Assembly: GCF_000730425.1 (NCBI RefSeq)
Contig: NZ_CP008896.1
Span: forward strand, 4,340,001-4,404,000
DNA length: 64,000 nucleotides
DNA from: Pseudomonas fluorescens
GTDB lineage: Bacteria > Pseudomonadota > Gammaproteobacteria > Pseudomonadales > Pseudomonadaceae
Direction: 5' to 3'
Part shown: piece after piece, positions 1 through 64,000 of the stretch
Numbering within the stretch: position 1 is the stretch's first letter
Layout of the letters: each line of letters opens with the position of its first letter
Translations under genes and position numbers: made by a program
Notes under the pieces: model-generated
What the model was told of the DNA's origin: nothing
What the model saw: only the letters and a program-made list of their open reading frames with translations
The model's database searches: none

Positions 1-1
1 G

Positions 2-1594
2 GGCCAGCACACGCTGCTGGAGGGCGCGGCGCTGGGAGCCTTGTTGCTCGGCGTGGCGTTGTTATTCAGCTTTCACCAACTGCGCAAGGCTACACGGGAG
101 CAGATTACCCAGTGGGAGCGCCGAGGCTTGCCGGTCCTGGCCGGCCTTGGCCTGGGCTTTGTGTATCTGCTGGCGCCGTTGCTGTTGGCCGAGCAGGGCA
201 CCGCGATCAGTTGGGCGTTGGCGGGGCTGATCACGGTGTTTGTCGGCCTGCATATCGCATCGCGCACCGTCCTGTTTTGCGCACTCGGCGTGCAGGTGTT
301 GGCAGGGGCGTTGCTCACGCTGACGTCATGGGGTGCCGAGGAACTGTCGGCGTTTCGCCATATCGGTTTCTGGGCGCCGATGCTGGTCGGGTTGGCCGCC
401 TTTGTCGGTGCCTGGCGTGTGCAGGGCCGCGGTCAACGGCTCAAGGTGCCCCATCTCTCCAATGGCCTGCTGGCGTGGGGCGCGGCGTGGTGGGTATTGG
501 CACTGAACCATGAAGTGCTGCGCTTCACTCCGCCGGAGCTGCAAGCCACCTTCCTGCTGGTGGCGGCAGCGGCCAGCGCGGCACTGTGGAGGTTGCTGGC
601 GTTGCGCCTGCGTTGGGCCGCGCTGGGAACCCTCTGCCTGTTGCTGATGCCGGCGGCGGCGCTGGTGTTGCTGGTGTCGGTGCATCGTTACTACCACCCG
701 GCGGCCGAATGGGGCTGGCTGGCCTGGTTCGCGGTGTTCGCTGTGCATTTCATCGCGCTGCGTTATCTGGCCGGCTTGGCGGCGACAAAGGCCCTGAGCG
801 TTGCCCATGTACTGGGCTGTTGGATGCTGATCGGCCTGTTGGCCCTGGAGTTGCGCTACGGCCTGTTGGTGCTCTCGGTGCAATACAACGCCTGGCGTTG
901 GCTGGGCTGGGCGATTTTCCCAAGCCTGTACCTGATCGCCGTCGCTTCAGCGCGCCAATGGCCGTGGCCGGTGTCTGCTTATCCGCGCGAATACCGCCTC
1001 CTTGCCGCGCTACCGCTGGCCTTGCTGATGCTGGTGTGGTTCTGGTTGGCCAATATTTTCAGCGACGGTACCGCCCAGCCCTTGCCCTACGTGCCGTTGC
1101 TCAACCCCCTGGACATCGGCCTGCTGTTTGCGCTGCTGGGGGTGTACCTGTGGTCGCGCGGTGCAGCGCCACAACTGGGCGGGCGTACCCCACAGATTGC
1201 CCAAGGCGTCGCCGGGTTCTCGCTGTTTGCCTTTTTCACCGCGTTGGTGATGCGCACGGCGCACCATTGGGGGGGCGTGCCGTTTTATCTGGATGCGTTG
1301 CTCGATTCGATGCTGGTCCAGGCTGGGCTGTCGATTGTCTGGACCCTGATTGCCCTGGGGCTGATGATCGGCGGCCATCTGCGCCATCGTCGTGAGGTCT
1401 GGCTGGTCGGCGCAGTGCTGATTGGTGTGGTGGTCGCCAAATTGTTCCTCGTCGAGCTGAGCAACCGTGGCGGGCTGGAGCGGATTGTGTCGTTTATCGG
1501 CGTGGGCGGGCTGTTGCTGGTGGTGGGCTATTTTGCCCCGTTGCCGCCCAAACGCAGTGAGACTGGAACTCAAACCCAAGGAGCGTCGTCTTGA
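2..1594 (+). CDS. DUF2339 family multi-pass membrane protein (3' part)
   Basis: The reading frame is open to the left edge of the window, so this is the C-terminal part (about 530 residues) of a longer protein. It is almost entirely hydrophobic helices separated by short loops, well over ten membrane spans, as in the large DUF2339 inner-membrane proteins. There is no catalytic motif I can name. The stop codon overlaps the start of the next gene, a DUF3999 protein. These two families are usual neighbours in Pseudomonas and probably work together at the envelope, but the function is unknown. The family call rests on the architecture plus this partner. Confidence 0.75.
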   Translation, partial: GQHTLLEGAALGALLLGVALLFSFHQLRKATREQITQWERRGLPVLAGLGLGFVYLLAPLLLAEQGTAISWALAGLITVFVGLHIASRTVLFCALGVQVLAGALLTLTSWGAEELSAFRHIGFWAPMLVGLAAFVGAWRVQGRGQRLKVPHLSNGLLAWGAAWWVLALNHEVLRFTPPELQATFLLVAAAASAALWRLLALRLRWAALGTLCLLLMPAAALVLLVSVHRYYHPAAEWGWLAWFAVFAVHFIALRYLAGLAATKALSVAHVLGCWMLIGLLALELRYGLLVLSVQYNAWRWLGWAIFPSLYLIAVASARQWPWPVSAYPREYRLLAALPLALLMLVWFWLANIFSDGTAQPLPYVPLLNPLDIGLLFALLGVYLWSRGAAPQLGGRTPQIAQGVAGFSLFAFFTALVMRTAHHWGGVPFYLDALLDSMLVQAGLSIVWTLIALGLMIGGHLRHRREVWLVGAVLIGVVVAKLFLVELSNRGGLERIVSFIGVGGLLLVVGYFAPLPPKRSETGTQTQGASS

Positions 1595-2931
1595 TCGGCA
1601 AACTGAGTATTGCGCTAGTGGGCCTGTGTACCGTGTTATCGGCATGGGCCGCAGAAACCCCCGCCGACTTCACCGCCCGGGTACCGCTGGCAATCAGCGG
1701 CGAAGGCCCCTGGTATCGCCTGGAGCTGCCACTGGCGGTGCAGTTGAGTGCCCGCCAGGCCGATCTGCGTGACCTGCGGGTGTTTAACGCAGCCGGCGAG
1801 CCCCAGGCGTATGCGTGGGTGCGCCAGTCGGCTGAAAGCGCAAAACACACGACCCGGCTGAAGGGCTTTGCGCTGTATGCCGCCGACAATGCCAGCGACA
1901 GTGTGCCCGGCGTGCGCGTGCAATCGAGTGCCTCGGGCACTCTGGTACAAGTGCAGCCTTCCAGCGAGGTGCCGGCCGGCGCGCAGGTGCGCCGCGGCTG
2001 GTTGCTCGATGCCAGTGCAATCAAGGCACCGATGCAAAAATTGATCCTCGACTGGTCTGCTGAGCAGGACGGCTTCCAGCGTTTGAGCATCGAAGCCAGT
2101 GATGATTTGCAGCACTGGCGATCCTGGGGCGAAGGGCAGGTGGCGCGCCTGGCATTTGCCGACGATCGGATTGAGCAGCGTGAGGTCGCCTTGCCGGGGC
2201 AGTCGGCACGTTATCTGCGCCTGCTGTGGCAAGGCCAGGCTGCGCCCGAGTTGACGTCCATTGAAGTGCAGAGCACCAGTAGCCTGCCGGTGCCGTTGGT
2301 ATGGTCCGAGCCCTTGGCCGGCAGCACCCTTGAGCCGGGACAGTACAGCTGGCAGTTGCCTGGGGTGTTGAGCATCGAGCGGGTACGCGTCGAGTTGCGC
2401 CAGCCCAACAGCCTGGCGCCGGTGGGACTTCAGGGGCGCCAGGACAGCAAGCAGGCATGGCAGCCGTTGAGCCGTGGTTTGCTCTATCGGCTGACGCAAG
2501 GCGGGCAAGAAATCACCCAGGATCAATTGCAACTGCCGGGCTATCCGGTCCGGCAGCTCAAGCTGGAGGTCGATGAGCGGGGCGGTGGCCTGGGGGCGCA
2601 GGCGCCAGCGTTGAGTTTCGCCGTGCGGGCCACGCAAGTGGTGTTCCTGGCACGGGGCGAGCCACCGTTTATCCTGGCGCTGGGCAACCCATTGGCCAAG
2701 GCCGCCAACCTGCCGTTGGCGACCTTGATTCCCGACTACCAGCCGCAGCGCCTCGCGGCGTTGGGCCAGGCCAGGGTCGATGGCACGTGGCACGCCAATG
2801 CACCTGCCGCACCCACGGTCGCAGGTTTCAACTGGCAAAAAGTTGGCCTGTGGGCCGTATTGCTGCTGGGTGTAGCGGCACTGGGGGCGATGGCCTACAG
2901 TCTGTTGCGCAAGCCGCCGGCCAAGCCCTGA
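1591..2931 (+). CDS. DUF3999 family envelope protein
   Basis: A 446-residue protein starting at TTG, whose start overlaps the TGA of the DUF2339 gene (TTGA). The sequence 'AAGGAG' lies about 10 bases upstream. The N-terminus is a signal peptide (residues 1-20, ending in 'SAWA'), followed by a long beta-rich, presumably periplasmic region. One transmembrane helix lies near residues 418-440 with a short basic tail ('RKPPAKP'), so the protein is anchored at its C-terminus. Translational coupling suggests a two-protein membrane unit with the upstream gene. No enzymatic motif is visible and the role is unknown. Confidence 0.8.
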   Translation: MIGKLSIALVGLCTVLSAWAAETPADFTARVPLAISGEGPWYRLELPLAVQLSARQADLRDLRVFNAAGEPQAYAWVRQSAESAKHTTRLKGFALYAADNASDSVPGVRVQSSASGTLVQVQPSSEVPAGAQVRRGWLLDASAIKAPMQKLILDWSAEQDGFQRLSIEASDDLQHWRSWGEGQVARLAFADDRIEQREVALPGQSARYLRLLWQGQAAPELTSIEVQSTSSLPVPLVWSEPLAGSTLEPGQYSWQLPGVLSIERVRVELRQPNSLAPVGLQGRQDSKQAWQPLSRGLLYRLTQGGQEITQDQLQLPGYPVRQLKLEVDERGGGLGAQAPALSFAVRATQVVFLARGEPPFILALGNPLAKAANLPLATLIPDYQPQRLAALGQARVDGTWHANAPAAPTVAGFNWQKVGLWAVLLLGVAALGAMAYSLLRKPPAKP

Positions 2932-2973
2932 GCCGGGGCTTACATGAACTCTGTCAGGCTTATCTCGTCTGAT

Positions 2974-3020
2974 AGGAGGAAATGCGCCCCGACTCGCGCT
3001 AAACTGCGCGGGTTTTTTAG
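2974..3020 (+). promoter_or_regulatory. fbp leader: hairpin plus T-run with a possible mini-ORF
   Basis: A five-base-pair stem CGCGC/GCGCG (2995-2999 with 3006-3010) is followed by GGTTTTTT, the pattern of a small intrinsic terminator or attenuator. It lies 35 bases before the fbp start. Just upstream is 'AGGAGGAAATG', which would open a six-codon frame (2982-3002) whose TAA falls in the hairpin loop. The SD-to-ATG distance of 2 bases is too short for strong initiation. The block may simply be the terminator of the DUF2339/DUF3999 pair, or a TAAACT -10 box. Confidence 0.35.
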
Positions 3021-3045
3021 CCCCCCCCATTCTCCGGAGCCTTCC

Positions 3046-4059
3046 ATGTCCCGCGTTACCCTGAGTCGCTATTTGATTGAGCAGACCCGCAGCAACAACA
3101 CCCCTGCCGATCTGCGCTTCCTGATCGAAGTGGTGGCGCGTGCTTGCAAGGAAATCAGCCACGCCGTGTCCAAGGGCGCGCTGGGCGGTGTCCTGGGCAG
3201 CATGGGCACTGAAAACGTGCAAGGCGAAGTGCAGAAGAAGCTTGACGTGATTTCCAACGAAATCCTGCTCGAAGCCAATGAATGGGGCGGTCACCTGGCC
3301 GGCATGGCGTCCGAAGAAATGGACAACGCCTACCAGATCCCGGGCAAGTACCCCAAAGGCGCGTACCTGCTGGTATTCGACCCGCTGGACGGCTCGTCGA
3401 ACATCGACATCAATGCGCCAGTCGGCACCATCTTCTCGGTACTGCGTTGCCCTAACGAATACCTGAGCCAGAACGAAGCCTTGAACGAAAAGGCCTTCCT
3501 GCAGCCAGGCACCGAGCAGGTTGCCGCCGGTTATGCCATCTACGGCCCGCAGACCATGCTGGTGCTGACCCTGGGCGATGGCGTCAAGGGCTTTACCCTG
3601 GACCGTGAAATGGGCAGCTTCGTCCTGACTCACGAAGATATTTCCATTCCTGCCTCTACCCAGGAATTCGCGATCAACATGTCCAACCAGCGCCACTGGG
3701 AAGAACCGGTCAAGCGCTACGTCAACGAGTTGATGGAAGGCGAAGAAGGCCCGCTGAAGAAAAACTTCAACATGCGCTGGGTGGCCGCGATGGTTGCCGA
3801 CGTGCACCGCATCCTGACCCGTGGTGGCCTGTTCATGTACCCACGCGACAGTCGCGAGCCATCCAAGCCAGGCAAACTGCGCCTGATGTACGAAGCCAAC
3901 CCGATGTCGTTCCTGGTTGAGCAGGCGGGCGGTGCGTCGACTGACGGCCACCAGCGTATCCTCGACATCCAGCCTGAAGGCCTGCACCAGCGTGTGGCGG
4001 TGTTCCTGGGCTCCAAGGAAGAAGTGGCGCGTGTGACCGGTTACCACAAGAAGGCGTAA
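3046..4059 (+). CDS. fbp: Fructose-1,6-bisphosphatase, class I
   Basis: A 337-residue enzyme that hydrolyses fructose 1,6-bisphosphate to fructose 6-phosphate, the committed step of gluconeogenesis in the cytoplasm. The metal/substrate motif '[10 protein letters not shown]' is at residues 112-121, and the late family motif '[18 protein letters not shown]' is intact. Length is normal for gammaproteobacterial class I FBPases. I chose the ATG at 3046 ('[10 protein letters not shown]') because it has a CGGAG Shine-Dalgarno and fits the family N-terminus. An in-frame ATG at 2944 would add 34 unrelated residues. A perfect inverted repeat, GAAGGCG-TAA-CGCCTTC, surrounds the stop codon. Confidence 0.97.
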
Positions 4060-4066
4060 CGCCTTC

Positions 4067-4147
4067 TGTAGGAGCGAGCGTGCGAAAGTATTCCAGGCGC
4101 ATTACTGCGTTGGCTGTACCTTTTTCGCGAGCAAGCTCGCTCCTACA
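4067..4147. repeat. REP-type inverted repeat pair
   Basis: 'TGTAGGAGCGAGC' and 'GCTCGCTCCTACA' face each other across a less regular loop just after fbp. This is a REP doublet of the 'GTAGGAGCGAGC' subtype, intergenic and capable of a long hairpin. Confidence 0.8.
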
Positions 4148-4168
4148 GTGAACCTTGCGCGTCAGATC

Positions 4169-4211
4169 AAGCCCCGAAACGTTTCAGCGTTTCGGGGCTT
4201 TTTTTGTTTTT
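4169..4211 (+). terminator. Rho-independent terminator
   Basis: A perfect 12-bp stem AAGCCCCGAAAC/GTTTCGGGGCTT with loop GTTTCAGC is followed by TTTTTTGTTTTT. It ends the fbp transcript and insulates the lipoprotein gene downstream. Confidence 0.9.
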
Positions 4212-4294
4212 GCCTTCCGGGAACCAGACCCCCCTTTTCCCTTCTAAGCTTCTGGCAGATCCCCACTGCTGCGTGTCCCTCCAGGAGCTCTACC

Positions 4295-4549
4295 ATGTCG
4301 TTACGCCGTCTCGCCCTCTTGTGCTTTTGCGTCCTGTTGGCCGCTTGCAGCAAGGTCACCCAGGAAAACTACCAGAAGCTCTCGGCTGGCATGGCCAAGG
4401 CCGAAGTGGAGTCGTTGCTGGGTAAGCCCACCGATTGTTCCGGCGCGCTGGGCATGTCCAGTTGCACCTGGGGCGATAAAAACAGCTTTATCAGTGTGCA
4501 GTACGCCGGTGACAAAGTTCTGATGTTTTCCGGGCAAGGCCTGAAGTAA
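4295..4549 (+). CDS. Small lipoprotein with a SmpA/BamE-like repeat
   Basis: An 84-residue lipoprotein. The signal sequence ends in lipobox 'LLAAC' with Cys18 as the lipidation site. The mature part contains 'YQKLSAGMAKAEVESLLGKP', which matches the 'GMTKAQVEALLGKP' element of small SmpA/OmlA (BamE-like) outer-membrane lipoproteins, and two later cysteines (in 'DCSG' and 'SCTW'). The start at 4295 has 'CCAGGAGC' 7 bases upstream. It is followed after 30 bases by another lipoprotein, so the two may be co-transcribed. The function is not known. Confidence 0.8.
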   Translation: MSLRRLALLCFCVLLAACSKVTQENYQKLSAGMAKAEVESLLGKPTDCSGALGMSSCTWGDKNSFISVQYAGDKVLMFSGQGLK

Positions 4550-4579
4550 ACCGGGGCGAAAGCCTGCGGGAGAAGAAGA

Positions 4580-5149
4580 ATGATGCGTTTCGTTTTATAC
4601 CTTTGCGCCAGCCTGTTTTTGGCAGGCTGCGCCAGCCATTCTGGCGATGATCTGCAACCCAAGACTGTCGGCAGCGTCAACCTCAAGCGTTACCAGGGCA
4701 CCTGGTACGAGTTGGCCCGCCTGCCCATGTACTTCCAGCGCAACTGCGCGCAATCGGAGGCCCGTTATTCCCTGTTGCCCGATGGCGACATGTCAGTGTT
4801 CAACCGCTGCCTGACCACCGAGTGGAAATGGGAAGAAGCCAAGGGCACGGCCACGCCGCAAGTACCGGGCAAGACCGACAAGCTGTGGGTCGAATTCAAC
4901 AACTGGTTCACCGCATTGCTACCGGGTGTGGCCAAGGGCGATTACTGGGTGTTGTACGTCAGCGATGACTACAAGACTGCCATCGTCGGCAGCCCGAGCC
5001 GGCGCTACATGTGGCTGTTGTCGCGCACGCCGACCGTCAGTGCCGACACCCGCGAAGACCTGTTGAGCCGCGCGCGTCAGCAGGGTTACGACACCACGCG
5101 GTTGATCTGGCGTACGTCGGATAAGCAGATGGCCAAGACGTCGCAGTGA
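4580..5149 (+). CDS. blc: Outer-membrane lipocalin (Blc-like)
   Basis: A 189-residue lipoprotein with lipobox 'LAGC' (Cys17) and the lipocalin signature 'GTWYELARLP' near residues 40-49. A later block, 'KGDYWVLYVSDDYKTAIVG', corresponds to the second conserved lipocalin strand. Bacterial Blc proteins are anchored to the outer membrane and bind fatty acids or lysophospholipids, so a role in membrane lipid handling is inferred. The start is ATG at 4580 or the adjacent ATG at 4583, both behind a purine-rich stretch. A strong terminator follows directly. Confidence 0.9.
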   Translation: MMRFVLYLCASLFLAGCASHSGDDLQPKTVGSVNLKRYQGTWYELARLPMYFQRNCAQSEARYSLLPDGDMSVFNRCLTTEWKWEEAKGTATPQVPGKTDKLWVEFNNWFTALLPGVAKGDYWVLYVSDDYKTAIVGSPSRRYMWLLSRTPTVSADTREDLLSRARQQGYDTTRLIWRTSDKQMAKTSQ

Positions 5150-5159
5150 TGTGAAATAG

Positions 5160-5196
5160 AAAGGGCGGGTTTTTTAATAAACCCGCCCTTTTTTTG
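5160..5196. terminator. Bidirectional intrinsic terminator
   Basis: The stem AAGGGCGGGT/ACCCGCCCTT around TTTTTAATAA is followed by T7 on the plus strand and preceded by an A-rich run. It can therefore end both the lipocalin gene and the convergent small gene on the minus strand. Confidence 0.85.
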
Positions 5197-5199
5197 CCC

Positions 5200-5508
5200 T
5201 CAGGTTTTTGCTGTGGTGGGACGCAGGCATTCAATGGATCGATCAACGGTGGTCTTGGCGATCTCCAGTAAATGCCATACCGCCAGCACTTTGGCCCGTT
5301 CGGGGCTGTGCAGCAGCTCTCCACAATCGAGCGCAGTCGCCGAAGCGCTATCCAGCAGGCTGGCGGTGAAGAGCAGGGCATCTTCGAAGCTCAAGTCGGA
5401 GTGAGTGCTGTGAGCATCTGGGGTCGGCAGGTAATGGTCGATGGCGCGATTGAACGCGGCGCGGTCTTTGGCAGGATCACGGGGTGGGTCGGGGACAACT
5501 TTATGCAT
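5200..5508 (-). CDS. Small DUF6124/DUF3077-like protein
   Basis: A 102-residue soluble protein beginning 'MHKVVPDPPRDP', an N-terminus typical of a small Pseudomonas family (DUF6124 or its relative DUF3077), followed by a predicted helical C-terminal half ('EDALLFTASLLDSASATALD'). It has neither signal peptide nor catalytic motif. The start has an excellent 'AAGGAG' Shine-Dalgarno. The gene is preceded on its own strand by a complex foldable leader (5545-5685), which is unusual for so small a gene and suggests RNA-level control. Its function is unknown. Confidence 0.65.
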   Translation of the reverse strand: MHKVVPDPPRDPAKDRAAFNRAIDHYLPTPDAHSTHSDLSFEDALLFTASLLDSASATALDCGELLHSPERAKVLAVWHLLEIAKTTVDRSIECLRPTTAKT

Positions 5509-5544
5509 GGCGAAGCTCCTTGTGAGAATCGGAGCCGGCCCGTC

Positions 5545-5685
5545 GCGACTAAACGAAGGGTGGCGGCTGTACGCAGGTTAGTCGACCGGCCACAAGGAAA
5601 TCCGGCGCACCCGAGGGTGCCCTGCGCACAGCCACCATAAAACTTCATGGGACCATGCACCTTGTGATGTACCGGGCGACTAAAC
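5545..5685 (-). ncRNA. Candidate structured RNA leader with C4-like layout
   Basis: Read on the minus strand, GGTGGCTGTGCGCAGG (5636 to 5621) pairs almost perfectly with CCTGCGTACAGCCGCCACC (5577 to 5559). The stem encloses hairpin GGCACCC-TCG-GGGTGC and a loop carrying CGACTAA. Two identical 10-mers, GTTTAGTCGC, flank the fold (5685-5676 and 5554-5545), and both are complementary over 7 bases to the enclosed CGACTAA. The downstream copy lies about 35 bases before the start codon of the small gene. Loop-to-flank complementarity on both sides is the layout of phage C4 antisense RNAs. Homology to them is inference only. Confidence 0.55.
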
Positions 5686-5833
5686 CCGATCACTGATGGG
5701 CAGTGACGGATCGCAGGCTAGCCATCGATTCCAACAGGCACAAGGCGGCCGGGATTGTCTCGGAAATGTCCTGCGATTTAAAGGGACGCACCTTGCTGGC
5801 CCTTTACAAACCATGACCAAACGCCAGCCCCAA

Positions 5834-5931
5834 CCACTGTAGGCGCTGGCTTGCCAGCGATAGCGGTGGGTCAGCCAATGAATTTATTGACTGACAATCC
5901 GTCATCGCTGGCAAGCCAGCGCCTACAGTGG
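5834..5931. repeat. REP doublet
   Basis: 'CCACTGTAGGCGCTGGCTTG' and its reverse complement face each other across about 55 bases, forming a long hairpin next to the hutF stop. Confidence 0.85.
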
Positions 5932-5940
5932 GATGTGGTG

Positions 5941-7305
5941 TTAGGACAGTAGGTCTCTGAGGACCTGTGTGAAGGCGCGGCTGCTCTCTTCCTCGCCCGC
6001 ATGATGCCCATCGCGCACCACCCACTGGCCATTGACCAGCACATCGCGCACTTGCCGATCACCCCCGGCAAACAGCCAGCGGTTGAGAATCCCGTCTTCA
6101 CTGGCCGTCGCCAGGTACGGATCGTTGCCGTCCAGCACCAGCCAGTCGGCGCGCTTGCCCGCTTCCAGGCGGCCAATCGGTTGCCCCAGTGCCTGGGCGC
6201 CACCGTCGAGGGCTGCGTCAAACAGGGTGCGGCCGACCATCGGCTGGTCGCTGCGATACAGCCGGTTGCGCCGCTGGTCGCGCAGGCGCTGGCCGTATTC
6301 CAGCCAGCGCAATTCCTCGACCACGCTCAATGACACATGGCTGTCCGAGCCAATCCCCATGCGCCCGCCCTGGGCCAGGAAGTCCACCGCAGGGAAAATC
6401 CCGTCGCCCAGGTTGGCTTCAGTGGTCAGGCACAGCCCGGCAATGGCTCGGCTGCTGGCCATCAGCGTCACTTCGTCGGGGTTGGCGTGGGTGGCGTGTA
6501 CCAGGCACCAGCGCTGATCGACGTCGACATTGTCATACAGCCATTGCAGCGGGCGCTTGCCGCTCCAGGCCAGGCAATCATCGACTTCCTTTTGCTGTTC
6601 GGCGATATGGATATGCACCGGGCAGGCCTGGTCGCTGGCGGCCAATACTTCGCGGATCTGCTGCGGGGTGACCGCACGCAACGAGTGGAAACACAGGCCC
6701 AGTTGCTGCGCCGGTTGTGCGGCCACTATCGGTTGCAAACGCGCTTGCAGGTCCAGGTAGTTGTCGGTGCTGTTGATAAAGCGGCGCTGGCCGTCGTTCG
6801 GTGCCTGGCCACCAAAGCCCGAGTGGCTGTAAAGCACCGGCAGCAACGTCAGGCCGATCCCGCTGCTGGCTGCCGCCAGGCTGATCTGGCGTGACAGTTC
6901 GGTAGGGTCGGCGTAAGGCTGGCCGCTGAGATCGTGATGCACATAGTGGAACTCGGCGACCGAGGTGTAGCCGGCCTTGAGCATCTCGATGTACAGCTGG
7001 CGGGCGATGATCTGCAACTGCTCGGGGCTGATCTGGCCGACCATGCGGTACATCAGGTCGCGCCAGGTCCAGAAACTGTCATTGGGGTTGCCGGCGACTT
7101 CCGCCAGCCCCGCCATGGCCCGTTGAAACGCGTGGGAATGCAGGTTCGGCATGCCCGGCAACACGGGGCCTCTCAACCGCTCGGCGCCGTCTGCGCTGGC
7201 ATTGGCCGTAACGTTGGCCAACAGGCCATGGGCACTGACTTCAAGACGTACATCAGTGGCCCATCCATTAGGCAGCAGCGCGCGTTCGGCAAAGAAAGCG
7301 GACAT
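5941..7305 (-). CDS. hutF: Formimidoylglutamate deiminase
   Basis: A 454-residue amidohydrolase that converts N-formimino-L-glutamate to N-formyl-L-glutamate and ammonia, the penultimate step of the five-step histidine pathway. The metal-binding 'HSH' (His56, His58 in 'GMPNLHSHAFQR') is present, as are later ligands in 'LVHATHANPDE' and 'GIGSDSH'. ATG at 7305 ('MSAFFAERALL') is preferred over an in-frame TTG two codons upstream. The gene is divergent from hutC and shares an intergenic region that contains a HutC-type palindrome. HutG, which uses its product, is at the far end of the locus. Confidence 0.96.
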   Translation of the reverse strand: MSAFFAERALLPNGWATDVRLEVSAHGLLANVTANASADGAERLRGPVLPGMPNLHSHAFQRAMAGLAEVAGNPNDSFWTWRDLMYRMVGQISPEQLQIIARQLYIEMLKAGYTSVAEFHYVHHDLSGQPYADPTELSRQISLAAASSGIGLTLLPVLYSHSGFGGQAPNDGQRRFINSTDNYLDLQARLQPIVAAQPAQQLGLCFHSLRAVTPQQIREVLAASDQACPVHIHIAEQQKEVDDCLAWSGKRPLQWLYDNVDVDQRWCLVHATHANPDEVTLMASSRAIAGLCLTTEANLGDGIFPAVDFLAQGGRMGIGSDSHVSLSVVEELRWLEYGQRLRDQRRNRLYRSDQPMVGRTLFDAALDGGAQALGQPIGRLEAGKRADWLVLDGNDPYLATASEDGILNRWLFAGGDRQVRDVLVNGQWVVRDGHHAGEEESSRAFTQVLRDLLS

Positions 7306-7334
7306 GATCAAGGCACCCCGGTCGTGTGTTTATT

Positions 7335-7350
7335 TGTATATACATATACA
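7335..7350. promoter_or_regulatory. HutC-type operator between hutF and hutC
   Basis: The perfect palindrome TGTATATACA (7335-7344) is extended on the right by TATACA. It fits the GTNTANAC core bound by the HutC subfamily of GntR regulators. Its location between the divergent hutF and hutC genes allows it to repress both. Confidence 0.65.
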
Positions 7351-7413
7351 GACGTTTGCCTGCTCGGTAAACTCCGGCAATCTATGCATCTTTTCCCTCT
7401 GCAAGGATTTCCC

Positions 7414-8163
7414 GTGCCGACTCCGCCCGCCAAGTCCCCGCTGGCTGCCCACATGGACGAAAGTCCGGCGCCCTTGTATGCCCGCGTCAAGCAGATGATC
7501 AGCCAGCAGATTCTCAACGGCAACTGGCCGCCGCACTATCGCGTGCCGTCGGAAAGCGAGCTGGTCAGCCAGCTGGGCTTTAGCCGCATGACCATCAATC
7601 GGGCCCTGCGGGAGCTGACTGCCGAAGGGCTGCTGGTGCGCATGCAAGGCGTCGGCACGTTTGTCGCCGAGCCCAAGAGCCAGTCGGCGCTGTTCGAGGT
7701 GCATAACATTGCCGATGAGATTGCCTCCCGTGGCCATCGCCACACCTGCAAGGTCATTACCCTGGGCGAAGAAGCCGCGGGCTCGGAACGCGCCGTGGCC
7801 CTGGAAATGCGCGAAGGCGGGCGGGTGTTCCACTCGCTGATCGTGCACTACGAGAACGATATCCCGGTGCAAATCGAAGACCGCTTCGTCAACGCCTTGG
7901 TGGCGCCGCAATACCTGCAACAGGATTTCACCCTGCAAACCCCCTACGCCTATCTCAACCAGGTGGCACCGCTGACCGAGGGCGAGCATGTGGTGGAGGC
8001 GATCCTGGCCGACCCGCAGGAATGCAAGCTGTTGCAGATCGAGGCGGGTGAGCCGTGCCTGCTGATTCGCCGGCGCACCTGGTCCGGGCGCCAGCCGGTG
8101 ACCGCTGCACGCCTGATCCACCCCGGCTCGCGCCACAGCCTCGAAGGACGTTTCAGCAAATGA
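7414..8163 (+). CDS. hutC: Histidine utilisation repressor HutC
   Basis: A 249-residue GntR-family repressor. A winged-helix domain occupies about residues 18-86 ('LYARVKQMI', 'YRVPSESELVSQLGFSRMTI'). A UTRA effector domain fills the rest and in this family binds urocanate, releasing the hut promoters. I chose GTG at 7414 ('PTPPAKSPLAAHM') with 'AAGGA' upstream, because longer in-frame extensions run through the divergent promoter. The last base of its final sense codon and the first two of its TGA form the ATG of hutD (ATGA), so the two are translationally coupled. Palindromes near hutF/hutC, hutU and the codB-like gene are its likely targets. Confidence 0.95.
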   Translation: MPTPPAKSPLAAHMDESPAPLYARVKQMISQQILNGNWPPHYRVPSESELVSQLGFSRMTINRALRELTAEGLLVRMQGVGTFVAEPKSQSALFEVHNIADEIASRGHRHTCKVITLGEEAAGSERAVALEMREGGRVFHSLIVHYENDIPVQIEDRFVNALVAPQYLQQDFTLQTPYAYLNQVAPLTEGEHVVEAILADPQECKLLQIEAGEPCLLIRRRTWSGRQPVTAARLIHPGSRHSLEGRFSK

Positions 8164-8720
8164 GTGCAGTAAGGGTTTGGCGCGCTGCCGATTACGTACG
8201 CATGCCGTGGAAAAATGGCGGTGGCAGCACCGAAGAAATCACCCGCGACGCTGGCCTGGGCCTCGACGGTTTTGGCTGGCGCCTGTCGATTGCCGATATT
8301 GGCGAGTCGGGTGGGTTTTCCACGTTTGCCGGGTATCAGCGGGTGATTACCGTGATCCAGGGCGCGGGCATGGTGTTGACCGTGGACGGCGAAGAGCAGC
8401 GCGGGTTGCTGCCCCTGCAACCGTTTGCCTTCAAGGGTGAAAGCCAGGTGGCGTGCCGCTTGATCAGTGGGCCGATTCGCGATTTCAACCTGATCTATTC
8501 GCCCACGCGTTACCACGCGCGGCTGCAATGGCTGGATGGGGCGCAGCAGTTGTTCAGTACGGCGCACACCGTGCTGGTGTTCAGTGTGGCCGATGAGGTG
8601 AAGGTGCTGGGCGAAGTGCTCGGTCATCATGATTGCTTGCAGGTGGACGGTAACACCGGCCTGTTGGACATTGCAGTAACTGGCCGCTGCTGCATCATCG
8701 AACTGACCGCACGCGCTTAA
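8160..8720 (+). CDS. hutD: HutD family protein
   Basis: A 186-residue cupin-like protein with the HutD hallmark 'MPWKNGGGSTEEI' near residues 16-28 and a later 'PFAFKGE' strand. HutD is found in hut loci of many proteobacteria and is thought to moderate hut expression, perhaps by binding a pathway intermediate. No catalytic activity is established. The start ATG overlaps the hutC stop. A REP doublet separates it from the hutU promoter region. Confidence 0.93.
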   Translation: MSAVRVWRAADYVRMPWKNGGGSTEEITRDAGLGLDGFGWRLSIADIGESGGFSTFAGYQRVITVIQGAGMVLTVDGEEQRGLLPLQPFAFKGESQVACRLISGPIRDFNLIYSPTRYHARLQWLDGAQQLFSTAHTVLVFSVADEVKVLGEVLGHHDCLQVDGNTGLLDIAVTGRCCIIELTARA

Positions 8721-8721
8721 A

Positions 8722-8815
8722 AATGTGGGAGCGGGCTTGCTCGCGAATGCGGTGTATCAGTCACCGCAAGCGTTAGCTGGCACACCGCATTCGTGAGCAA
8801 GCCCGCTCCCACATT
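8722..8815. repeat. REP doublet
   Basis: 'AATGTGGGAGCGGGCTTGCT' and its near-perfect reverse complement enclose about 35 bases after hutD. Confidence 0.85.
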
Positions 8816-9020
8816 TGGATCTTCATAGGCTACAAAATCTGTTTCCAGCCCCGCACCAAGTTGTTACCGAATGCCCCAGCATGGCGCAATGCCCTGTCTT
8901 TGTAACAACCGTCCAGCTGTTCAGATCGCTCTTGTAAGAAATTTCATCAAGCCATGAAGCCTTGATCCACGGGGCCTGTACCCGCGCTCAAAGAAAATCT
9001 TAGACACAGGCGCCCCAAGT

Positions 9021-9036
9021 TGGCCGCTTGATTGCA
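9021..9036 (+). promoter_or_regulatory. Candidate sigma-54 promoter of hutU
   Basis: TGGCCGCTTGATTGCA has GG and GC separated by exactly ten bases and a perfect TTGCA -12 block. The -24 block matches only TGGC of TGGCACG. The predicted start site near 9047 lies inside the HutC palindrome. Confidence 0.6.
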
Positions 9037-9040
9037 TATG

Positions 9041-9054
9041 CTTGTATGTACAAG
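9041..9054. promoter_or_regulatory. HutC-type operator at hutU
   Basis: CTTGTATGTACAAG has 6-bp perfect arms (CTTGTA/TACAAG). It overlaps the predicted transcription start of the hutU run, a position suited to repression. Confidence 0.65.
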
Positions 9055-9132
9055 TAAAGGTGTGTGCATAAGAGTCGCTAGACATCCTCTTCGCACCATC
9101 GTGTTCGCGCATCGATTGCTGAGGAGTTTTTT

Positions 9133-10818
9133 GTGACTGACTTTTCCCAGAACAAGCCTACCAAGTACCGCGACGTTGAAATCCGCGCCGCCCGTGGCAA
9201 CACGCTCACCGCCAAAAGCTGGCTGACTGAAGCGCCGCTGCGCATGCTGATGAACAACCTCGACCCACAAGTGGCCGAGAACCCGAAAGAGCTGGTGGTG
9301 TACGGCGGTATCGGTCGTGCGGCGCGTAACTGGGAGTGTTACGACCAGATCGTCGAAAGCCTCACTCACCTGAACGATGACGAAACCCTGCTGGTGCAGT
9401 CCGGCAAGCCGGTGGGCGTGTTCAAGACCCACAGCAACGCCCCGCGCGTGCTGATTGCCAACTCCAACCTGGTACCGCACTGGGCCAGTTGGGAACACTT
9501 CAACGAACTGGATGCCAAGGGCCTGGCCATGTATGGCCAGATGACCGCCGGCAGCTGGATCTACATCGGTAGCCAGGGCATCGTCCAGGGTACCTACGAA
9601 ACTTTCGTCGAGGCTGGCCGCCAGCATTACGACAGCAATCTGAAAGGCCGTTGGGTCCTCACGGCCGGCCTCGGCGGCATGGGTGGCGCCCAGCCGCTGG
9701 CTGCGACCCTGGCTGGCGCGTGCTCGCTGAACATTGAATGCCAGCAGGTCAGTATCGACTTCCGCTTGAACAGCCGTTATGTCGATGAACAAGCCACCGA
9801 CCTCGACGACGCCCTGGCGCGCATCGCCAAGTACACCCAGGAAGGTAAGGCCATCTCCATCGCCCTGCTGGGTAACGCGGCTGAAATTCTGCCCGAGCTG
9901 GTCAAGCGCGGCGTGCGCCCGGACATGGTCACCGACCAGACCAGCGCCCACGACCCGCTCAATGGCTACCTGCCCGCTGGCTGGACCTGGGACGAGTACC
10001 GCGCCCGCGCCAAGACCGAGCCCGCCGCCGTGATCAAGGCTGCCAAACAGTCGATGGCCGTGCACGTCAAAGCGATGCTCGCGTTCCAGAAACAAGGCAT
10101 TCCGACCTTCGACTACGGCAATAACATTCGTCAGATGGCGCAAGAAGAAGGTGTGGAAAATGCCTTCGACTTCCCGGGTTTTGTGCCGGCCTATATCCGC
10201 CCGCTGTTCTGCCGTGGCATCGGCCCGTTCCGTTGGGCGGCCCTGTCGGGCGACCCGCAAGATATCTACAAGACCGACGCCAAGGTCAAAGAGCTGATCC
10301 CCGACGATGCCCACCTGCACAACTGGCTGGACATGGCCCGTGAGCGCATCAGCTTCCAGGGCCTGCCGGCGCGTATCTGCTGGGTCGGCCTGGGCCAGCG
10401 CGCCAAGCTCGGCCTGGCGTTCAACGAAATGGTGCGCAGCGGCGAGTTGTCGGCACCGGTGGTGATCGGTCGTGACCACCTCGACTCCGGCTCGGTGTCG
10501 AGCCCGAACCGCGAAACCGAATCCATGCAGGACGGTTCCGATGCCGTGTCCGACTGGCCACTGCTCAACGCCTTGCTCAACACCGCCAGCGGCGCGACCT
10601 GGGTTTCGCTGCACCACGGCGGTGGCGTGGGCATGGGCTTCTCCCAGCATTCGGGCATGGTGATCGTGTGTGACGGCACCGACGAAGCTGCCGAGCGGAT
10701 TGCCCGCGTACTGCACAACGACCCGGCCACTGGGGTGATGCGCCACGCCGATGCGGGCTATCAGATCGCTATCGACTGCGCCAAGGAACAGGGCCTCAAT
10801 CTCCCGATGATCAAGTAG
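9133..10818 (+). CDS. hutU: Urocanate hydratase
   Basis: A 561-residue cytoplasmic enzyme that hydrates urocanate to imidazolone propionate using tightly bound NAD+. The dinucleotide-binding glycine cluster '[12 protein letters not shown]' is near residue 178. Cys416 in 'ARICWVGLG' appears to correspond to the active-site cysteine of P. putida urocanase. The start is GTG at 9133 with 'GAGGAG' upstream. It heads the long rightward hut run and is preceded by the sigma-54 element and HutC palindrome. The length is normal. Confidence 0.97.
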
Positions 10819-10834
10819 CGCCTGGCTCGGTTCC

Positions 10835-10923
10835 TGTGGGAGCCGGGCTTGCCCGCGATGGCATCACTGGGGTCTGCCTGACGGACCACAGTGATGCCAT
10901 CGCAGGCAAGCCAGCTCCTACAT
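10835..10923. repeat. REP doublet
   Basis: 'TGTGGGAGCCGGGCTTGCCC' and the imperfect complement 'AGGCAAGCCAGCTCCTACA' lie between hutU and the codB-like permease. The arms have diverged. Confidence 0.8.
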
Positions 10924-10932
10924 TTGACCGGC

Positions 10933-10942
10933 TGTGTACACA
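10933..10942. promoter_or_regulatory. Possible HutC operator before the codB-like permease
   Basis: TGTGTACACA is a perfect palindrome that fits the GTNTANAC core of HutC-subfamily sites. It lies 54 bases before the permease start, so this gene may have its own HutC-controlled promoter. Confidence 0.4.
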
Positions 10943-10995
10943 AGACCTGTTTTATCCGCATCACCGAATAACAATCCATTAGAGGTTGAACACCC

Positions 10996-12465
10996 ATGGC
11001 TGCAAAAGACGCGCGTGCAAGCTCCACCCCGTTGATCGAAAGGCGTTCGATCGACTACATCCCGCAAGCGGAAAGACACGGTCGTCTATTTAGCCAGTTC
11101 ACCCTGTGGATGGGGGCCAACCTGCAAATCACCGCGATTGTCACCGGGGCCCTGGCGGTGGTGCTGGGCGGCGACGTGTTCTGGTCGTTGATCGGTCTGT
11201 TGATCGGTCAACTGCTGGGCGGCGGCGTGATGGCGTTGCATGCAGCACAAGGGCCGAAGCTTGGCCTGCCGCAGATGATCTCCAGTCGGGTGCAGTTCGG
11301 TGTGTATGGCGCGGCGATTCCGATTGTGCTGGTGTGCTTGATGTACCTCGGTTTCACCGCAACCGGCACCGTGCTTTCCGGCCAGGCCCTGGGCCAGTTG
11401 TTTGGAGTCAGCGACAGTGTCGGCATCCTGATCTTCGCCAGCGTCATCGTGCTGGTCACGGTGCTCGGTTATCGGGTGATCCATTTCATTGGCCGTGTCG
11501 CCAGCGTCATTGGGGTGATCGCCTTTGTCTACCTGTTCAGCCGCTTGATGAGCCAGACCGACGTTGGCGCGCTCCTGCAAATCCGTCACTTCAACGGGAG
11601 CAGCTTCCTGCTGGCGGTGTCGCTCGCGGCGTCCTGGCAAATCGCCTTCGGGCCTTACGTGGCGGACTATTCCCGCTACCTGCCGCGCAAGACGTCCTCG
11701 GTGAAAACCTTTCTGGCCGCAGGCGCAGGGTCGGTCATCGGTGCTCAGGTGGCGATGATTCTCGGCGTGTTTGCCGCCGCCATGTCCAACGGGCAATTTG
11801 TCGGTAATGAAGTGGCCTACATCGTTGGCCTGGGCGGCACGGGGGCCGCGGCTGCGCTGCTGTACTTCAGCATCGCGTTTGGCAAGGTCACCATCTCCAC
11901 GCTGAACTCCTACGGCAGCTTCATGTGCATTGCGACCATCGTCAGTGGTTTTCGTGGGCGCCTGGAAGTCACGCGCTTGCAGCGCCTGGTTTTCGTGCTG
12001 CTGATTGTCGGTGCTGCGACCCTGATCGCGTTGCTCGGCCAGCACGCGTTCCTCAGTGCGTTCAAGTCCTTCATTCTGTTTTTGCTGGCGTTCTTTACGC
12101 CATGGAGTGCGATCAACCTGGTGGACTACTACTGCATCACCCGTGATCGCTATGACGTGCCGGCACTGGCCGATCCGAACGGTCGCTATGGCCGCTGGAA
12201 CCCGCTGGGTATCAGCGTCTATGTCTTCGGGGTGCTGGTGCAGCTGCCGTTTATCGCCACCAAGTTCTACACCGGTCCTCTGGTCGCCGCCTTGGGTGGG
12301 GTGGATATTTCCTGGATCATCGGCCTGGTACTGCCTGCCGCCCTGTATTACGTGTGCGCGAAAAAATGGCATGGCGCGATTCCCGAACGACTGATCCTGC
12401 CGGCAGAGCAGGGCGCTACACCCGTAGTTACCCCTAAAAACAATGGGCTGATTGCACAAGCCTGA
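10996..12465 (+). CDS. hutTu: NCS1 (codB-like) permease, likely urocanate transporter
   Basis: A 489-residue inner-membrane protein with about 12 hydrophobic segments and the NCS1 cytosine/purine permease pattern ('FTLWMGANLQITAIVTGAL' near the N-terminus, 'GPKLGLPQMISSRVQFGVYG' after segment 2). Within the hut locus its substrate should be a pathway compound. In P. fluorescens the codB-like hut permease was, to my recollection, reported as the urocanate transporter, so that name is assigned by position. ATG at 10996 follows 'AGAGG'. No key residue looks missing. Confidence 0.85.
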   Translation: MAAKDARASSTPLIERRSIDYIPQAERHGRLFSQFTLWMGANLQITAIVTGALAVVLGGDVFWSLIGLLIGQLLGGGVMALHAAQGPKLGLPQMISSRVQFGVYGAAIPIVLVCLMYLGFTATGTVLSGQALGQLFGVSDSVGILIFASVIVLVTVLGYRVIHFIGRVASVIGVIAFVYLFSRLMSQTDVGALLQIRHFNGSSFLLAVSLAASWQIAFGPYVADYSRYLPRKTSSVKTFLAAGAGSVIGAQVAMILGVFAAAMSNGQFVGNEVAYIVGLGGTGAAAALLYFSIAFGKVTISTLNSYGSFMCIATIVSGFRGRLEVTRLQRLVFVLLIVGAATLIALLGQHAFLSAFKSFILFLLAFFTPWSAINLVDYYCITRDRYDVPALADPNGRYGRWNPLGISVYVFGVLVQLPFIATKFYTGPLVAALGGVDISWIIGLVLPAALYYVCAKKWHGAIPERLILPAEQGATPVVTPKNNGLIAQA

Positions 12466-12533
12466 TGGGACGTGGACAAGGCAGGATGCCTTTTGACTGC
12501 CGTAATCCATTTCATGATTGGGAGCGTCACCTA

Positions 12534-13502
12534 ATGAGAATGCATAAGACCCTGCTGACCACACTGTTCGCCGCAGGCCTGCTGGCAGGCGCTGGCGCCA
12601 CCCAGGCGGCCGGTTGGTGCGAGTCGGGCAAGCCGGTGAAGTTCGCCGGCCTGAACTGGGAAAGCGGCATGCTGCTGACCGACGTCCTGCAAGTGGTCCT
12701 GGAGAAAGGCTACGACTGCAAAACCGATAGCCTGCCGGGCAATTCCATCACCATGGAGAACGCCCTGGGCAGCAACGATATTCAGGTCTTCGCCGAAGAG
12801 TGGGTTGGCCGTAGCGAAGTGTGGAAAAAGGCAGAAAAAGCCGGGAAAGTCGTGGGTGTCGGCGCACCCGTGGTCGGGGCCGTTGAAGGCTGGTACGTGC
12901 CGCGCTACGTGATTGAAGGCGACGCCAAGCGCAAGCTCGAAGCCAAGGCCCCGGACCTGAAGAACATTGCCGACCTGGCCAAGTACTCTGCGGTATTCAA
13001 GGACCAGGAGGAGCCATCCAAGGGGCGCTTCTACAACTGCCCGGCTGGCTGGACCTGCGAGCTGGACAACAGCGAAATGCTCAAGAGCTATGGGTTGGAA
13101 AATTCCTACACCAACTTCCGCCCAGGCACCGGCCCGGCGCTGGATGCGGCGGTGCTGTCGAGCTACAAGCGTGGCGAGCCGATCCTGTTCTACTACTGGT
13201 CGCCCACGCCGCTGATGGGCCAGGTGGACCTGGTGAAACTCGACGAAAAACCCGGCGTGGATAAAAGCGTGACCATCAAGATCGGCCTGTCCAAGACCTT
13301 CCACGAGCAGGCCCCGGAACTGGTGGCGGTGCTGGAGAAGGTCAACCTGCCGATCGACCTGCTCAACCAGAACCTGGCGCGCATGAGCAAGGAACGCATT
13401 GAGTCGTCGAAGTTGGCGAAGATTTTCCTCAAGGAACACCCGGAAGTCTGGCACACCTGGGTCAGTGAAGACGCAGCCAAGAAAATCGACGCGGCCTTGT
13501 AG
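12534..13502 (+). CDS. hutX: Histidine ABC transporter, substrate-binding protein
   Basis: A 322-residue periplasmic binding protein of the glycine-betaine/choline (ProX/OpuAC) class. A signal peptide ends near residue 25 ('GATQA'), and the mature protein starts with 'GWCESGKPVKFAGLNWESG'. The paired cysteines in 'FYNCPAGWTCELD' are typical of this class. It is followed by a matching permease and ATPase, so it delivers histidine or a related compound to HutWV. ATG at 12534 follows 'GGGAG'. An ATG two codons later is also possible. Confidence 0.92.
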   Translation: MRMHKTLLTTLFAAGLLAGAGATQAAGWCESGKPVKFAGLNWESGMLLTDVLQVVLEKGYDCKTDSLPGNSITMENALGSNDIQVFAEEWVGRSEVWKKAEKAGKVVGVGAPVVGAVEGWYVPRYVIEGDAKRKLEAKAPDLKNIADLAKYSAVFKDQEEPSKGRFYNCPAGWTCELDNSEMLKSYGLENSYTNFRPGTGPALDAAVLSSYKRGEPILFYYWSPTPLMGQVDLVKLDEKPGVDKSVTIKIGLSKTFHEQAPELVAVLEKVNLPIDLLNQNLARMSKERIESSKLAKIFLKEHPEVWHTWVSEDAAKKIDAAL

Positions 13503-13574
13503 GCACAGTGCTCCCGGCTACCCTGAAAAGGCAGCCGGCCACCCGGCCACACTCCACTGAATCGAGAGCACCCT

Positions 13575-14426
13575 ATGTTTCCTGAGAGTTTTACGTTTTC
13601 CATCGCCGACTGGGTCAATGGTTGGGTCGATGGGTTGGTGACCAACTACGGCGATGTGTTCCGGCAGATTTCCGACACCTTGCTGTGGGCCATCGTCAAC
13701 CTGGAAGGCCTGCTGCGCATGGCGCCCTGGTGGCTGATGCTGGCGATCGTCGGTGGCATTGCCTGGCACGCCACCCGCAAGTTAGTGACCACGGCCGTGA
13801 TCGTCGGCCTGCTGTTCCTGGTGGGGGCGGTCGGCCTGTGGGACAAGCTGATGCAGACCTTGGCGCTGATGATGGTGGCCACGGTGATCTCGGTGCTGAT
13901 CGGCATTCCCCTGGGCATCCTCTCGGCACGTAGCAATCGCCTGCGCTCGGTACTGATGCCGTTGCTGGACATCATGCAGACCATGCCCAGCTTCGTGTAC
14001 CTGATCCCGGTATTGATGCTGTTTGGCCTGGGCAAGGTGCCGGCGATTTTCGCCACGGTGATCTACGCCGCGCCACCGCTGATTCGCCTGACCGACCTGG
14101 GCATTCGCCAGGTGGACCGTGAAGTGATGGAAGCCATCAATGCCTTCGGCGCCAACCGCTGGCAGCAACTGTTTGGCGTGCAACTGCCGCTGGCCCTGCC
14201 GAGCATCATGGCCGGGATCAACCAGACCACCATGATGGCCCTGTCGATGGTGGTGATCGCCTCGATGATCGGCGCCCGTGGCCTGGGTGAAGATGTACTG
14301 GTCGGCATCCAGACCCTTAACGTCGGGCGCGGGCTTGAAGCCGGCCTGGCGATTGTGATTCTCGCAGTGGTCATCGACCGCATTACCCAGGCCTACGGTC
14401 GTCCACGGCATGAGGCGAGCAAATGA
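13575..14426 (+). CDS. hutW: Histidine ABC transporter, permease
   Basis: A 283-residue membrane protein of the ProW/OpuAB permease family with about six to seven hydrophobic segments. The cytoplasmic coupling motif is seen as '[20 protein letters not shown]', where the ATPase docks. It lies 72 bases after hutX, and its stop overlaps the hutV start (ATGA). This is the only permease of the transporter, so it presumably acts as a homodimer. Confidence 0.93.
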
Positions 14427-15247
14427 CTATTGTCAGCAAGATTGAAGTGAAAAACGTATTCAAGATTTTCGGTGCACGGGACAAAGAAGCCCTGGCTCTT
14501 ATCGGCCAGGGCAAGACCAAGGACGAAGTCCTGGCGCAGACCGGTTGTGTGGTGGGGGTCAATGACCTGTCCCTGAGCATCGGCACCGGCGAGATCTTTG
14601 TGATCATGGGCCTGTCGGGTTCTGGCAAGTCCACCCTGGTGCGCCACTTCAACCGCCTGATCGACCCCACCAGCGGCGCGATCCTGGTGGACGGCGAAGA
14701 CATTCTGCAACTGGATATGGGCGCCTTGCGCCAGTTCCGCCGGCACAAGATCAGCATGGTGTTCCAGAGCTTCGGCCTGCTGCCCCACAAGAGCGTGCTG
14801 GACAACGTCGCCTATGGCCTGAAAGTGCGCGGCGAAAGCAAGCAGGTGTGTGCCGAGCGCGCCTTGCACTGGATCGCAACCGTGGGCCTGAAGGGTTACG
14901 AAAACAAATACCCACACCAGCTGTCGGGTGGCATGCGCCAGCGTGTGGGCCTGGCCCGGGCCCTGGCGGCCGACACCGACATCATCCTGATGGACGAGGC
15001 GTTCAGTGCCCTCGACCCGCTGATCCGCGCCGAGATGCAGGACCAATTGCTGGAACTGCAAAAGACTCTGCACAAGACCATCGTGTTTATCACCCACGAC
15101 CTGGACGAAGCCGTGCGCATCGGCAACCGCATCGCGATCCTCAAGGACGGCAAGCTGATCCAGGTCGGCACGCCGCGGGAAATTTTGCATTCGCCGGCGG
15201 ATGAATATGTGGATCGGTTTGTCCAGCGGCGGGCGGCGGTGGTCTGA
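14423..15247 (+). CDS. hutV: Histidine ABC transporter, ATP-binding protein
   Basis: A 274-residue ABC ATPase of the ProV/OpuAA type. Walker A 'GLSGSGKS' is at residues 63-70, followed by Q-loop '[13 protein letters not shown]', signature 'LSGGMRQR', Walker B 'IILMDEA' and the H-loop 'FITHDLDEA'. An N-terminal extension before the first strand is shared with ProV proteins. The C-terminal CBS domains that sense ionic strength in OpuA are absent, consistent with a nutrient uptake system rather than an osmoregulated one. Confidence 0.94.
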
Positions 15248-15274
15248 GCCGGGTTTTGTGGTGAGTTGGCTGGC

Positions 15275-15350
15275 CTCTTCGCGAGCAAGCCCGCTCCCAC
15301 AGGGGAGCGCATTGCAAATGTGGCCGCGGGCTTGCCCGCGATGAGGCCGA
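15275..15350. repeat. REP doublet
   Basis: 'GCGAGCAAGCCCGCTCCCAC' and a diverged inverted copy, 'GTGGCCGCGGGCTTGCCCGC', lie between hutV and hutH1. Confidence 0.75.
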
Positions 15351-15383
15351 CAAGGCTGCACAAGAATTGAAGAAGGTATGAAG

Positions 15384-16907
15384 ATGTCCCAGGCTAGAAA
15401 AATCATTATCGCCGACACGCCCCTGCGCTGGCAGGACGTGGTCGCCGTCGCCCGCTTCGGCGCCGAGCTGGAGCTGTCGGGCCAGGCCTGGGCACGCATC
15501 GACAATGCCCAGGCCATCGTGCAACGCATCGTCAGCAGCGGCGAGCGCGCCTATGGCGTCAATACCGGCCTGGGCGCCTTGTGCAACGTATCGCTCAAGG
15601 GCGAGCAATTGAGCCAGCTGTCGCGCAACACCCTGCTCAGCCATGCCTGTGGCGTCGGTGCGCCGCTGAGTGATGAACAGACCCGCGCCATCATCTGCGC
15701 GGCCATCCTCAACTACACCCAGGGTAAGTCCGGCCTGCATCCACAGGTGGTGCATTCGCTGCTGGCGCTGCTCAACCATGGCATCACCCCGCAAGTGCCG
15801 TCCCAGGGGTCGGTGGGCTACCTGACCCACATGGCCCATATCGGTATTGCCTTGCTGGGTGTGGGCAATGTCAGCTACCGCGGCCAGATCGTTGCCGCCC
15901 AGGCAGCCTTGGCCGCCGAAGGCCTGCAGCCGGTGGTACTCGGCGCCAAGGACGGCCTGTGTCTGGTCAACGGCACGCCGTGCATGAGTGGCCTGAGCTG
16001 CCTGGCCCTGGCCGATGCCCACCATTTGCTGCAATGGGCCGATGTGATCGGGGCCATGAGCTTTGAAGCACAGCGCGGCCAGATCGACGCGTTCGACGAG
16101 CAGATCATTGCCCTCAAGCCGCACCCGGGCATGCAGCAGGTCGGCAGTAACCTGCGGGCCTTGCTCGACGGCAGTGAGGTCATTGCTGCCAGCAGGGGCA
16201 TTCGTACCCAGGACGCGCTGAGCATCCGTTCGATTCCCCAGGTCCACGGCGCCGCCCGCGATCAACTGGAACACGCCACCCGGCAGATCGAAACCGAACT
16301 CAACGGCGCCACCGACAACCCGTTGCTGCTGGGCACGCCGGACAACTACCGCGTGGTGTCCCAGGCCAACCCCCACGGCCAGTCCGTGGCTCTGGCGGCA
16401 GACATGCTGGCCATCGCGCTGGCCGAGATCGGCGCCATCGCCGAGCGCCGCCTCGACCGCCTGATCAACCCCCACGTCAGCGGCCTGCCGGCGTTCCTGG
16501 TGAGCAACCCCGGGGTCAACTCGGGGATGATGATTGTGCAGTACGTCGCCGCGTCCCTCTGTGGGCAGAATCGTCAACTGGCACAGCCGGCGGTCCTCGA
16601 CAATTTCGTCACCTCGGGCCTGCAGGAAGACCATCTGAGCATGGGCACCAATGCCGCGCTCAAGCTGCATGCCGTGCTGGGCAACGTCACCCAGATCCTC
16701 GCCATCGAATACCTGCTGGCGGCCCAGGCCTTTGAGTTTTTGAAGGACCAAGGCTTCGGCACCGGTACCGACATTGCTTGGCGCCTGCTGCGCGAGCACG
16801 TCCCGGCCTATGAGCAGGACCGCTGGCTGGCGCCGGATATCGCGACCACCGCAACGCTGCTCAAGAACACCGATTTGCTGAATCACGCTTTACCGAATGT
16901 GCACTGA
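15384..16907 (+). CDS. hutH1: Histidase-like protein lacking the MIO motif
   Basis: A 507-residue member of the HAL/PAL ammonia-lyase family, similar in length to HutH2. Tyr ('AYGVNTGLG'), His ('LSHACG'), Asn ('LVNGTP') and Glu ('LQEDHLSM') positions are kept. The Ala-Ser-Gly triad that cyclises into the MIO electrophile is cleanly deleted: 'GSVG' (residues 142-145) runs directly into 'YLTHMAHIG'. The catalytic Tyr of 'PYSLR' in HutH2 is Leu279 ('ALSIR'). It is therefore unlikely to be a histidase and may be structural, regulatory or a different enzyme. I chose ATG 15384 because AAGG lies 7 bases upstream. ATG 15378 would leave only 1 base. Confidence 0.88.
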
Positions 16908-16932
16908 ACCCTATTTCAAAAGGAGCATGAAT

Positions 16933-18465
16933 GTGACTGCGCTAAATCTGATCCCAGGCCAACTGAGCCTTGCCCAACTGCGTGCCATCTACCAGCAGCC
17001 GGTAACCCTCAGCCTGGATGACAGCGCCACGGCGCAGATCGAAGCCAGTGTGGCCTGTGTCGAACAGATCCTCGCCGAGAACCGTACCGCCTATGGCATC
17101 AACACCGGTTTCGGCCTGCTGGCCTCGACCCGTATCGCCAGCGAAGACCTGGAAAACCTCCAGCGCTCCCTGGTGTTGTCCCATGCCGCGGGCGTTGGCG
17201 AGCCGATCAGCGATGCGCTGGTGCGTCTGGTGATGGTGCTCAAGGTCAACAGCCTGAGCCGGGGTTTTTCCGGGATTCGTCGCCAGGTGATCGACGCGTT
17301 GATCGCGCTGGTCAACGCCGAGGTTTACCCGCATATCCCGCTCAAGGGCTCGGTGGGGGCTTCCGGTGACCTGGCGCCGCTGGCCCACATGTCCCTGGTG
17401 CTGCTCGGCGAAGGCAAGGCCCGTTACAAAGGGCAATGGCTGGAGGCCACCGAAGCGCTGAAAGTTGCCGGCCTTACGCCTCTGACCCTGGCCGCCAAGG
17501 AAGGCCTGGCGCTGCTCAACGGCACCCAAGTCTCCACCGCCTACGCCCTGCGCGGTTTGTTTGAAGGTGAAGACCTGTTCGCCGCCGCCATCGCCTGTGG
17601 CGGCCTGACCGTGGAAGCGGTGCTGGGCTCGCGTTCACCGTTCGATGCACGCATTCATGCGGCCCGTGGCCAGCGTGGGCAGATCGATTCGGCGGCGGCT
17701 TATCGCGACCTGCTCGGTGACAGCAGCCAGGTGTCCCAGTCCCACCAGAACTGCGACAAGGTACAAGATCCCTACTCCCTGCGTTGCCAGCCACAAGTCA
17801 TGGGCGCCTGCCTGACCCAGTTCCGCCAGGCGGCAGAGGTGCTGGTGGTCGAAGCCAACGCAGTCTCGGATAACCCGCTGGTCTTCGCCGCTGAAGGCGA
17901 CGTGATCTCCGGCGGTAACTTCCACGCTGAACCGGTGGCGATGGCCGCTGACAACATGGCCCTGGCCATCGCCGAAATTGGCTCTCTGAGCGAGCGCCGC
18001 ATCTCGTTGATGATGGACAAGCACATGTCGCAACTGCCGCCGTTCCTGGTAGGCAATGGCGGGGTGAACTCCGGTTTCATGATTGCCCAGGTGACGGCAG
18101 CGGCGTTGGCCAGCGAGAACAAGGCGCTGTCCCATCCCCATAGCGTCGACAGCCTGCCTACGTCGGCCAACCAGGAAGATCACGTGTCCATGGCCCCAGC
18201 TGCCGGTAAGCGCTTGTGGGAAATGGCTGAAAACACCCGTGGCATTCTCGCGGTGGAATGGCTGGCCGCGTGCCAGGGCCTGGACCTGCGCGATGGCCTG
18301 AAAACCTCGCCGAAGCTGGAACAGGCCCGTGGCATCCTGCGCGCCAAAGTAGGGTTCTATGACAAGGACCGCTTCTTCGCCCCGGACATCAACGCCGCCA
18401 GCGAACTGTTGGCCAGCCGCTGCCTGAACGAGCTGGTACCCGCCAAGCTGCTGCCAAGCCTCTAA
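16933..18465 (+). CDS. hutH2: Histidine ammonia-lyase
   Basis: A 510-residue enzyme that deaminates L-histidine to urocanate. It has the intact MIO triad 'ASG' (Ser144) in '[16 protein letters not shown]', and Tyr281 and Arg284 in 'DPYSLRCQ' match the catalytic positions known in P. putida HutH. I chose GTG at 16933 because AGGAG is 7 bases upstream and the N-terminus ('[12 protein letters not shown]') and length then match P. putida. The in-frame ATG at 16927 would sit only one base after the SD. It lies 25 bases after hutH1 and is the only complete histidase in the locus. Confidence 0.96.
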
Positions 18466-18481
18466 ACACTCCCCCGATCCC

Positions 18482-18522
18482 GTGTGGGAGCTGCCTCGCC
18501 AAGGCTCGACAGCTCCCACAGG
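18482..18522. repeat. Short REP-like hairpin
   Basis: 'TGTGGGAGCTG' and 'CAGCTCCCACA' form a single hairpin between hutH2 and hutT. There is no T-run, so it is more likely a REP remnant than a terminator. Confidence 0.65.
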
Positions 18523-18575
18523 TGATCGTCCATAGGTTCGGATTCTCTCTGGATAACAATAATTAGGGACGAGAA

Positions 18576-19985
18576 ATGCACCAGCAAGCACAAGGTTTGA
18601 AACGCGGACTGACCGCCCGCCATATTCGCTTCATGGCACTGGGGTCGGCGATCGGCACCGGGTTGTTCTACGGCTCTGCCTCGGCTATCCAGATGGCGGG
18701 CCCGGCGGTGTTGCTGGCCTACCTGATCGGTGGCGCCGCTGTGTTCATGGTCATGCGCGCCCTCGGCGAAATGGCCGTGCACAATCCGGTGTCCGGTTCC
18801 TTTGGCCAGTACGCCAGCACCTACCTGGGGCCGATGGCCGGTTTTATCCTCGGCTGGACCTATGCCTTCGAGATGATCATCGTCTGCCTGGCCGACGTCA
18901 CCGCCTTCGGCATCTATATGGGCTTCTGGTTTCCCGAGGTCGCACGCTGGGTCTGGGTGCTCGGCATTGTCCTGCTGATCGGCGGGCTGAACCTGTGCAA
19001 CGTCAAGGTGTTTGGCGAAATGGAGTTCTGGCTGTCGCTGCTCAAGGTCGGCGCGATTGTCGCGATGATCCTCGGTGGCTTCGGCATCATGCTGTTCGGC
19101 GTGCATTCGGCCGGTGATGCGCCCGCCAGTGGGTTGAGTAACCTGTGGGCCCATGGCGGCTTCATGCCCAATGGCGTGGGTGGCTTGATCGCCTCGTTTG
19201 CGGTGGTGATGTTTGCCTTTGGCGGCATCGAAATCATCGGCATCACGGCCGGTGAAGCCAAGGACCCGCAACGGGTGATCCCCAAGGCGATCAATGCGGT
19301 GCCACTGCGCATCCTGCTGTTCTACGTGCTGACCCTGTTTGTGCTGATGGCCATCTATCCATGGCCGCAGATCGGCAGCCAGGGCAGCCCGTTCGTACAG
19401 ATCTTCAGCAACCTGGGGATTGGCTCGGCGGCGACCATTCTCAATATTGTGGTGATCTCGGCGGCAGTCTCGGCCATCAACAGTGACATCTTCGGCGCAG
19501 GCCGCATGATGTACGGCCTGGCCCAGCAAGGGCAGGCGCCCAGGGGCTTTGCGCAACTGTCGCGTCATGGCGTGCCGTGGATGACCGTGGTGGTGATGGG
19601 CGCCGCGCTGCTGGGCGGCGTGGTGTTGAACTACCTGATCCCGGAAAACGTATTCCTGGTGATTGCCTCGATTGCCACGTTCGCCACCGTGTGGGTCTGG
19701 CTGATGATCCTGGTCACGCAGGTGGCGATGCGCCGCTCGATGAGCAAGGAACAGATCGCCGAACTGAAATTCCCGGTACCGTTCTGGCCCTATGCGCCGG
19801 CGGCGGCCATTGTCTTCATGCTGTTTATTTTTGGCGTACTGGGCTATTTCCCGGACACCCAGGCGGCGCTATTGGTGGGGGCGGCGTGGATTGTGCTGCT
19901 GGTCGTCGCCTACCTGCTGTGGGTCAAGCCGGCAGCCGGGCAAGCGGCCAAGGTCCATTACGACCCGGCTTTGTCTCATCGATAA
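18576..19985 (+). CDS. hutTh: Histidine permease, APC family
   Basis: A 469-residue proton-coupled amino-acid permease with 12 hydrophobic segments. The N-terminus, '[20 protein letters not shown]', is the classic start of the AAT branch of the APC superfamily, close to ProY/HutT. Its position between hutH2 and hutI points to histidine as substrate. 'AGGGACGAGAA' precedes the ATG. With the codB-like permease and HutXWV it makes three transport systems in one catabolic locus. Confidence 0.92.
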
Positions 19986-20000
19986 TTTAGGGAGGCGTTG

Positions 20001-21206
20001 ATGAAAACGCTTTGGCAACACTGCCACATCGCAACCATGGCCCGGGGCGAGTACTCGATCATCGAGGATGGCGCCATCGTCACGGCCGGTACGCTGATCG
20101 AGTGGATCGGCCCCCGGGCCGAGCTGCCGGCTGGCGACTACGCGCAGACCCATGACCTGCAAGGTGCGTGGGTCACGCCGGGATTGATCGACTGCCACAC
20201 CCATACGGTGTTTGGCGGCAACCGCAGCGGTGAATTCGAGCAGCGCTTGCAGGGCGTGAGCTACGCCGAGATCGCCGCGGCCGGTGGTGGCATTGCCAGC
20301 ACTGTGCGTGCCACCCGCGCGGCGACCGAGGACGAGCTGTTCGACAGCAGCCGCAAGCGCCTGCGCAGTTTGCTGCGCGATGGTGTGACCACGGTAGAGA
20401 TCAAGTCCGGCTACGGCCTGGACCTGGCCAACGAGCGCAAGATGCTGCGGGTGGCCCGGCGCCTGGGCCAGGAGTTGCCGGTCAGCGTGCGCGCCACGTG
20501 CCTGGCGGCCCATGCGTTGCCGCCGGAGTACAAGGACCGCGCCGACGACTACATCGAACATATCTGCAATGAGATGCTGCCAGCCCTGGCCGCTGAAGGG
20601 TTGGTGGATGCCGTGGATGCGTTCTGCGAATACCTGGCGTTTTCCACCGAGCAGGTCGAGCGTGTGTTCAAGGTCGCCCAGCGTTTGGGCTTGCCGGTAA
20701 AACTGCACGCCGAGCAATTGTCGTCCCTGCACGGCTCCAGCCTCGCCGCGCGGTATCAGGCATTGTCGGCGGATCATCTGGAATTCATGACCGAAGAAGA
20801 TGCCATCGCCATGGCCGCCTCCGGCACTGTCGCCGTGCTATTGCCGGGGGCGTTCTACTTCCTGCGTGAAACCCAATTGCCACCGATGGACGCCTTGCGC
20901 AAGCACGGGGTGAAGATCGCCATCGCCAGCGACCTCAACCCCGGTACCTCGCCCGCCTTGTCACTACGGCTGATGTTGAACATGGCCTGCACGCTGTTTC
21001 GCATGACCCCGGAAGAAGCCCTGGCCGGCGCCACCCGGCATGCCGCCACGGCGCTGGGCATGGGCGACACCCACGGTTCGCTGGAAGTGGGCAAGATTGC
21101 GGATTTTGTCGCCTGGCAGATCGATCGCCCTGCCGACCTGGCCTACTGGCTGGGCGGCGAGCTGGATAAACGCGTCGTGCGCCATGGCGTCGACGCCACT
21201 GTGTAA
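20001..21206 (+). CDS. hutI: Imidazolonepropionase
   Basis: A 401-residue metal-dependent amidohydrolase that opens the imidazolone ring to give N-formimino-L-glutamate, the substrate of HutF. The metal site '[15 protein letters not shown]' is present, and the later 'KLHAEQLS' and '[10 protein letters not shown]' blocks carry the remaining ligands. ATG at 20001 follows 'AGGGAGG'. The gene is separated from hutT by 15 bases and from hutG by 11 bases. Confidence 0.97.
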
Positions 21207-21217
21207 GGAGTCGTGTT

Positions 21218-22018
21218 GTGGATAAGGTTCTGAATTTCAAACAAGGCCGCGTGCCACTGCTGGTCAGCATGCCCCACGCCGGCCTGCGCCTGACGCCTGC
21301 GGTCGAGTCGGGCCTGATCCCTGAGGCGCAAAGCCTGCCGGATACCGACTGGCATATCCCCACGCTGTACGATTTTGCCCAGGAGTTGGGGGCCAGCACC
21401 CTGGCGGCCGAGTATTCGCGGTTTGTCATCGACCTCAATCGGCCCTCGGACGATAAGCCGTTGTATGCCGGTGCGACCACGGGCCTTTATCCCGCAACGC
21501 TGTTTGACGGCGTGTCGCTGTTTCGTGAGGGGCTGGAACCGTCGAAGGCGGAGCGGGCAACCTATCTGGAGCAGATCTGGACCCCGTACCACCGCACCCT
21601 GCAAGAGGAACTGGCGCGACTCAAGGCCGAGTTCGGCTATGCGCTGCTGTTCGACGCCCACTCCATCCGCTCGGTGATCCCCCATCTGTTCGACGGCAAG
21701 CTGCCGGACTTCAATCTCGGCACTTTCAACGGCGCCTCCTGCGACCCGCAACTGGCCAGCCAGCTGGAAGCGATCTGCGCGGCGCACCCGCAGTACAGCC
21801 ATGTACTGAACGGGCGTTTCAAGGGCGGGCACATCACCCGGCACTATGGCAACCCGGCCGAGCATATCCATGCGGTACAACTGGAGCTTGGGCAGTGTAC
21901 GTATATGGAGGAGTTCGAGCCGTTCAGGTATCGGCAGGATTTGGCCGAGCCGACGCGGGTGGTGTTGAAGCAGTTGTTGCAAGGATTCCTGGCCTGGGGC
22001 CAGAAGCACTACACCTGA
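21218..22018 (+). CDS. hutG: N-formylglutamate deformylase
   Basis: A 266-residue hydrolase that releases formate and glutamate from N-formyl-L-glutamate, the last step of the HutF-dependent branch. The family pattern is clear ('LLVSMPHAGLRLTP', 'FVIDLNRPSDDKPLY', 'LFDAHSIRSVIP'), with the His/Asp residues expected for zinc. The start is GTG at 21218 with 'AAGGAG' seven bases before it. The presence of both hutF and hutG shows the pathway avoids a one-step formiminoglutamase. Confidence 0.95.
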   Translation: MDKVLNFKQGRVPLLVSMPHAGLRLTPAVESGLIPEAQSLPDTDWHIPTLYDFAQELGASTLAAEYSRFVIDLNRPSDDKPLYAGATTGLYPATLFDGVSLFREGLEPSKAERATYLEQIWTPYHRTLQEELARLKAEFGYALLFDAHSIRSVIPHLFDGKLPDFNLGTFNGASCDPQLASQLEAICAAHPQYSHVLNGRFKGGHITRHYGNPAEHIHAVQLELGQCTYMEEFEPFRYRQDLAEPTRVVLKQLLQGFLAWGQKHYT

Positions 22019-22035
22019 GCCAACGAAGATCAACC

Positions 22036-22064
22036 TGTGGGAGCGGGCAAGCCCGCTCCTACAT
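22036..22064. repeat. Single REP hairpin
   Basis: 'TGTGGGAGCGGGC' and 'GCCCGCTCCTACA' separated by only a few bases follow hutG. This is a singlet rather than a doublet. Confidence 0.75.
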
Positions 22065-22210
22065 GTGGTTGCGTGAATCTTCCTGGCGGATGGCTGACAC
22101 AGATCCAAGCCCTCAAGAACATGCTCATTGCACAATTCGGGTTTATGATGCCAGACGGCAAAATAATAGACGTCCCCCCAGGGATGGAACCGACCCTTAC
22201 GGAGCGCGCA

Positions 22211-23182
22211 ATGCAGACTTTGTACCCGCAGATCAAACCCTACGCCCGGCACGATCTGGCCGTCGATGAAACCCATACGCTGTATGTCGACGAAAGCGGT
22301 TCCCCGCAAGGTTTGCCCGTTGTCTTCATCCATGGTGGCCCCGGCGCCGGCTGTGACGCCAACAGCCGCTGCTATTTCGATCCCAATCTGTACCGCATCG
22401 TCACCTTTGACCAGCGCGGTTGTGGGCGTTCCACCCCACGGGCCAACCTGGAAAACAACACCACGTGGGATCTGGTCGCCGACCTTGAGCGGATCCGTGA
22501 GCATCTGGGCATCGAGAAGTGGGTGTTGTTCGGCGGCTCCTGGGGCTCGACCCTGGCCCTGGCCTATGCACAGACTCACCCCGAGCGCGTGCATGGCCTG
22601 ATCGTGCGCGGCATTTTCCTGGCGCGCCCCCAGGATATCCAGTGGTTCTACCAGGCCGGTGCGAGCCGCCTGTTCCCGGATTACTGGCAGGACTACATTG
22701 CGCCGATCCCTGTGGAAGAGCGTCACGACATGATCAGCGCCTACCACAAGCGCCTGACCGGCAACGACCAGATCGCCCAGATGCATGCCGCCAAGGCCTG
22801 GTCCACCTGGGAAGGCCGCATGCTGGGCCTGTGCCCCAACCCACAGTTGATCGACCGCTTCTCCGAGCCCCAGCGTGCCTTGTCCATTGCACGCATCGAG
22901 TGCCACTACTTCACCCATAACTCCTTCCTGGAGCCCGGCCAACTGATTCGCGACATGCACAAGATTGCCCATCTGCCTGGCGTCATCATCCATGGCCGCT
23001 ACGATATGATCTGCCCGCTGGATAACGCCTGGGAGCTGCATCAAGCTTGGCCGAACAGCGAATTGCAGGTGATCCGCGAGGCGGGGCATTCTGCTGCCGA
23101 ACCTGGAATCACCGATGCGTTGGTGCGTGCAACGAACGAGATGGCACGGCGCCTGCTTGATCTGCCACCTGAAGAAGCATGA
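22211..23182 (+). CDS. pip: Proline iminopeptidase
   Basis: A 323-residue alpha/beta-hydrolase that removes N-terminal proline from peptides. The oxyanion-hole motif 'HGGPGAG' and nucleophile elbow 'GGSWGS' are present, with the catalytic His in 'EAGHSA'. ATG at 22211 ('[12 protein letters not shown]') matches the family start, and 'ACGGAG' precedes it. Upstream in-frame ATGs would extend into the intergenic region. The stop overlaps the dtd start (ATGA), a pairing that is common in Pseudomonas. Confidence 0.95.
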
Positions 23183-23616
23183 AAGGCCTTTTGCAGCGGG
23201 TGCGTGGCGCCCGGGTCGAGGTGGCGGGGGAAGTGGTTGGCGCGATAGACCAGGGTTTGCTGGTGCTGGTGGCCGTCGAACCTTCAGATACAGCCGCCAG
23301 TGCCGACAAGCTGTTGCATAAGCTGCTTAACTATCGGGTGTTCAGCGACGACGAGGGCAAGATGAACTTGTCGTTGAAGGACATTGGCGGCGGTTTGCTG
23401 CTGGTATCCCAATTCACGCTGGCCGCCGATACCAAGAGTGGCCTGCGTCCCAGCTTCTCCACAGCGGCTGCTCCGGCGTTGGGCGAGGCGCTTTTCGCGC
23501 ACTTGCTGCTACAAGCGCAACAATTGCATGGCACGGTGGCGTCGGGGCGTTTTGGCGCGGATATGCAGGTGCATTTGGTCAATGACGGGCCGGTCACCTT
23601 CCTTTTGCAGACCTGA
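23179..23616 (+). CDS. dtd: D-aminoacyl-tRNA deacylase
   Basis: A 145-residue homodimeric enzyme that hydrolyses D-amino acids mischarged on tRNA. Both active-site motifs are visible: 'SQFTLAAD' and the C-terminal 'NDGPVTF', which carries the chirality-checking Gly-Pro pair of the family. It is translationally coupled to pip through an ATGA overlap. Confidence 0.96.
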
Positions 23617-23883
23617 TTGTATGAAAAACGACTTTTAATGCGCAAAAACGCAGGTTTTCGCTACAAATACTTCGCTGCCCCTGCTGCGTTATCTCACGGG
23701 CTACTAGATAATCGCGCGCTACGGGGATCAGCGTAAATTGATCCATTTTTGACTTAGGTAGAGACTTGTCCGCTCGCCCATGGGGAATCATTTAGCCCCA
23801 TCGGAGTCGGAACAATGCTCGCCAACCTGGCATATAGATAGCTGGCCGTTGGTTTTTTGATCTGTTTTCGGCGAGGGTTGCTC
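23617..23883. other. dtd-opgG intergenic and opgG leader
   Basis: This 267-base region has no gene. It contains an AT-richer stretch just after dtd and a hairpin ATGGGG/CCCCAT (23780-23785 with 23796-23801) about 80 bases before opgG. It must hold the opgGH promoter, but I cannot assign boxes with confidence. Confidence 0.4.
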
Positions 23884-25620
23884 GTGATTGTTAGTCCCTG
23901 TAATGCACCAAAATTGTCTGCCAAACGGTTACGAAACGCACTGGTGACGGGCTCTGCCCTGTTTTGCCTGTTCGGCGCGGGTCAACTGTGGGCATTCAGT
24001 CTGGATGATGTGTCGGCCAAGGCAAAAGAGCTGGCCGGGCAGAAATACGAAGCCCCGCGCAGCAATCTGCCGAACGAATTCCGCGAAATGAAGTTCGCTG
24101 ACTACCAGAAAATTCGTTTCCGCAATGAAAAAGCCGAGTGGGCCGATCAGAAAACCCCGTTCAAGCTGTCCTTCTATCACCAGGGCATGCACTTCGATAC
24201 GCCGGTGAAGATCAACGAAGTCACGGCGACCGACGTCAAGGAAATCAAGTACGACCCGACGCGTTTCGATTTCGGCGACGTCAAGTTTGATCCCAAAGCC
24301 ACCGATCAGTTGGGTTATGCCGGCTTTCGTGTGCTGTACCCGATCAACAAGGACGACAAGCAAGACGAAATCATGACCATGCTCGGCGCCAGCTATTTCC
24401 GCGTCGTGGGCAAGGATCAGGTCTACGGCCTGTCCGCCCGTGGCATGGCGATCGATACTGCGTTGCCGTCCGGCGAAGAGTTCCCGCGTTTCACCGAGTT
24501 CTGGATCGAGCGTCCAAAGCCGGGCGACAAGCACCTGGTGATCTTTGCCCTGCTGGACTCGCCACGGGCCACCGGCGCGTATCGCCTGATCCTGCGCCCG
24601 GGCACCGACACCATTGTTGACGTCAAGTCGCAGATGTTCCTGCGCGACAGGGTCAGCAAACTGGGCGTGGCCCCGTTGACCAGCATGTTCCTGTTCGGCG
24701 CGAACCAGCCGTCCAAGGTCCTCAACTACCGCCGTGAACTGCACGATTCCAGCGGTCTGTCGATCCATGCCGGTAACGGCGAGTGGATCTGGCGCCCGCT
24801 GAACAACCCCAAACACCTGTCGGTCAGCAACTTCTCGGTAGAAAACCCGCGTGGTTTCGGCCTGTTGCAACGCGGTCGCAACTTCAGCCAGTACGAAGAC
24901 CTCGACGACAACTACGACAAGCGTCCAAGCGCCTGGATCGAGCCTGAAGGCGACTGGGGCAAGGGTTCGGTCGATCTGGTAGAGATTCCGACCGCCGATG
25001 AAACCAACGACAACATCGTTGCGTTCTGGAGCCCGGCCGAACTGCCCAAGCCGGGTGAGCCGCTCAACGTGGCCTACCGTCTGCACTGGACCCTGAACGA
25101 CGCGCCGTTCCACTCGCCAGAGAGCGCCTGGGTCAAGCAGACCCTGCGTTCTACCGGTGACGTGAAACAATCGAACCTGATCCGCCAACCAGATGGCAGC
25201 GTGGCCTACCTGGTGGACTTCGAGGGCCCCTCCCTCAAGGCCCTCAAGCCAGATGCGGCAGTGCGCAGCCAGGTCAGCGTCGGTGAAAACGGCGAAATCG
25301 TGGAAAACAGCGTGCGCTACAACCCGCACACCAAAGGCTGGCGTTTGACCCTGCGCTTGAAGATCAAGGATGCAGGCAAGCCGACCGAAATGCGTGCGGC
25401 CCTGGTCCAGGACATCGTCAAGGCCGAGCCAGAGCAGGCTTCCACCCAGGTTCTGAAGGCTGACAAGGTCTTGGCCAAGCAGCACGAAAAACAGGCCAAG
25501 AAAGACGCCAAGGATAAGCAAGACAAGCAGCCAGAAGCTGCCCCAGCCACCCCGGAACCGGTCAAGACAGAGCAAGTCCTGACCGAAACCTGGAGCAATC
25601 AGTTGCCTGCCGATGAGTAA
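23884..25620 (+). CDS. opgG: Glucans biosynthesis protein G
   Basis: A 578-residue periplasmic protein needed for the beta-1,6 branching or release of osmoregulated periplasmic glucans. A long signal region ends near residue 37 ('GQLWA'), followed by the OpgG beta-sandwich ('[16 protein letters not shown]', '[11 protein letters not shown]') and the C-terminal immunoglobulin-like part. I chose GTG at 23884 ('[17 protein letters not shown]'), with 'GCGAGG' upstream. The C-terminus carries a Lys/Gln/Pro-rich tail ('[18 protein letters not shown]' and beyond) of about 50 residues. It overlaps opgH by 8 bases. Confidence 0.94.
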
Positions 25621-28183
25621 CTCTCAAGTCCAGCCAGAGACGCTTGCCGAGTACCTGGCGCACCTTCCGATGACTGATGAGCAGCGCGCCGAACTGGCGG
25701 GCTGCAAGTCCTTCTCCGAGCTGCACGAGCGCTTGTCGTCGTCGACCTTTGATGCACCGGTGGACGCCGCGCAGGCGTCGGTTGGTCGTCGGTTGACCCT
25801 TAGCACTGCCGAAGAACTGCAAGAAGCCGAAATGCTGGTGCTCGATGCCAGCGGTCGGGTTTGCCTGAAGGCTACGCCGCCGATCCGTCGGACCAAGGTG
25901 GTGCCCGAACCTTGGCGTACCAATATCCTGGTGCGCGGCTGGCGCCGGTTGACCGGTCGCAGCAACCCGCCGGAACCGAAAAAAGACGAGCGCGTGCTGC
26001 CCGCTGCCCGCTGGCGCACCGTCGGTTCGATCCGCCGCTATATCCTGCTGGTGCTGATGCTTGGCCAGACGATTGTGGCGGGCTGGTACATGAAAGGCAT
26101 CATGCCGTACCAGGGTTGGTCCTTCGTCGACTTTGACGAGATCCGCAACCAGACCTTGCTGCAAACAGCCACCCAGGTGCTGCCGTACGCCCTGCAAACC
26201 AGCATCCTGATCATGTTCGGGATTCTGTTCTGCTGGGTCTCGGCGGGTTTCTGGACCGCGTTGATGGGCTTCCTCGAATTGCTCACCGGCCACGACAAAT
26301 ACCGCATTTCCGGTAAAAGCGCAGGCGACGAGCCGATCCCCAAGGATGCCCGCACTGCGTTGGTCATGCCGATCTGCAACGAAGACGTACCGCGGGTGTT
26401 TGCCGGTTTGCGTGCGACCTTCGAGTCGGTGGCCGCTACCGGTGACCTGGATCGTTTCGACTTCTTCGTGCTCAGCGACAGTAACGACGCCGATATTTGC
26501 ATCGCCGAGCAGCAGGCCTGGCTTGACGTCTGCCGCGAGGCCGGTGGCTTTGGCAAGATTTTCTATCGCCGCCGTCGCCGCCGCGTCAAACGCAAAAGCG
26601 GTAACCTTGACGACTTCTGCCGTCGCTGGGGCGGTGACTACAAGTACATGGTGGTCCTCGACGCCGACAGCGTGATGAGCGGCGAATGCCTGACCAGCCT
26701 GGTACGCCTGATGGAAGCCACGCCGGACGCCGGGATCATCCAGACCGCGCCACGTGCATCGGGCATGGACACCCTGTATGCGCGCATGCAGCAGTTCGCC
26801 ACCCGCGTCTACGGTCCGCTGTTCACCGCGGGCCTGCACTTCTGGCAGTTGGGCGAATCCCACTATTGGGGCCACAACGCGATCATCCGCATGAAGCCGT
26901 TTATCGAGCACTGCGCCCTGGCGCCATTGCCCGGCAAAGGCGCGTTCGCCGGTTCCATCCTGTCCCACGACTTTGTTGAAGCCGCGCTGATGCGTCGTGC
27001 CGGCTGGGGTGTGTGGATTGCCTATGACCTGCCGGGCAGCTACGAAGAACTGCCGCCGAACCTGCTGGACGAACTCAAGCGTGACCGTCGCTGGTGCCAC
27101 GGTAACCTGATGAACTTCCGCCTGTTCCTGGTCAAGGGCATGCACCCGGTACACCGTGCGGTGTTCCTCACCGGTGTGATGTCGTACCTGTCGGCGCCGT
27201 TGTGGTTCCTGTTCCTGGTGCTGTCCACGGCCCTGCTGGCGGTCAACACGCTGATGGAGCCACAGTACTTCATGGCGCCGCGCCAGTTGTACCCGCTGTG
27301 GCCGCAATGGCACCCGGACAAGGCCGTGGCACTGTTCTCCACCACGATTGTGCTGCTGTTCCTGCCCAAGCTGCTGAGCATCATCCTGATCTGGGCCAAG
27401 GGCGCGAAAGAGTTCGGTGGCAAGTTCAAGGTGACCTTGTCGATGCTGCTGGAGATGCTGTTCTCCATGCTGCTGGCGCCGGTGCGGATGATTTTCCACA
27501 CCCGCTTCGTACTCGCCGCGTTCCTCGGCTGGGCCGCGACCTGGAACTCGCCGCAACGTGACGACGATTCCACGCCATGGAGCGAGGCGGTCAAGCGCCA
27601 CGGGCCGCAGACCCTGCTGGGCTTCTTCTGGGCGCTGCTGGTGGTGTGGTTGAACCCCAGCTTCCTGTGGTGGCTGGTGCCGATCGTCGGTTCACTGATG
27701 CTGTCGATCCCGGTGTCGGTGATTTCCAGCCGGGTCAAGCTGGGTCTCAAGTCCCGCGACGAAAGCCTGTTCCTGATCCCTGAGGAATACAATCCGCCGC
27801 AGGCGCTGCTGTCGACCGACCGCTACACCCACGAAAACCGTTGGCATGCACTTAATGACGGGTTTGTGCGGGCCGTGGTCGACCCGCAGCAGAATGCCCT
27901 GGCTTGTGCCCTGGCAACCTCCCGCCATGGCCAGGCTGAGCCGATCGAGTGGCTGCGTACCGATCGCGTGCGGCATGCGTTGAAAGTCGGCCCGGCGGGC
28001 CTGAACAACAACGAACGCGTGGCCTTGCTCAGCGACCCTGTGGCCCTGGCGCGCTTGCATGAGCAGGTCTGGAGCGAAGGGCATGCCGAATGGCTTGGCG
28101 CCTGGCGTGAATCGGTCAACTCTGACCCCCATGCGCCGTTGCTGCCGCTCCAACCGCTGTCACCCCAGGCTCAACCGGCCTGA
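25613..28183 (+). CDS. opgH: Glucans biosynthesis glucosyltransferase H
   Basis: An 856-residue inner-membrane family-2 glycosyltransferase that polymerises the beta-1,2-glucose backbone of periplasmic glucans from UDP-glucose. The donor-binding 'VLDADS' (Asp350, Asp352) and the acceptor motif '[10 protein letters not shown]' lie in the cytoplasmic core, flanked by about eight membrane segments. It starts within the end of opgG (ATGAGTAA), so the pair is translationally coupled. Confidence 0.96.
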
Positions 28184-28189
28184 TTCAGA

Positions 28190-28215
28190 CGCCCCCGAGA
28201 CCTGTCTCGGGGGCG
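28190..28215 (+). terminator. GC-rich hairpin after opgH
   Basis: The stem CGCCCCCGAGA/TCTCGGGGGCG with loop CCTG is perfect over 11 bp, but only CTTGAT follows. It may end transcription inefficiently or protect the 3' end. Confidence 0.55.
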
Positions 28216-28312
28216 CTTGATACGCCCTTCCTACAGCGCCTGTCTCTTCTGGGCTGGCCTTCTAACTTCGATACAAAAGACCCTGGCTCAAGGCGTATTG
28301 CCGTGCCTGCCA

Positions 28313-28332
28313 GTGGGTTAGGATCGCCCCCC
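28313..28332 (+). promoter_or_regulatory. Promoter-like block upstream of the first binding-protein gene
   Basis: GTGGGTTAGGATCGCCCCCC is nearly the same as the block at 29354-29373 before the second copy (GTGGGTTAGCATCGCTCCCC). A -10-like TAGGAT is preceded by TTGCCG. It is probably the promoter, duplicated with the gene. Confidence 0.45.
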
Positions 28333-28412
28333 AAATCTGAACTGACCGCCTCTGGTTTGCGCTAACGCCGCAACGCCCGGTGTGCGGCTGCTTAATGAAA
28401 AAGGGGCTTTTC

Positions 28413-29213
28413 ATGATCAAGGGTTATTGGTCGATGCTGTTGCTGGGCATATTCGCATGGGTGCATGTGCAGATGGCACAGGCAGGCGCCATCGATGAGG
28501 CCGTGCGGCGCGGGGCACTGAAAGTAGGGACCGATCCCAACTACGTGCCCTTTGAAATGACCGACAAACACGGGCGTGTCATTGGCTTTGAAGCCGACCT
28601 GCTGGAAGAAATGAGCAAAGCCCTGGGGGTGACGCTGGAATGGATCCCGGTGGCCTACAACGAACTGATCCCGGGCCTGCTGGCCGGCCGGTTCGACATG
28701 ATCGGCAGCGGCATGACCGTGACCCAGGAGCGCAACCTGCAGCTCAACTTCAGTGATTCATTCATCATTGTCGGTCAGACTGTCCTGCTCCACCCGCGCC
28801 TGGCCGGCAAGGTCAGCAGCGTTGAAGACTTGAACGAAGCCGGCTATCGGATCGCCGCAACGGAAGGCACTACGGGCGAAGCAGCAGCGCGGCGCTTCCT
28901 GGGGGCTGCACAGCTGCGCAGCTTTGCCACGGCAGAGGAAGGCGTACGCCAGGTGGTCAGCGGTGAGGTAGATGCGTTTATCCATGATGCGCCCTATAAC
29001 CTGATCGCCCTGGCCAAGCCGCAAAACCGTGAGCTGCTGGCCCTGGAGCAGCCCTTCACCTATGAGCCCCTGGCGTTCGGGGTGCAGAAGGGCGATTACG
29101 ACAGCCTGAACTGGATCAACCACTTCCTCAATCAGATTGCCCAGGACGGCACCTACGATCGGCTGCATGACAAGTGGTTCCGGGACACGGACTGGCTCTC
29201 GGAGATCGAATGA
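28413..29213 (+). CDS. Amino-acid ABC transporter binding protein, copy 1
   Basis: A 266-residue periplasmic solute-binding protein (SBP_bac_3 family) with a signal peptide ending 'QMAQA'. The fold signature 'KVGTDPNYVPFEM' and 'GFEADLLEEM' is clear. It is strongly similar along its whole length to the next gene, so this is a tandem duplication. Substrate residues cannot be assigned from sequence alone, but polar amino acids are the usual ligands. ATG at 28413 was chosen because its N-terminus aligns with copy 2. ATG 28395 is also possible. Confidence 0.88.
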   Translation: MIKGYWSMLLLGIFAWVHVQMAQAGAIDEAVRRGALKVGTDPNYVPFEMTDKHGRVIGFEADLLEEMSKALGVTLEWIPVAYNELIPGLLAGRFDMIGSGMTVTQERNLQLNFSDSFIIVGQTVLLHPRLAGKVSSVEDLNEAGYRIAATEGTTGEAAARRFLGAAQLRSFATAEEGVRQVVSGEVDAFIHDAPYNLIALAKPQNRELLALEQPFTYEPLAFGVQKGDYDSLNWINHFLNQIAQDGTYDRLHDKWFRDTDWLSEIE

Positions 29214-29353
29214 TGGTCACAACTGCTTACATAACTCGTTGGCGCGGACCCTGCGTGGCAAGCCGTCTAACAGCGCTTTTCTCTGGGGTTATGTGGGGTT
29301 TTTCTGTCATATCCGCCAACAAATGCCGGCTAGACCTTTGTGCCGGTGGGCGA

Positions 29354-29373
29354 GTGGGTTAGCATCGCTCCCC
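29354..29373 (+). promoter_or_regulatory. Promoter-like block upstream of the second binding-protein gene
   Basis: GTGGGTTAGCATCGCTCCCC corresponds to 28313-28332. With TTGTGC 16 bases before TAGCAT it resembles a sigma-70 promoter. A separate promoter would let copy 2 and the transporter genes be expressed without copy 1. Confidence 0.45.
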
Positions 29374-29435
29374 GAAGAAATAGTGCAGCCTTGCAAAGGC
29401 CTGCATCAAAATAAAATGAGTCAGGGGACTTGGTG

Positions 29436-30233
29436 ATGAAAAAGTATCTTTCGATGCTGATGCTCGGCGTGACGGCCCTGCTGGCAGTCAATACGGCCCA
29501 GGCCGGGGCGATTGACGAAGCGGTCAAGCGCGGCACCTTGAAAGTCGGTATGGACCCGACCTATATGCCGTTCGAGATGACCAACAAGCGCGGCGAAATC
29601 ATTGGTTTCGAAGTCGACCTGCTCAAGGCGATGGCCAAGTCCATGGGCGTCAAGCTGGAGCTGGTCTCCACCGGCTACGACGGCATTATCCCGGCTTTCC
29701 TCACCGGCAAGTTCGACATGATCGGCAGCGGCATGACTCTGACCCAGGAGCGCAACCTGCGCCTGAACTTCAGCGAACCGTTCATCGTAGTTGGCCAGAC
29801 CCTGCTGATTCGCAAGGAGCTGGAAGGCACCATCAAGTCCTACAAAGACTTGAATGACGAGAAATACCGCCTGACCTCCAAGCTCGGCACTACCGGCGAG
29901 ATGGTGGCCAAGAAACTGATCTCCAAGGCCAAGTACCACGGCTACGACAACGAGCAGGAAGGTGTGCTTGATGTGGTCAACGGCAAGGCCGACGCCTTTG
30001 TCTACGACGCGCCGTACAACGTGGTTGCCGAGAAAAAAGTCGGCAATGGCAAGCTGGTGTACCTCGAAGAACCCTTCACCTACGAGCCTTTGGCATTCGG
30101 CCTGAAGAAGGGCGACTACGACAGCATCAACTTTATCAACAACTTCCTGCACCAGATCCGTAACGACGGCACCTACGATCGCATCCATGACAAGTGGTTC
30201 AAGAGCTCCGAGTGGCTCAAGGACATGGAATAA
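29436..30233 (+). CDS. Amino-acid ABC transporter binding protein, copy 2
   Basis: A 265-residue SBP_bac_3 binding protein with signal peptide '[20 protein letters not shown]', then mature 'GAIDEAVKRGTLKVGMDPTY'. Copies 1 and 2 share long identical blocks ('DMIGSGM', 'TQERNL', 'PFTYEPLAFG', 'DGTYDR'). This copy is closest to the permease and ATPase and is probably their main partner. ATG 29436 follows 'CAGGGG'. GTG 29433 and TTG 29430 are in frame but less likely. Confidence 0.92.
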   Translation: MKKYLSMLMLGVTALLAVNTAQAGAIDEAVKRGTLKVGMDPTYMPFEMTNKRGEIIGFEVDLLKAMAKSMGVKLELVSTGYDGIIPAFLTGKFDMIGSGMTLTQERNLRLNFSEPFIVVGQTLLIRKELEGTIKSYKDLNDEKYRLTSKLGTTGEMVAKKLISKAKYHGYDNEQEGVLDVVNGKADAFVYDAPYNVVAEKKVGNGKLVYLEEPFTYEPLAFGLKKGDYDSINFINNFLHQIRNDGTYDRIHDKWFKSSEWLKDME

Positions 30234-30253
30234 GCCAGACACCGCGTCGCGCC

Positions 30254-30326
30254 CATCGCAGGCAAGCCCGCTCCCACATTTAACGGTGTTCACAAAAAAT
30301 GTGGGAGCGGGCTTGCCCGTGATGGC
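30254..30326. repeat. REP doublet
   Basis: 'CATCGCAGGCAAGCCCGCTC' and the inverted 'GAGCGGGCTTGCCCGTGATG' lie between the binding protein and the permease. Confidence 0.85.
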
Positions 30327-30360
30327 GGCCTGACAGCCGATACACATCCCGGAACCTGCA

Positions 30361-31320
30361 ATGAAACAGAAAAAAGCCCAATGGCCCTGGCACCTGCTGA
30401 CGGTGCTGGTGCTGGTCGGCATGGCCGGCGCGTTGTACTACGCTACCTCGCTGATGTCCTACGAATGGCGCTGGAACCGCGTGCCGCAATACTTCGCCTA
30501 CCAGGCTGAAGAGTCCAAGCGGGCGGCGGACATTTCCACGGTGGTCGAGTTGGTGCGCAAGGGCGACGTGGCTGAAGTCACCCTGCGCAATGACGCGGGC
30601 GCCGAGCAGCACCTGACGGTGGCCGAAAACAGCCTGCAAGTGGCCCGTGGCGATGATGTGGCCGAAGGCGATGTGATCGGTGTAACCCGGCATTGGGCAC
30701 TGGGCCCTTTGATGTGGGGCTTGTGGACCACCCTGTGGTTGTCCCTGGTCTCGGGGGTACTGGGCCTGTTTATCGGCCTGGCGACAGGCCTGTGTCGTTT
30801 GTCGAGTAACCCGACTTTGCGTGATCTGTCGACGATCTACGTCGAACTGGTACGCGGTACGCCGCTACTGGTGCAGATCTTCATCTTCTATTTCTTTATC
30901 GGCACGGTCCTGAACCTGTCCCGTGAGTTCGCAGGTATCGCTGCGCTGTCGCTGTTTACCGGGGCTTATGTGGCCGAAATTGTGCGCGCCGGTGTGCAGT
31001 CGATTGCCCGTGGCCAAGGCGAAGCTGCCCGGTCCCTGGGCTTGAGTGCCAGCCAGTCGATGCGCCACGTGGTATTGCCGCAGGCCTTCAAACGCGTACT
31101 GCCGCCGTTGGCCGGGCAATTTATCAGCCTGGTCAAGGACACTTCGCTGGTCTCGGTGATCGCCATTACCGAGCTGCTCAAGAGTGGCCGTGAAGTCATC
31201 ACCACCTCGTTCTCGCCGTTTGAAATCCTGTTCTGTGTCGCAGGCCTGTACCTGCTGATCAACCTGCCGCTGTCGAAAATGGCCAGCCGGCTTGAGCGGA
31301 GGCTCGCCCAAAGTGATTGA
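30361..31320 (+). CDS. Amino-acid ABC transporter, permease
   Basis: A 319-residue inner-membrane permease of the HisM/GlnP family. The EAA coupling loop reads '[21 protein letters not shown]'-like within '[10 protein letters not shown]'. After an N-terminal membrane segment there is an extra non-membrane stretch of about 70-75 residues (roughly 45-118, with '[15 protein letters not shown]') before the core begins ('[12 protein letters not shown]'), so the protein is longer than the usual 220-250 residues. It overlaps the ATPase gene and probably functions as a homodimer. Confidence 0.9.
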
Positions 31321-32047
31321 AGTCCGCGATCTGGTAAAAGTCTTCGACACCCGTGGGCATGTGGTCCGCGCGGTGGATCACGTCACCACCCAGGTGGCCA
31401 AGGGCGAAGTGCTGGTAGTGATCGGTCCGTCCGGTTCCGGCAAGTCGACATTCCTGCGCTGCCTCAATGGCCTGGAAGCGTTCGATTCGGGCTCGGTGAG
31501 CATCGATGGCCTGCAACTGGCCGACCCCAAGACTGATGTAAACGCCTATCGTCGTGAAGTCGGCATGGTGTTCCAGCACTTCAACCTGTTCCCGCACATG
31601 ACCGTGCTGGAGAACCTGTGCCTGGCACAGAAAGTCGTGCGCAAGCGCGGCAAGAAAGAGCGTGAGGCCAAGGCCCTGGCGTTGCTGGAGAAGGTCGGCA
31701 TTGCACAGAAAGCCAATGAGTTCCCCTCGCGGCTTTCCGGTGGCCAGCAGCAACGTGTGGCGATTGCCCGGGCGTTGGCGATGGAGCCTAAGGTCATGCT
31801 GTTTGACGAGCCTACCTCGGCGCTGGACCCGGAAATGGTTGGTGAGGTGCTGGACGTCATGAAGACCCTGGCCCTGGAAGGGATGACCATGGTCTGCGTC
31901 ACCCACGAAATGGGCTTTGCCCGGGAAGTGGCGGATCGGGTGTTGTTCTTCGATCACGGCAAACTGCTGGAAGATGCTGCGCCCGCGCAGTTCTTCGATG
32001 CGCCGAAGGACCCGCGGGCACAGGCGTTTTTGCGTCAGGTTCTGTAA
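31313..32047 (+). CDS. Amino-acid ABC transporter, ATP-binding protein
   Basis: A 244-residue ABC ATPase of the GlnQ/HisP group, with Walker A 'GPSGSGKS' at residues 38-45, signature 'LSGGQQQR', Walker B 'VMLFDEP' and 'VTHEMGFA'. I chose GTG at 31313 because a GGAGG lies ten bases upstream and the family usually begins with a beta strand such as '[10 protein letters not shown]'. It overlaps the end of the permease gene by 8 bases. It energises the transporter fed by the two binding proteins. Confidence 0.93.
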
Positions 32048-32053
32048 GTGGCA

Positions 32054-32082
32054 TGGGCAGGTTCATACCTTGAACTTGCCCA
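32054..32082. terminator. Hairpin shared by convergent genes
   Basis: TGGGCAGGTTCA and TGAACTTGCCCA pair with one mismatch around TACCT. The hairpin spans the gap between the ABC ATPase and the leftward chemoreceptor, and includes the last codons of the latter. There is no T-run. Confidence 0.4.
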
Positions 32083-33970
32083 CGCACTGCTGAAGATTGG
32101 TTCCCAATCGCGCCAATTCAATACTTGCCGTCGCCGTCTGTTCACTGGCCGTGGCGGTTTGTTCCGATACATCGCGGACTTTCAACACGCTGCGATTGAT
32201 TTCCTCGGCCACCGCACTTTGTTGTTCGGCGGCGGCGGCGATCTGTGGATTCATTTCCTGGATGACCAGCACGGTGCGCGCGATTTCCGTCAGGGCGTCC
32301 CCGGCGTTGCGGGTCAGGCTGACACTGCGATCGGTCAGGGTGCGGCTGTTGTCCATGATATCGGCGACCTGTTGCGTGCCGCTGTGCAGCCCGCCAATCA
32401 ACTCTTCGATTTCCTCGGCGGACTGCTGGGTACGCTGGGCAAGGCTGCGCACTTCGTCGGCCACCACCGCAAATCCCTGGCCGGCTTCACCGGCACGTGC
32501 GGCCTCGATCGCGGCATTGAGCGCCAGCAGGTTGGTTTGCTGGGATACCGACTTGATCACCTCCAGCACACTGCCGATCTTCTGGCTTTCCCGTTGCAGG
32601 CCCAGCATCGCCTGGCTGGAGCGCGCCATCTCGTGGGCCAGGTGTTCAATGTGCGTCACCGCATCCGTCACCACCTGGTCGCCCAGTTCGGTCTGTTGAT
32701 TAGCCTGGCTGGCGGCAATCGAGGCCTGTTCGGCATGCCGGGCGACTTCCTGGGCGGTGGCGAGCATCTGGTTCATGGCGGTCGCCACCTGCTCGGTTTC
32801 TTCACGCTGATTATTGACGCCCGTCCGGGTTTGCTCGGTGACGGCCGAAAGCTCCTCGGCGGCGCTGGCGATTTGCCGGGCATTGTCGCTGATGCTGCCA
32901 ATCAGCCCCCGCAGGTTCAGGGTCATTTGCGCCATGCTGCATTGCAACTGGCCCAGTTCATCTCGGCGCCGGGTCTGGATATCGTGGCTCAGGTCGCCAT
33001 CGGCAATATGATTGGCCACTGCCAGGGCCCTGCGCAGCGGCTTTACGATCTGCCCTGCGATGGTCCAGGCGGCCAGGGCGCCAAAGAGCAAGGCTGCACC
33101 CGTAATGGCCAGGGTCCGGTTGCGGGCTTGTTCGGCTTCCTGGTCGCGGCGTTGGGTTTGGTCCTGGCTCAGCAGATCACTCTGCGCCAGCAATTGATCC
33201 AACTGCTGCTCCAGTTGGTTCTGTGAAGTCTCGATGGTGAGCTGGGTCTCCTTGAGACGTGTCAGGTGCGTGCGCAGCCTAAGCACCGCATCGCTTAAGG
33301 CAGTGCTGTCTACCGGCAGCTTCGCCACAGTGGCCAGGGCCTGTTCAAGGCTGCGCACTGCATCGCTGACGGTCTGGGCGTATGTGTCCAGGGAGCTGGC
33401 AGCCCAGGCGGGACTGCCGGCCCGTTCTGCGGCCTGTTCCATGGCCTGGCGCAGGTTTTCGATGGCATCTAGGGCTTTTTCATCTTCTTGATCAGGCAGG
33501 TTGCTGGCCAGTTGCGCGAGGAGGTCGCTGGCCCGGATGGAGCTTTGTCTCAACTGCTCGCGGGCAGTCTCCCGCTGTTTGACCTGCGCGGGGACATCCT
33601 TGAGTGTGGTTTTGAAGGTGTCGCCAATACGGGCCATGTTTTGCAGGTATTGGATGGACTTCAGTATTTTGAGGCGGTTTGAAAGCTCGCCCAGGTAGGC
33701 TTCGACCTTCTCCATACTCAGGTTCAGCCTGTCGAAATTCTCGGCATCGTCAAGGGTGCGGTAAAGGATTCTGTCTGTGCGCAGTTCTTCACCGGTTACC
33801 GCCAGTTGCGACAGAACAGTGAGGGTCTGTGAACGGTACAGCGAGGCGGCGAGCGCCTGCCAACCGGTCAGGGCGATGACAAGACTGAGGGCCAAAACCA
33901 AGGCGAAACCCGAGGCCAGTTTGAGGGTGACGCTGGCGTTACCCAGCAGATGACTCATTCGACGGAACAT
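32063..33970 (-). CDS. Methyl-accepting chemotaxis protein, large helical sensor
   Basis: A 635-residue chemoreceptor. A membrane helix near residues 15-35 is followed by a roughly 250-residue helical periplasmic domain, a second helix ('AALLFGALAAWTIAG'), a HAMP domain ('GDLSHDIQTRRRDELGQLQ') and the signalling hairpin with tip '[20 protein letters not shown]'. A 250-residue all-helical sensor suggests the HBM class (McpS-like). There is no C-terminal CheR/CheB pentapeptide. ATG 33970 follows 'GGAGG'. It is paralogous to the next gene, and its ligand is unknown. Confidence 0.92.
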   Translation of the reverse strand: MFRRMSHLLGNASVTLKLASGFALVLALSLVIALTGWQALAASLYRSQTLTVLSQLAVTGEELRTDRILYRTLDDAENFDRLNLSMEKVEAYLGELSNRLKILKSIQYLQNMARIGDTFKTTLKDVPAQVKQRETAREQLRQSSIRASDLLAQLASNLPDQEDEKALDAIENLRQAMEQAAERAGSPAWAASSLDTYAQTVSDAVRSLEQALATVAKLPVDSTALSDAVLRLRTHLTRLKETQLTIETSQNQLEQQLDQLLAQSDLLSQDQTQRRDQEAEQARNRTLAITGAALLFGALAAWTIAGQIVKPLRRALAVANHIADGDLSHDIQTRRRDELGQLQCSMAQMTLNLRGLIGSISDNARQIASAAEELSAVTEQTRTGVNNQREETEQVATAMNQMLATAQEVARHAEQASIAASQANQQTELGDQVVTDAVTHIEHLAHEMARSSQAMLGLQRESQKIGSVLEVIKSVSQQTNLLALNAAIEAARAGEAGQGFAVVADEVRSLAQRTQQSAEEIEELIGGLHSGTQQVADIMDNSRTLTDRSVSLTRNAGDALTEIARTVLVIQEMNPQIAAAAEQQSAVAEEINRSVLKVRDVSEQTATASEQTATASIELARLGTNLQQCVGKFKV

Positions 33971-34104
33971 GGTCAACCTCCGACAAGGGGGCACAAGATG
34001 CTCAAGGTGCAAGCACATTGAATCAACTTGAACGCTAGTTCCCTTGATCGTCAGGTGTGCCCATCACGGGCTGAAAAACATGTAGGAAGTTTCACAAGAT
34101 GAAA

Positions 34105-34128
34105 GCGGCGACCCGGACAGGTCGCCGC
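34105..34128 (-). terminator. Terminator of the second chemoreceptor gene
   Basis: The perfect 9-bp stem GCGGCGACC/GGTCGCCGC with a 6-base loop is followed on the minus strand by TTTCATCTTG. It lies 12 bases past the stop of the gene ending at 34140. Confidence 0.65.
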
Positions 34129-34139
34129 GAGGGGAGGTA

Positions 34140-36056
34140 TCAAACCCGGAAGCGACCGACCAGGCTTTGCAGATGGGTACCCAGGCGTGCCAGTTCGGTG
34201 CTGGACGCAGCGGTTTCCTCGCTGGCGGCGGCCGTCTGCTCTGAAACATCACGCACGTTCAGGACGCTGCGGTTGATCTCTTCGGCCACGGCACTTTGCT
34301 GCTCGGCAGCAGTAGCGATCTGCTGATTCATCGCCTGGATAGCCGAGACCGTGCGGGTGATGTTTTCCAGCGCATGGCCGGCCCGGCGGGTCAGTTCGAC
34401 ACTGCTGTCGGTGAGGCCGCGGCTGTTGTCCATGATGGTGGCGACCTGCTGAGTACCACTTTGCAGGCCGACGATCAGTTCTTCGATTTCTTCAGTGGAT
34501 TTCTGTGTGCGCTGCGCCAGGCTGCGCACCTCATCGGCCACCACCGCGAAGCCACGACCGGCTTCCCCGGCGCGTGCTGCTTCAATCGCGGCGTTAAGGG
34601 CCAGCAGGTTGGTTTGCTGGGCCACGGACTTGATCACATCCAGCACGCTGCCGATCTTATCGCTTTCGCGCTTGAGGTGGCCCATGGCCTCGGTGGAGTT
34701 GCCGACTTCGCCGGCCAGGCGCTCGATCTGGGTGATGGCTTCGCTGACTACCCTGTCACCTTCCCGGGCCTGCTGGTCGGCGGCGACGGCGGCTTCCGAG
34801 GCTTCCTCGGCGTTGCGAGCCACTTCCTGCACGGTGGCGGCCATTTCGTTCATGGCGGTGGCGACCTGATCGGTCTCGACCTTTTGGCTGTTGACCCCGG
34901 CGCTGGTCTGTTCGGTCACGGCCGACAGCTCTTCGGCGGCGCTGGCGATTTGCGTCACGCCGTCGCTGATACCGCCGATCAGGTCACGCAGGCCCATGGT
35001 CATGCCTTGCATGGCGCGCTGCAACTGGCCCAGTTCGTCCTGGCGCTGCGAGATCAGGTCGTGGGTCAGGTCACCGGCGGCGACGTGCTCGGCGACCTTG
35101 AGGGTCTGGCTCAATGGAATCACGATCTGCCGGGTAATCGCCCAGGCGGCGAACAGACCGAACGCCAGGGCCAGGGCGGTGGCCAGCATCAGCAATTGTT
35201 TGGCCTGTGCGGCATCGTTGTCGCGGACTACGGTTTGCGAAGCGGTGAGTTTCTTGCTGCGATCAAACAGCAGGTCGCCTTGTTCGACCATGGCCTTGAG
35301 GGCCGCAGCGCTGGCGACTTGTGAGTCGCGAAACTGGCTGACAGCGGCAAGGTAGGCCTTGAGGGAGTCACTGGCCTCTTGCAGGTTGGCACTGTATTGC
35401 TCTGGCAATTGACTGCGCAGGCTATCGGCGGCTTTCAGGGCATTGGCGATGGCGTCCAGGGCGGGCTGCTCGGCGTCGGCCTTGGCGCTGTAGGTGTAGC
35501 CCCGAACCTGGAAACGCGCCTGCTGGATCAACTTGCTCAAGTCGACCACGCTGTTGAACTGGCTGACGCTGTCACCTTGCAGCAGGATCTTTTCGATCTG
35601 TGAAACCTGTGCGACAGCGTTGTCAGCCGTGGCGCCGAGTTTGCTGCGCGCATCTTCGCGATGGGCGCCGGCCTGGACCATGGCACCGAAGGCCTGTCGA
35701 TACTTGGCGACAGCGGCCAGTTGCTCATCGATGATGGCGACGTCGGCCGGCTGCTCGATCTGGCTGCGCGCGGTCTTCAGGCCGCTGTCGAGTTTGTCCA
35801 TCAGCTCGTTGACCAGCCCAGGGCCCTGTTCACCGCGGCGCATTTCATAATCCAGGCGGGCCTGGCGCAGGTCTTTGGTCAATTCATTGAGGCTGGAAAT
35901 AAAGCCCAGCTTGTCGCCACGGCTGATCACGCCACTGAGGCCCGTCCAGCCGGTGAAGGTGATCAGGAGCGTGAGGACCAATACCAGGCCAAAGCCCATG
36001 CTCAGCTTGCGATTGACGCTTACATTCCCCAGTTTTTCAGCTAGCCAACGGTACAT
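34140..36056 (-). CDS. Methyl-accepting chemotaxis protein, large helical sensor
   Basis: A 638-residue chemoreceptor with the same layout as its neighbour: a first membrane helix ('[20 protein letters not shown]'), a roughly 245-residue helical periplasmic domain, a second helix near residue 290, HAMP and a full signalling domain. The cytoplasmic halves of the two are close to identical in long stretches ('AVTEQT', '[17 protein letters not shown]'), while the sensor halves differ, so the pair probably detects different ligands. ATG 36056 follows 'GGGGAG'. No pentapeptide tether is seen. Confidence 0.92.
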
Positions 36057-36118
36057 GCGGTGAACTCCCCTGAACAAGGCTTGGACTTATCTTCGGAGTA
36101 TCGGCCAGGCGCGGAGAA

Positions 36119-36212
36119 TCTGTAGGCGCCGGCATGCCGGCGATGGCGGTGGGTCAGTCAATAGAGATGTTGGCTGATTGATCGCTATCGCTGGCAAGCC
36201 AGCTCCTACAGG
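36119..36212. repeat. REP doublet
   Basis: 'CTGTAGGCGCCGGCATGCCG' faces 'TGGCAAGCCAGCTCCTACAG' at the start of the chemoreceptor/rsmE gap. The arms are diverged. Confidence 0.8.
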
Positions 36213-36237
36213 GTTTGAGGCGTTTGGCGGGGCGGGG

Positions 36238-36945
36238 TCAGAAGAGGCGGGCGAGCAGGGCGGTGACGGCGGTTTCGACCCGCAGGATCCGCGCCCCCAG
36301 TTGCACCGGCTGCAAGCCGGCCTTGGCCAGCAGGTCCACTTCATAGGGAATCCAGCCGCCTTCCGGGCCGATGGCCAGGGTCACCGGCTCATCCAGGCCG
36401 CGTGGGCAGGGCGGGTAATCACCGGGATGACCGACCAGGCCGAGAGTGCCCTGGGCCAGGGCCGGCAGGCGGTCTTCGACGAAGGGCTTGAAGCGTTTTT
36501 CGATGTGGATCTCCGGCAGTACGGTATCGCGCGCCTGTTCCAGGCCGAGGATCAGTTGCTCGCGAACCGCCTCCGGCTCCAGGAACGGGGTCTGCCAGAA
36601 GCTTTTCTCGACCCGGTAACTGTTGACCAGCACCACCCGCGGCACGCCCATGGACGCTACGGTCTGCAACACCCGGCGCAGCATTTTCGGGCGGGGCAGG
36701 GCCAGCAGCAGGGTCAGTGGCAACTTGTCCGGTGGTGGCTGGTCGAGGGTGATTTGCAGCTCTGCCTCGCCCGCCTCCAGGCGCAGCAGTTGGGCATTGC
36801 CCATCAGCCCGCCAATACGCCCGACGCGCAAGCTGTCGCCGACCGCCGCGCGATGCACCTCTTGCATGTGCACCAGGCGCCGGTCACGCAAGATCACCCG
36901 GTCGGACGCGATAAAGTCGGCCTCCTCAAGCAGCAGCAGGTTCAC
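36238..36945 (-). CDS. rsmE: RsmE-family 16S rRNA methyltransferase
   Basis: A 235-residue SPOUT-class methyltransferase predicted to methylate N3 of U1498 in 16S rRNA. The knot motifs '[13 protein letters not shown]' and '[17 protein letters not shown]' are intact at the C-terminus, with a PUA-like N-terminal domain ('[17 protein letters not shown]'). Its start overlaps the tatC stop by four bases. The exact target base is inferred from the family. Confidence 0.9.
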
Positions 36946-37733
36946 GGTTGGGTCGCTGGCGGCTGGTCGTCGTCGGCGGGTTGGTCATCCGGGTGTTCGC
37001 CACGTTTGCTCACCAGGCTGCCAAACAGGATGCCCACTTCAAACAGCATCCACATCGGCACGGCCAGCAAAGTCTGCGAGAAGATGTCCGGCGGGGTCAG
37101 GATCATGCCGACCACGAAGCAGCCGATGATCACGTATGGACGGATCTTGCGCAGGTATTGCACGTCGACCACGCCGATCCACACCAGCAGCACCACCGCC
37201 ACCGGGATCTCGAAGGCCACGCCAAAGGCAAAGAACAGGGTCATCACGAAGTCGAGGTAGCTGGTGATGTCGGTCATCATCTCCACGCCGGCCGGGGTGG
37301 CGGCGGCGAAGAACTTGAAGATCAACGGGAACACCAGGAAGTAGGCGAACGCCATGCCGGTGTAGAACAGCATGATGCTCGACACCAGCAGCGGCACGGC
37401 GATGCGTTTCTCATGCTTATACAGGCCGGGTGCGATAAAACCCCAGATCTGGTGCAGGATCACCGGGATCGCCAAAAACAGCGAAACCATCATCGTCAGC
37501 TTGAGCGGCGTGAGGAACGGTGAGGAAACGTCGGTGGCGATCATCGTCGCGCCCACCGGCAGGTACTCGCGCAGCGGCGTCGAGACGAAGGTGTAGATCT
37601 GCTGGGTAAAGGCAAACAGCCCGGCAAAGATCAAGAAGATCGCCGCGATACACCGCAGCAGGCGGGTGCGCAACTCGGTGAGGTGCGAGACCAGCGGCAT
37701 ATGCTGGTCGTTTTCCGGTTTATCAGCGCTCAT
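36942..37733 (-). CDS. tatC: Twin-arginine translocase subunit TatC
   Basis: A 263-residue polytopic inner-membrane protein, the signal-peptide receptor of the Tat system that exports folded proteins. The N-terminal cytoplasmic motif '[15 protein letters not shown]' with the conserved Glu and six hydrophobic spans are visible. A hydrophilic tail ('[16 protein letters not shown]') follows the last span. It overlaps tatB upstream and rsmE downstream, so the block is one operon. Confidence 0.96.
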
Positions 37734-38137
37734 GGGACTCGCGGCGGCAATGTAGGGTCGTGGGGGGCGGGCGACGCGGCGGGCGTCGGCACTGGCTCTG
37801 CCGGGGGCACGGGCGTGGCGGTCGGAGTGGTTTCGACCACTGGCGCACTGTTCTGCCCGGCCACCGGCTCAACCGGTGTCGGCGTCTGTTGCTGGGGCGC
37901 GAGAATTTTGCGCGCCTCCTGCTCCAGGGACAGGATGTGTTCGTTGTGCAGTTGCCGGCGAATCTCGTCGGCGCCGATTTCCCGTTCAACTTCCTGTTTG
38001 ATGGCGTTGAAACTGCGTTTCAGGCGCCCGACCCACAGGCCGGCCGTGCGCGCGGCGCCGGGTAGGCGTTCAGGCCCCAGCACCAGCAGGGCGACGAGGC
38101 CGACGAGCAGCAGTTCAGAGAAGCTGATACCAAACAT
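37730..38137 (-). CDS. tatB: Sec-independent translocase protein TatB
   Basis: A 135-residue protein with one N-terminal membrane helix ('[20 protein letters not shown]', carrying the TatB-type Glu-Arg-Leu-Pro hinge), an amphipathic helix, then a long Pro/Ala/Thr-rich tail. TatB joins TatC to form the receptor for twin-arginine precursors. It sits between tatA and tatC with a 4-base overlap to tatC. Confidence 0.94.
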
Positions 38138-38147
38138 TAGTCTGTGC

Positions 38148-38426
38148 TCACGAGTCTTTGCGGGACGGCTCTTCGACTTTCTCGGCCTGCACGTCGAAGG
38201 TGCGACGCTCAGTGATCGGCTGTGCCGCCTGCGGGTGTACAGGCTGCGCCGGCGGGACCGGGTTGGCGCCGGTATCGGCCGGTTTTTCGTCGTCGTTCAT
38301 GGCCTTGCGAAAGCCCTTGATGGATTCGCCGACGTCAGTGCCCAGGTTCTTCAGTTTCTTGGTACCGAACACCAGCACGACCACCACGAGAATGACGATC
38401 CAGTGTTTCCAGTCAAAAATGCCCAT
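38148..38426 (-). CDS. tatA: Sec-independent translocase protein TatA
   Basis: A 92-residue pore-forming Tat component, with a short membrane helix ('[18 protein letters not shown]') containing the TatA-type 'FGTKKL' hinge, an amphipathic helix ('[15 protein letters not shown]') and an acidic-to-proline-rich tail. It is the first tat gene and lies 29 bases downstream of hisE. Confidence 0.95.
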
Positions 38427-38455
38427 GCTGCAATTCCTTAAAGTCAGAAAGTTAT

Positions 38456-38788
38456 TCAGGCGGACGGGCGCGAGGCCTTTTCGGCATGCCCGGACAAGCC
38501 GAAGCGACGGTCCAGTTCATCCAGCACGGCCTGTGGGTGCTGCCCCAGTTGGGCGAGCATGACCAGGCTATGGAACCATAGGTCGGCGGTCTCATAGATT
38601 ACATCACTGTAATCTTTGCTGATTTCGGCATCCTTGGCGGCAATGATGGTTTCGACGGATTCTTCGCCGAGTTTTTCCAGAATCTTGTTCAGGCCCTTGT
38701 GGTACAGGCTGGCGACATAGGAACTGTCGGCGTCCGCACCTTTGCGGTCCTCCAGTACCTGGGCCACACGGTTCAGGGTATCGCTCAT
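38456..38788 (-). CDS. hisE: Phosphoribosyl-ATP pyrophosphatase
   Basis: A 110-residue enzyme of histidine biosynthesis that hydrolyses phosphoribosyl-ATP to phosphoribosyl-AMP. The MazG-like motif '[15 protein letters not shown]' and the metal-binding '[13 protein letters not shown]' are present. I chose ATG 38788 ('[16 protein letters not shown]'). The open frame continues upstream only as the shadow of hisI. It starts two bases after the hisI stop. Confidence 0.96.
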
Positions 38789-38790
38789 GT

Positions 38791-39183
38791 TCAATGTCCT
38801 GCCGAGTAAATGGCGTGCGGGTCTTTGAGCACCGGCTCGACGGTTTTCCACGCGCCGTTCTCGAACACCCGGTAGAAGCAGCTGTGACGGCCGGTATGGC
38901 AGGCGATGTCGCCGATCTGCTCGACCATCAGCACGATCACGTCGGCGTCGCAGTCCAGGCGCATCTCGTGCAGTTTTTGCACATGCCCGGACTCTTCGCC
39001 CTTGCGCCACAGTTTGCCACGGGAACGTGACCAGTAGATGGCACGCTGCTCGGCGGCAGTCAGGCTCAGGGCCTCGCGGTTCATCCAGGCCATCATCAGG
39101 ATACGCCCGGTCTTGTGGTCCTGGGCAATGGCCGGCACCAGGCCGTCACTGTCCCATTTGATCTCGTCCAGCCAGTCTTTCAT
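38791..39183 (-). CDS. hisI: Phosphoribosyl-AMP cyclohydrolase
   Basis: A 130-residue zinc/magnesium enzyme that opens the purine ring of phosphoribosyl-AMP, the step after HisE. The metal motifs 'DCDADVIV' and the Cys pair in '[13 protein letters not shown]' are visible. It is a stand-alone HisI rather than the HisIE fusion of enterobacteria, immediately upstream of hisE. Confidence 0.96.
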
Positions 39184-39246
39184 CTTCGACTCCGACAGCC
39201 GTGCATGACCGCCCCGGCAATGTGCAACAGTGTATAACCGGTCGGC

Positions 39247-40851
39247 CTATCGACGCACGACCAGATAAAGACCCACGGCAACCATGATCCCGGCTGGCCA
39301 ATGGCCCAGCCCGTTCAGCGGCCCACCGGCTGCGAGCACCGCGCCACCACCCAAGTGCGCTGCACCCAGCAGGCGCAGGAACCAGTCGTCCTTGCGTTGG
39401 TGCCAGGGCGGCGTCGGGTCCTTGGCGTGGGGCTGGGACATGCGCTCCAGCAGGTCGCGGGTCATGTTGGCCAGGTGCGGTAGCTGCTCGACCTGGCTTT
39501 GCAGGTTGCCCAGCAGGGTTTTTGGGCTGACGCGCTCGCGCATCCAGCGTTCAAGGAAGGGTTGCGCGGTGTTCCACAGGTCCAGGTCCGGGTACAGCTG
39601 GCGGCCCAGGCCTTCGATATTGAGCAGGGTCTTCTGCAGCAGCACCAACTGCGGTTGCACTTCCATATTGAAGCGCCGGGCAGTCTGGAACAGACGCATC
39701 AGTACCTGGCCGAAGGAAATATCTTTTAACGGTTTTTCGAAGATCGGCTCGCACACGGTGCGGATCGCCGCCTCGAATTCGTTGAGCTTGGTTTCGGCCG
39801 GCACCCAGCCCGAATCGATGTGCAGTTGCGCCACGCGGCGGTAGTCACGCTTGAAGAAGGCAAACAGGTTGCGCGCCAGGTAGTCCTGGTCCTCGGGGGT
39901 GAGGCTGCCGACGATGCCGCAGTCGATCGCGATGTACTGTGGGCTCCATGGGTTCACCGTGCTGACGAAAATATTGCCGGGGTGCATGTCGGCGTGGAAG
40001 AAGCTGTCGCGAAACACCTGGGTGAAGAAAATTTCCACGCCGCGCTCGGCCAGCATCTTCATATCGGTGCGCTGGTCGGCCAGGGTCGCCAGGTCCGTGA
40101 CCTGCACGCCGTAGATACGCTCCATCACCAGCACTTTTGGCCGGCACCAGTCCCAATGGACCTGCGGCACGTACAGCAGCGGCGAGCCCTCGAAGTTGCG
40201 TTTGAGCTGGCTGGCGTTGGCCGCTTCGCGCAACAGGTCGAGTTCGTCGTAGATGGTTTTTTCGTAGTCGGCGACTACGTCCACCGGGTGCAGCAGGCGC
40301 GCATCGGCAGAGAAACGCTCGGCGGCGCGGGCGAGGATAAACAGCCACGCCAGGTCCTGGCCGATGATCGGCTTGAGGCCGGGGCGGATCACCTTGACCA
40401 CCACTTCTTCGCCGGTTTTCAGCTGTGCGGCATGCACTTGGGCAACCGAAGCCGAGGCCAGGGGCTCGACGTCGAAACGGCTGAACACTTCGCTGATTTT
40501 CTTGCCCAGCTGTTCTTCGATCAGCTTCATCGATTGCCGGGAATCGAATGGCGGCACGCGGTCCTGCAGCAACATCAGCTCGTCGGCGATATCTTCCGGC
40601 AGCAAATCGCGACGGGTGGACAGGATCTGCCCGAACTTGATGAAGATCGGCCCCAGGTCCTGCAAGGCCAGGCGCAGGCGGGCACCACGGCTCAGGTCCA
40701 GGGCCCTGCGTGGGAACCAGCGCCACGGCAACACATAGCGCACCGCCAGTAAGAACCATGGCAGTGGCAGGGCGAACAGCAGGTCATCAAGGCGGTAACG
40801 GATTACGACGCGCTGGATACGGAACAAACGGCGGACGGCGAGCAGCTTCAT
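39247..40851 (-). CDS. ubiB: Ubiquinone biosynthesis accessory kinase-like protein UbiB
   Basis: A 534-residue atypical kinase/ATPase needed for ubiquinone synthesis. The UbiB-specific '[14 protein letters not shown]', the Ala/Ser-rich nucleotide loop 'ASASVAQVH', '[11 protein letters not shown]' and the DFG-like 'AIDCGIVG' are all present. Two hydrophobic segments at the C-terminus anchor it to the inner membrane. It overlaps the end of ubiJ by four bases. Confidence 0.96.
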
Positions 40852-41471
40852 GCGTTATCGCTTGGATCAAGGGAGCGGCTCAGGCGCTCGAAGCGCGCCT
40901 CAAGCCGATCCAGGTCGAGTTTGGCCTGGTCGAGTTCGCGAAAGCGCGCTTCGGCTTCCCGTTGTCCGACGAGGGTTCGCGATTCTTCGCTCAGGTATTC
41001 GGCGAGGTTCTGGTTCAGGCTGGCAAACCCCTGCTGGTACCAGCGCGAACGGCTGCGCAGGTGCCCGCTGATCAGTTGGGTGGCCACCGGGCCGAGCCAA
41101 CGGGACAGCTCGTATTCCCAGTCCAGCTCCAGGTCTTGCAACACGGCGGCCAGGTCCATCAGCACCGCGCTGTCGCCCTCCAGGGTCACGTCCGGACCAT
41201 GCAGGATCGCGGTCTTGTCGCGGCTCAGGGCCAGGCGCAGCAGGCTGGCAGCCGGTGCGCGCAGGGTGCAGTCGGCGTCGGCGGCCCAATGCGCGGCGAA
41301 CATAAGGCCTTCATCGCTGGGCAGGATATACAGCTGCAGGGCCGGGCTGGTGCAGTCGACGGCAATGATCTTGCCGTTCAGGTGCGCCAGCCGCGCCAGG
41401 GCGGTGCTGTCCAGGCGCAGGACACGGTTGAGGCCGTGTTCGACACTGGCAAGAAGGCCCGTGAACAACAT
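40848..41471 (-). CDS. ubiJ: Ubiquinone biosynthesis accessory factor UbiJ
   Basis: A 207-residue protein with an N-terminal SCP2-like lipid-binding domain ('[16 protein letters not shown]', '[20 protein letters not shown]') and a C-terminal helical, coiled-coil-like region. UbiJ organises the soluble complex that handles hydrophobic ubiquinone intermediates. The start overlaps the ubiE stop by one base (TGATG), and it is coupled to ubiB downstream. Confidence 0.92.
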
Positions 41472-42241
41472 CAGGGCTTGATGCCGCGATGCAGGGCAAC
41501 GATACCGGAGGTCATGTTGTGGTAGGTCACGCGGTCGAAACCGGCCTCTACCATCATCGACTTCAGGGTTTCCTGGTTGGGGTGCATGCGGATCGATTCG
41601 GCCAGGTAGCGATAGCTCTCGGCGTCATTGGTGATCAGCTTGCCCATCAACGGCATGAAGGCGAACGAGTAGGTGTCGTAGACCTTGGACATCAGCGTGT
41701 TGGTCGGCTTGGAGAACTCCAGCACCAGCAGGCGACCGCCCGGCTTGAGCACCCGCAGCATCGAGCGCAGGGCGTCTTCCTTGTGGGTCACGTTGCGCAG
41801 GCCGAAGGCGATGGTCACGCAGTCGAAATGGTTGTCGGGGAACGGCAGTTTTTCAGCGTCGGCCTGGACGAACTCGATGTTGCCCGCCACGCCCTTGTCC
41901 AGCAGGCGATCGCGACCGACCTTGAGCATCGAACCATTGATGTCGGCCAATACCACCTGGCCGGTCGGGCCCACGAGCTTGGAGAATTTGGCGGCCAGGT
42001 CGCCCGTGCCGCCGGCGATATCCAGTACCCGGTTGCCGGTGCGCACGCCCGACAACTCGATGGTGAAGCGTTTCCACAGGCGGTGCATGCCGCCCGACAG
42101 TACGTCGTTCATCAGGTCGTACTTGGCGGCCACGGAGTGGAACACCTCAGCGACTTTTTCCGCTTTCTGGCTTTCCGGGACATTCTTGAAACCGAAGTGA
42201 GTGGTGGGTTCGGCATCGCTGCCTTTGCGCTGATCAGTCAT
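41471..42241 (-). CDS. ubiE: Ubiquinone/menaquinone C-methyltransferase UbiE
   Basis: A 256-residue SAM-dependent methyltransferase acting on the quinone ring. SAM motif '[15 protein letters not shown]' and the family block '[15 protein letters not shown]' are clear. I chose ATG 42241 ('[17 protein letters not shown]'), because upstream in-frame codons run into the divergent promoter region. It is the first gene of ubiE-ubiJ-ubiB, transcribed away from the PHA-associated gene at 42397. Confidence 0.96.
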
Positions 42242-42396
42242 ATCGCTGTCACCAAAAGAGAATGGGGGCATTCTAATCCCCAAGGCATGCTTTGTCTTGG
42301 CAAGGCTGAAGGTAAGATAGGCGGTCACCGAGACCTTTTGCCGCATGGCGGGTGAGCAGGGTGCTCAATACGCCTTAATAACGAGGAGTCATTCAA

Positions 42397-42672
42397 ATGG
42401 CCCGCATACAGATTGAACGCGCCCATGCACTGGGTAAGGAAGCTGCCAGGGCGAAAGCCGAGAAGTTGGCGCATAAACTCAAGGAACAATATGGCCTGGA
42501 GCCTTCATGGTCTGGCGATACGTTGAACCTCAAGCGTTCCGGGGTCAAAGGCACACTGAAAGTGGCCGAGGATTCGTTAAGGATCGACGTGGAACTGGGC
42601 CTGCTGATGTCGGCCATGAGTGGCACCATCAAGTCCGAAATCGAGAAGGCCCTGGATAAGGCCCTGGCCTGA
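42397..42672 (+). CDS. Polyhydroxyalkanoic acid system family protein
   Basis: A 91-residue basic protein ('MARIQIERAHALGKEAARAK') of the small family found beside PHA genes in Pseudomonas. It alternates charged helices with a beta segment ('GDTLNLKRSGVKGTLKV'). The function is unproven, and a link to granules is inferred from location, upstream of phaI. 'AACGAGGAG' lies before the ATG. It is divergent from ubiE. Confidence 0.88.
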   Translation: MARIQIERAHALGKEAARAKAEKLAHKLKEQYGLEPSWSGDTLNLKRSGVKGTLKVAEDSLRIDVELGLLMSAMSGTIKSEIEKALDKALA

Positions 42673-42810
42673 TCTGCGACTGCGCGCCGCATTGGTTGCC
42701 GGCCAATTGCTTTGTTCTTAGGGTGCCGATTCTAATTTTTCTCCCTACTTTGTAGTCAGCCCTCAACTCCTGTGGGCAGTTCCTCCACCCTTTTATGCGT
42801 GAGGTGCACC

Positions 42811-43233
42811 ATGGCCAAAGTTATTTTGAAGAAAAAAATCGACACCCAAACCAACGCTCTGAGCGACGTTAAAATCTATGCTCGCAAGATCTGGTTGGCG
42901 GGTTTGGGGGCTTACGCAAAGGTCGGCAGCGAAGGTAGCGAATACTTCAAAGAGCTCGTTAAGACTGGTCAACATGTTGAAAGTAAAGGTAAAAAAGTTG
43001 TGAATGAACAACTTGATGCCGCCAACAGTCAGATTGATTACGTTAAGAGCAATGTCTCCAGCGTCAAAGGTCGCGTCGAAGTGCAACTGGATAAAGTCGA
43101 GAAGGCTTTTGACGCGCGTGTTGCAAGTGCCTTGAATCGAATCGGCATTGCGTCTAAACATGACGTGGAGACACTCTCTGCTAAGCTCGATGAGCTAACG
43201 GCATTGCTCGAACGTGTCGCGCGTAAACACTAA
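42811..43233 (+). CDS. phaI: PHA granule phasin PhaI
   Basis: A 140-residue phasin that coats polyhydroxyalkanoate granules. It shares the N-terminal block 'ARKIWLAGLGAYAKVGSEGS' with PhaF and has a C-terminal heptad-like helix ('LSAKLDELTALLERV'). ATG 42811 follows 'GTGAGGTGC'. An in-frame ATG 13 codons upstream lacks conservation. It is followed after 11 bases by phaF. Confidence 0.94.
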   Translation: MAKVILKKKIDTQTNALSDVKIYARKIWLAGLGAYAKVGSEGSEYFKELVKTGQHVESKGKKVVNEQLDAANSQIDYVKSNVSSVKGRVEVQLDKVEKAFDARVASALNRIGIASKHDVETLSAKLDELTALLERVARKH

Positions 43234-43244
43234 GGAGACATCGG

Positions 43245-44117
43245 ATGGCTGTTAAAAAGACTACTCAGAAAGAAGGCAGCTCTTGGGTCGGGAAAGTTGA
43301 AGAATACTCCCGCAAGATCTGGCTGGCTGGTTTAGGCGTGTACTCGAAGATCGACAGTGACGGGAGCAAACTCTTCGAGACTTTGGTTAAAGACGGCGAG
43401 AAGGCCGAGAAGTTGACCAAGAGCACAGTCGGTAAACAAGTTACTGCGGCCAAGGCAACTGCCGGCTCGCGCATCAGTGATGCGAAGAAGCAGGTGTTGG
43501 GTACTTGGGGTGAGCTTGAAGGCGCTCTCGACAAGCGCCTCAACAGTGCCATTTCGCGACTGGGCGTGCCGAGTCGTACTGAAGTGAAGGCGCTGCACAG
43601 CAAGGTCGATACCCTGACCAAGCAAATCGAAAAACTCACCGGCGCTAAAGTTGCTCCAGTCAAGGCAGCGGCCAAACCTGCAGCCAAGCCGGCCGCGAAG
43701 ACGGCTGCGGCCAAGCCTGCGGCGAAAACCGTGGCCAAGCCACTGGTCAAGGCCGCTGCCAAACCCGCAGCTAAACCTGCGGCCAAGGCAGCAGCCAAGC
43801 CGGCGGCGAAGAAGCCAGTAGCGGCCAAGCCTGCTGCAAAACCTGCAGCGAAACCCGCCGCCAAACCAGCGGCCAAAACCGCTGCCGCCAAACCCGCTGC
43901 CAAACCGGCCGCCGCCAAGCCAGCAGCCAAACCTGTTGCAAAGCCAGCGGCGAAAAAACCGACCGTAGCCAAGAAACCGGCAGCGCCCAAGCCAGCGGTT
44001 GCGGCCAAGCCTGCAGTCCCCCCGGCACACGGGACCAACTCGGCCGCCGCGCCGACGCCAGCCGCAGCAACCCCGACTGTAACGCCGGCAACCCCGACGC
44101 CTACCAGTCAGTCCTGA
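43245..44117 (+). CDS. phaF: PHA granule protein PhaF
   Basis: A 290-residue bifunctional phasin. Residues 1-135 form a phasin domain like PhaI ('YSRKIWLAGLGVYSKIDSDG') with a leucine-zipper-like stretch ('LHSKVDTLTKQIEKL'). From about residue 140 to 258 there is a histone H1-like tail of AAKPAAKP-type repeats that binds DNA and helps partition granules at division. PhaF normally ends next to phaD. Here phaD is 8.9 kb away. Confidence 0.96.
   Translation: MAVKKTTQKEGSSWVGKVEEYSRKIWLAGLGVYSKIDSDGSKLFETLVKDGEKAEKLTKSTVGKQVTAAKATAGSRISDAKKQVLGTWGELEGALDKRLNSAISRLGVPSRTEVKALHSKVDTLTKQIEKLTGAKVAPVKAAAKPAAKPAAKTAAAKPAAKTVAKPLVKAAAKPAAKPAAKAAAKPAAKKPVAAKPAAKPAAKPAAKPAAKTAAAKPAAKPAAAKPAAKPVAKPAAKKPTVAKKPAAPKPAVAAKPAVPPAHGTNSAAAPTPAAATPTVTPATPTPTSQS
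43663..44020 (+). repeat. AAKP-coding low-complexity repeat in phaF
   Basis: Degenerate 12-15-base units encode 'KPAA'/'AAKPA' repeats, the DNA-binding tail of PhaF. The codons differ between units, so the repeat is kept at the protein level. Tract-length change by recombination is possible. Confidence 0.85.
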
Positions 44118-44135
44118 TTCTTTGGGGCACCCAAG

Positions 44136-44167
44136 ACGCCCGTCCTGCGAAGGTCGGGCGTTTTTTA
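44136..44167 (+). terminator. Terminator of phaIF
   Basis: The stem ACGCCCG/CGGGCGT with a 12-base loop is followed by TTTTTT. It marks the end of the core pha operon and the left edge of the inserted segment. Confidence 0.8.
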
Positions 44168-44206
44168 TGCGCACTATTCCAGTCTCGACAGCTGCACCAC
44201 ACTCCG

Positions 44207-45157
44207 TCAGTTGTAAGTGATCGAAACGGTAACGACGCTGGTCAGGGTGCCTGGGCCAACGGTGCCGTTTTTATGGTAGGCAGCGCCGAGCGGCAAGACT
44301 GCCCGATTGCCGGAGACAACTACCGTGCGCGTGTTCTCGGTGCCATTGGCAAAAATGTTCTGGGTGCTCCCATTGATGCGGGAGTACAGCCACAGGGCCA
44401 CTCCGTCGGCACTGCCGGTGTTGGCGAAGAGCCGATCATTCCCGGGGGCGGGCGTGCCGGAAAAACGGAAGGTAACGTTGGAGGCATCTTTGCAGTGTGC
44501 GGTTAACTCGAAGTTGTTTGCACCCGCAGTAGTGGCGCTTTGAAATGTGCTAGCTGGCACGGGATCGAGCAGGATCATGCGGTTGATGTCACCGGCTGCC
44601 AGGTCACAGGTGGCAATGGCGGTGACAAAACGCACAGAGGTGTTCAGCAGCAATTGAGAAATTTTTCTGCCGTTCCAACTCAGTTCCTGAAGGTTTCCGC
44701 TGGGGAACGTACCCGCCAATACAGGCCCGACTTTGTAAAATTCCGCCGTTATATTGGTTTGGGTATGCTCATAACTCTCAGGGCGAAGCAAAACGCTGCT
44801 GTTTTGCAGCGGATGATAATATTTTATGCCGCCGCGGAGCGTTGAGTGAACTAGCATGCCAACCCCCTCAACATTGGTCTGATACACGCTGTGAGGCCCT
44901 GGCAGCATTACCAGGGTTGTAAAGCGGCCAATCGCTACCTGTTGGACCGGAGAGGGGCAGATACTCACACCGGAACGTACGGAGCCCGTAAATGACGCGC
45001 GGGCGATCAGCCCACCCACAGGCAAATTGTCCGGCACCATGATCGTGTCTGCAAAAGAGACGCTGTTGGTGAAGTCGGGATAGTAATTGCAAGCCTGGAC
45101 AGCGCTTGGCAGGCAAAGGGCAGTCAGCATCGAAATGAATCCGGTGGAGTATTTCAT
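44207..45157 (-). CDS. Fimbrial tip adhesin
   Basis: A 316-residue secreted protein with signal peptide ending 'SAVQA', a roughly 170-residue N-terminal region without obvious repeats, and a C-terminal pilin domain whose last strand ('LTSVVTVSITYN') carries the alternating hydrophobic pattern and penultimate Tyr used for donor-strand exchange. This two-domain layout is that of chaperone-usher tip adhesins. It is the last gene of the operon, 70 bases after the usher. The receptor is unknown. Confidence 0.8.
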   Translation of the reverse strand: MKYSTGFISMLTALCLPSAVQACNYYPDFTNSVSFADTIMVPDNLPVGGLIARASFTGSVRSGVSICPSPVQQVAIGRFTTLVMLPGPHSVYQTNVEGVGMLVHSTLRGGIKYYHPLQNSSVLLRPESYEHTQTNITAEFYKVGPVLAGTFPSGNLQELSWNGRKISQLLLNTSVRFVTAIATCDLAAGDINRMILLDPVPASTFQSATTAGANNFELTAHCKDASNVTFRFSGTPAPGNDRLFANTGSADGVALWLYSRINGSTQNIFANGTENTRTVVVSGNRAVLPLGAAYHKNGTVGPGTLTSVVTVSITYN

Positions 45158-45227
45158 CTTCAGTCCCGCATCAAAGTAAGGGGGGGCAAGGCGCTTTCAG
45201 GGCATGCGGGCCACACTGGGCCCGCTG

Positions 45228-47783
45228 TCAGTGGGTTCTTGCATCGCCTGCACCTGCTTGTGCTGCGATAGCTGCGTCGGCGTGGCAGGTACCTGCATTC
45301 AGGTGATGCAAACGTGAAGCGCCTCCAGTGCCATGCTCCACATCCAGGTCGTAGTGGAGCTGGCACATGGCGCCAGTTTTGGAGCCCCACTTGACGGTCA
45401 ACTGCCCTTGCTTGTCTGGCACGCGCACAAATGCCTTTCCGCCTTGCCCGACCATACCGACGTTGACGCCTTTCTCATCGAACATATCCGCGCCAAATGG
45501 CAGTGGGCTGCCATCTTCACGCACTGCCGTAATCATCAGGGCCTGCCCACTGACCGCGTCGAACCCCAGCATCACCACTGAACCCGCCCGAGGTGCCACG
45601 GTCTTTGCGGCCGTCTTGAGTTCCACGTCGACGGGCAGGTTCTTGGGGTCCAGTTCGACAACGTTCTTGCGGTATGGCGTGAGATGGGGCACCACGGCAA
45701 AACCGTTGCTCCCTACTTGCGAGCCTTGGCTACCGTTGACCTGTGCCCCCTGTGCGGCGGGTGCCTGGACGATGCCAAGGGTGTCTCCCAGTTCCGGGGC
45801 CAGGGTGACGCCACCGGGGTGGGCAACGATGCCTCCTGTCACACCCAGCGAAACCGAGCGGTATGCGTTGCTTTGGCCGTAACCTGCGAAAAGCACACCT
45901 TGGCTGGCCTGATACTTCACGTCGGCGCTGGCGGCGCTGCCATTTCCCGGGGAGCGGCTGGTACTGAGGCCGTAGCTGAACTGGCTGCGTTCGCCGGCGG
46001 TACCGCCCAGGCTGAGGCGTTCGCCGTGGCCCTGATCACCCTGGTAGGCCGATGCAGTGAGGGTCGGCGAACGGGCACCGCTGCCCAGTGGCATGCTCAA
46101 GGTCAGGTCGATTTGTTTGTCGATTTTGTCACTTAACAGGTCACGGATACGCTGGGCGCTGAGGGTGTAGTGAATGCCCTTCCAGGCGCTGCTATAGCCC
46201 GTGGTGAACGTCAGGTTGCCGCTCTTGCGGTTCCAGTAGTTTTGCGAGGATCCGGTCAGATAGACCGAACCATTGCTCAATTGCTGGTTGAGGCTGATGT
46301 CCATGCGGTCGTGAAGACGCGATACGTTATCGACGTTGAGGCCTTCTATGGCCAGATCGCGCAGTTGTGCTGCGTCACGCACGCTCAGGAAATCCTCCGT
46401 GGAATAACGGTATGCACCGAGGGCAAAGTGGGTGCCGGTATTGGTGAAGTTCTTGCTGTAGCGCAACTGCAAGCTTTGCCCCTGATGCGTGCCGTGTTTT
46501 GGTATGTGTGCGTTGGAGTTGGTCATGTCGAGCGACAGCGCGCCGAATGAGGTATTGAATGCCGCGCCGAACAGCTGTGAGCGGTAGTCATCGCCGACGA
46601 CAAACCCGGTGTAGCCCGTGAGCAGATTGCTCAGACCCTGCTGGTAGGTCGCTTGCAGCAGGGTGGGCGGGTGCAGCAGGCCCACCTCATCCAGTTGCCC
46701 GGCACTCAATGAGTAGCGGTTGCGGCCAGGGCGCAGCAAGTGGGCATTGGCGGCGAATGGCACAATGAACTGCCGCTGGCGGCCATCGGCTTCAGTGACG
46801 GTCACGTTCAGGTCGCCTCCAAAGCCGGTGGGCGATAGGTCATCGAGCACAAACGGGCCAGGCGCTACGGAGAACTCGTCCAGGAGGATACCCCGTTGGC
46901 GCACGCTGACCCTGGCGTTGGTCTCCGCGACGCCCCGCACCACTGGCGCAAAACCGTTTTGGGAGTCGGCAAACATGCGCTCATCGCTGGTCAGGCTTGC
47001 CCCGCGCAAGCGGACACTGTCGAACAGTTCGCCAGGGGTATAGATCTCGCCTGCCATCAGCTGCGACTGCAATGTGCTCAGTTCGTGTTGCACATAGGTG
47101 GCGCTGCTTTGGTAGGTGGAGGTACCACTGGAGTAGCTGTAGCTGCCATTGTGCCGAAAGTGCCAGTCGCCGAGATTGAGCCCGCTGTTCAAGCCCAGGT
47201 AGCTGGACGTGAGCGAACGTCCGCCGGTCTGGGAAGTGAAGGTGTTGGCGTTGTAGCGTACAAAAGCCGCATTGACGCCGCTGTCCCATTGCCGGGGGTT
47301 GACGTATCCCCTTGCCTGGCGCGTCAGGTACAGCTGCGCGATTTGCAGGTGCAACTGGTTTTCAGCGGGATCGAAGCGAGCACTGGCGCCCGGTATGTAG
47401 TTGGCAATATCACCACAGATGGGGAACGGTGGTGCGGGATGGGTGAGGCTGCCCAGGTCGATGCCAACCGTGAGCAACATGTCATGCTCCAGGCACAGCT
47501 GCGCGGAGTCCTGGCCTTCGACTGCTGCAAAGGACAGGGTTTGATGCCCCATCCACTGCCCGTTTAGGTAGAGGTCTGAACGGTAGCTGCCGGGCAGGAT
47601 CACGTTCCCCTGGTTGAACTTCGAAACATCGATTTGCAAGCCCCTGGCTCTATCTGGAAAAAATGCCGGGTCGAACTCGACATGCTCCACACCCAGCGCG
47701 GCCATCGCTTGAGCGCCGGTGAGCAGCAACAGCCGACTGACGGTCAGTTTCAGTGGGGTAAGGCGGCGCACTTGGAGGTTCAT
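45228..47783 (-). CDS. Fimbrial outer-membrane usher
   Basis: An 851-residue usher that secretes and assembles the pilus. After the signal sequence come the N-terminal binding domain ('VEFDPAFFPDRARGLQIDVS'), the 24-strand barrel with a plug ('PGPFVLDDL'), and the C-terminal domains with the conserved cysteine pair ('GAMCQLHY' and 'AGTCHAD'). The length is normal. Its start overlaps the second chaperone by four bases. It resembles Pseudomonas cup ushers, but I cannot assign a named system. Confidence 0.93.
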   Translation of the reverse strand: MNLQVRRLTPLKLTVSRLLLLTGAQAMAALGVEHVEFDPAFFPDRARGLQIDVSKFNQGNVILPGSYRSDLYLNGQWMGHQTLSFAAVEGQDSAQLCLEHDMLLTVGIDLGSLTHPAPPFPICGDIANYIPGASARFDPAENQLHLQIAQLYLTRQARGYVNPRQWDSGVNAAFVRYNANTFTSQTGGRSLTSSYLGLNSGLNLGDWHFRHNGSYSYSSGTSTYQSSATYVQHELSTLQSQLMAGEIYTPGELFDSVRLRGASLTSDERMFADSQNGFAPVVRGVAETNARVSVRQRGILLDEFSVAPGPFVLDDLSPTGFGGDLNVTVTEADGRQRQFIVPFAANAHLLRPGRNRYSLSAGQLDEVGLLHPPTLLQATYQQGLSNLLTGYTGFVVGDDYRSQLFGAAFNTSFGALSLDMTNSNAHIPKHGTHQGQSLQLRYSKNFTNTGTHFALGAYRYSTEDFLSVRDAAQLRDLAIEGLNVDNVSRLHDRMDISLNQQLSNGSVYLTGSSQNYWNRKSGNLTFTTGYSSAWKGIHYTLSAQRIRDLLSDKIDKQIDLTLSMPLGSGARSPTLTASAYQGDQGHGERLSLGGTAGERSQFSYGLSTSRSPGNGSAASADVKYQASQGVLFAGYGQSNAYRSVSLGVTGGIVAHPGGVTLAPELGDTLGIVQAPAAQGAQVNGSQGSQVGSNGFAVVPHLTPYRKNVVELDPKNLPVDVELKTAAKTVAPRAGSVVMLGFDAVSGQALMITAVREDGSPLPFGADMFDEKGVNVGMVGQGGKAFVRVPDKQGQLTVKWGSKTGAMCQLHYDLDVEHGTGGASRLHHLNAGTCHADAAIAAQAGAGDARTH

Positions 47784-48547
47784 TGCGAAACACTGGCCTT
47801 GTGCGAAACCCTGGTTCCAAAATCGTCGAGGGTCTGGAACTCGACTGCCGTTGCTGTGTACGGTGCCGATTTCAGGCCGGGCAACAGCAAGCGCATGTGG
47901 CCATTGGGCTCGACCATGCTATCGGCACCCGATGTACTGGGGGCTCGGGTATGGCGCTGCCCTGCGGCGAGCATGTCGACTTGATCGAAACTTACGTAGT
48001 AGGGCGTTGGGTTGTAGAGCTCCAGCCCTTGACCCTGATCGGTCGAAAAGTGCCGCCATTGCAGCTTTGCAGGCGCCGCGTCTGGCGTGTAAGGCAGGTT
48101 GTGCGGGCGAAAAAAAACCTTGATCCGTGAACGAAAGGCCAACTGCAAGCGATTGCTCTGCTCCCCACTCACCTGCTGTGAGGGCACCTCCAGAACGTTG
48201 AGCCAGAAGAGGCTTTCGCGTTCTGGCGGCAAGGGCTCACCGGTATACGCCAGGCGGATAACCTGTTGTTGTTCTGGCTCCATGCGCAAGATCGGCGGTG
48301 TCGCGACGAAAGGGACATCACCCACTTGGGGTGTCGAGTTTTCGTCGCCGTTGTCCAGCCACACCTGGATCAGCACCGGTTTGTGGTTCTTGCTCTCAAG
48401 CCTTACGGTCACTTCCCTGTCATTTTGTGGGTAGATCACGCGGGTGCTGCTGATAATCACGCTGGCCTGCGCTGAAATGCAGGCCAGCAGTGTTATCACC
48501 AGAGCGATGATTTTCGCCAAGGGGCTTAAAACGCTGGAGGTGTTCAT
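47780..48547 (-). CDS. Periplasmic fimbrial chaperone, second copy
   Basis: A 255-residue PapD-like chaperone that donates its G1 strand to fimbrial subunits. The signal peptide ends 'ISAQA'. The hallmarks are 'STRVIYPQNDREVTVRLES', 'PPERESLFWLNVLEVP' and 'RSRIKVFFRP'. It is paralogous to the preceding chaperone, and one may serve the major subunit and the other the adhesin. It overlaps the usher start. Confidence 0.92.
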   Translation of the reverse strand: MNTSSVLSPLAKIIALVITLLACISAQASVIISSTRVIYPQNDREVTVRLESKNHKPVLIQVWLDNGDENSTPQVGDVPFVATPPILRMEPEQQQVIRLAYTGEPLPPERESLFWLNVLEVPSQQVSGEQSNRLQLAFRSRIKVFFRPHNLPYTPDAAPAKLQWRHFSTDQGQGLELYNPTPYYVSFDQVDMLAAGQRHTRAPSTSGADSMVEPNGHMRLLLPGLKSAPYTATAVEFQTLDDFGTRVSHKASVSQ

Positions 48548-48567
48548 GTAACGGGTTGTCCGGGGTA

Positions 48568-49332
48568 TTAAAGAATGAGGGGGACTGAGTGATGGACACG
48601 GGCACCAAAGTCGCTGACGACAGTAAATTCAACCCTCGCCCTGCCAGCGGGCCGGGCTTGCAACTCAGGCAGTGCAAACCATTTGATATCGCCGGCTGGC
48701 AGCAGCAGGCTGTCGTTGACATCTTTGTTCACGGCCTTTTTGAAACGTCTGCCTTTGCTCAGTAAGTCCACCGCGGCGAGAGAGAGGTGGTACGGCGTCG
48801 GGTTTGTGACTTGCAAGGCATGACCGGTGCCATGAGGTACCAGTTTCCACTGCAGTTTCGAGACCGCATTGTCGATCGGGTAGGGCAAATCCTGTGGTCG
48901 CAGGAACACGCGCAAACGCGTACGGAAAGACAATTGGATCTGGTTCTTTTGCGTGGCCTCGGTAGGCGACGGTGGTATTTCCAGAACATTCAACCAGAAC
49001 AGGCTCTCGCGATCGGATGGGACCGGTGCGCCGGAGTAGCGCAGGCGCAAAGCCTGTTGCTGCTCAGGTTCAATACGAAAAATAGGCGGCGTCAGCGTAA
49101 ACGGTGCCTGGCTCTTGGCGGGTGTCGATTGCCGGTCTCCGGCATCCAGCCAGGCCTGGACGAGTGTCGGACGGCTGCCCTTGTTCTCCAGGCGCACGAT
49201 GACTTCCTGCTGCTCTGCGTAATAAACCACACGGGTGCCGTGAATGATGATGCCGGCATCGCAGGGCGGCGTCCGCAGCACGAACAGTACGAAAGCACCA
49301 CAGGTAAGCGCGAAACGGGCCATGCTTTTCAT
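48568..49332 (-). CDS. Periplasmic fimbrial chaperone, first copy
   Basis: A 254-residue PapD-like chaperone with a signal peptide ('FVLFVLRTPPCDA') and the same motifs as its neighbour ('GTRVVYYAEQQEVIVRLEN', 'SDRESLFWLNVLEIP', 'RTRLRVFLRP'). It follows the major subunit after 54 bases. Its similarity to the next gene points to duplication, but the two have diverged considerably, which suggests specialisation. Confidence 0.92.
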   Translation of the reverse strand: MKSMARFALTCGAFVLFVLRTPPCDAGIIIHGTRVVYYAEQQEVIVRLENKGSRPTLVQAWLDAGDRQSTPAKSQAPFTLTPPIFRIEPEQQQALRLRYSGAPVPSDRESLFWLNVLEIPPSPTEATQKNQIQLSFRTRLRVFLRPQDLPYPIDNAVSKLQWKLVPHGTGHALQVTNPTPYHLSLAAVDLLSKGRRFKKAVNKDVNDSLLLPAGDIKWFALPELQARPAGRARVEFTVVSDFGARVHHSVPLIL

Positions 49333-49386
49333 CGTCCGGGCTCCGTTCTGGGCAAGGTTGAAATGACCTTGCGCAGTGAATGTCCC

Positions 49387-49968
49387 TCAGTCGGCGTACT
49401 CAACCATGAAGCCAACCCGGGTCTTGATCGTGCCTTCGCTGGCGGGACCTGTGGCGTAGATTTGCGCAGCCAGTGAAATCACTGCCTGGTTTTCGGCGAT
49501 GACCACGCCTGCTGACTTCTCGGTGTAGAGGTGGATCGGGCTGCCATCGCGGTTGGTCACTTCGACCTGGATGTTTTTGGCGGCGGTGGTGTCGGCCGGG
49601 TCGTTGTAGCCATCAATGTTCAAACGTCCAGTCGCGACGTCAATCGCCGGGCTGGTGGGGTCGAACGCGACCATGGCGGTGCGCCCATTGGTGCAACCGC
49701 CTTCGCCTGGCCCGCCAATGCGAATGCTGAACCCGGTCAGGTTGGCCCGCTCGCCCGCAGTCGTCAGGCGCGAAGCCGAGACCCCGCCCAGCCTTACATC
49801 CTTGACCACGGCGCCGGTACCGGGAGCCGAGCCTTCGATGGTGCAGGTCACATCGGTTACCAGGCCGCTGAAATTGATGACACCGTCGTTGCTGGCCAAT
49901 GCCGGCAGTGATACTGCGAGGGTCAAGGCCAGGGAAGCTGCGAGGGTGGGCCGAGAAATGATCTTCAT
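49387..49968 (-). CDS. Major fimbrial subunit
   Basis: A 193-residue pilin with a signal peptide ending 'LPALA', then the N-terminal donor strand 'NDGVINFSGLVTDVTC'. Two cysteines ('DVTCTIEG' and 'GGCTNG') form the usual disulphide, and the C-terminal strand ends 'TRVGFMVEYAD' with penultimate Ala rather than Tyr. ATG 49968 was chosen because the signal peptide begins 'MKIISRPTLAASLAL'. ATG 49989 is an alternative. As first gene of the operon it should be the most abundant product. Confidence 0.88.
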   Translation of the reverse strand: MKIISRPTLAASLALTLAVSLPALASNDGVINFSGLVTDVTCTIEGSAPGTGAVVKDVRLGGVSASRLTTAGERANLTGFSIRIGGPGEGGCTNGRTAMVAFDPTSPAIDVATGRLNIDGYNDPADTTAAKNIQVEVTNRDGSPIHLYTEKSAGVVIAENQAVISLAAQIYATGPASEGTIKTRVGFMVEYAD

Positions 49969-50295
49969 AAATGTAATCCGTTGCTGCATGTAGGTCGTAC
50001 GTGATGGTCCGCTCGGTTGCACCAGGAACTCTGCTTGCAAGGCAAAGCTCAGTGAGCACGAGGCTTGATGATCAGTGGTCAAATCTGTTGGCCATGAAAA
50101 TCATGACTGAATGTTACGAGGCTTTTTCAGCGCGTTAAGTCAGACTGAGCCGATATGGTCTGTGGGAAACTTCCTGAATGCTTTCGTCCACGTTGTGCCG
50201 AGCTGGCAAAACTTGCTTGTTTCGGACAAAAAAATGCCCGACCTGCAAAGGTCGAGCGTTTTTTTGGCCGTTTGAAAACCAGCAATGTTGTGCGT
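49969..50295. other. Fimbrial promoter region and LysR terminator
   Basis: This 327-base stretch between two leftward genes contains the intrinsic terminator at 50228-50265 and, to its left, the AT-richer sequence that must drive the fimbrial operon. I could not assign -35/-10 or sigma-54 boxes, and found no invertible repeats of the kind used for phase variation. Confidence 0.5.
50228..50265. terminator. Bidirectional terminator
   Basis: CGACCT-GCAA-AGGTCG, extended by GC pairs, has A7 on its left and T7 on its right. On the minus strand it terminates the LysR gene ending at 50296. Confidence 0.85.
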
Positions 50296-51192
50296 CTAGT
50301 GGGCTGATTCGCCTGGGGGCTTGGGTTCGCGGCAGGTCTGCATCAGCAGGTTCTTGAGCAGCTTTAAGGCTTGGGGGCGTCTCGGGACGGATCGGTAAAG
50401 AAGGACCACATCTCGTTGATAGTCGTTCGTGTGGCTTGCCGGTGTTGCATAGACATCATCGGTCTTCAACCCGGCCCATGCTGGCACCAGGGATACGCCC
50501 ATGCCTTTGGCGACCATCAGGGAGATCGCCTCCAAGGCATCCAGGTTGCACAGCACATCGGGTCGCAATTGATGGTCTTGAAGGTACTGTTGGGCGATCT
50601 GGCCACCCCAGGCATTGGTGTCATAGCTGATCAACGGGTGCGAGAGAATGGTCGACGCGATTTCGGATTGTTCGACAGGCACTTTTGTAAGCAGCATCAG
50701 GGACTCCCGCCGCAAAATTTCCAGGCGCAGGGTCTTGGGCAGGGCAAAAGGGGGGCGCACCATAATGCCAGCGTCCAGCTCTGCGGAGACGACCTGTTCA
50801 TAAAGGTTGCGCGAGTCGCCAGGTGTGATCCGCAGTCGTAACAGTGGGGCAGCGACCAGCAACTGTTCCATGACCTCTGGCAGGATTCCGGTCAATGCCG
50901 TGGATACGGCGCCCAGCCGGAGATCGCCGGACAGGCCGCCCGCATCCAGTTCATCGTGTAGTTGCGCGCAGCCCTGTATCAGGGCACGAATGCTCGGCAA
51001 GAGTACAAGGCACTGCTCGGAAGGGCCGACGGAATGGGCTGCACGATTGAGCAATTCGCATGAAAGAGAGCGTTCAAGCGCCTGGATACGCTGGCTGATC
51101 GCGGGGGCGGTAAGGTTTTCCCTGCGGGCTGCTGCGGCGATTGAGCCTGTCTCGATGACGGCAATCAAACTTTCGAGAAATCTGATGTCCAT
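50296..51192 (-). CDS. LysR-family transcriptional regulator
   Basis: A 298-residue LysR regulator. The N-terminal winged helix reads 'FLESLIAVIETGSIAAAARR' then 'PAISQRIQALERSLSCELLN', and a periplasmic-binding-like effector domain follows. It is divergent from the VOC-protein and symporter genes with a 97-base AT-rich gap, the usual place for LysR control of its neighbours. The fimbrial operon is also downstream on the same strand, but is separated by a terminator. Confidence 0.92.
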   Translation of the reverse strand: MDIRFLESLIAVIETGSIAAAARRENLTAPAISQRIQALERSLSCELLNRAAHSVGPSEQCLVLLPSIRALIQGCAQLHDELDAGGLSGDLRLGAVSTALTGILPEVMEQLLVAAPLLRLRITPGDSRNLYEQVVSAELDAGIMVRPPFALPKTLRLEILRRESLMLLTKVPVEQSEIASTILSHPLISYDTNAWGGQIAQQYLQDHQLRPDVLCNLDALEAISLMVAKGMGVSLVPAWAGLKTDDVYATPASHTNDYQRDVVLLYRSVPRRPQALKLLKNLLMQTCREPKPPGESAH

Positions 51193-51289
51193 AAGAATCC
51201 CTTTCGCTGAGAGATATGTAATACGTTTTTTTATAATGATGCTACGTCGTTACTCTTGACTCGTCATTATAAAAACAAGGGTATGCCAC

Positions 51290-51703
51290 ATGCAGTCAAT
51301 CTTTCATATTGCCTATCATGTTACCGATCTTGATGCGGCAAGAGCCTTCTATGGTGGCGTCTTGGGGTGTGAAGAAGGGCGGAGCACAGAAACATGGGTC
51401 GACTTTAATTTCTTTGGTCATCAGATTTCACTGCACTTGGGCGAGCCGTTCAAAACTACCCGTACCGGTAAAGTCGGTGATCACATGGTATTGATGCCAC
51501 ATATAGGTTTGGTTCTATGCCTGGATGATTGGCTGTTGCTGGCTGATCGCCTGGAGGCTGAGGGAGTTGTATTTGAAATTCCGCCCGTTATTCGCTTTTT
51601 TGGAGAGGTGGGTGAGCAACGTACGATGTTTTTTCTGGACCCAAGTGGGAATCCCATTGAGATAAAAGGCTTCAACAGCTTTGGCAATATATTTGCAAGT
51701 TGA
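51290..51703 (+). CDS. VOC-fold protein, extradiol-dioxygenase-like (COG3565 type)
   Basis: A 137-residue single-domain vicinal-oxygen-chelate protein. It has the paired metal-site pattern 'HIAYHVTDLDAARAFYGGVL' and 'FFGHQISLHLGEP', with the C-terminal ligand in 'DPSGNPIEIKGF'. The series 'GCEEGRSTETWVDFNFFGHQ' is typical of the small predicted extradiol dioxygenases (COG3565). The metal and substrate are unknown. It is 31 bases upstream of the symporter gene and probably co-transcribed, so it may process the compound imported. Confidence 0.85.
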   Translation: MQSIFHIAYHVTDLDAARAFYGGVLGCEEGRSTETWVDFNFFGHQISLHLGEPFKTTRTGKVGDHMVLMPHIGLVLCLDDWLLLADRLEAEGVVFEIPPVIRFFGEVGEQRTMFFLDPSGNPIEIKGFNSFGNIFAS

Positions 51704-51734
51704 ATGCTGTCCAAAAATAATAATAGGAGGACAT

Positions 51735-53030
51735 ATGAATATCCTAAAAAGAACCAGCCTGGTGATGCGAATTCTTATTGGCCTTTTACTCGGTATTGCT
51801 GTTGGTGCCTTGCTGAATATCTATCCGGAGTACCGCGCCTGGATGATCGGAAATATACTTCAACCTGCCGGTGATATTTTTATCAAAATGATGAAGATGA
51901 TCGTTGCGCCGCTTGTCTTTGCCTGTATGGTCGGTGCGATTGCTGGAAGTGCTGATGGCAAAGCGATAGGGCGAATTGGTGTCAAGGCATTGTTCTATTT
52001 CTTTGTGGTCACGGGCATTGCGATTTTATGCGGGTTGGTCATCGGCAACATTTCGCAGCCAGGTGTCGGGGCAAACATCACCAGTCTTGCATCCACACAG
52101 CCGCTTTCTTTGCCATCTGCATCAAGTAGTGCGGGGCTTGGTCAGGTCATATTGAACATTATTCCCGAGAACATTGTGGAGGCGTTGGCTCAAGGAAAGT
52201 TATTGCCGGTCTTGTTCTTCGCCGTCATTTTTGGCGTGGGGCTGGGAGCTCTTGAGAAGGAAAAGAAGGCGCCTTTGATCGCAGTAGTCAATGGTGTGTC
52301 GGCGGCCATGTTCAAAGTTACTCATATTGTGATGCACTACTCGCCGATCGGGATTTTCGGGCTTATTGGTGTCACTGTCGCAAACTTTGGATTCACCTCA
52401 TTGCTCCCGTTGGCGAAATTGATCCTGGTGACATACATCGCCGTGATTTTCTTTGCTGTGGTTGTCTTGGGTGGAATCGCCAAAGCTGTGGGTATTAATA
52501 TTTTTTCGCTGATCAAGGCTATCAAGGATGAGTTGATCCTGGCTTTCAGTACGGCAAGCTCGGCTACAGTCATGCCGCAATTGATAGAGAAAATGGAAAT
52601 TTATGGGGCTCCTCGCTCGATTACAACCCTGGTAATACCCGCAGGGTATTCATTCAACCTAGATGGGGCTTCGCTTTTTGTCGGTATTGGAACGCTTTTC
52701 ATTGCCCAGCTTTATGGAATTCCGCTGGGGTTCGCTGATCAGGCGATGCTGGTACTTATTATGGTGTTGACTTCAAAAGGTGCTGCCGGTGTTCCCGGTT
52801 TTATGTTTGTCATTTTAACGGCGACACTGACAAGTGCGGGTCTGCCGCTTGAGGGTATTGCGTTTATCGCCGGCGTATACCGTCTGATGGATATGCCAAT
52901 CACCGCCCTTAATGTATTAGGCAACGCGTTAGCGCCTCTTGTAATTGCCAAGTGGGAAAAACAATATCGTAAAGTTGCAACAGGAGCAGATGACGAGGTA
53001 ACCCCGTCAGCGTTGATTGCCGATTCGTAA
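51735..53030 (+). CDS. Dicarboxylate/amino-acid:cation symporter
   Basis: A 431-residue DAACS (GltP/DctA/SstT superfamily) transporter. The transport-core motifs are intact: 'STASSATVMPQLIEKM', 'PAGYSFNLDGASLFVG' (aligned with PxGATxNxDG, but Tyr-Ser replaces Ala-Thr) and 'SKGAAGVPGFMFVILTATL'. ATG 51735 follows AGGAGG. Codon use is more AT-rich than its surroundings. The stop is only 7 bases from the phaD stop on the other strand. Substrate may be a dicarboxylate or acidic amino acid, but this is not determined. Confidence 0.92.
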   Translation: MNILKRTSLVMRILIGLLLGIAVGALLNIYPEYRAWMIGNILQPAGDIFIKMMKMIVAPLVFACMVGAIAGSADGKAIGRIGVKALFYFFVVTGIAILCGLVIGNISQPGVGANITSLASTQPLSLPSASSSAGLGQVILNIIPENIVEALAQGKLLPVLFFAVIFGVGLGALEKEKKAPLIAVVNGVSAAMFKVTHIVMHYSPIGIFGLIGVTVANFGFTSLLPLAKLILVTYIAVIFFAVVVLGGIAKAVGINIFSLIKAIKDELILAFSTASSATVMPQLIEKMEIYGAPRSITTLVIPAGYSFNLDGASLFVGIGTLFIAQLYGIPLGFADQAMLVLIMVLTSKGAAGVPGFMFVILTATLTSAGLPLEGIAFIAGVYRLMDMPITALNVLGNALAPLVIAKWEKQYRKVATGADDEVTPSALIADS

Positions 53031-53037
53031 GTCGAGG

Positions 53038-53664
53038 CTATAAGGGCTCTGTGTCGTCCAGATAGCGTAGTGCAAAGCGCTCGGTTGCCGAGCGCGCGGG
53101 CATCAACAGGTGCGGCGCCACCAGCATCATCACTTGATACACCACCACCCGCACCTCGGCCTCGCGATCAAGAATCCGCTGGTAATCCAGGGAAAACAGC
53201 AGGGTCATGGTGATCTGCTCTACCAATTGTCCCAGTGCCTGGGTATCGCTGACCAGTTGCCCCTCGGTCTTGAGCCGTGCCAACAGCGAGGCCAGGGTGC
53301 GCTTGAGCGCGGTCAACAGGTTGCGAATGCCTTTGGCGAGCTTGGGCAGTCGCCCGGCCAGGTTCGACAGATCCTGGAACAGGAACCGATAGTGCGCCAT
53401 GCGCTCGACGATCAAGTGCAGGAACAGCCAGTAATCCTCCGGTGCCAACTGCACATCCGACGGTGGGTCGAGCAGCGGGGTCAACTCTCCCTGGAAACGC
53501 TCGAACAGCCCCAGTACCAGGGGCTCCTTGCCATGGAAATGGTAGTAGAGGTTGCCGGGGCTGATCCCCATTTCATTGGCCACCTCCATGGTTGAAACAT
53601 TTGGCTCGCCCTTTTGGTTGAACAGCAGCAGGGCACATTCAAGGATACGGTCGCGGGTTTTCAT
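53038..53664 (-). CDS. phaD: TetR-family regulator PhaD
   Basis: A 208-residue TetR/AcrR-type protein with N-terminal HTH 'STMEVANEMGISPGNLYYHF' (residues about 24-43) that in P. putida activates the pha genes in response to a fatty-acid-derived signal. It is the last gene of phaC1-Z-C2-D. PhaF should follow immediately on the opposite strand in most Pseudomonas, but here the symporter of the inserted segment does. Confidence 0.94.
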   Translation of the reverse strand: MKTRDRILECALLLFNQKGEPNVSTMEVANEMGISPGNLYYHFHGKEPLVLGLFERFQGELTPLLDPPSDVQLAPEDYWLFLHLIVERMAHYRFLFQDLSNLAGRLPKLAKGIRNLLTALKRTLASLLARLKTEGQLVSDTQALGQLVEQITMTLLFSLDYQRILDREAEVRVVVYQVMMLVAPHLLMPARSATERFALRYLDDTEPL

Positions 53665-53696
53665 CCAGTCTTCTTAGGTATCAATAAGCCAGGGGT

Positions 53697-55379
53697 TCAG
53701 CGAACTCGCACATAGGTGCCGGGCGCCGCTTCCATCGGTGGGTAGTTCTGGTTGCCCAGGGCCGTCAGGGTCTCGCGCTGCACGCCGGAGCGTTGCTGGA
53801 TCCACGCAAGCCACTGCGGCCACCAACTGCCCTCGATGTGGCTGGCGTCGTAGTACCAGGCGCGTGGGTCACTGCTCAGCTTGAGGTTTTCGACGAAGTT
53901 GGCCTTGGGGTTGCCTGGCGGGTTGAGGATGCTTTGGATATGGCCACTGTTGGACAGCACGAAGCGTTTGTCTCCACCCAGCAGCAAGGTCGAACGGTAG
54001 ACCGCGTCCCACGGCGTGATGTGATCGTTGATCCCGGCCACGCTGAAACTGTCGACCGTGACTTTCTGCAAATCGACGGGGGTGCCGCAGACTTCCAGGC
54101 CACCAGGATGGCTCAGCGGGTTGTGCTTGAAGAAGTCCAGCAGATCGCCATGCAGGGCCGCCGGCAGGCGGGTGTTGTCGTTGTTCCAGTACAGGATGTC
54201 GAACGCCGGCGGCTCCTTGCCCAGCAAGTAGTTGTTGATCCAGTAGTTCCAGATCAGGTCATTGGGGCGCATCCAGGCGAAGACCTTGGCCATGTCCCGG
54301 CCATCCAGCACCCCTTGCTGGTAGGAGCGACGCTTGGCGGCCTCCAGGGTCTGTTCGTCGGCAAACAGCGTGGCGGGGCTGTCGATCTGGCTGTCCAGCA
54401 GGCTTACCAGGTACGTGGCACTGGCGACACGGCGCTGCTGGCGCTTGGCTTGCAGGTGGCCTTGCAGGGCGGCGATGGTCAGGCCACCGGCGCAGGCGCC
54501 CATCAGGTTCACTTCACGGGCGCCGCTGATCGCCCGGCAAATGTTCAAGGCTTCTTCCAACGCCGCCACGTAGGTGGACAGCCCCCACTCACGATGGCGC
54601 ACGTCCGGGTTGCGCCAACTGACCATAAATACCTGCAGGCCGTTTTTCAGGGCGTACTGCACGAAGCTGTTGGTGGGGCTCAGGTCGAAAATGTAGTACT
54701 TGTTGATCTGCGGCGGCACCACCAGCAGCGGCTTGGCGTACTGTTTTTCGCTCATGGGCTTGTACTGGATCAACTCCAGCAGCTCATTGCGAAACACCAC
54801 CGAGCCGGGGGTGGTAGCCACGGTCTTGCCGACTTCGAAGGCTTGCTTGGTGACTTGGCGCGGCAGGCCATTGTTATGCAGTAGGTCGTCGAACAGGTTG
54901 CCCATGCCGCGTACCACACTGTGACCGCCGGAGTTGAGCAGCTCTTTGATTGCCAATGGGTTGAGCAGGGTGTTGGACGGCGACACTGCATCGTTGAGCA
55001 GCGAGAAGGCAAAGTGTGCCCGTGCGCGGTCGTCGTCGCTCAGGCTGCTGTCGTCAATCCAGTGCCGGGCCTGTTTCTGCCAGCTCAAGTACGCTTGCAG
55101 GCTGCGCCGGTACAGCGGGTTCAGTTTCCAGGTGGGGTCGGCAAAGCGGCTGTCGCGGGGGTTGGGTTCATGCACGGTTTCGCCCAGTAGTACCCGGCCC
55201 AACTGGCCACCGAGCGCCAGGGCATGCCGGGCGCTGTGCAGCGGGTTGCGCAGCCCATGGGCGGCGACGCTGCGCAGGGTCGCCAACAGGTCCCGGCCGC
55301 GCAGGCCGGTGATTGCGCTTTGTGCATTGATGAACGCGGCGGGTGTGGGCGCCGGAACGTTTACGGGTCTGTCACGCAT
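53697..55379 (-). CDS. phaC2: Class II PHA synthase 2
   Basis: A 560-residue polymerase of (R)-3-hydroxyacyl-CoA into medium-chain-length PHA. The lipase-like box 'MGACAGGLT' provides the nucleophile Cys296, and the Asp of 'GINDHITPW' and His of 'NSGHIQSIL' complete the triad. ATG 55379 follows AAGGAG. It lies 101 bases after phaZ. Confidence 0.97.
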   Translation of the reverse strand: MRDRPVNVPAPTPAAFINAQSAITGLRGRDLLATLRSVAAHGLRNPLHSARHALALGGQLGRVLLGETVHEPNPRDSRFADPTWKLNPLYRRSLQAYLSWQKQARHWIDDSSLSDDDRARAHFAFSLLNDAVSPSNTLLNPLAIKELLNSGGHSVVRGMGNLFDDLLHNNGLPRQVTKQAFEVGKTVATTPGSVVFRNELLELIQYKPMSEKQYAKPLLVVPPQINKYYIFDLSPTNSFVQYALKNGLQVFMVSWRNPDVRHREWGLSTYVAALEEALNICRAISGAREVNLMGACAGGLTIAALQGHLQAKRQQRRVASATYLVSLLDSQIDSPATLFADEQTLEAAKRRSYQQGVLDGRDMAKVFAWMRPNDLIWNYWINNYLLGKEPPAFDILYWNNDNTRLPAALHGDLLDFFKHNPLSHPGGLEVCGTPVDLQKVTVDSFSVAGINDHITPWDAVYRSTLLLGGDKRFVLSNSGHIQSILNPPGNPKANFVENLKLSSDPRAWYYDASHIEGSWWPQWLAWIQQRSGVQRETLTALGNQNYPPMEAAPGTYVRVR

Positions 55380-55480
55380 GGGTCAACACTCCTTCGTCAA
55401 TTCGCCAACAAGCACGCCAATTCAGAACCATAGTCGGTTCTGGCCAAGTTGCCCGTAGGGTCGTCCTGACCCGGTACCGC

Positions 55481-56338
55481 TCAGGTATTGCTAAAGGGCG
55501 CCGGCTGCGGATGGATCACCGCACGCAAGCGTTCCTCCTGGAGAAACTTCATGATGATCGGTGCCACTGCTTCGGCCCGGGTGATCAGGAACAGGTGGCC
55601 GTCATCAATGATGTGCAACTGCGCGTTGGGAATGCGCCAGGCCAGCATGCGCATGTTGACCAGCGGGATCAGCGGGTCGTCGTCGCCGGCCAGCACCAGG
55701 GTTGGCTGCTTGATCTTGTGCAGCCAGTGAATGCTGGTCCAGCCCAGGCCTGCGAACAATTGCCAGTAGTAACCCAGTTTGCCCGCCGAGCGCACTTTGC
55801 TCGCGTGCTCGGCAGCCAGTTTCGAGTCCCGGCGGAACGAGCCGCCATAGATCATTGGCGCAATACGCACCACATGGGATGGTTGGATGTAACGCCGGGG
55901 GCTGGCCATCAACCACAGTACTTTCGGCTTGCCCGGCACCATGAAGGCGCCGGCCGCGGTGGCGGCGAGGATCAATTTTTTGCAGCGCTCCGGGTAGTCG
56001 TAGGCAAACTGCTGCGCCAGGGCACCGCCCCACGAAACCCCGACGGCATTGACCTGGCCATAGTCCAGGTAATCGAGCATGCGCGCGGTGAGCTTGGCCA
56101 GGCCGGGAAAGCGGTAGGGGTGGCTGGGTGTCGATGATCCGCCGACACCGGGCACGTCGAAGGCAATCACTTCCAGGTCCGGGTCCAGGGCCTGGACGAA
56201 CGGGAACACCAGCTCAAGGTTGGCGCCGATGCCGTTGAAAATCAGCAGTGGCGTCAAGTGAGACTTGCCCGGTCGTACCGCCGTGCGGATGGTCTGGCCA
56301 TCCAGGTCGATGGTACGGAAGATGAACGGTTGCGGCAT
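55481..56338 (-). CDS. phaZ: Intracellular PHA depolymerase
   Basis: A 285-residue alpha/beta-hydrolase that releases hydroxyalkanoic acids from stored granules. The nucleophile elbow 'GVSWGGALAQ' and the catalytic His in 'IIDDGHLFLIT' are present. I chose ATG 56338 ('MPQPFIFRTIDLDGQTIRT'), which matches the family start. The longer frame crosses the intergenic hairpin. It lies between the two synthases, the standard class II order. Confidence 0.95.
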   Translation of the reverse strand: MPQPFIFRTIDLDGQTIRTAVRPGKSHLTPLLIFNGIGANLELVFPFVQALDPDLEVIAFDVPGVGGSSTPSHPYRFPGLAKLTARMLDYLDYGQVNAVGVSWGGALAQQFAYDYPERCKKLILAATAAGAFMVPGKPKVLWLMASPRRYIQPSHVVRIAPMIYGGSFRRDSKLAAEHASKVRSAGKLGYYWQLFAGLGWTSIHWLHKIKQPTLVLAGDDDPLIPLVNMRMLAWRIPNAQLHIIDDGHLFLITRAEAVAPIIMKFLQEERLRAVIHPQPAPFSNT

Positions 56339-56376
56339 GCTCAAGCCCTGTGAAGTTTTACTGCTGGAATGCGGCC

Positions 56377-56408
56377 AATGTAGGAGCTGGCTTGCCTGCT
56401 CCCACATT
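56377..56408. repeat. Short REP hairpin between phaC1 and phaZ
   Basis: 'AATGTAGGAGC' and 'GCTCCCACATT' flank a short loop in the phaC1-phaZ gap. It may modulate phaZ expression relative to phaC1. Confidence 0.7.
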
Positions 56409-56440
56409 TGATCTCATTTCAATCACACAACAGTGTGGTC

Positions 56441-58120
56441 TTACCGCTCGTGAACGTATGTCCCTGGTGCAGCTTCCGCCGCAACGTAGGCTTTGTTACC
56501 CAAGCTTGTAGGTGACTTCTTTAATTTGCCCGCGCGCTCTCCCAACCAGCCCTGCCAGTGCAGCCACCATGAGTCGGTATGCTTGGTGGCGTTTTCCTGC
56601 CAGTCCAGCGCTTTCTCGCCCATGCTTTCGCTGGTCTGGTAACGCGCCTTCGGATTGCCGGGCGGGTTGAGGATGCTCTGGATATGCCCGCTGCTGGACA
56701 GCACGAACTCGACCTTGCCGCCAAACAACTGCGCCGACTTGTAGCAGGACTGCCACGGCGTGATGTGGTCGTTGGTGCCTGCCAGCGAGTAGATATCGGC
56801 TGTCACCTGCTTGAGATCGATTGGTGTACCGCACACTTCCAGGGCATTGGCTCGCACCAGCGGATTATTCTTGAACAGTTCGATCAGATCGCCATGGAAG
56901 GCCGCCGGAAGGCGCGTGGTGTCGTTGTTCCAGAACAGGATATCGAACACCGGCGGTTCATTGCCCAGCAGGTAGTTGTTGACCCAGTAATTCCAGATCA
57001 GATCATTGGGGCGCATCCAGGCGAACACCTTGGCCATGTCCCGGCCTTCCAGCACGCCAGCTTGATAGGAGTGGCGCTTGGCCGCTTCCAGGGTCTGCTC
57101 GTCGACGAACAGGGCCACCTGGGTGTCGAGGGTGGTGTCCAGCACGCTCACCAGCAACGTCAGGGCGTTGACTTTCTTCTCGCCCAGCGCCGCATAGTGA
57201 CCCAGCAGCGCGGTGCAGGTGATACCACCGGAGCAAGCCCCCAGCATGTTGACGTCCTTGCTGCCGGTAATGGCCGTCACCACGTCGACCGCCTCTTTCA
57301 GCGCTTCGATATAGGTCGACAGGCCCCATTCACGCTGGGCCTTGGTGGGGTTGCGCCAACTGACGATAAAGGTCTGCTGGTTATTGCGCAGGCAGAAGCG
57401 CGCCAGACTCTTGTCCGGGCTCAGGTCGAACACATAAAACTTATTGATCTGCGGCGGCACCACCAGCAGCGGGCGCTCGTGGACCTGTTCGGTGATCGGC
57501 TTGTATTGGATCAGCTCCAGCACGTCGTTGCGAAACACCACCGCGCCTTCGCTGGTGCCCAGGCTCTTGCCCACTTCAAAGGCGCCCATATTTACCTGGC
57601 TCGGCATGCCGCCGTTATGGACCAGGTCCTTGGCAAGGTGCGAAAGCCCGTCCAGCAGGCTCTTGCCACCAGTTTCGAAAAAGCGTTTGACGGCGGCCGG
57701 GTTGGCGGCACTGTTGGTCGGTGCCATGGCTTCGGTCATGAGGTTGATGACAAAGTGCCCGCGGCTGATGTCCTGTTCCGACAGATTGCTGTCACCGATC
57801 CAGTCGTGCAGCTCCTTGCGCCACGCCAGATAGGTTTGCAGATAGCGTTTGTAGAGCGGGTTCTGGCTCCACGCCGGGTCGTTGAAGCGACGGTCATCGC
57901 TTTCGGGGGCAAGCTCGGATTTGCCGAACACCACATTCTTCAATTCGACGCCAAAGTGGGCGACGTGCTTGACGCTGTGCAACGGTTGCTTGATGGCCTG
58001 GGTCAGCACCATCCGCGCAGAAGCCAGTAAATCCTTTTTCCGTAACGCGATGATCGGGTTCAGCCCCAAGGTGTTTTCCGAGGCCTGGCGTTTCAAGTCA
58101 TCGTTATTCTTATTACTCAT
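56441..58120 (-). CDS. phaC1: Class II PHA synthase 1
   Basis: A 559-residue synthase with the same triad as PhaC2 (Cys296 in 'LGACSGGIT', Asp in 'GTNDHITPW', His in 'SSGHIQSIL'). The N-terminus, 'MSNKNNDDLKRQASENTLGL', is typical of PhaC1. It is the first gene of the operon and is preceded by a sigma-54-like promoter about 105 bases upstream of the start. Confidence 0.97.
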   Translation of the reverse strand: MSNKNNDDLKRQASENTLGLNPIIALRKKDLLASARMVLTQAIKQPLHSVKHVAHFGVELKNVVFGKSELAPESDDRRFNDPAWSQNPLYKRYLQTYLAWRKELHDWIGDSNLSEQDISRGHFVINLMTEAMAPTNSAANPAAVKRFFETGGKSLLDGLSHLAKDLVHNGGMPSQVNMGAFEVGKSLGTSEGAVVFRNDVLELIQYKPITEQVHERPLLVVPPQINKFYVFDLSPDKSLARFCLRNNQQTFIVSWRNPTKAQREWGLSTYIEALKEAVDVVTAITGSKDVNMLGACSGGITCTALLGHYAALGEKKVNALTLLVSVLDTTLDTQVALFVDEQTLEAAKRHSYQAGVLEGRDMAKVFAWMRPNDLIWNYWVNNYLLGNEPPVFDILFWNNDTTRLPAAFHGDLIELFKNNPLVRANALEVCGTPIDLKQVTADIYSLAGTNDHITPWQSCYKSAQLFGGKVEFVLSSSGHIQSILNPPGNPKARYQTSESMGEKALDWQENATKHTDSWWLHWQGWLGERAGKLKKSPTSLGNKAYVAAEAAPGTYVHER

Positions 58121-58236
58121 CTACGACGCTCCATTGTCCGAAAGACGAATACCGGGTACCGCTGTGCCCCCACTAGAGAGGCACAACACAAGCCTGGTAC
58201 TGCTGCTCGGGTGACCGTTGATACCGCATCGTCAAA

Positions 58237-58253
58237 TGCAGGGAACTTGCCAA
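58237..58253 (-). promoter_or_regulatory. Candidate sigma-54 promoter of phaC1
   Basis: On the minus strand, TTGGCAAGTTCCCTGCA has GG and GC exactly ten bases apart and matches TGGCA at -24 and TGCA at -12. Predicted transcription starts near 58226. Confidence 0.6.
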
Positions 58254-58369
58254 TTCCATTGGTTACCCGAGTTTTATTTAATGCGCAAGCGGGCCAATCG
58301 TTGACCACACGACAGGGCATTCAAGCAGATGAAATTAGAAAATGCCCACTAATGAGCAAGAGGCTTGAG

Positions 58370-58747
58370 TTAGAGCATCAGCTTGACGACGGACTGGCTC
58401 GGGTCACGGGTTTTTCCGGCCGCCTTGAGTTCGGCAAGATAATCGGCCCACAGCTCGTCCTGACGTACGGCGAGTTGGTAGAGGTAGTCCCAGGTGAACA
58501 GCCCGCTGTCATGACCGTCGTCGAAGGTCAATTTCAGTGCGTACTGCCCGGCAGGTTCGATCTTGGTCAGGCCGACATTCAGCTTGCCGAATTGCAAGAT
58601 CGGATTGCCGTGGCCCTGGACCTCGGCGGAAGGCGAGTGTACCCGCAGCAGTTCGGCACCCAAGTGATAGACCTCGTCCGGGCCGTAGGTCAGTGACAGG
58701 GTCTTGGAGGCTTTGTGCAGGTTGATGGCGGTGGGGATTTTAGACAT
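58370..58747 (-). CDS. DUF971 (GBBH-like N-terminal domain) protein
   Basis: A 125-residue stand-alone DUF971 protein ('TAINLHKASKTLSLTYGPDE', 'ALKLTFDDGHDSGLFTWDYL'), homologous to the N-terminal domain of gamma-butyrobetaine hydroxylase. Such small proteins have been linked to iron-sulphur or cofactor handling, but the function here is not established. It lies between hslU and the phaC1 promoter, and the PHA link may be positional only. Confidence 0.85.
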   Translation of the reverse strand: MSKIPTAINLHKASKTLSLTYGPDEVYHLGAELLRVHSPSAEVQGHGNPILQFGKLNVGLTKIEPAGQYALKLTFDDGHDSGLFTWDYLYQLAVRQDELWADYLAELKAAGKTRDPSQSVVKLML

Positions 58748-58790
58748 TGGGGGAACCGCTCATGGATGATCCTGAAGGAACCGGTTTTAA

Positions 58791-58885
58791 AATGTGGGAG
58801 CGGGCTTGCTCGCGAATGCGGTGGGTCAGTCACAGTTGCATAAACTGACCCACCGCATTCGCGAGCAAGCCCGCTCCCACATTAA
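58791..58885. repeat. Long REP doublet
   Basis: 'AATGTGGGAGCGGGCTTGCT', extended by 'CGCGAATGCGGTGGGTCAGT', pairs almost perfectly with its downstream complement, giving the longest hairpin in the window. Confidence 0.9.
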
Positions 58886-58909
58886 AGCAGAGCGGTTCCT
58901 GTGTGAGGC

Positions 58910-60247
58910 TTACAGGATATAACGAGACAAGTCTTCGTTCTGCGCCAATTCGCCCAGGTGGTTGTTGACGTAGTCGGCGTCGATCTTGATCGCTTCGCCG
59001 TTCTGCGCGCCGGCCATGTCACCGGCGCTGAAGGAAACTTCTTCCAGCAGGCGCTCAAGCAAGGTATGCAGACGACGGGCACCAATGTTCTCGGTCTTCT
59101 CGTTGACCTGCCAGGCAATCTCCGCCAGGCGCTTGATACCGTCCGGCTGGAACTCGATAGCCAGGCCTTCGGTTTTCAGCAGCTCACGGTATTGCTCGGT
59201 GAGCGAGGCGTGCGGTTCGCTGAGAATGCGCTCGAAGTCGCCAGGGGTCAGCGCCTTGAGTTCCACGCGAATCGGCAGGCGGCCTTGCAGCTCCGGCACC
59301 AGGTCGCTTGGCTTGCTCAGGTGGAATGCACCGGACGCGATAAACAGGATGTGGTCAGTCTTGACCATCCCCAGCTTGGTATTCACCGTGCAGCCTTCGA
59401 TCAGCGGCAACAGGTCGCGCTGCACGCCTTCGCGGGATACGTCGACGCCGCCGGAATTGCCGCGCTTGGCCACCTTGTCGATCTCGTCGATAAACACGAT
59501 GCCGTGCTGCTCGACCGCTTCCAGGGCCTTGGCCTTGAGTTCCTCCTCGTTGACCAGGCGCCCGGCCTCTTCGTCACGCACCAGCTTGAGCGCGTCCTTG
59601 ACCTTGAGCTTGCGGCTTTTCTTCTTGCCCTTGCCCATGTTGGCGAACAGGTTCTGCAGCTGGCTGGTCATTTCTTCCATGCCCGGCGGGGCGGAGATAT
59701 CGACGCCGGATGTTTCGGCGACTTCGATCTCGATTTCCTTGTCGTCGAGTTGACCTTCACGCAGGCGCTTGCGGAACAACTGGCGGGTGTTGGAATCCTG
59801 GGCCGGTGCCGAGTCTTCATTGAAACCCGCGCGTGCCGGTGGCAGCAGGGCGTCGAGGATGCGTTCTTCAGCAGCGTCTTCAGCGCGATGGCTGACCTTG
59901 GTCACCTCCTGCTCGCGCAGCATCTTCAGGGCGGCGTCGGCCAGATCACGGATGATCGACTCGACGTCACGGCCCACATAGCCGACTTCGGTGAATTTGG
60001 TCGCTTCGACCTTGATAAACGGCGCGTTGGCCAGCTTGGCCAGGCGGCGGGCGATTTCAGTCTTGCCGACACCGGTCGGGCCGATCATCAGGATGTTCTT
60101 GGGGGTTACTTCAACGCGCAACTCTTCGGGCAGTTGCATCCGGCGCCAGCGGTTACGCAGGGCGATGGCAACGGCGCGCTTGGCATCGTCCTGGCCGATG
60201 ATGTGGCGATTGAGTTCGTGGACGATTTCGCGGGGAGTCATGGACAT
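58910..60247 (-). CDS. hslU: ATP-dependent protease ATPase HslU
   Basis: A 445-residue AAA+ unfoldase that feeds proteins to HslV. Walker A '[13 protein letters not shown]', Walker B 'GIVFIDEID' and the C-terminal 'SRYIL' tail that docks into HslV are intact, with the I-domain between. The gene follows hslV after 38 bases. Confidence 0.97.
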
Positions 60248-60285
60248 AGTGGTGTGTGGTCCTCAAGCAGGAAAAAGCCGACGGC

Positions 60286-60816
60286 TTACTCCGCGAGGTC
60301 CTGCTCCTCAATGGTCAGGTTGTGGTTGGTGAACACGCAGATATCGCCGGCGATACCCAGGGCGGTCTCGACGATTTCCCGTGCCGACAGGTCGGTTTTT
60401 TTCAACAAGGCGCTGGCTGCGGCCTGGGCATAGCCACCACCGGAACCCATGGCGATCAGGCCGTTCTCGGGCTCAACCACGTCACCGTTGCCGGTGATGA
60501 TCAGGGACGCGTCTTTATTGGCGACAGCGAGCATGGCTTCGAGGCGGCTGAGGGAGCGGTCGGTTCGCCACTCCTTGGCCAGTTCGACAGCGGCGCGAAC
60601 CAGGTGGCCCTGGTGTTTTTCCAGTTGGCCTTCAAAGCGTTCAAACAAGGTAAAGGCGTCAGCGGTCGCACCTGCAAAGCCGGCGAGGACCTGGCCGTGG
60701 TACAGGCGGCGCACTTTTTTGGCGTTGCCTTTCATCACGGTATTGCCAAGGGAAACCTGGCCGTCGCCGCCCATGACGACTTTGCCGTGGCGACGAACTG
60801 AAACGATGGTGGTCAA
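60286..60816 (-). CDS. hslV: ATP-dependent protease subunit HslV
   Basis: A 176-residue proteasome-like peptidase. Removal of the initiator leaves Thr1 of '[20 protein letters not shown]' as the catalytic nucleophile, so translation must start immediately before it. The codon there is TTG at 60816, preceded by GGAGA, and an ATG 16 codons upstream would bury the threonine. The '[12 protein letters not shown]' block is present. It forms one unit with hslU. Confidence 0.96.
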
Positions 60817-60957
60817 GGGGAGAGTCTCCACGCTGCGGGGCGAAAATGCCCTGATGGAACTCATATGGGGGTGGTGGGGGAGATTTCAACCGTAGGAAGA
60901 GTCTGCGGATGAGTGGTGGCTTGCGCTCTGGCATGCCCTTGCGAACACCACAAAACC

Positions 60958-61053
60958 AAATGTGGGAGCTGGCTTGCCTGCGATAGCGGTGCACCAGTCA
61001 CTGAAACTATTGACTGATACACCGCTATCGCAGGCAAGCCAGCTCCCACATTT
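60958..61053. repeat. REP doublet
   Basis: 'AAATGTGGGAGCTGGCTTGC' and a perfectly complementary downstream arm lie between hslV and the SPOR gene. Confidence 0.9.
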
Positions 61054-61072
61054 GATTCGTGTTGGTTGTGGT

Positions 61073-61774
61073 TCAGCGGCTCTGGCGTTGTTGTAACAAC
61101 AGGTTGCTAAAGCCTGCGCCGGCCAGTTGTTTCTGCGCCACGGTCAGTTGTTCACGGTTGCTGAACGGCCCGACCAAGACGCGATACCAGGTCGCTTCCT
61201 TCACGGTCCCGGACTCCACTGTCACCGTCTGCCCCAGCAGGATGATCTGTGCCCGCACCCGGTCTGCATCGGCCTGCTTGGGGAACGAGCCCGCTTGCAG
61301 GAAGAACTTGGTCACCGGTGCCGCCTTGGTCGTGGCGACCGGCGGTGCCGGCGGCGGGGTAATCCCGGCCAGTGCCGCCTGGGCCCGCGCGGTGTCGATC
61401 TTTGCTGCTTCCGCTGGGGTTACCGGGGTGGTCGGCACTTGCGGCGTCGGCAGGGTTTTTTCCGGCACGGCTTCTTGCGGCACGATCACTTCCGATTCCG
61501 GCAGCAGCGTGTAGAAGTCGTACTTCGGCTTCACCGGTGCGGTCGGGCTTGGCGGTGTCTTGTTCGCTTCGGCGATCTTGCTGGCCTTCTGCTGTTCCTG
61601 CTTGACCCGCTTGACGTCTTCGCCCTGGCCCGGCTCCAGTTTCATCAGGAACACGATAAACGCACCGACCGACAGGCCGATGGCCAGCCACATCCAGCCT
61701 GGAATCGGTTGTTTTGCCGGTGCCTGGTAGCGGCTGGCGCCGCGCTTGGGTGCAGGTTTTTTCTTGGCTGCCAA
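61073..61774 (-). CDS. SPOR-domain membrane protein (FtsN-like)
   Basis: A 233-residue bitopic protein: a basic cytoplasmic N-terminus ('MAAKKKPAPKRGASR'), one membrane helix near residues 26-45, a long Pro/Ala-rich linker and a C-terminal SPOR domain ('FFLQAGSFPKQADADRVRAQ', ending in a beta strand) that binds denuded septal peptidoglycan. The layout and position next to argS match the FtsN-type division protein of pseudomonads. Its length is short for FtsN, so the essential-domain content is uncertain. Confidence 0.88.
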   Translation of the reverse strand: MAAKKKPAPKRGASRYQAPAKQPIPGWMWLAIGLSVGAFIVFLMKLEPGQGEDVKRVKQEQQKASKIAEANKTPPSPTAPVKPKYDFYTLLPESEVIVPQEAVPEKTLPTPQVPTTPVTPAEAAKIDTARAQAALAGITPPPAPPVATTKAAPVTKFFLQAGSFPKQADADRVRAQIILLGQTVTVESGTVKEATWYRVLVGPFSNREQLTVAQKQLAGAGFSNLLLQQRQSR

Positions 61775-61775
61775 C

Positions 61776-63512
61776 TTACATGCGCTCCAGAGTTTCCAGG
61801 CCCAACAGTTCCAGGCCTTGCTTGAGGGTCCGTCCAGCCAGTGCGGCGAGGCGCAGGCGGCTTTGCTTTTGCGTTTCGTCGTCGGCGCTCAGGATCGGGC
61901 AGTTTTCGTAGAAACTGGAGAACAATCCGGCGACTTCATACAGGTAGGTGCACAGAATATGCGGTGTACCTTTCTCGCCCACGCTGTTGAGCACTTCGCT
62001 GAATTGCGCGAGCTTGGCGGCCAGGTCGTGTTCTTGTGGTGCTTGCAGGATGATCTGGCCGTCGACTTCGCTGAAATCCTTGCCCAGCTTGCGGAACACG
62101 CCCGCTACACGGGTATAGGCATACAGCAGGTACGGCGCGGTGTTGCCTTCGAAGTTGAGCATCAGCTCGAAGTTGAAGCTGTAGTCGCTGGTACGGTGCT
62201 TGGACAGGTCGGCGTATTTCACCGCACCGATCCCCACCACCCGGGCGATATTGCGCAGGTCGGCTTCGGCCAACTCCGGGTTTTTTTCCTTCACCAGGTT
62301 GTAGGCACGTTCCTGGGCTTCGTTCAACAGGTCGATCAGCTTCACGGTGCCGCCGTCGCGGGTCTTGAACGGACGGCCATCGGCGCCGTTCATGGTGCCG
62401 AAGCCCATATGCTCCATGTGCATCGGATGGGTAACGAACCCGGCACGACGTGCCACCTCGAACACTTGCTGGAAGTGCAGGGCCTGGCGCTGGTCGACGA
62501 AATACAGGGCACGATCGGCTTTCAGTACGCCGCTGCGGTAGCGCACGGCCGCCAGGTCGGTGGTGGCATACAGATAGCCGCCGTCAGCCTTGACGATGAT
62601 CACGGGCAGCGGCTCGCCGTCGGCGGTCTTGAATTCGTCGAGGAACACGCACTGGGCGCCGTTGCTCTCAACCAGCAGGCCCTTGGCCTTGAGGTCGTTG
62701 ACCACATTGATCAGGTCGTCGTTGTAGGCACTTTCGCCCATGACGTCGGCCATGGTCAGCTTGACGTTCAGCAACTCATAGATTTTCTGGCAGTGGGACA
62801 GGGAAATATCGCGAAAGCGTGCCCACAGCTCCAGGCATTCCTTGTCGCCGGCCTGCAGCTTGACCACCAGGCCACGGGCGCGGTTGGCGAACTCCTCGGA
62901 CTCGTCAAAGCGCTTTTTGGCGGCGCGGTAGAAGTTTTCCAGGTCCGACAGCTCATTGCTGGTGATTGGGTTCTCTTGCAGGTACGCCATCAACATGCCG
63001 AACTGGGTGCCCCAGTCGCCCACGTGGTTCTGGCGGATCACGGTGTCGCCGAGAAACTCCAGGACCCGCGCCACGCCGTCGCCAATGATGGTCGAGCGCA
63101 GGTGGCCGACGTGCATTTCCTTGGCCAGGTTGGGTGCCGACAGGTCGATGGCCACACGCTGCACGGGGCCGGCCTTGCGCACGCCGATCCTGGCGTCGGC
63201 CAGGGCTGCGTCCAGGCGCGAAGCCAGGGCCTGGGTGTTCTGGAAAATATTGATAAAGCCGGGGCCGGCGATTTCGGCCTTGCTGACCTGTGGGTCGGCC
63301 GGCAGTGCAGCAATGATTTTCTCCGCGAGGTCACGGGGTTTCATGCCGGCTGGCTTGGCCAGCATCATCGCGATGTTGCTGGCGAAGTCGCCGTGGGTCT
63401 TGTCTCGAGAGTTTTCCACCTGGATCGCCGGCGTCAGGCCTTCAGGCAACACACCTTCGTTGACGAGTTGGGTGAGGGCTTGTTGGATCAACTGGCGAAT
63501 TGTGTCTTTCAT
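61776..63512 (-). CDS. argS: Arginyl-tRNA synthetase
   Basis: A 578-residue class I synthetase that charges tRNA-Arg. The HIGH motif appears as 'HVGH' in '[14 protein letters not shown]'. The N-terminal Add1 domain ('[16 protein letters not shown]') and the C-terminal DALR domain ('[16 protein letters not shown]') are in place. There is no canonical KMSKS, as usual for this enzyme. ATG 63512 matches the family start. Confidence 0.97.
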
Positions 63513-63640
63513 GGTGTTCTCTTTCGACCGCAAGCGGCGGCGCGCAATGCGCAGGTGGAAAAACTGGACATTATCCGGTGCGAGGGCGGGCTTGCCAACC
63601 ATTCAGACCGGTTGGCGGACCTGCGGGCCCACATTCCCTT

Positions 63641-63724
63641 GTAGGAGCCGGCTTGCCGGCGATAGTGGCCTCAAGTGCAGCAGGGAGTCCGGGGGCCTCA
63701 TCGCCGGCAAGCTGGCTCCTACAT
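63641..63724. repeat. REP doublet
   Basis: 'GTAGGAGCCGGCTTGCCGGC' and its imperfect complement lie between priA and argS. Confidence 0.85.
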
Positions 63725-63735
63725 TGGGAGGTGCG

Positions 63736-64000
63736 TCAGTACAAATCGACCGGATCGACATCCAACGACCATCGCACCTGCCGTCCGCTGGGCATTTGCT
63801 CCAGAGCAAGTAACCAGCTACTTAATAGCCGATGCAGCGGTGCACGAGCGGTGGCTTGCAAGAGTAGCTGCGCGCGATAACGTCCGGCGCGGCGTTCCAT
63901 CGGTGCTGGCACCGGGCCCAGCAACTCGATGCCGCTCAGACCCAGTTCACCGAGCAAACGTTCAGCCACGCTGCAGGCCTCATCCAGAAAACCTTCGGCC
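63736..64000 (-). CDS. priA: Primosomal protein N' (PriA), C-terminal end
   Basis: The frame is open to the right edge of the window, so only about 87 residues of the C-terminus are seen. 'LGPVPAPMERRAGRYRAQLL' and 'RWSLDVDPVDLY' are the hallmark end of PriA, the replication-restart helicase. It lies upstream of argS as in other pseudomonads. Confidence 0.93.
   Translation of the reverse strand, partial: AEGFLDEACSVAERLLGELGLSGIELLGPVPAPMERRAGRYRAQLLLQATARAPLHRLLSSWLLALEQMPSGRQVRWSLDVDPVDLY

What the first reader, a model, noticed from the sequence alone, without database searches (positions are those of the whole stretch)
15384..16907. HutH1 is a histidase-like protein with the MIO triad deleted
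Alignment with HutH2 next door shows exactly three residues (Ala-Ser-Gly) missing after 'GSVG', so the electrophilic cofactor cannot form. The catalytic Tyr of 'PYSLR' is Leu. Other pocket residues (Tyr, His, Asn, Arg, Glu) and the reading frame are maintained, so it is not decaying. It may have a non-lyase role: a hetero-oligomer with HutH2, a ligand sensor, or a MIO-free reaction. P. aeruginosa has a comparable extra histidase-like gene in its hut locus. From memory, hutH2 is the functional copy in P. fluorescens.
Basis: partly seen in the sequence, partly recalled or inferred. Interest (0 to 1): 0.75.

Follow-up and report, generated by a model that had tools for sequence, protein, structure and literature searches.

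The report
Histidase look-alike that probably splits hercynine
The extra histidase gene of this Pseudomonas lacks the part that makes the enzyme's reactive group, and its neighbours and residues suggest that it instead breaks down hercynine, a trimethylated histidine, into urocanate and trimethylamine; this has not been tested at the bench.

Summary
HutH1 (15384-16907) is an intact histidase-fold protein lacking the Ala-Ser-Gly that forms MIO, with Tyr280 as Leu. This is not decay: all 210 closest database relatives listed and all 81 loci compared share both changes, and dN/dS is about 0.11.

In 79 of 80 loci HutH1 follows a betaine-type transporter gene (hutXWV, or the unrelated BCCT). In 16 loci hutXWV-hutH1 stands without other hut genes in the stretch held, 15 of them with a divergent LysR gene. 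Two Salinicola assemblies have HutH1 in a full hut cluster and no detectable canonical HutH.

Ergothionase, a trimethylamine lyase of the same fold, also lacks MIO (PMC13405746) and has Leu at this position. HutH1 keeps the histidase pocket residues that ergothionase changed.

Best explanation: a MIO-free hercynine (histidine betaine) lyase giving urocanate and trimethylamine, since a quaternary amine leaves easily and cannot bond to MIO. Substrate and activity are inferred. No such enzyme appeared in the paper searches listed.

The parts
15384..16907 (+). hutH1: MIO-less histidase-fold protein, 507 aa; proposed hercynine trimethylamine-lyase
15807..15839 (+). [11 protein letters not shown]: place of the missing Ala-Ser-Gly (between residues 145 and 147)
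16218..16220 (+). Leu279, the counterpart of HAL Tyr280; also Leu in ergothionase
16371..16373 (+). Pro330, the counterpart of HAL Phe329 (Pro in 80 of 81 loci, Cys in one, Paracoccus)
12540..13502 (+). hutX: substrate-binding protein of glycine-betaine type (Pfam OpuAC); Trp 41, 89, 119, 172 and 221 (counted from 12537) invariant in 64 of 64 orthologues aligned
13575..14426 (+). hutW: ABC permease, nearest NCBIfam model is the choline permease (below its cut-off)
14423..15247 (+). hutV: ABC ATPase, above the cut-off of the betaine/proline/choline subfamily TIGR01186; lies directly upstream of hutH1
16933..18465 (+). hutH2: canonical histidine ammonia-lyase with intact MIO triad (GTG start, likely)
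9133..10818 (+). hutU, urocanate hydratase (above TIGR01228, below the thiourocanate hydratase cut-offs): the step that would take up the product
10996..12465 (+). hutTu: NCS1-type permease; hutTu is called a urocanate transporter in PMC8871633
   Evidence: name by position in the operon
18576..19985 (+). hutTh: amino-acid permease, nearest model ProY (below its cut-off)
   Evidence: name by position in the operon
19998..21206 (+). hutI, imidazolonepropionase
21218..22018 (+). hutG, N-formylglutamate deformylase
5941..7305 (-). hutF, formimidoylglutamate deiminase, divergent from hutC
7453..8163 (+). hutC, histidine utilisation repressor (start approximate)
8160..8720 (+). hutD (named by likeness to L051:7838-8353, which is Pfam HutD; no NCBIfam model at 1e-40)

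Best explanation
HutH1 is a working enzyme, not a dead histidase: a MIO-free trimethylamine lyase that acts on hercynine (N-alpha-trimethylhistidine, histidine betaine). The betaine-type transporter encoded just upstream (HutXWV here, a BCCT carrier elsewhere) brings hercynine in. HutH1 holds the imidazole and the carboxylate as a histidase does, a base (probably the Tyr53 counterpart) takes the beta proton, and trimethylamine leaves, giving urocanate. HutU, HutI, HutF and HutG then take urocanate to glutamate, and urocanate also induces the operon through HutC. MIO is dispensable because it serves to turn a poor leaving group, NH3, into a good one; a quaternary nitrogen is already a good leaving group and has no lone pair with which to bond to MIO. 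Shown here: loss of MIO and of Tyr280, retention of the other listed pocket residues, purifying selection, linkage to betaine-type transporters, two assemblies with HutH1 and no detectable canonical HutH. Inferred: the substrate, the reaction and the transport of hercynine by HutXWV.
For: 1. Triad absent and Leu at 280 in the 210 closest proteins listed and in 81 of 81 loci. 2. The same two features in the solved ergothionase 6s7j (loop SSIGEGD, QDPLSFR) and Leu in the best 120 of 650 ergothionase-like hits; PMC13405746 (passage) states that ergothionase lacks MIO. All 19 MIO-containing rows have Tyr there and all 19 MIO-less rows have Leu. 3. The counterparts of Tyr53, His83, Asn195, Gln277, Arg283, His330, Met382 and Glu414 are kept in 81 of 81 loci, whereas both ergothionase rows differ from HAL at Asn195, His330, Met382 and Gln413 (where Gln413 is labelled Q412): a histidase-type imidazole pocket. 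4. Directly upstream is a betaine-type transporter gene in 79 of 80 loci, of two unrelated kinds (one exception, L117); 0 of 13 canonical HutH loci not next to HutH1 show such a gene in the 1.5 kb held. 5. In the own genus, HutH1 orthologues (78% or more) in 26 of 36 genomes, no stop inside in all 26; HutX orthologues (77% or more) in 25 of these 26 and in none of the other 10; the exception G023 keeps hutW and hutV. 6. 16 loci have hutXWV-hutH1 with no hutU, I, F or G hit in the stretch held, 15 with a divergent LysR gene. 7. Both Salinicola assemblies have hutD-C-F-U-BCCT-hutH1-I-G, one hutU and no detectable canonical HutH. 8. HutU of the window is a urocanate hydratase (1018.5 against a cut-off of 375) and falls below the cut-offs of both thiourocanate hydratase models; the Salinicola HutU is 88% identical to it. 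9. dN/dS median 0.11. 10. AlphaFold model pLDDT 89.2, pTM 0.91, histidase/ergothionase fold.
Against: No activity was measured and no passage seen names hercynine as a substrate of a lyase. HutXWV is reported to take part in histidine uptake in P. fluorescens (PMC8871633, passage), so the transporter need not point to a betaine. PMC12772324 (passages) reports that deletion of a gene it calls hutG, with locus tag PA5093, impairs growth of P. aeruginosa on histidine; if PA5093 is the HutH1 gene, as I recall, and was really the gene deleted, this would speak for a role in histidine use there. In Prodigiosinella (L117) the neighbour is a polar-amino-acid-type ABC transporter. Phe329 is Pro in HutH1 but Phe in ergothionase, and HAL Asn412 is Leu in HutH1, so the two pockets are not the same. 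The third HAL paralogue in Salinicola has an intact MIO triad and its substrate is not known from any call; completeness of the two assemblies is not reported. HutH1 is not in the ergothionase clade. dN/dS of HutH1 is higher than that of HutH2 (0.11 against 0.07), meaning somewhat weaker constraint. MIO loss and Leu280 may each go back to one or two events, so the many sequences are not independent.
Confidence: 0.68

Rival explanations
1. HutH1 is a MIO-free lyase of ergothioneine (an ergothionase), giving thiourocanate and trimethylamine.
For: Shares MIO loss and Tyr280 to Leu with ergothionase; betaine-type transporters upstream; trees put the two MIO-less groups on one side of a branch (97/92, 94/86 without 6s7j and trait columns).
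Against: HutH1 is a separate clade (100/100) and keeps the histidase Asn195, His330, Met382 and Gln413, which both ergothionase rows have changed (Gln413 is Arg in one of 17 HutH1 rows). It sits with a urocanate hydratase that falls below the thiourocanate hydratase cut-offs, and Salinicola corii has an ergothionase-like gene of its own beside a separate OpuAC-type transporter.
Confidence: 0.08
2. HutH1 is a lyase of another N-methylated or otherwise substituted imidazole amino acid (for example mono- or dimethylhistidine), or of a different aromatic betaine.
For: The evidence fixes 'MIO not needed' and 'quaternary-amine transporter' better than the exact compound.
Against: Mono- and dimethylamines are poor leaving groups without MIO (established chemistry); retained imidazole-binding residues and the hut pathway downstream point to a histidine skeleton.
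Confidence: 0.1
3. HutH1 is not an enzyme: it regulates or stabilises HutH2 as a hetero-oligomer, or senses histidine or urocanate.
For: No MIO; [quoted passage not shown] hutH1 and hutH2 are adjacent in this window and in many of the loci.
Against: Two Salinicola assemblies have HutH1 and no detectable canonical HutH; standalone modules, in two followed-up genomes apart from the hut locus with canonical hutH; the near-constant neighbour is a transporter, not HutH2; the remaining catalytic residues are kept.
Confidence: 0.07
4. HutH1 deaminates histidine itself by a MIO-free route.
For: Histidine-binding residues are kept; HutXWV takes part in histidine uptake (PMC8871633); PMC12772324 reports a growth defect on histidine for a deletion labelled PA5093, if that gene is HutH1.
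Against: NH3 is a poor leaving group without MIO; hutH1 is dispensable for growth on histidine in SBW25 (PMC8871633); a canonical HutH by sequence is also found in 13 of 15 HutH1 genomes.
Confidence: 0.05
5. HutH1 is a slowly decaying duplicate.
For: MIO lost; dN/dS higher than for HutH2.
Against: The 210 closest proteins listed and 81 of 81 loci share the same changes; one old clade across Pseudomonas, Halomonas-type genera, Zobellella, Oceanimonas, Paracoccus and Prodigiosinella; no stop inside in 26 of 26 genomes of the genus; dN/dS 0.11.
Confidence: 0.02

Closest known systems
Ergothionase (ergothioneine trimethylamine-lyase; PDB 6s7j, Treponema denticola)
   Same: Histidase fold, no Ala-Ser-Gly, Leu where HAL has Tyr280, counterparts of Tyr53, Arg283 and Glu414 kept; a homologue in Salinicola lies beside a betaine-type transporter.
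   Different: Separate clade; HutH1 has a loop two residues shorter, keeps the histidase Asn195, His330, Met382 and Gln413, and has Pro for Phe329; it sits in or feeds the urocanate pathway.
Canonical histidine ammonia-lyase HutH (TIGR01225; PDB 1b8f; HutH2 of this window)
   Same: Fold and substrate-binding residues.
   Different: MIO triad and Tyr280 absent; score 533.7 is below the TIGR01225 cut-off of 539.15, although above the PRK09367 cut-off.
HutXWV / ProXWV / ChoXWV transporters (quaternary-amine ABC family) and BCCT carriers
   Same: The two kinds of transporter found directly upstream of hutH1.
   Different: None is characterised, in any passage seen here, as a hercynine transporter; EgtU, specific for ergothioneine, binds hercynine about 10,000-fold more weakly (PMC9732360, passage).

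Membership tests
Canonical histidine ammonia-lyase (HutH) | Ala-Ser-Gly (or X-Ser-Gly) triad that forms MIO | tested here: not met
Canonical histidine ammonia-lyase (HutH) | Catalytic Tyr280 | tested here: not met
   Leu in the 210 listed proteins and 81 of 81 loci
Canonical histidine ammonia-lyase (HutH) | Score above the curated cut-off of equivalog TIGR01225 | tested here: not met
   533.7 against 539.15 bits; the broader subfamily PRK09367 is met, 548 against 524
Canonical histidine ammonia-lyase (HutH) | Histidine-binding residues (His83, Asn195, Gln277, Arg283, Met382, Glu414; roles recalled) | tested here: met
   81 of 81 loci
Canonical histidine ammonia-lyase (HutH) | Needed for growth on histidine | not tested
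   PMC8871633 (passage) reports that hutH1 of SBW25 is not required
Aromatic amino acid lyase superfamily (histidase fold) | Overall fold | tested here: met
Ergothionase | No MIO triad | tested here: met
Ergothionase | Leu at the HAL Tyr280 position | tested here: met
Ergothionase | The essential catalytic residues named in Maurer et al. 2019 | not tested
   the paper is not held, so the residues could not be looked up
Ergothionase | Falls in the clade of characterised ergothionase and its close relatives | tested here: not met
   HutH1 is its own clade, 100/100
Ergothionase | Releases trimethylamine from ergothioneine | not testable with these tools
   needs an enzyme assay
Proposed hercynine trimethylamine-lyase | Urocanate and trimethylamine formed from hercynine | not testable with these tools
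   needs an enzyme assay

The most novel reading that the evidence does not exclude
hutXWV-hutH1 and BCCT-hutH1 are catabolic modules for hercynine: a so far unnamed MIO-free 'hercynase' that opens a second entrance to the histidine utilisation pathway. It would explain why many pseudomonads keep two histidase genes and identify candidate consumers of the histidine betaine that disappears from soil crust.
Probability: 0.65. Interest if true: 0.8.

Novelty: new variant of a known kind. Interest (0 to 1): 0.73.

Why it matters
The hut pathway is a textbook system, and its extra histidase gene, often named 'histidine ammonia-lyase' by the databases, has no role in the passages seen here. If the reading is right, many such names in Pseudomonas and Halomonas-type genera give the wrong reaction, the pathway has a second substrate, and these bacteria release trimethylamine from hercynine. 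Baran et al. 2015 (PMC4595634, passages) saw histidine betaine vanish from soil crust although none of their isolates used it; this gene module gives a direct way to look for the consumers. It would also be a second case, after ergothionase, in which the histidase fold works without its cofactor when the leaving group is already quaternary.

Tried and rejected
Considered and set aside: pseudogene; hetero-oligomer or sensor; ergothionase proper. The two HutV-HutH1 'fusion' proteins P0136 and P0137 were not used as evidence, because the HutV part is truncated or runs into a different frame, as expected from sequencing or assembly errors. Whether MIO was lost once or twice is unresolved: the branch joining HutH1 and ergothionase has 97/92 support and 94/86 without 6s7j and without the trait columns, but long branches meet and the alternative {HutH1+HutH} is not rejected (p-AU 0.056). 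P. aeruginosa PA5093 was searched for in papers, but no P. aeruginosa sequence was obtained (none named in the 120 rows), so its MIO status is untested.

Paper searches in which I saw no hercynine or histidine-betaine lyase, by listing only: 8 of 8 listed; 25 of 382; 2 of 2; 2 of 2; 30 of 143; open-access library only. Not held: Zhang and Rainey 2007, Maurer 2019, PMC3429618, Boncompagni 2000. PMC9002059 (passages) and PMC8069873 (a table passage listing both hutH genes) gave nothing for or against.

Selection effects: 595 stretches encoded a relative and only the best 80 by likeness to the Halomonas-type protein were kept; the scan used the peptides SVGYLTHM and TSGLQEDH. The seven loci that lack SVGYLTHM must have come in through TSGLQEDH and also lack the triad. 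The exact MIO-less DNA pattern was found in 2 of 369 genomes drawn evenly from the class, one of them the own genome, so outside Pseudomonas and a few other genera the family looks rare. The 34 strains are those of the 81 loci, plus the window, that carry HutH1, HutH2 and HutU all above 70% identity and 90% coverage; their frames were taken between stops, so absence of stops there is by construction. ORF starts are the first start codon, so overlaps of BCCT and hutH1 ORFs (8 to 95 bases) are upper bounds.

Full report
Observation. HutH1 is a 507-residue ORF at 15384-16907 of a Pseudomonas window (the named relatives are nearly all Pseudomonas). Aligned with HutH2 next door (37% identity) it lacks three residues at the MIO site, and PYSLR is ALSIR. 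Over 81 loci the counterparts of HAL Tyr53, His83, Asn195, Gln277, Arg283, His330, Met382 and Glu414 are all present, Tyr280 is Leu in 81, and Phe329 is Pro in 80 and Cys in one (17 diverse rows agree). HAL residue numbers and roles are recalled from the P. putida enzyme; one search lists its Y280F, F329A, F329G and D145A mutants in the PDB.

Not decay. The 120 proteins listed by the first search and the 210 listed by the first two together all lack the triad; 209 read [11 protein letters not shown] and one GSVAYLTHMAH. All 210 have Leu at 280. These are capped lists: best 120 of 7150 hits and best 120 of 7953. The matches in 26 of 26 genomes of the genus have no stop inside. Median dN/dS over 561 pairs of 34 strains is 0.11 for HutH1, 0.07 for HutH2 and 0.06 for HutU. 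The AlphaFold model has pLDDT 89.2 and pTM 0.91 and matches HAL and ergothionase over nearly its whole length.

Distribution. In the own genus 26 of 36 genomes carry an orthologue at 78% identity or more; among the 21 genomes of the same order outside it no hit exceeded 43%. A scan of named genomes gave 80 kept loci, of 595 that encode a relative, in Pseudomonas, Halomonas/Vreelandella, Salinicola, Zobellella, Oceanimonas, Paracoccus, Prodigiosinella and one gammaproteobacterial MAG. All lack the triad (81 of 81 with the unnamed L033). In a tree of 17 HutH1 rows (the window and 16 loci), 16 HutH, 14 ergothionase-type and 3 other rows, the HutH1 rows form one clade, 100/100.

Neighbours. In 80 of 81 loci the upstream gene is held. 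The script counted hutV in 63, a BCCT carrier in 16 and hutW in one; in that last locus (L072) a hutV hit also lies there. One of the 63, L117, belongs to a polar-amino-acid-type ABC transporter, which leaves 79 of 80 with a betaine-type transporter. HutX is a glycine-betaine-type binding protein (Pfam OpuAC, 1.2e-61), HutV passes the cut-off of the betaine/proline/choline ATPase subfamily, and the carrier of L033 is Pfam BCCT. The Trp residues of HutX that align with those of the betaine-type protein 7yle are invariant in 64 of 64 orthologues. As a control, none of 13 canonical HutH loci not next to HutH1 shows such a transporter gene within the 1.5 kb held; six have hutU upstream. In the own genus HutX orthologues (77% or more) occur in 25 genomes, all among the 26 with HutH1; the exception, G023, lacks hutX but keeps hutW and hutV. 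Eighteen of 81 loci show no hutU, hutI, hutG or hutF in the stretch held (mostly 10 kb each side, less in a few); 16 of these are hutXWV-hutH1 units, 15 of them with a divergent LysR gene (L061 itself and 14 others at 93-98% identity to it). For two of these genomes (P. soli G438 and P. putida G439) the hut locus with hutU, canonical hutH and hutTh was found elsewhere. That most of the 16 belong to the P. putida group is from my knowledge of the names.

HutH1 without HutH. Fifteen genomes with HutH1 were searched for canonical HutH. Thirteen have one by identity (51-85%; the triad was read in the seven of these that one search used). The two Salinicola assemblies (G434, a MAG, and G435, S. corii L3) have none: their hits are HutH1 itself, a 34% paralogue and, in G435, an ergothionase-like protein. 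The paralogue has an intact MIO triad but Lys and Gln in place of Met382 and Glu414, a combination that I recall as typical of phenylalanine or tyrosine lyases. Each Salinicola assembly has a single hutU, in the cluster hutD-hutC-hutF-hutU-BCCT-hutH1-hutI-hutG. Completeness of these assemblies was not reported.

Comparison with ergothionase. The Salinicola corii protein at L049:14056-15591 is nearest to ergothionase 6s7j (1.4e-78). 6s7j reads SSIGEGDITTLSH at the MIO site, one residue shorter than HAL, and QDPLSFR at Tyr280. Of the best 120 of 650 relatives of the Salinicola protein, none has ASGD and all 120 have QDPLS[YF]R. PMC13405746 (passages) says that ergothionase lacks MIO and breaks ergothioneine into trimethylamine and thiourocanic acid. 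So all 19 MIO-less rows have Leu at 280 and all 19 MIO-containing rows have Tyr. The two MIO-less groups lie on one side of a branch (97/92; 94/86), but one origin is not shown (p-AU of the alternative 0.056), so these rows are not independent observations. HutH1 differs from ergothionase in keeping the histidase residues at 195, 330, 382 and 413 (position 413 is Arg in one of 17 rows). The HutU of the window is a urocanate hydratase and falls below the cut-offs of the thiourocanate and S-methyl thiourocanate hydratase models, which fits urocanate, not thiourocanate, as the product, though HutU is needed for histidine itself as well.

Mechanism. From established chemistry, MIO activates an amino group that would otherwise be a poor leaving group. 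A trimethylammonium group leaves without help and cannot form the MIO adduct. A pocket that keeps the histidine-binding residues, has lost MIO, Tyr280 and Phe329, is supplied by a betaine-type transporter and feeds the urocanate pathway fits hercynine better than any other compound I considered. The substrate, the transport step and the reaction are inferred.

Literature, all seen as passages. [quoted passage not shown] PMC12772324 reports a growth defect on histidine for a deletion it labels hutG (PA5093); if PA5093 is the HutH1 gene this counts against the reading, but the label itself looks doubtful. PMC4595634 reports histidine betaine from Microcoleus vaginatus depleted in soil crust but not by the isolates. 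PMC9732360 shows that the ergothioneine transporter EgtU binds hercynine about 10,000-fold more weakly. PMC7653990 gives hercynine as the ergothioneine precursor. None of the papers listed is presented there as describing a hercynine lyase; subscription papers were not searchable.

Verdict. Observation confirmed, interpretation partly supported. Probably a MIO-free hercynine lyase (0.68): a new variant of the ergothionase way of working on the histidase fold, not a member of the ergothionase clade and not a canonical histidase.

Noticed in passing
L049:14056-20696 (Salinicola corii): An ergothionase-like gene lies about 375 bases behind the hut cluster, followed by an OpuAC-type binding protein, two permease-like ORFs and an ATPase: probably a separate ergothioneine catabolic cluster.
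   Followed up: partly
G033:C1:1366042-1369165 (unnamed relative; L015 holds part): HutH1 is intact while the canonical HutH behind it appears as two separate ORF pieces: either a sequencing error or a natural strain without HutH2.
   Followed up: no
G000:C1:4438733-4440097 (own genome, outside the window; L034): A third histidase-fold gene with intact MIO triad but Lys and Gln at the Met382 and Glu414 positions; hits of similar strength (32-35% identity) occur in many of the related genomes.
   Followed up: partly
L128 (G023), about 9100-12300: hutX is missing while hutW, hutV and hutH1 remain; the gene order is otherwise that of the hut operon, without hutH2 between hutH1 and hutI.
   Followed up: partly
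L033:447-1418 and L036 (one genome, G421), L039, L123: A 2OG-Fe(II) oxygenase gene recurs near hut clusters or canonical hutH in two Halomonas-type genomes and one Pseudomonas.
   Followed up: no
PMC12772324 (P. aeruginosa HutC paper): The paper names PA5093 as hutG and PA5092 as hutI. From memory PA5093 is the histidase-like gene, so the label, and which gene was deleted, deserve a check.
   Followed up: no
window 15260-15350 and 18475-18525: Short GC-rich repeats of the REP kind, seen by eye only, in the gaps between hutV and hutH1 and between hutH2 and hutTh.
   Followed up: no
L046 (Pseudomonas cuatrocienegasensis): This hut cluster has BCCT-hutH1 and, further on, hutXWV without a second hutH1 in the stretch held.
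   Followed up: no
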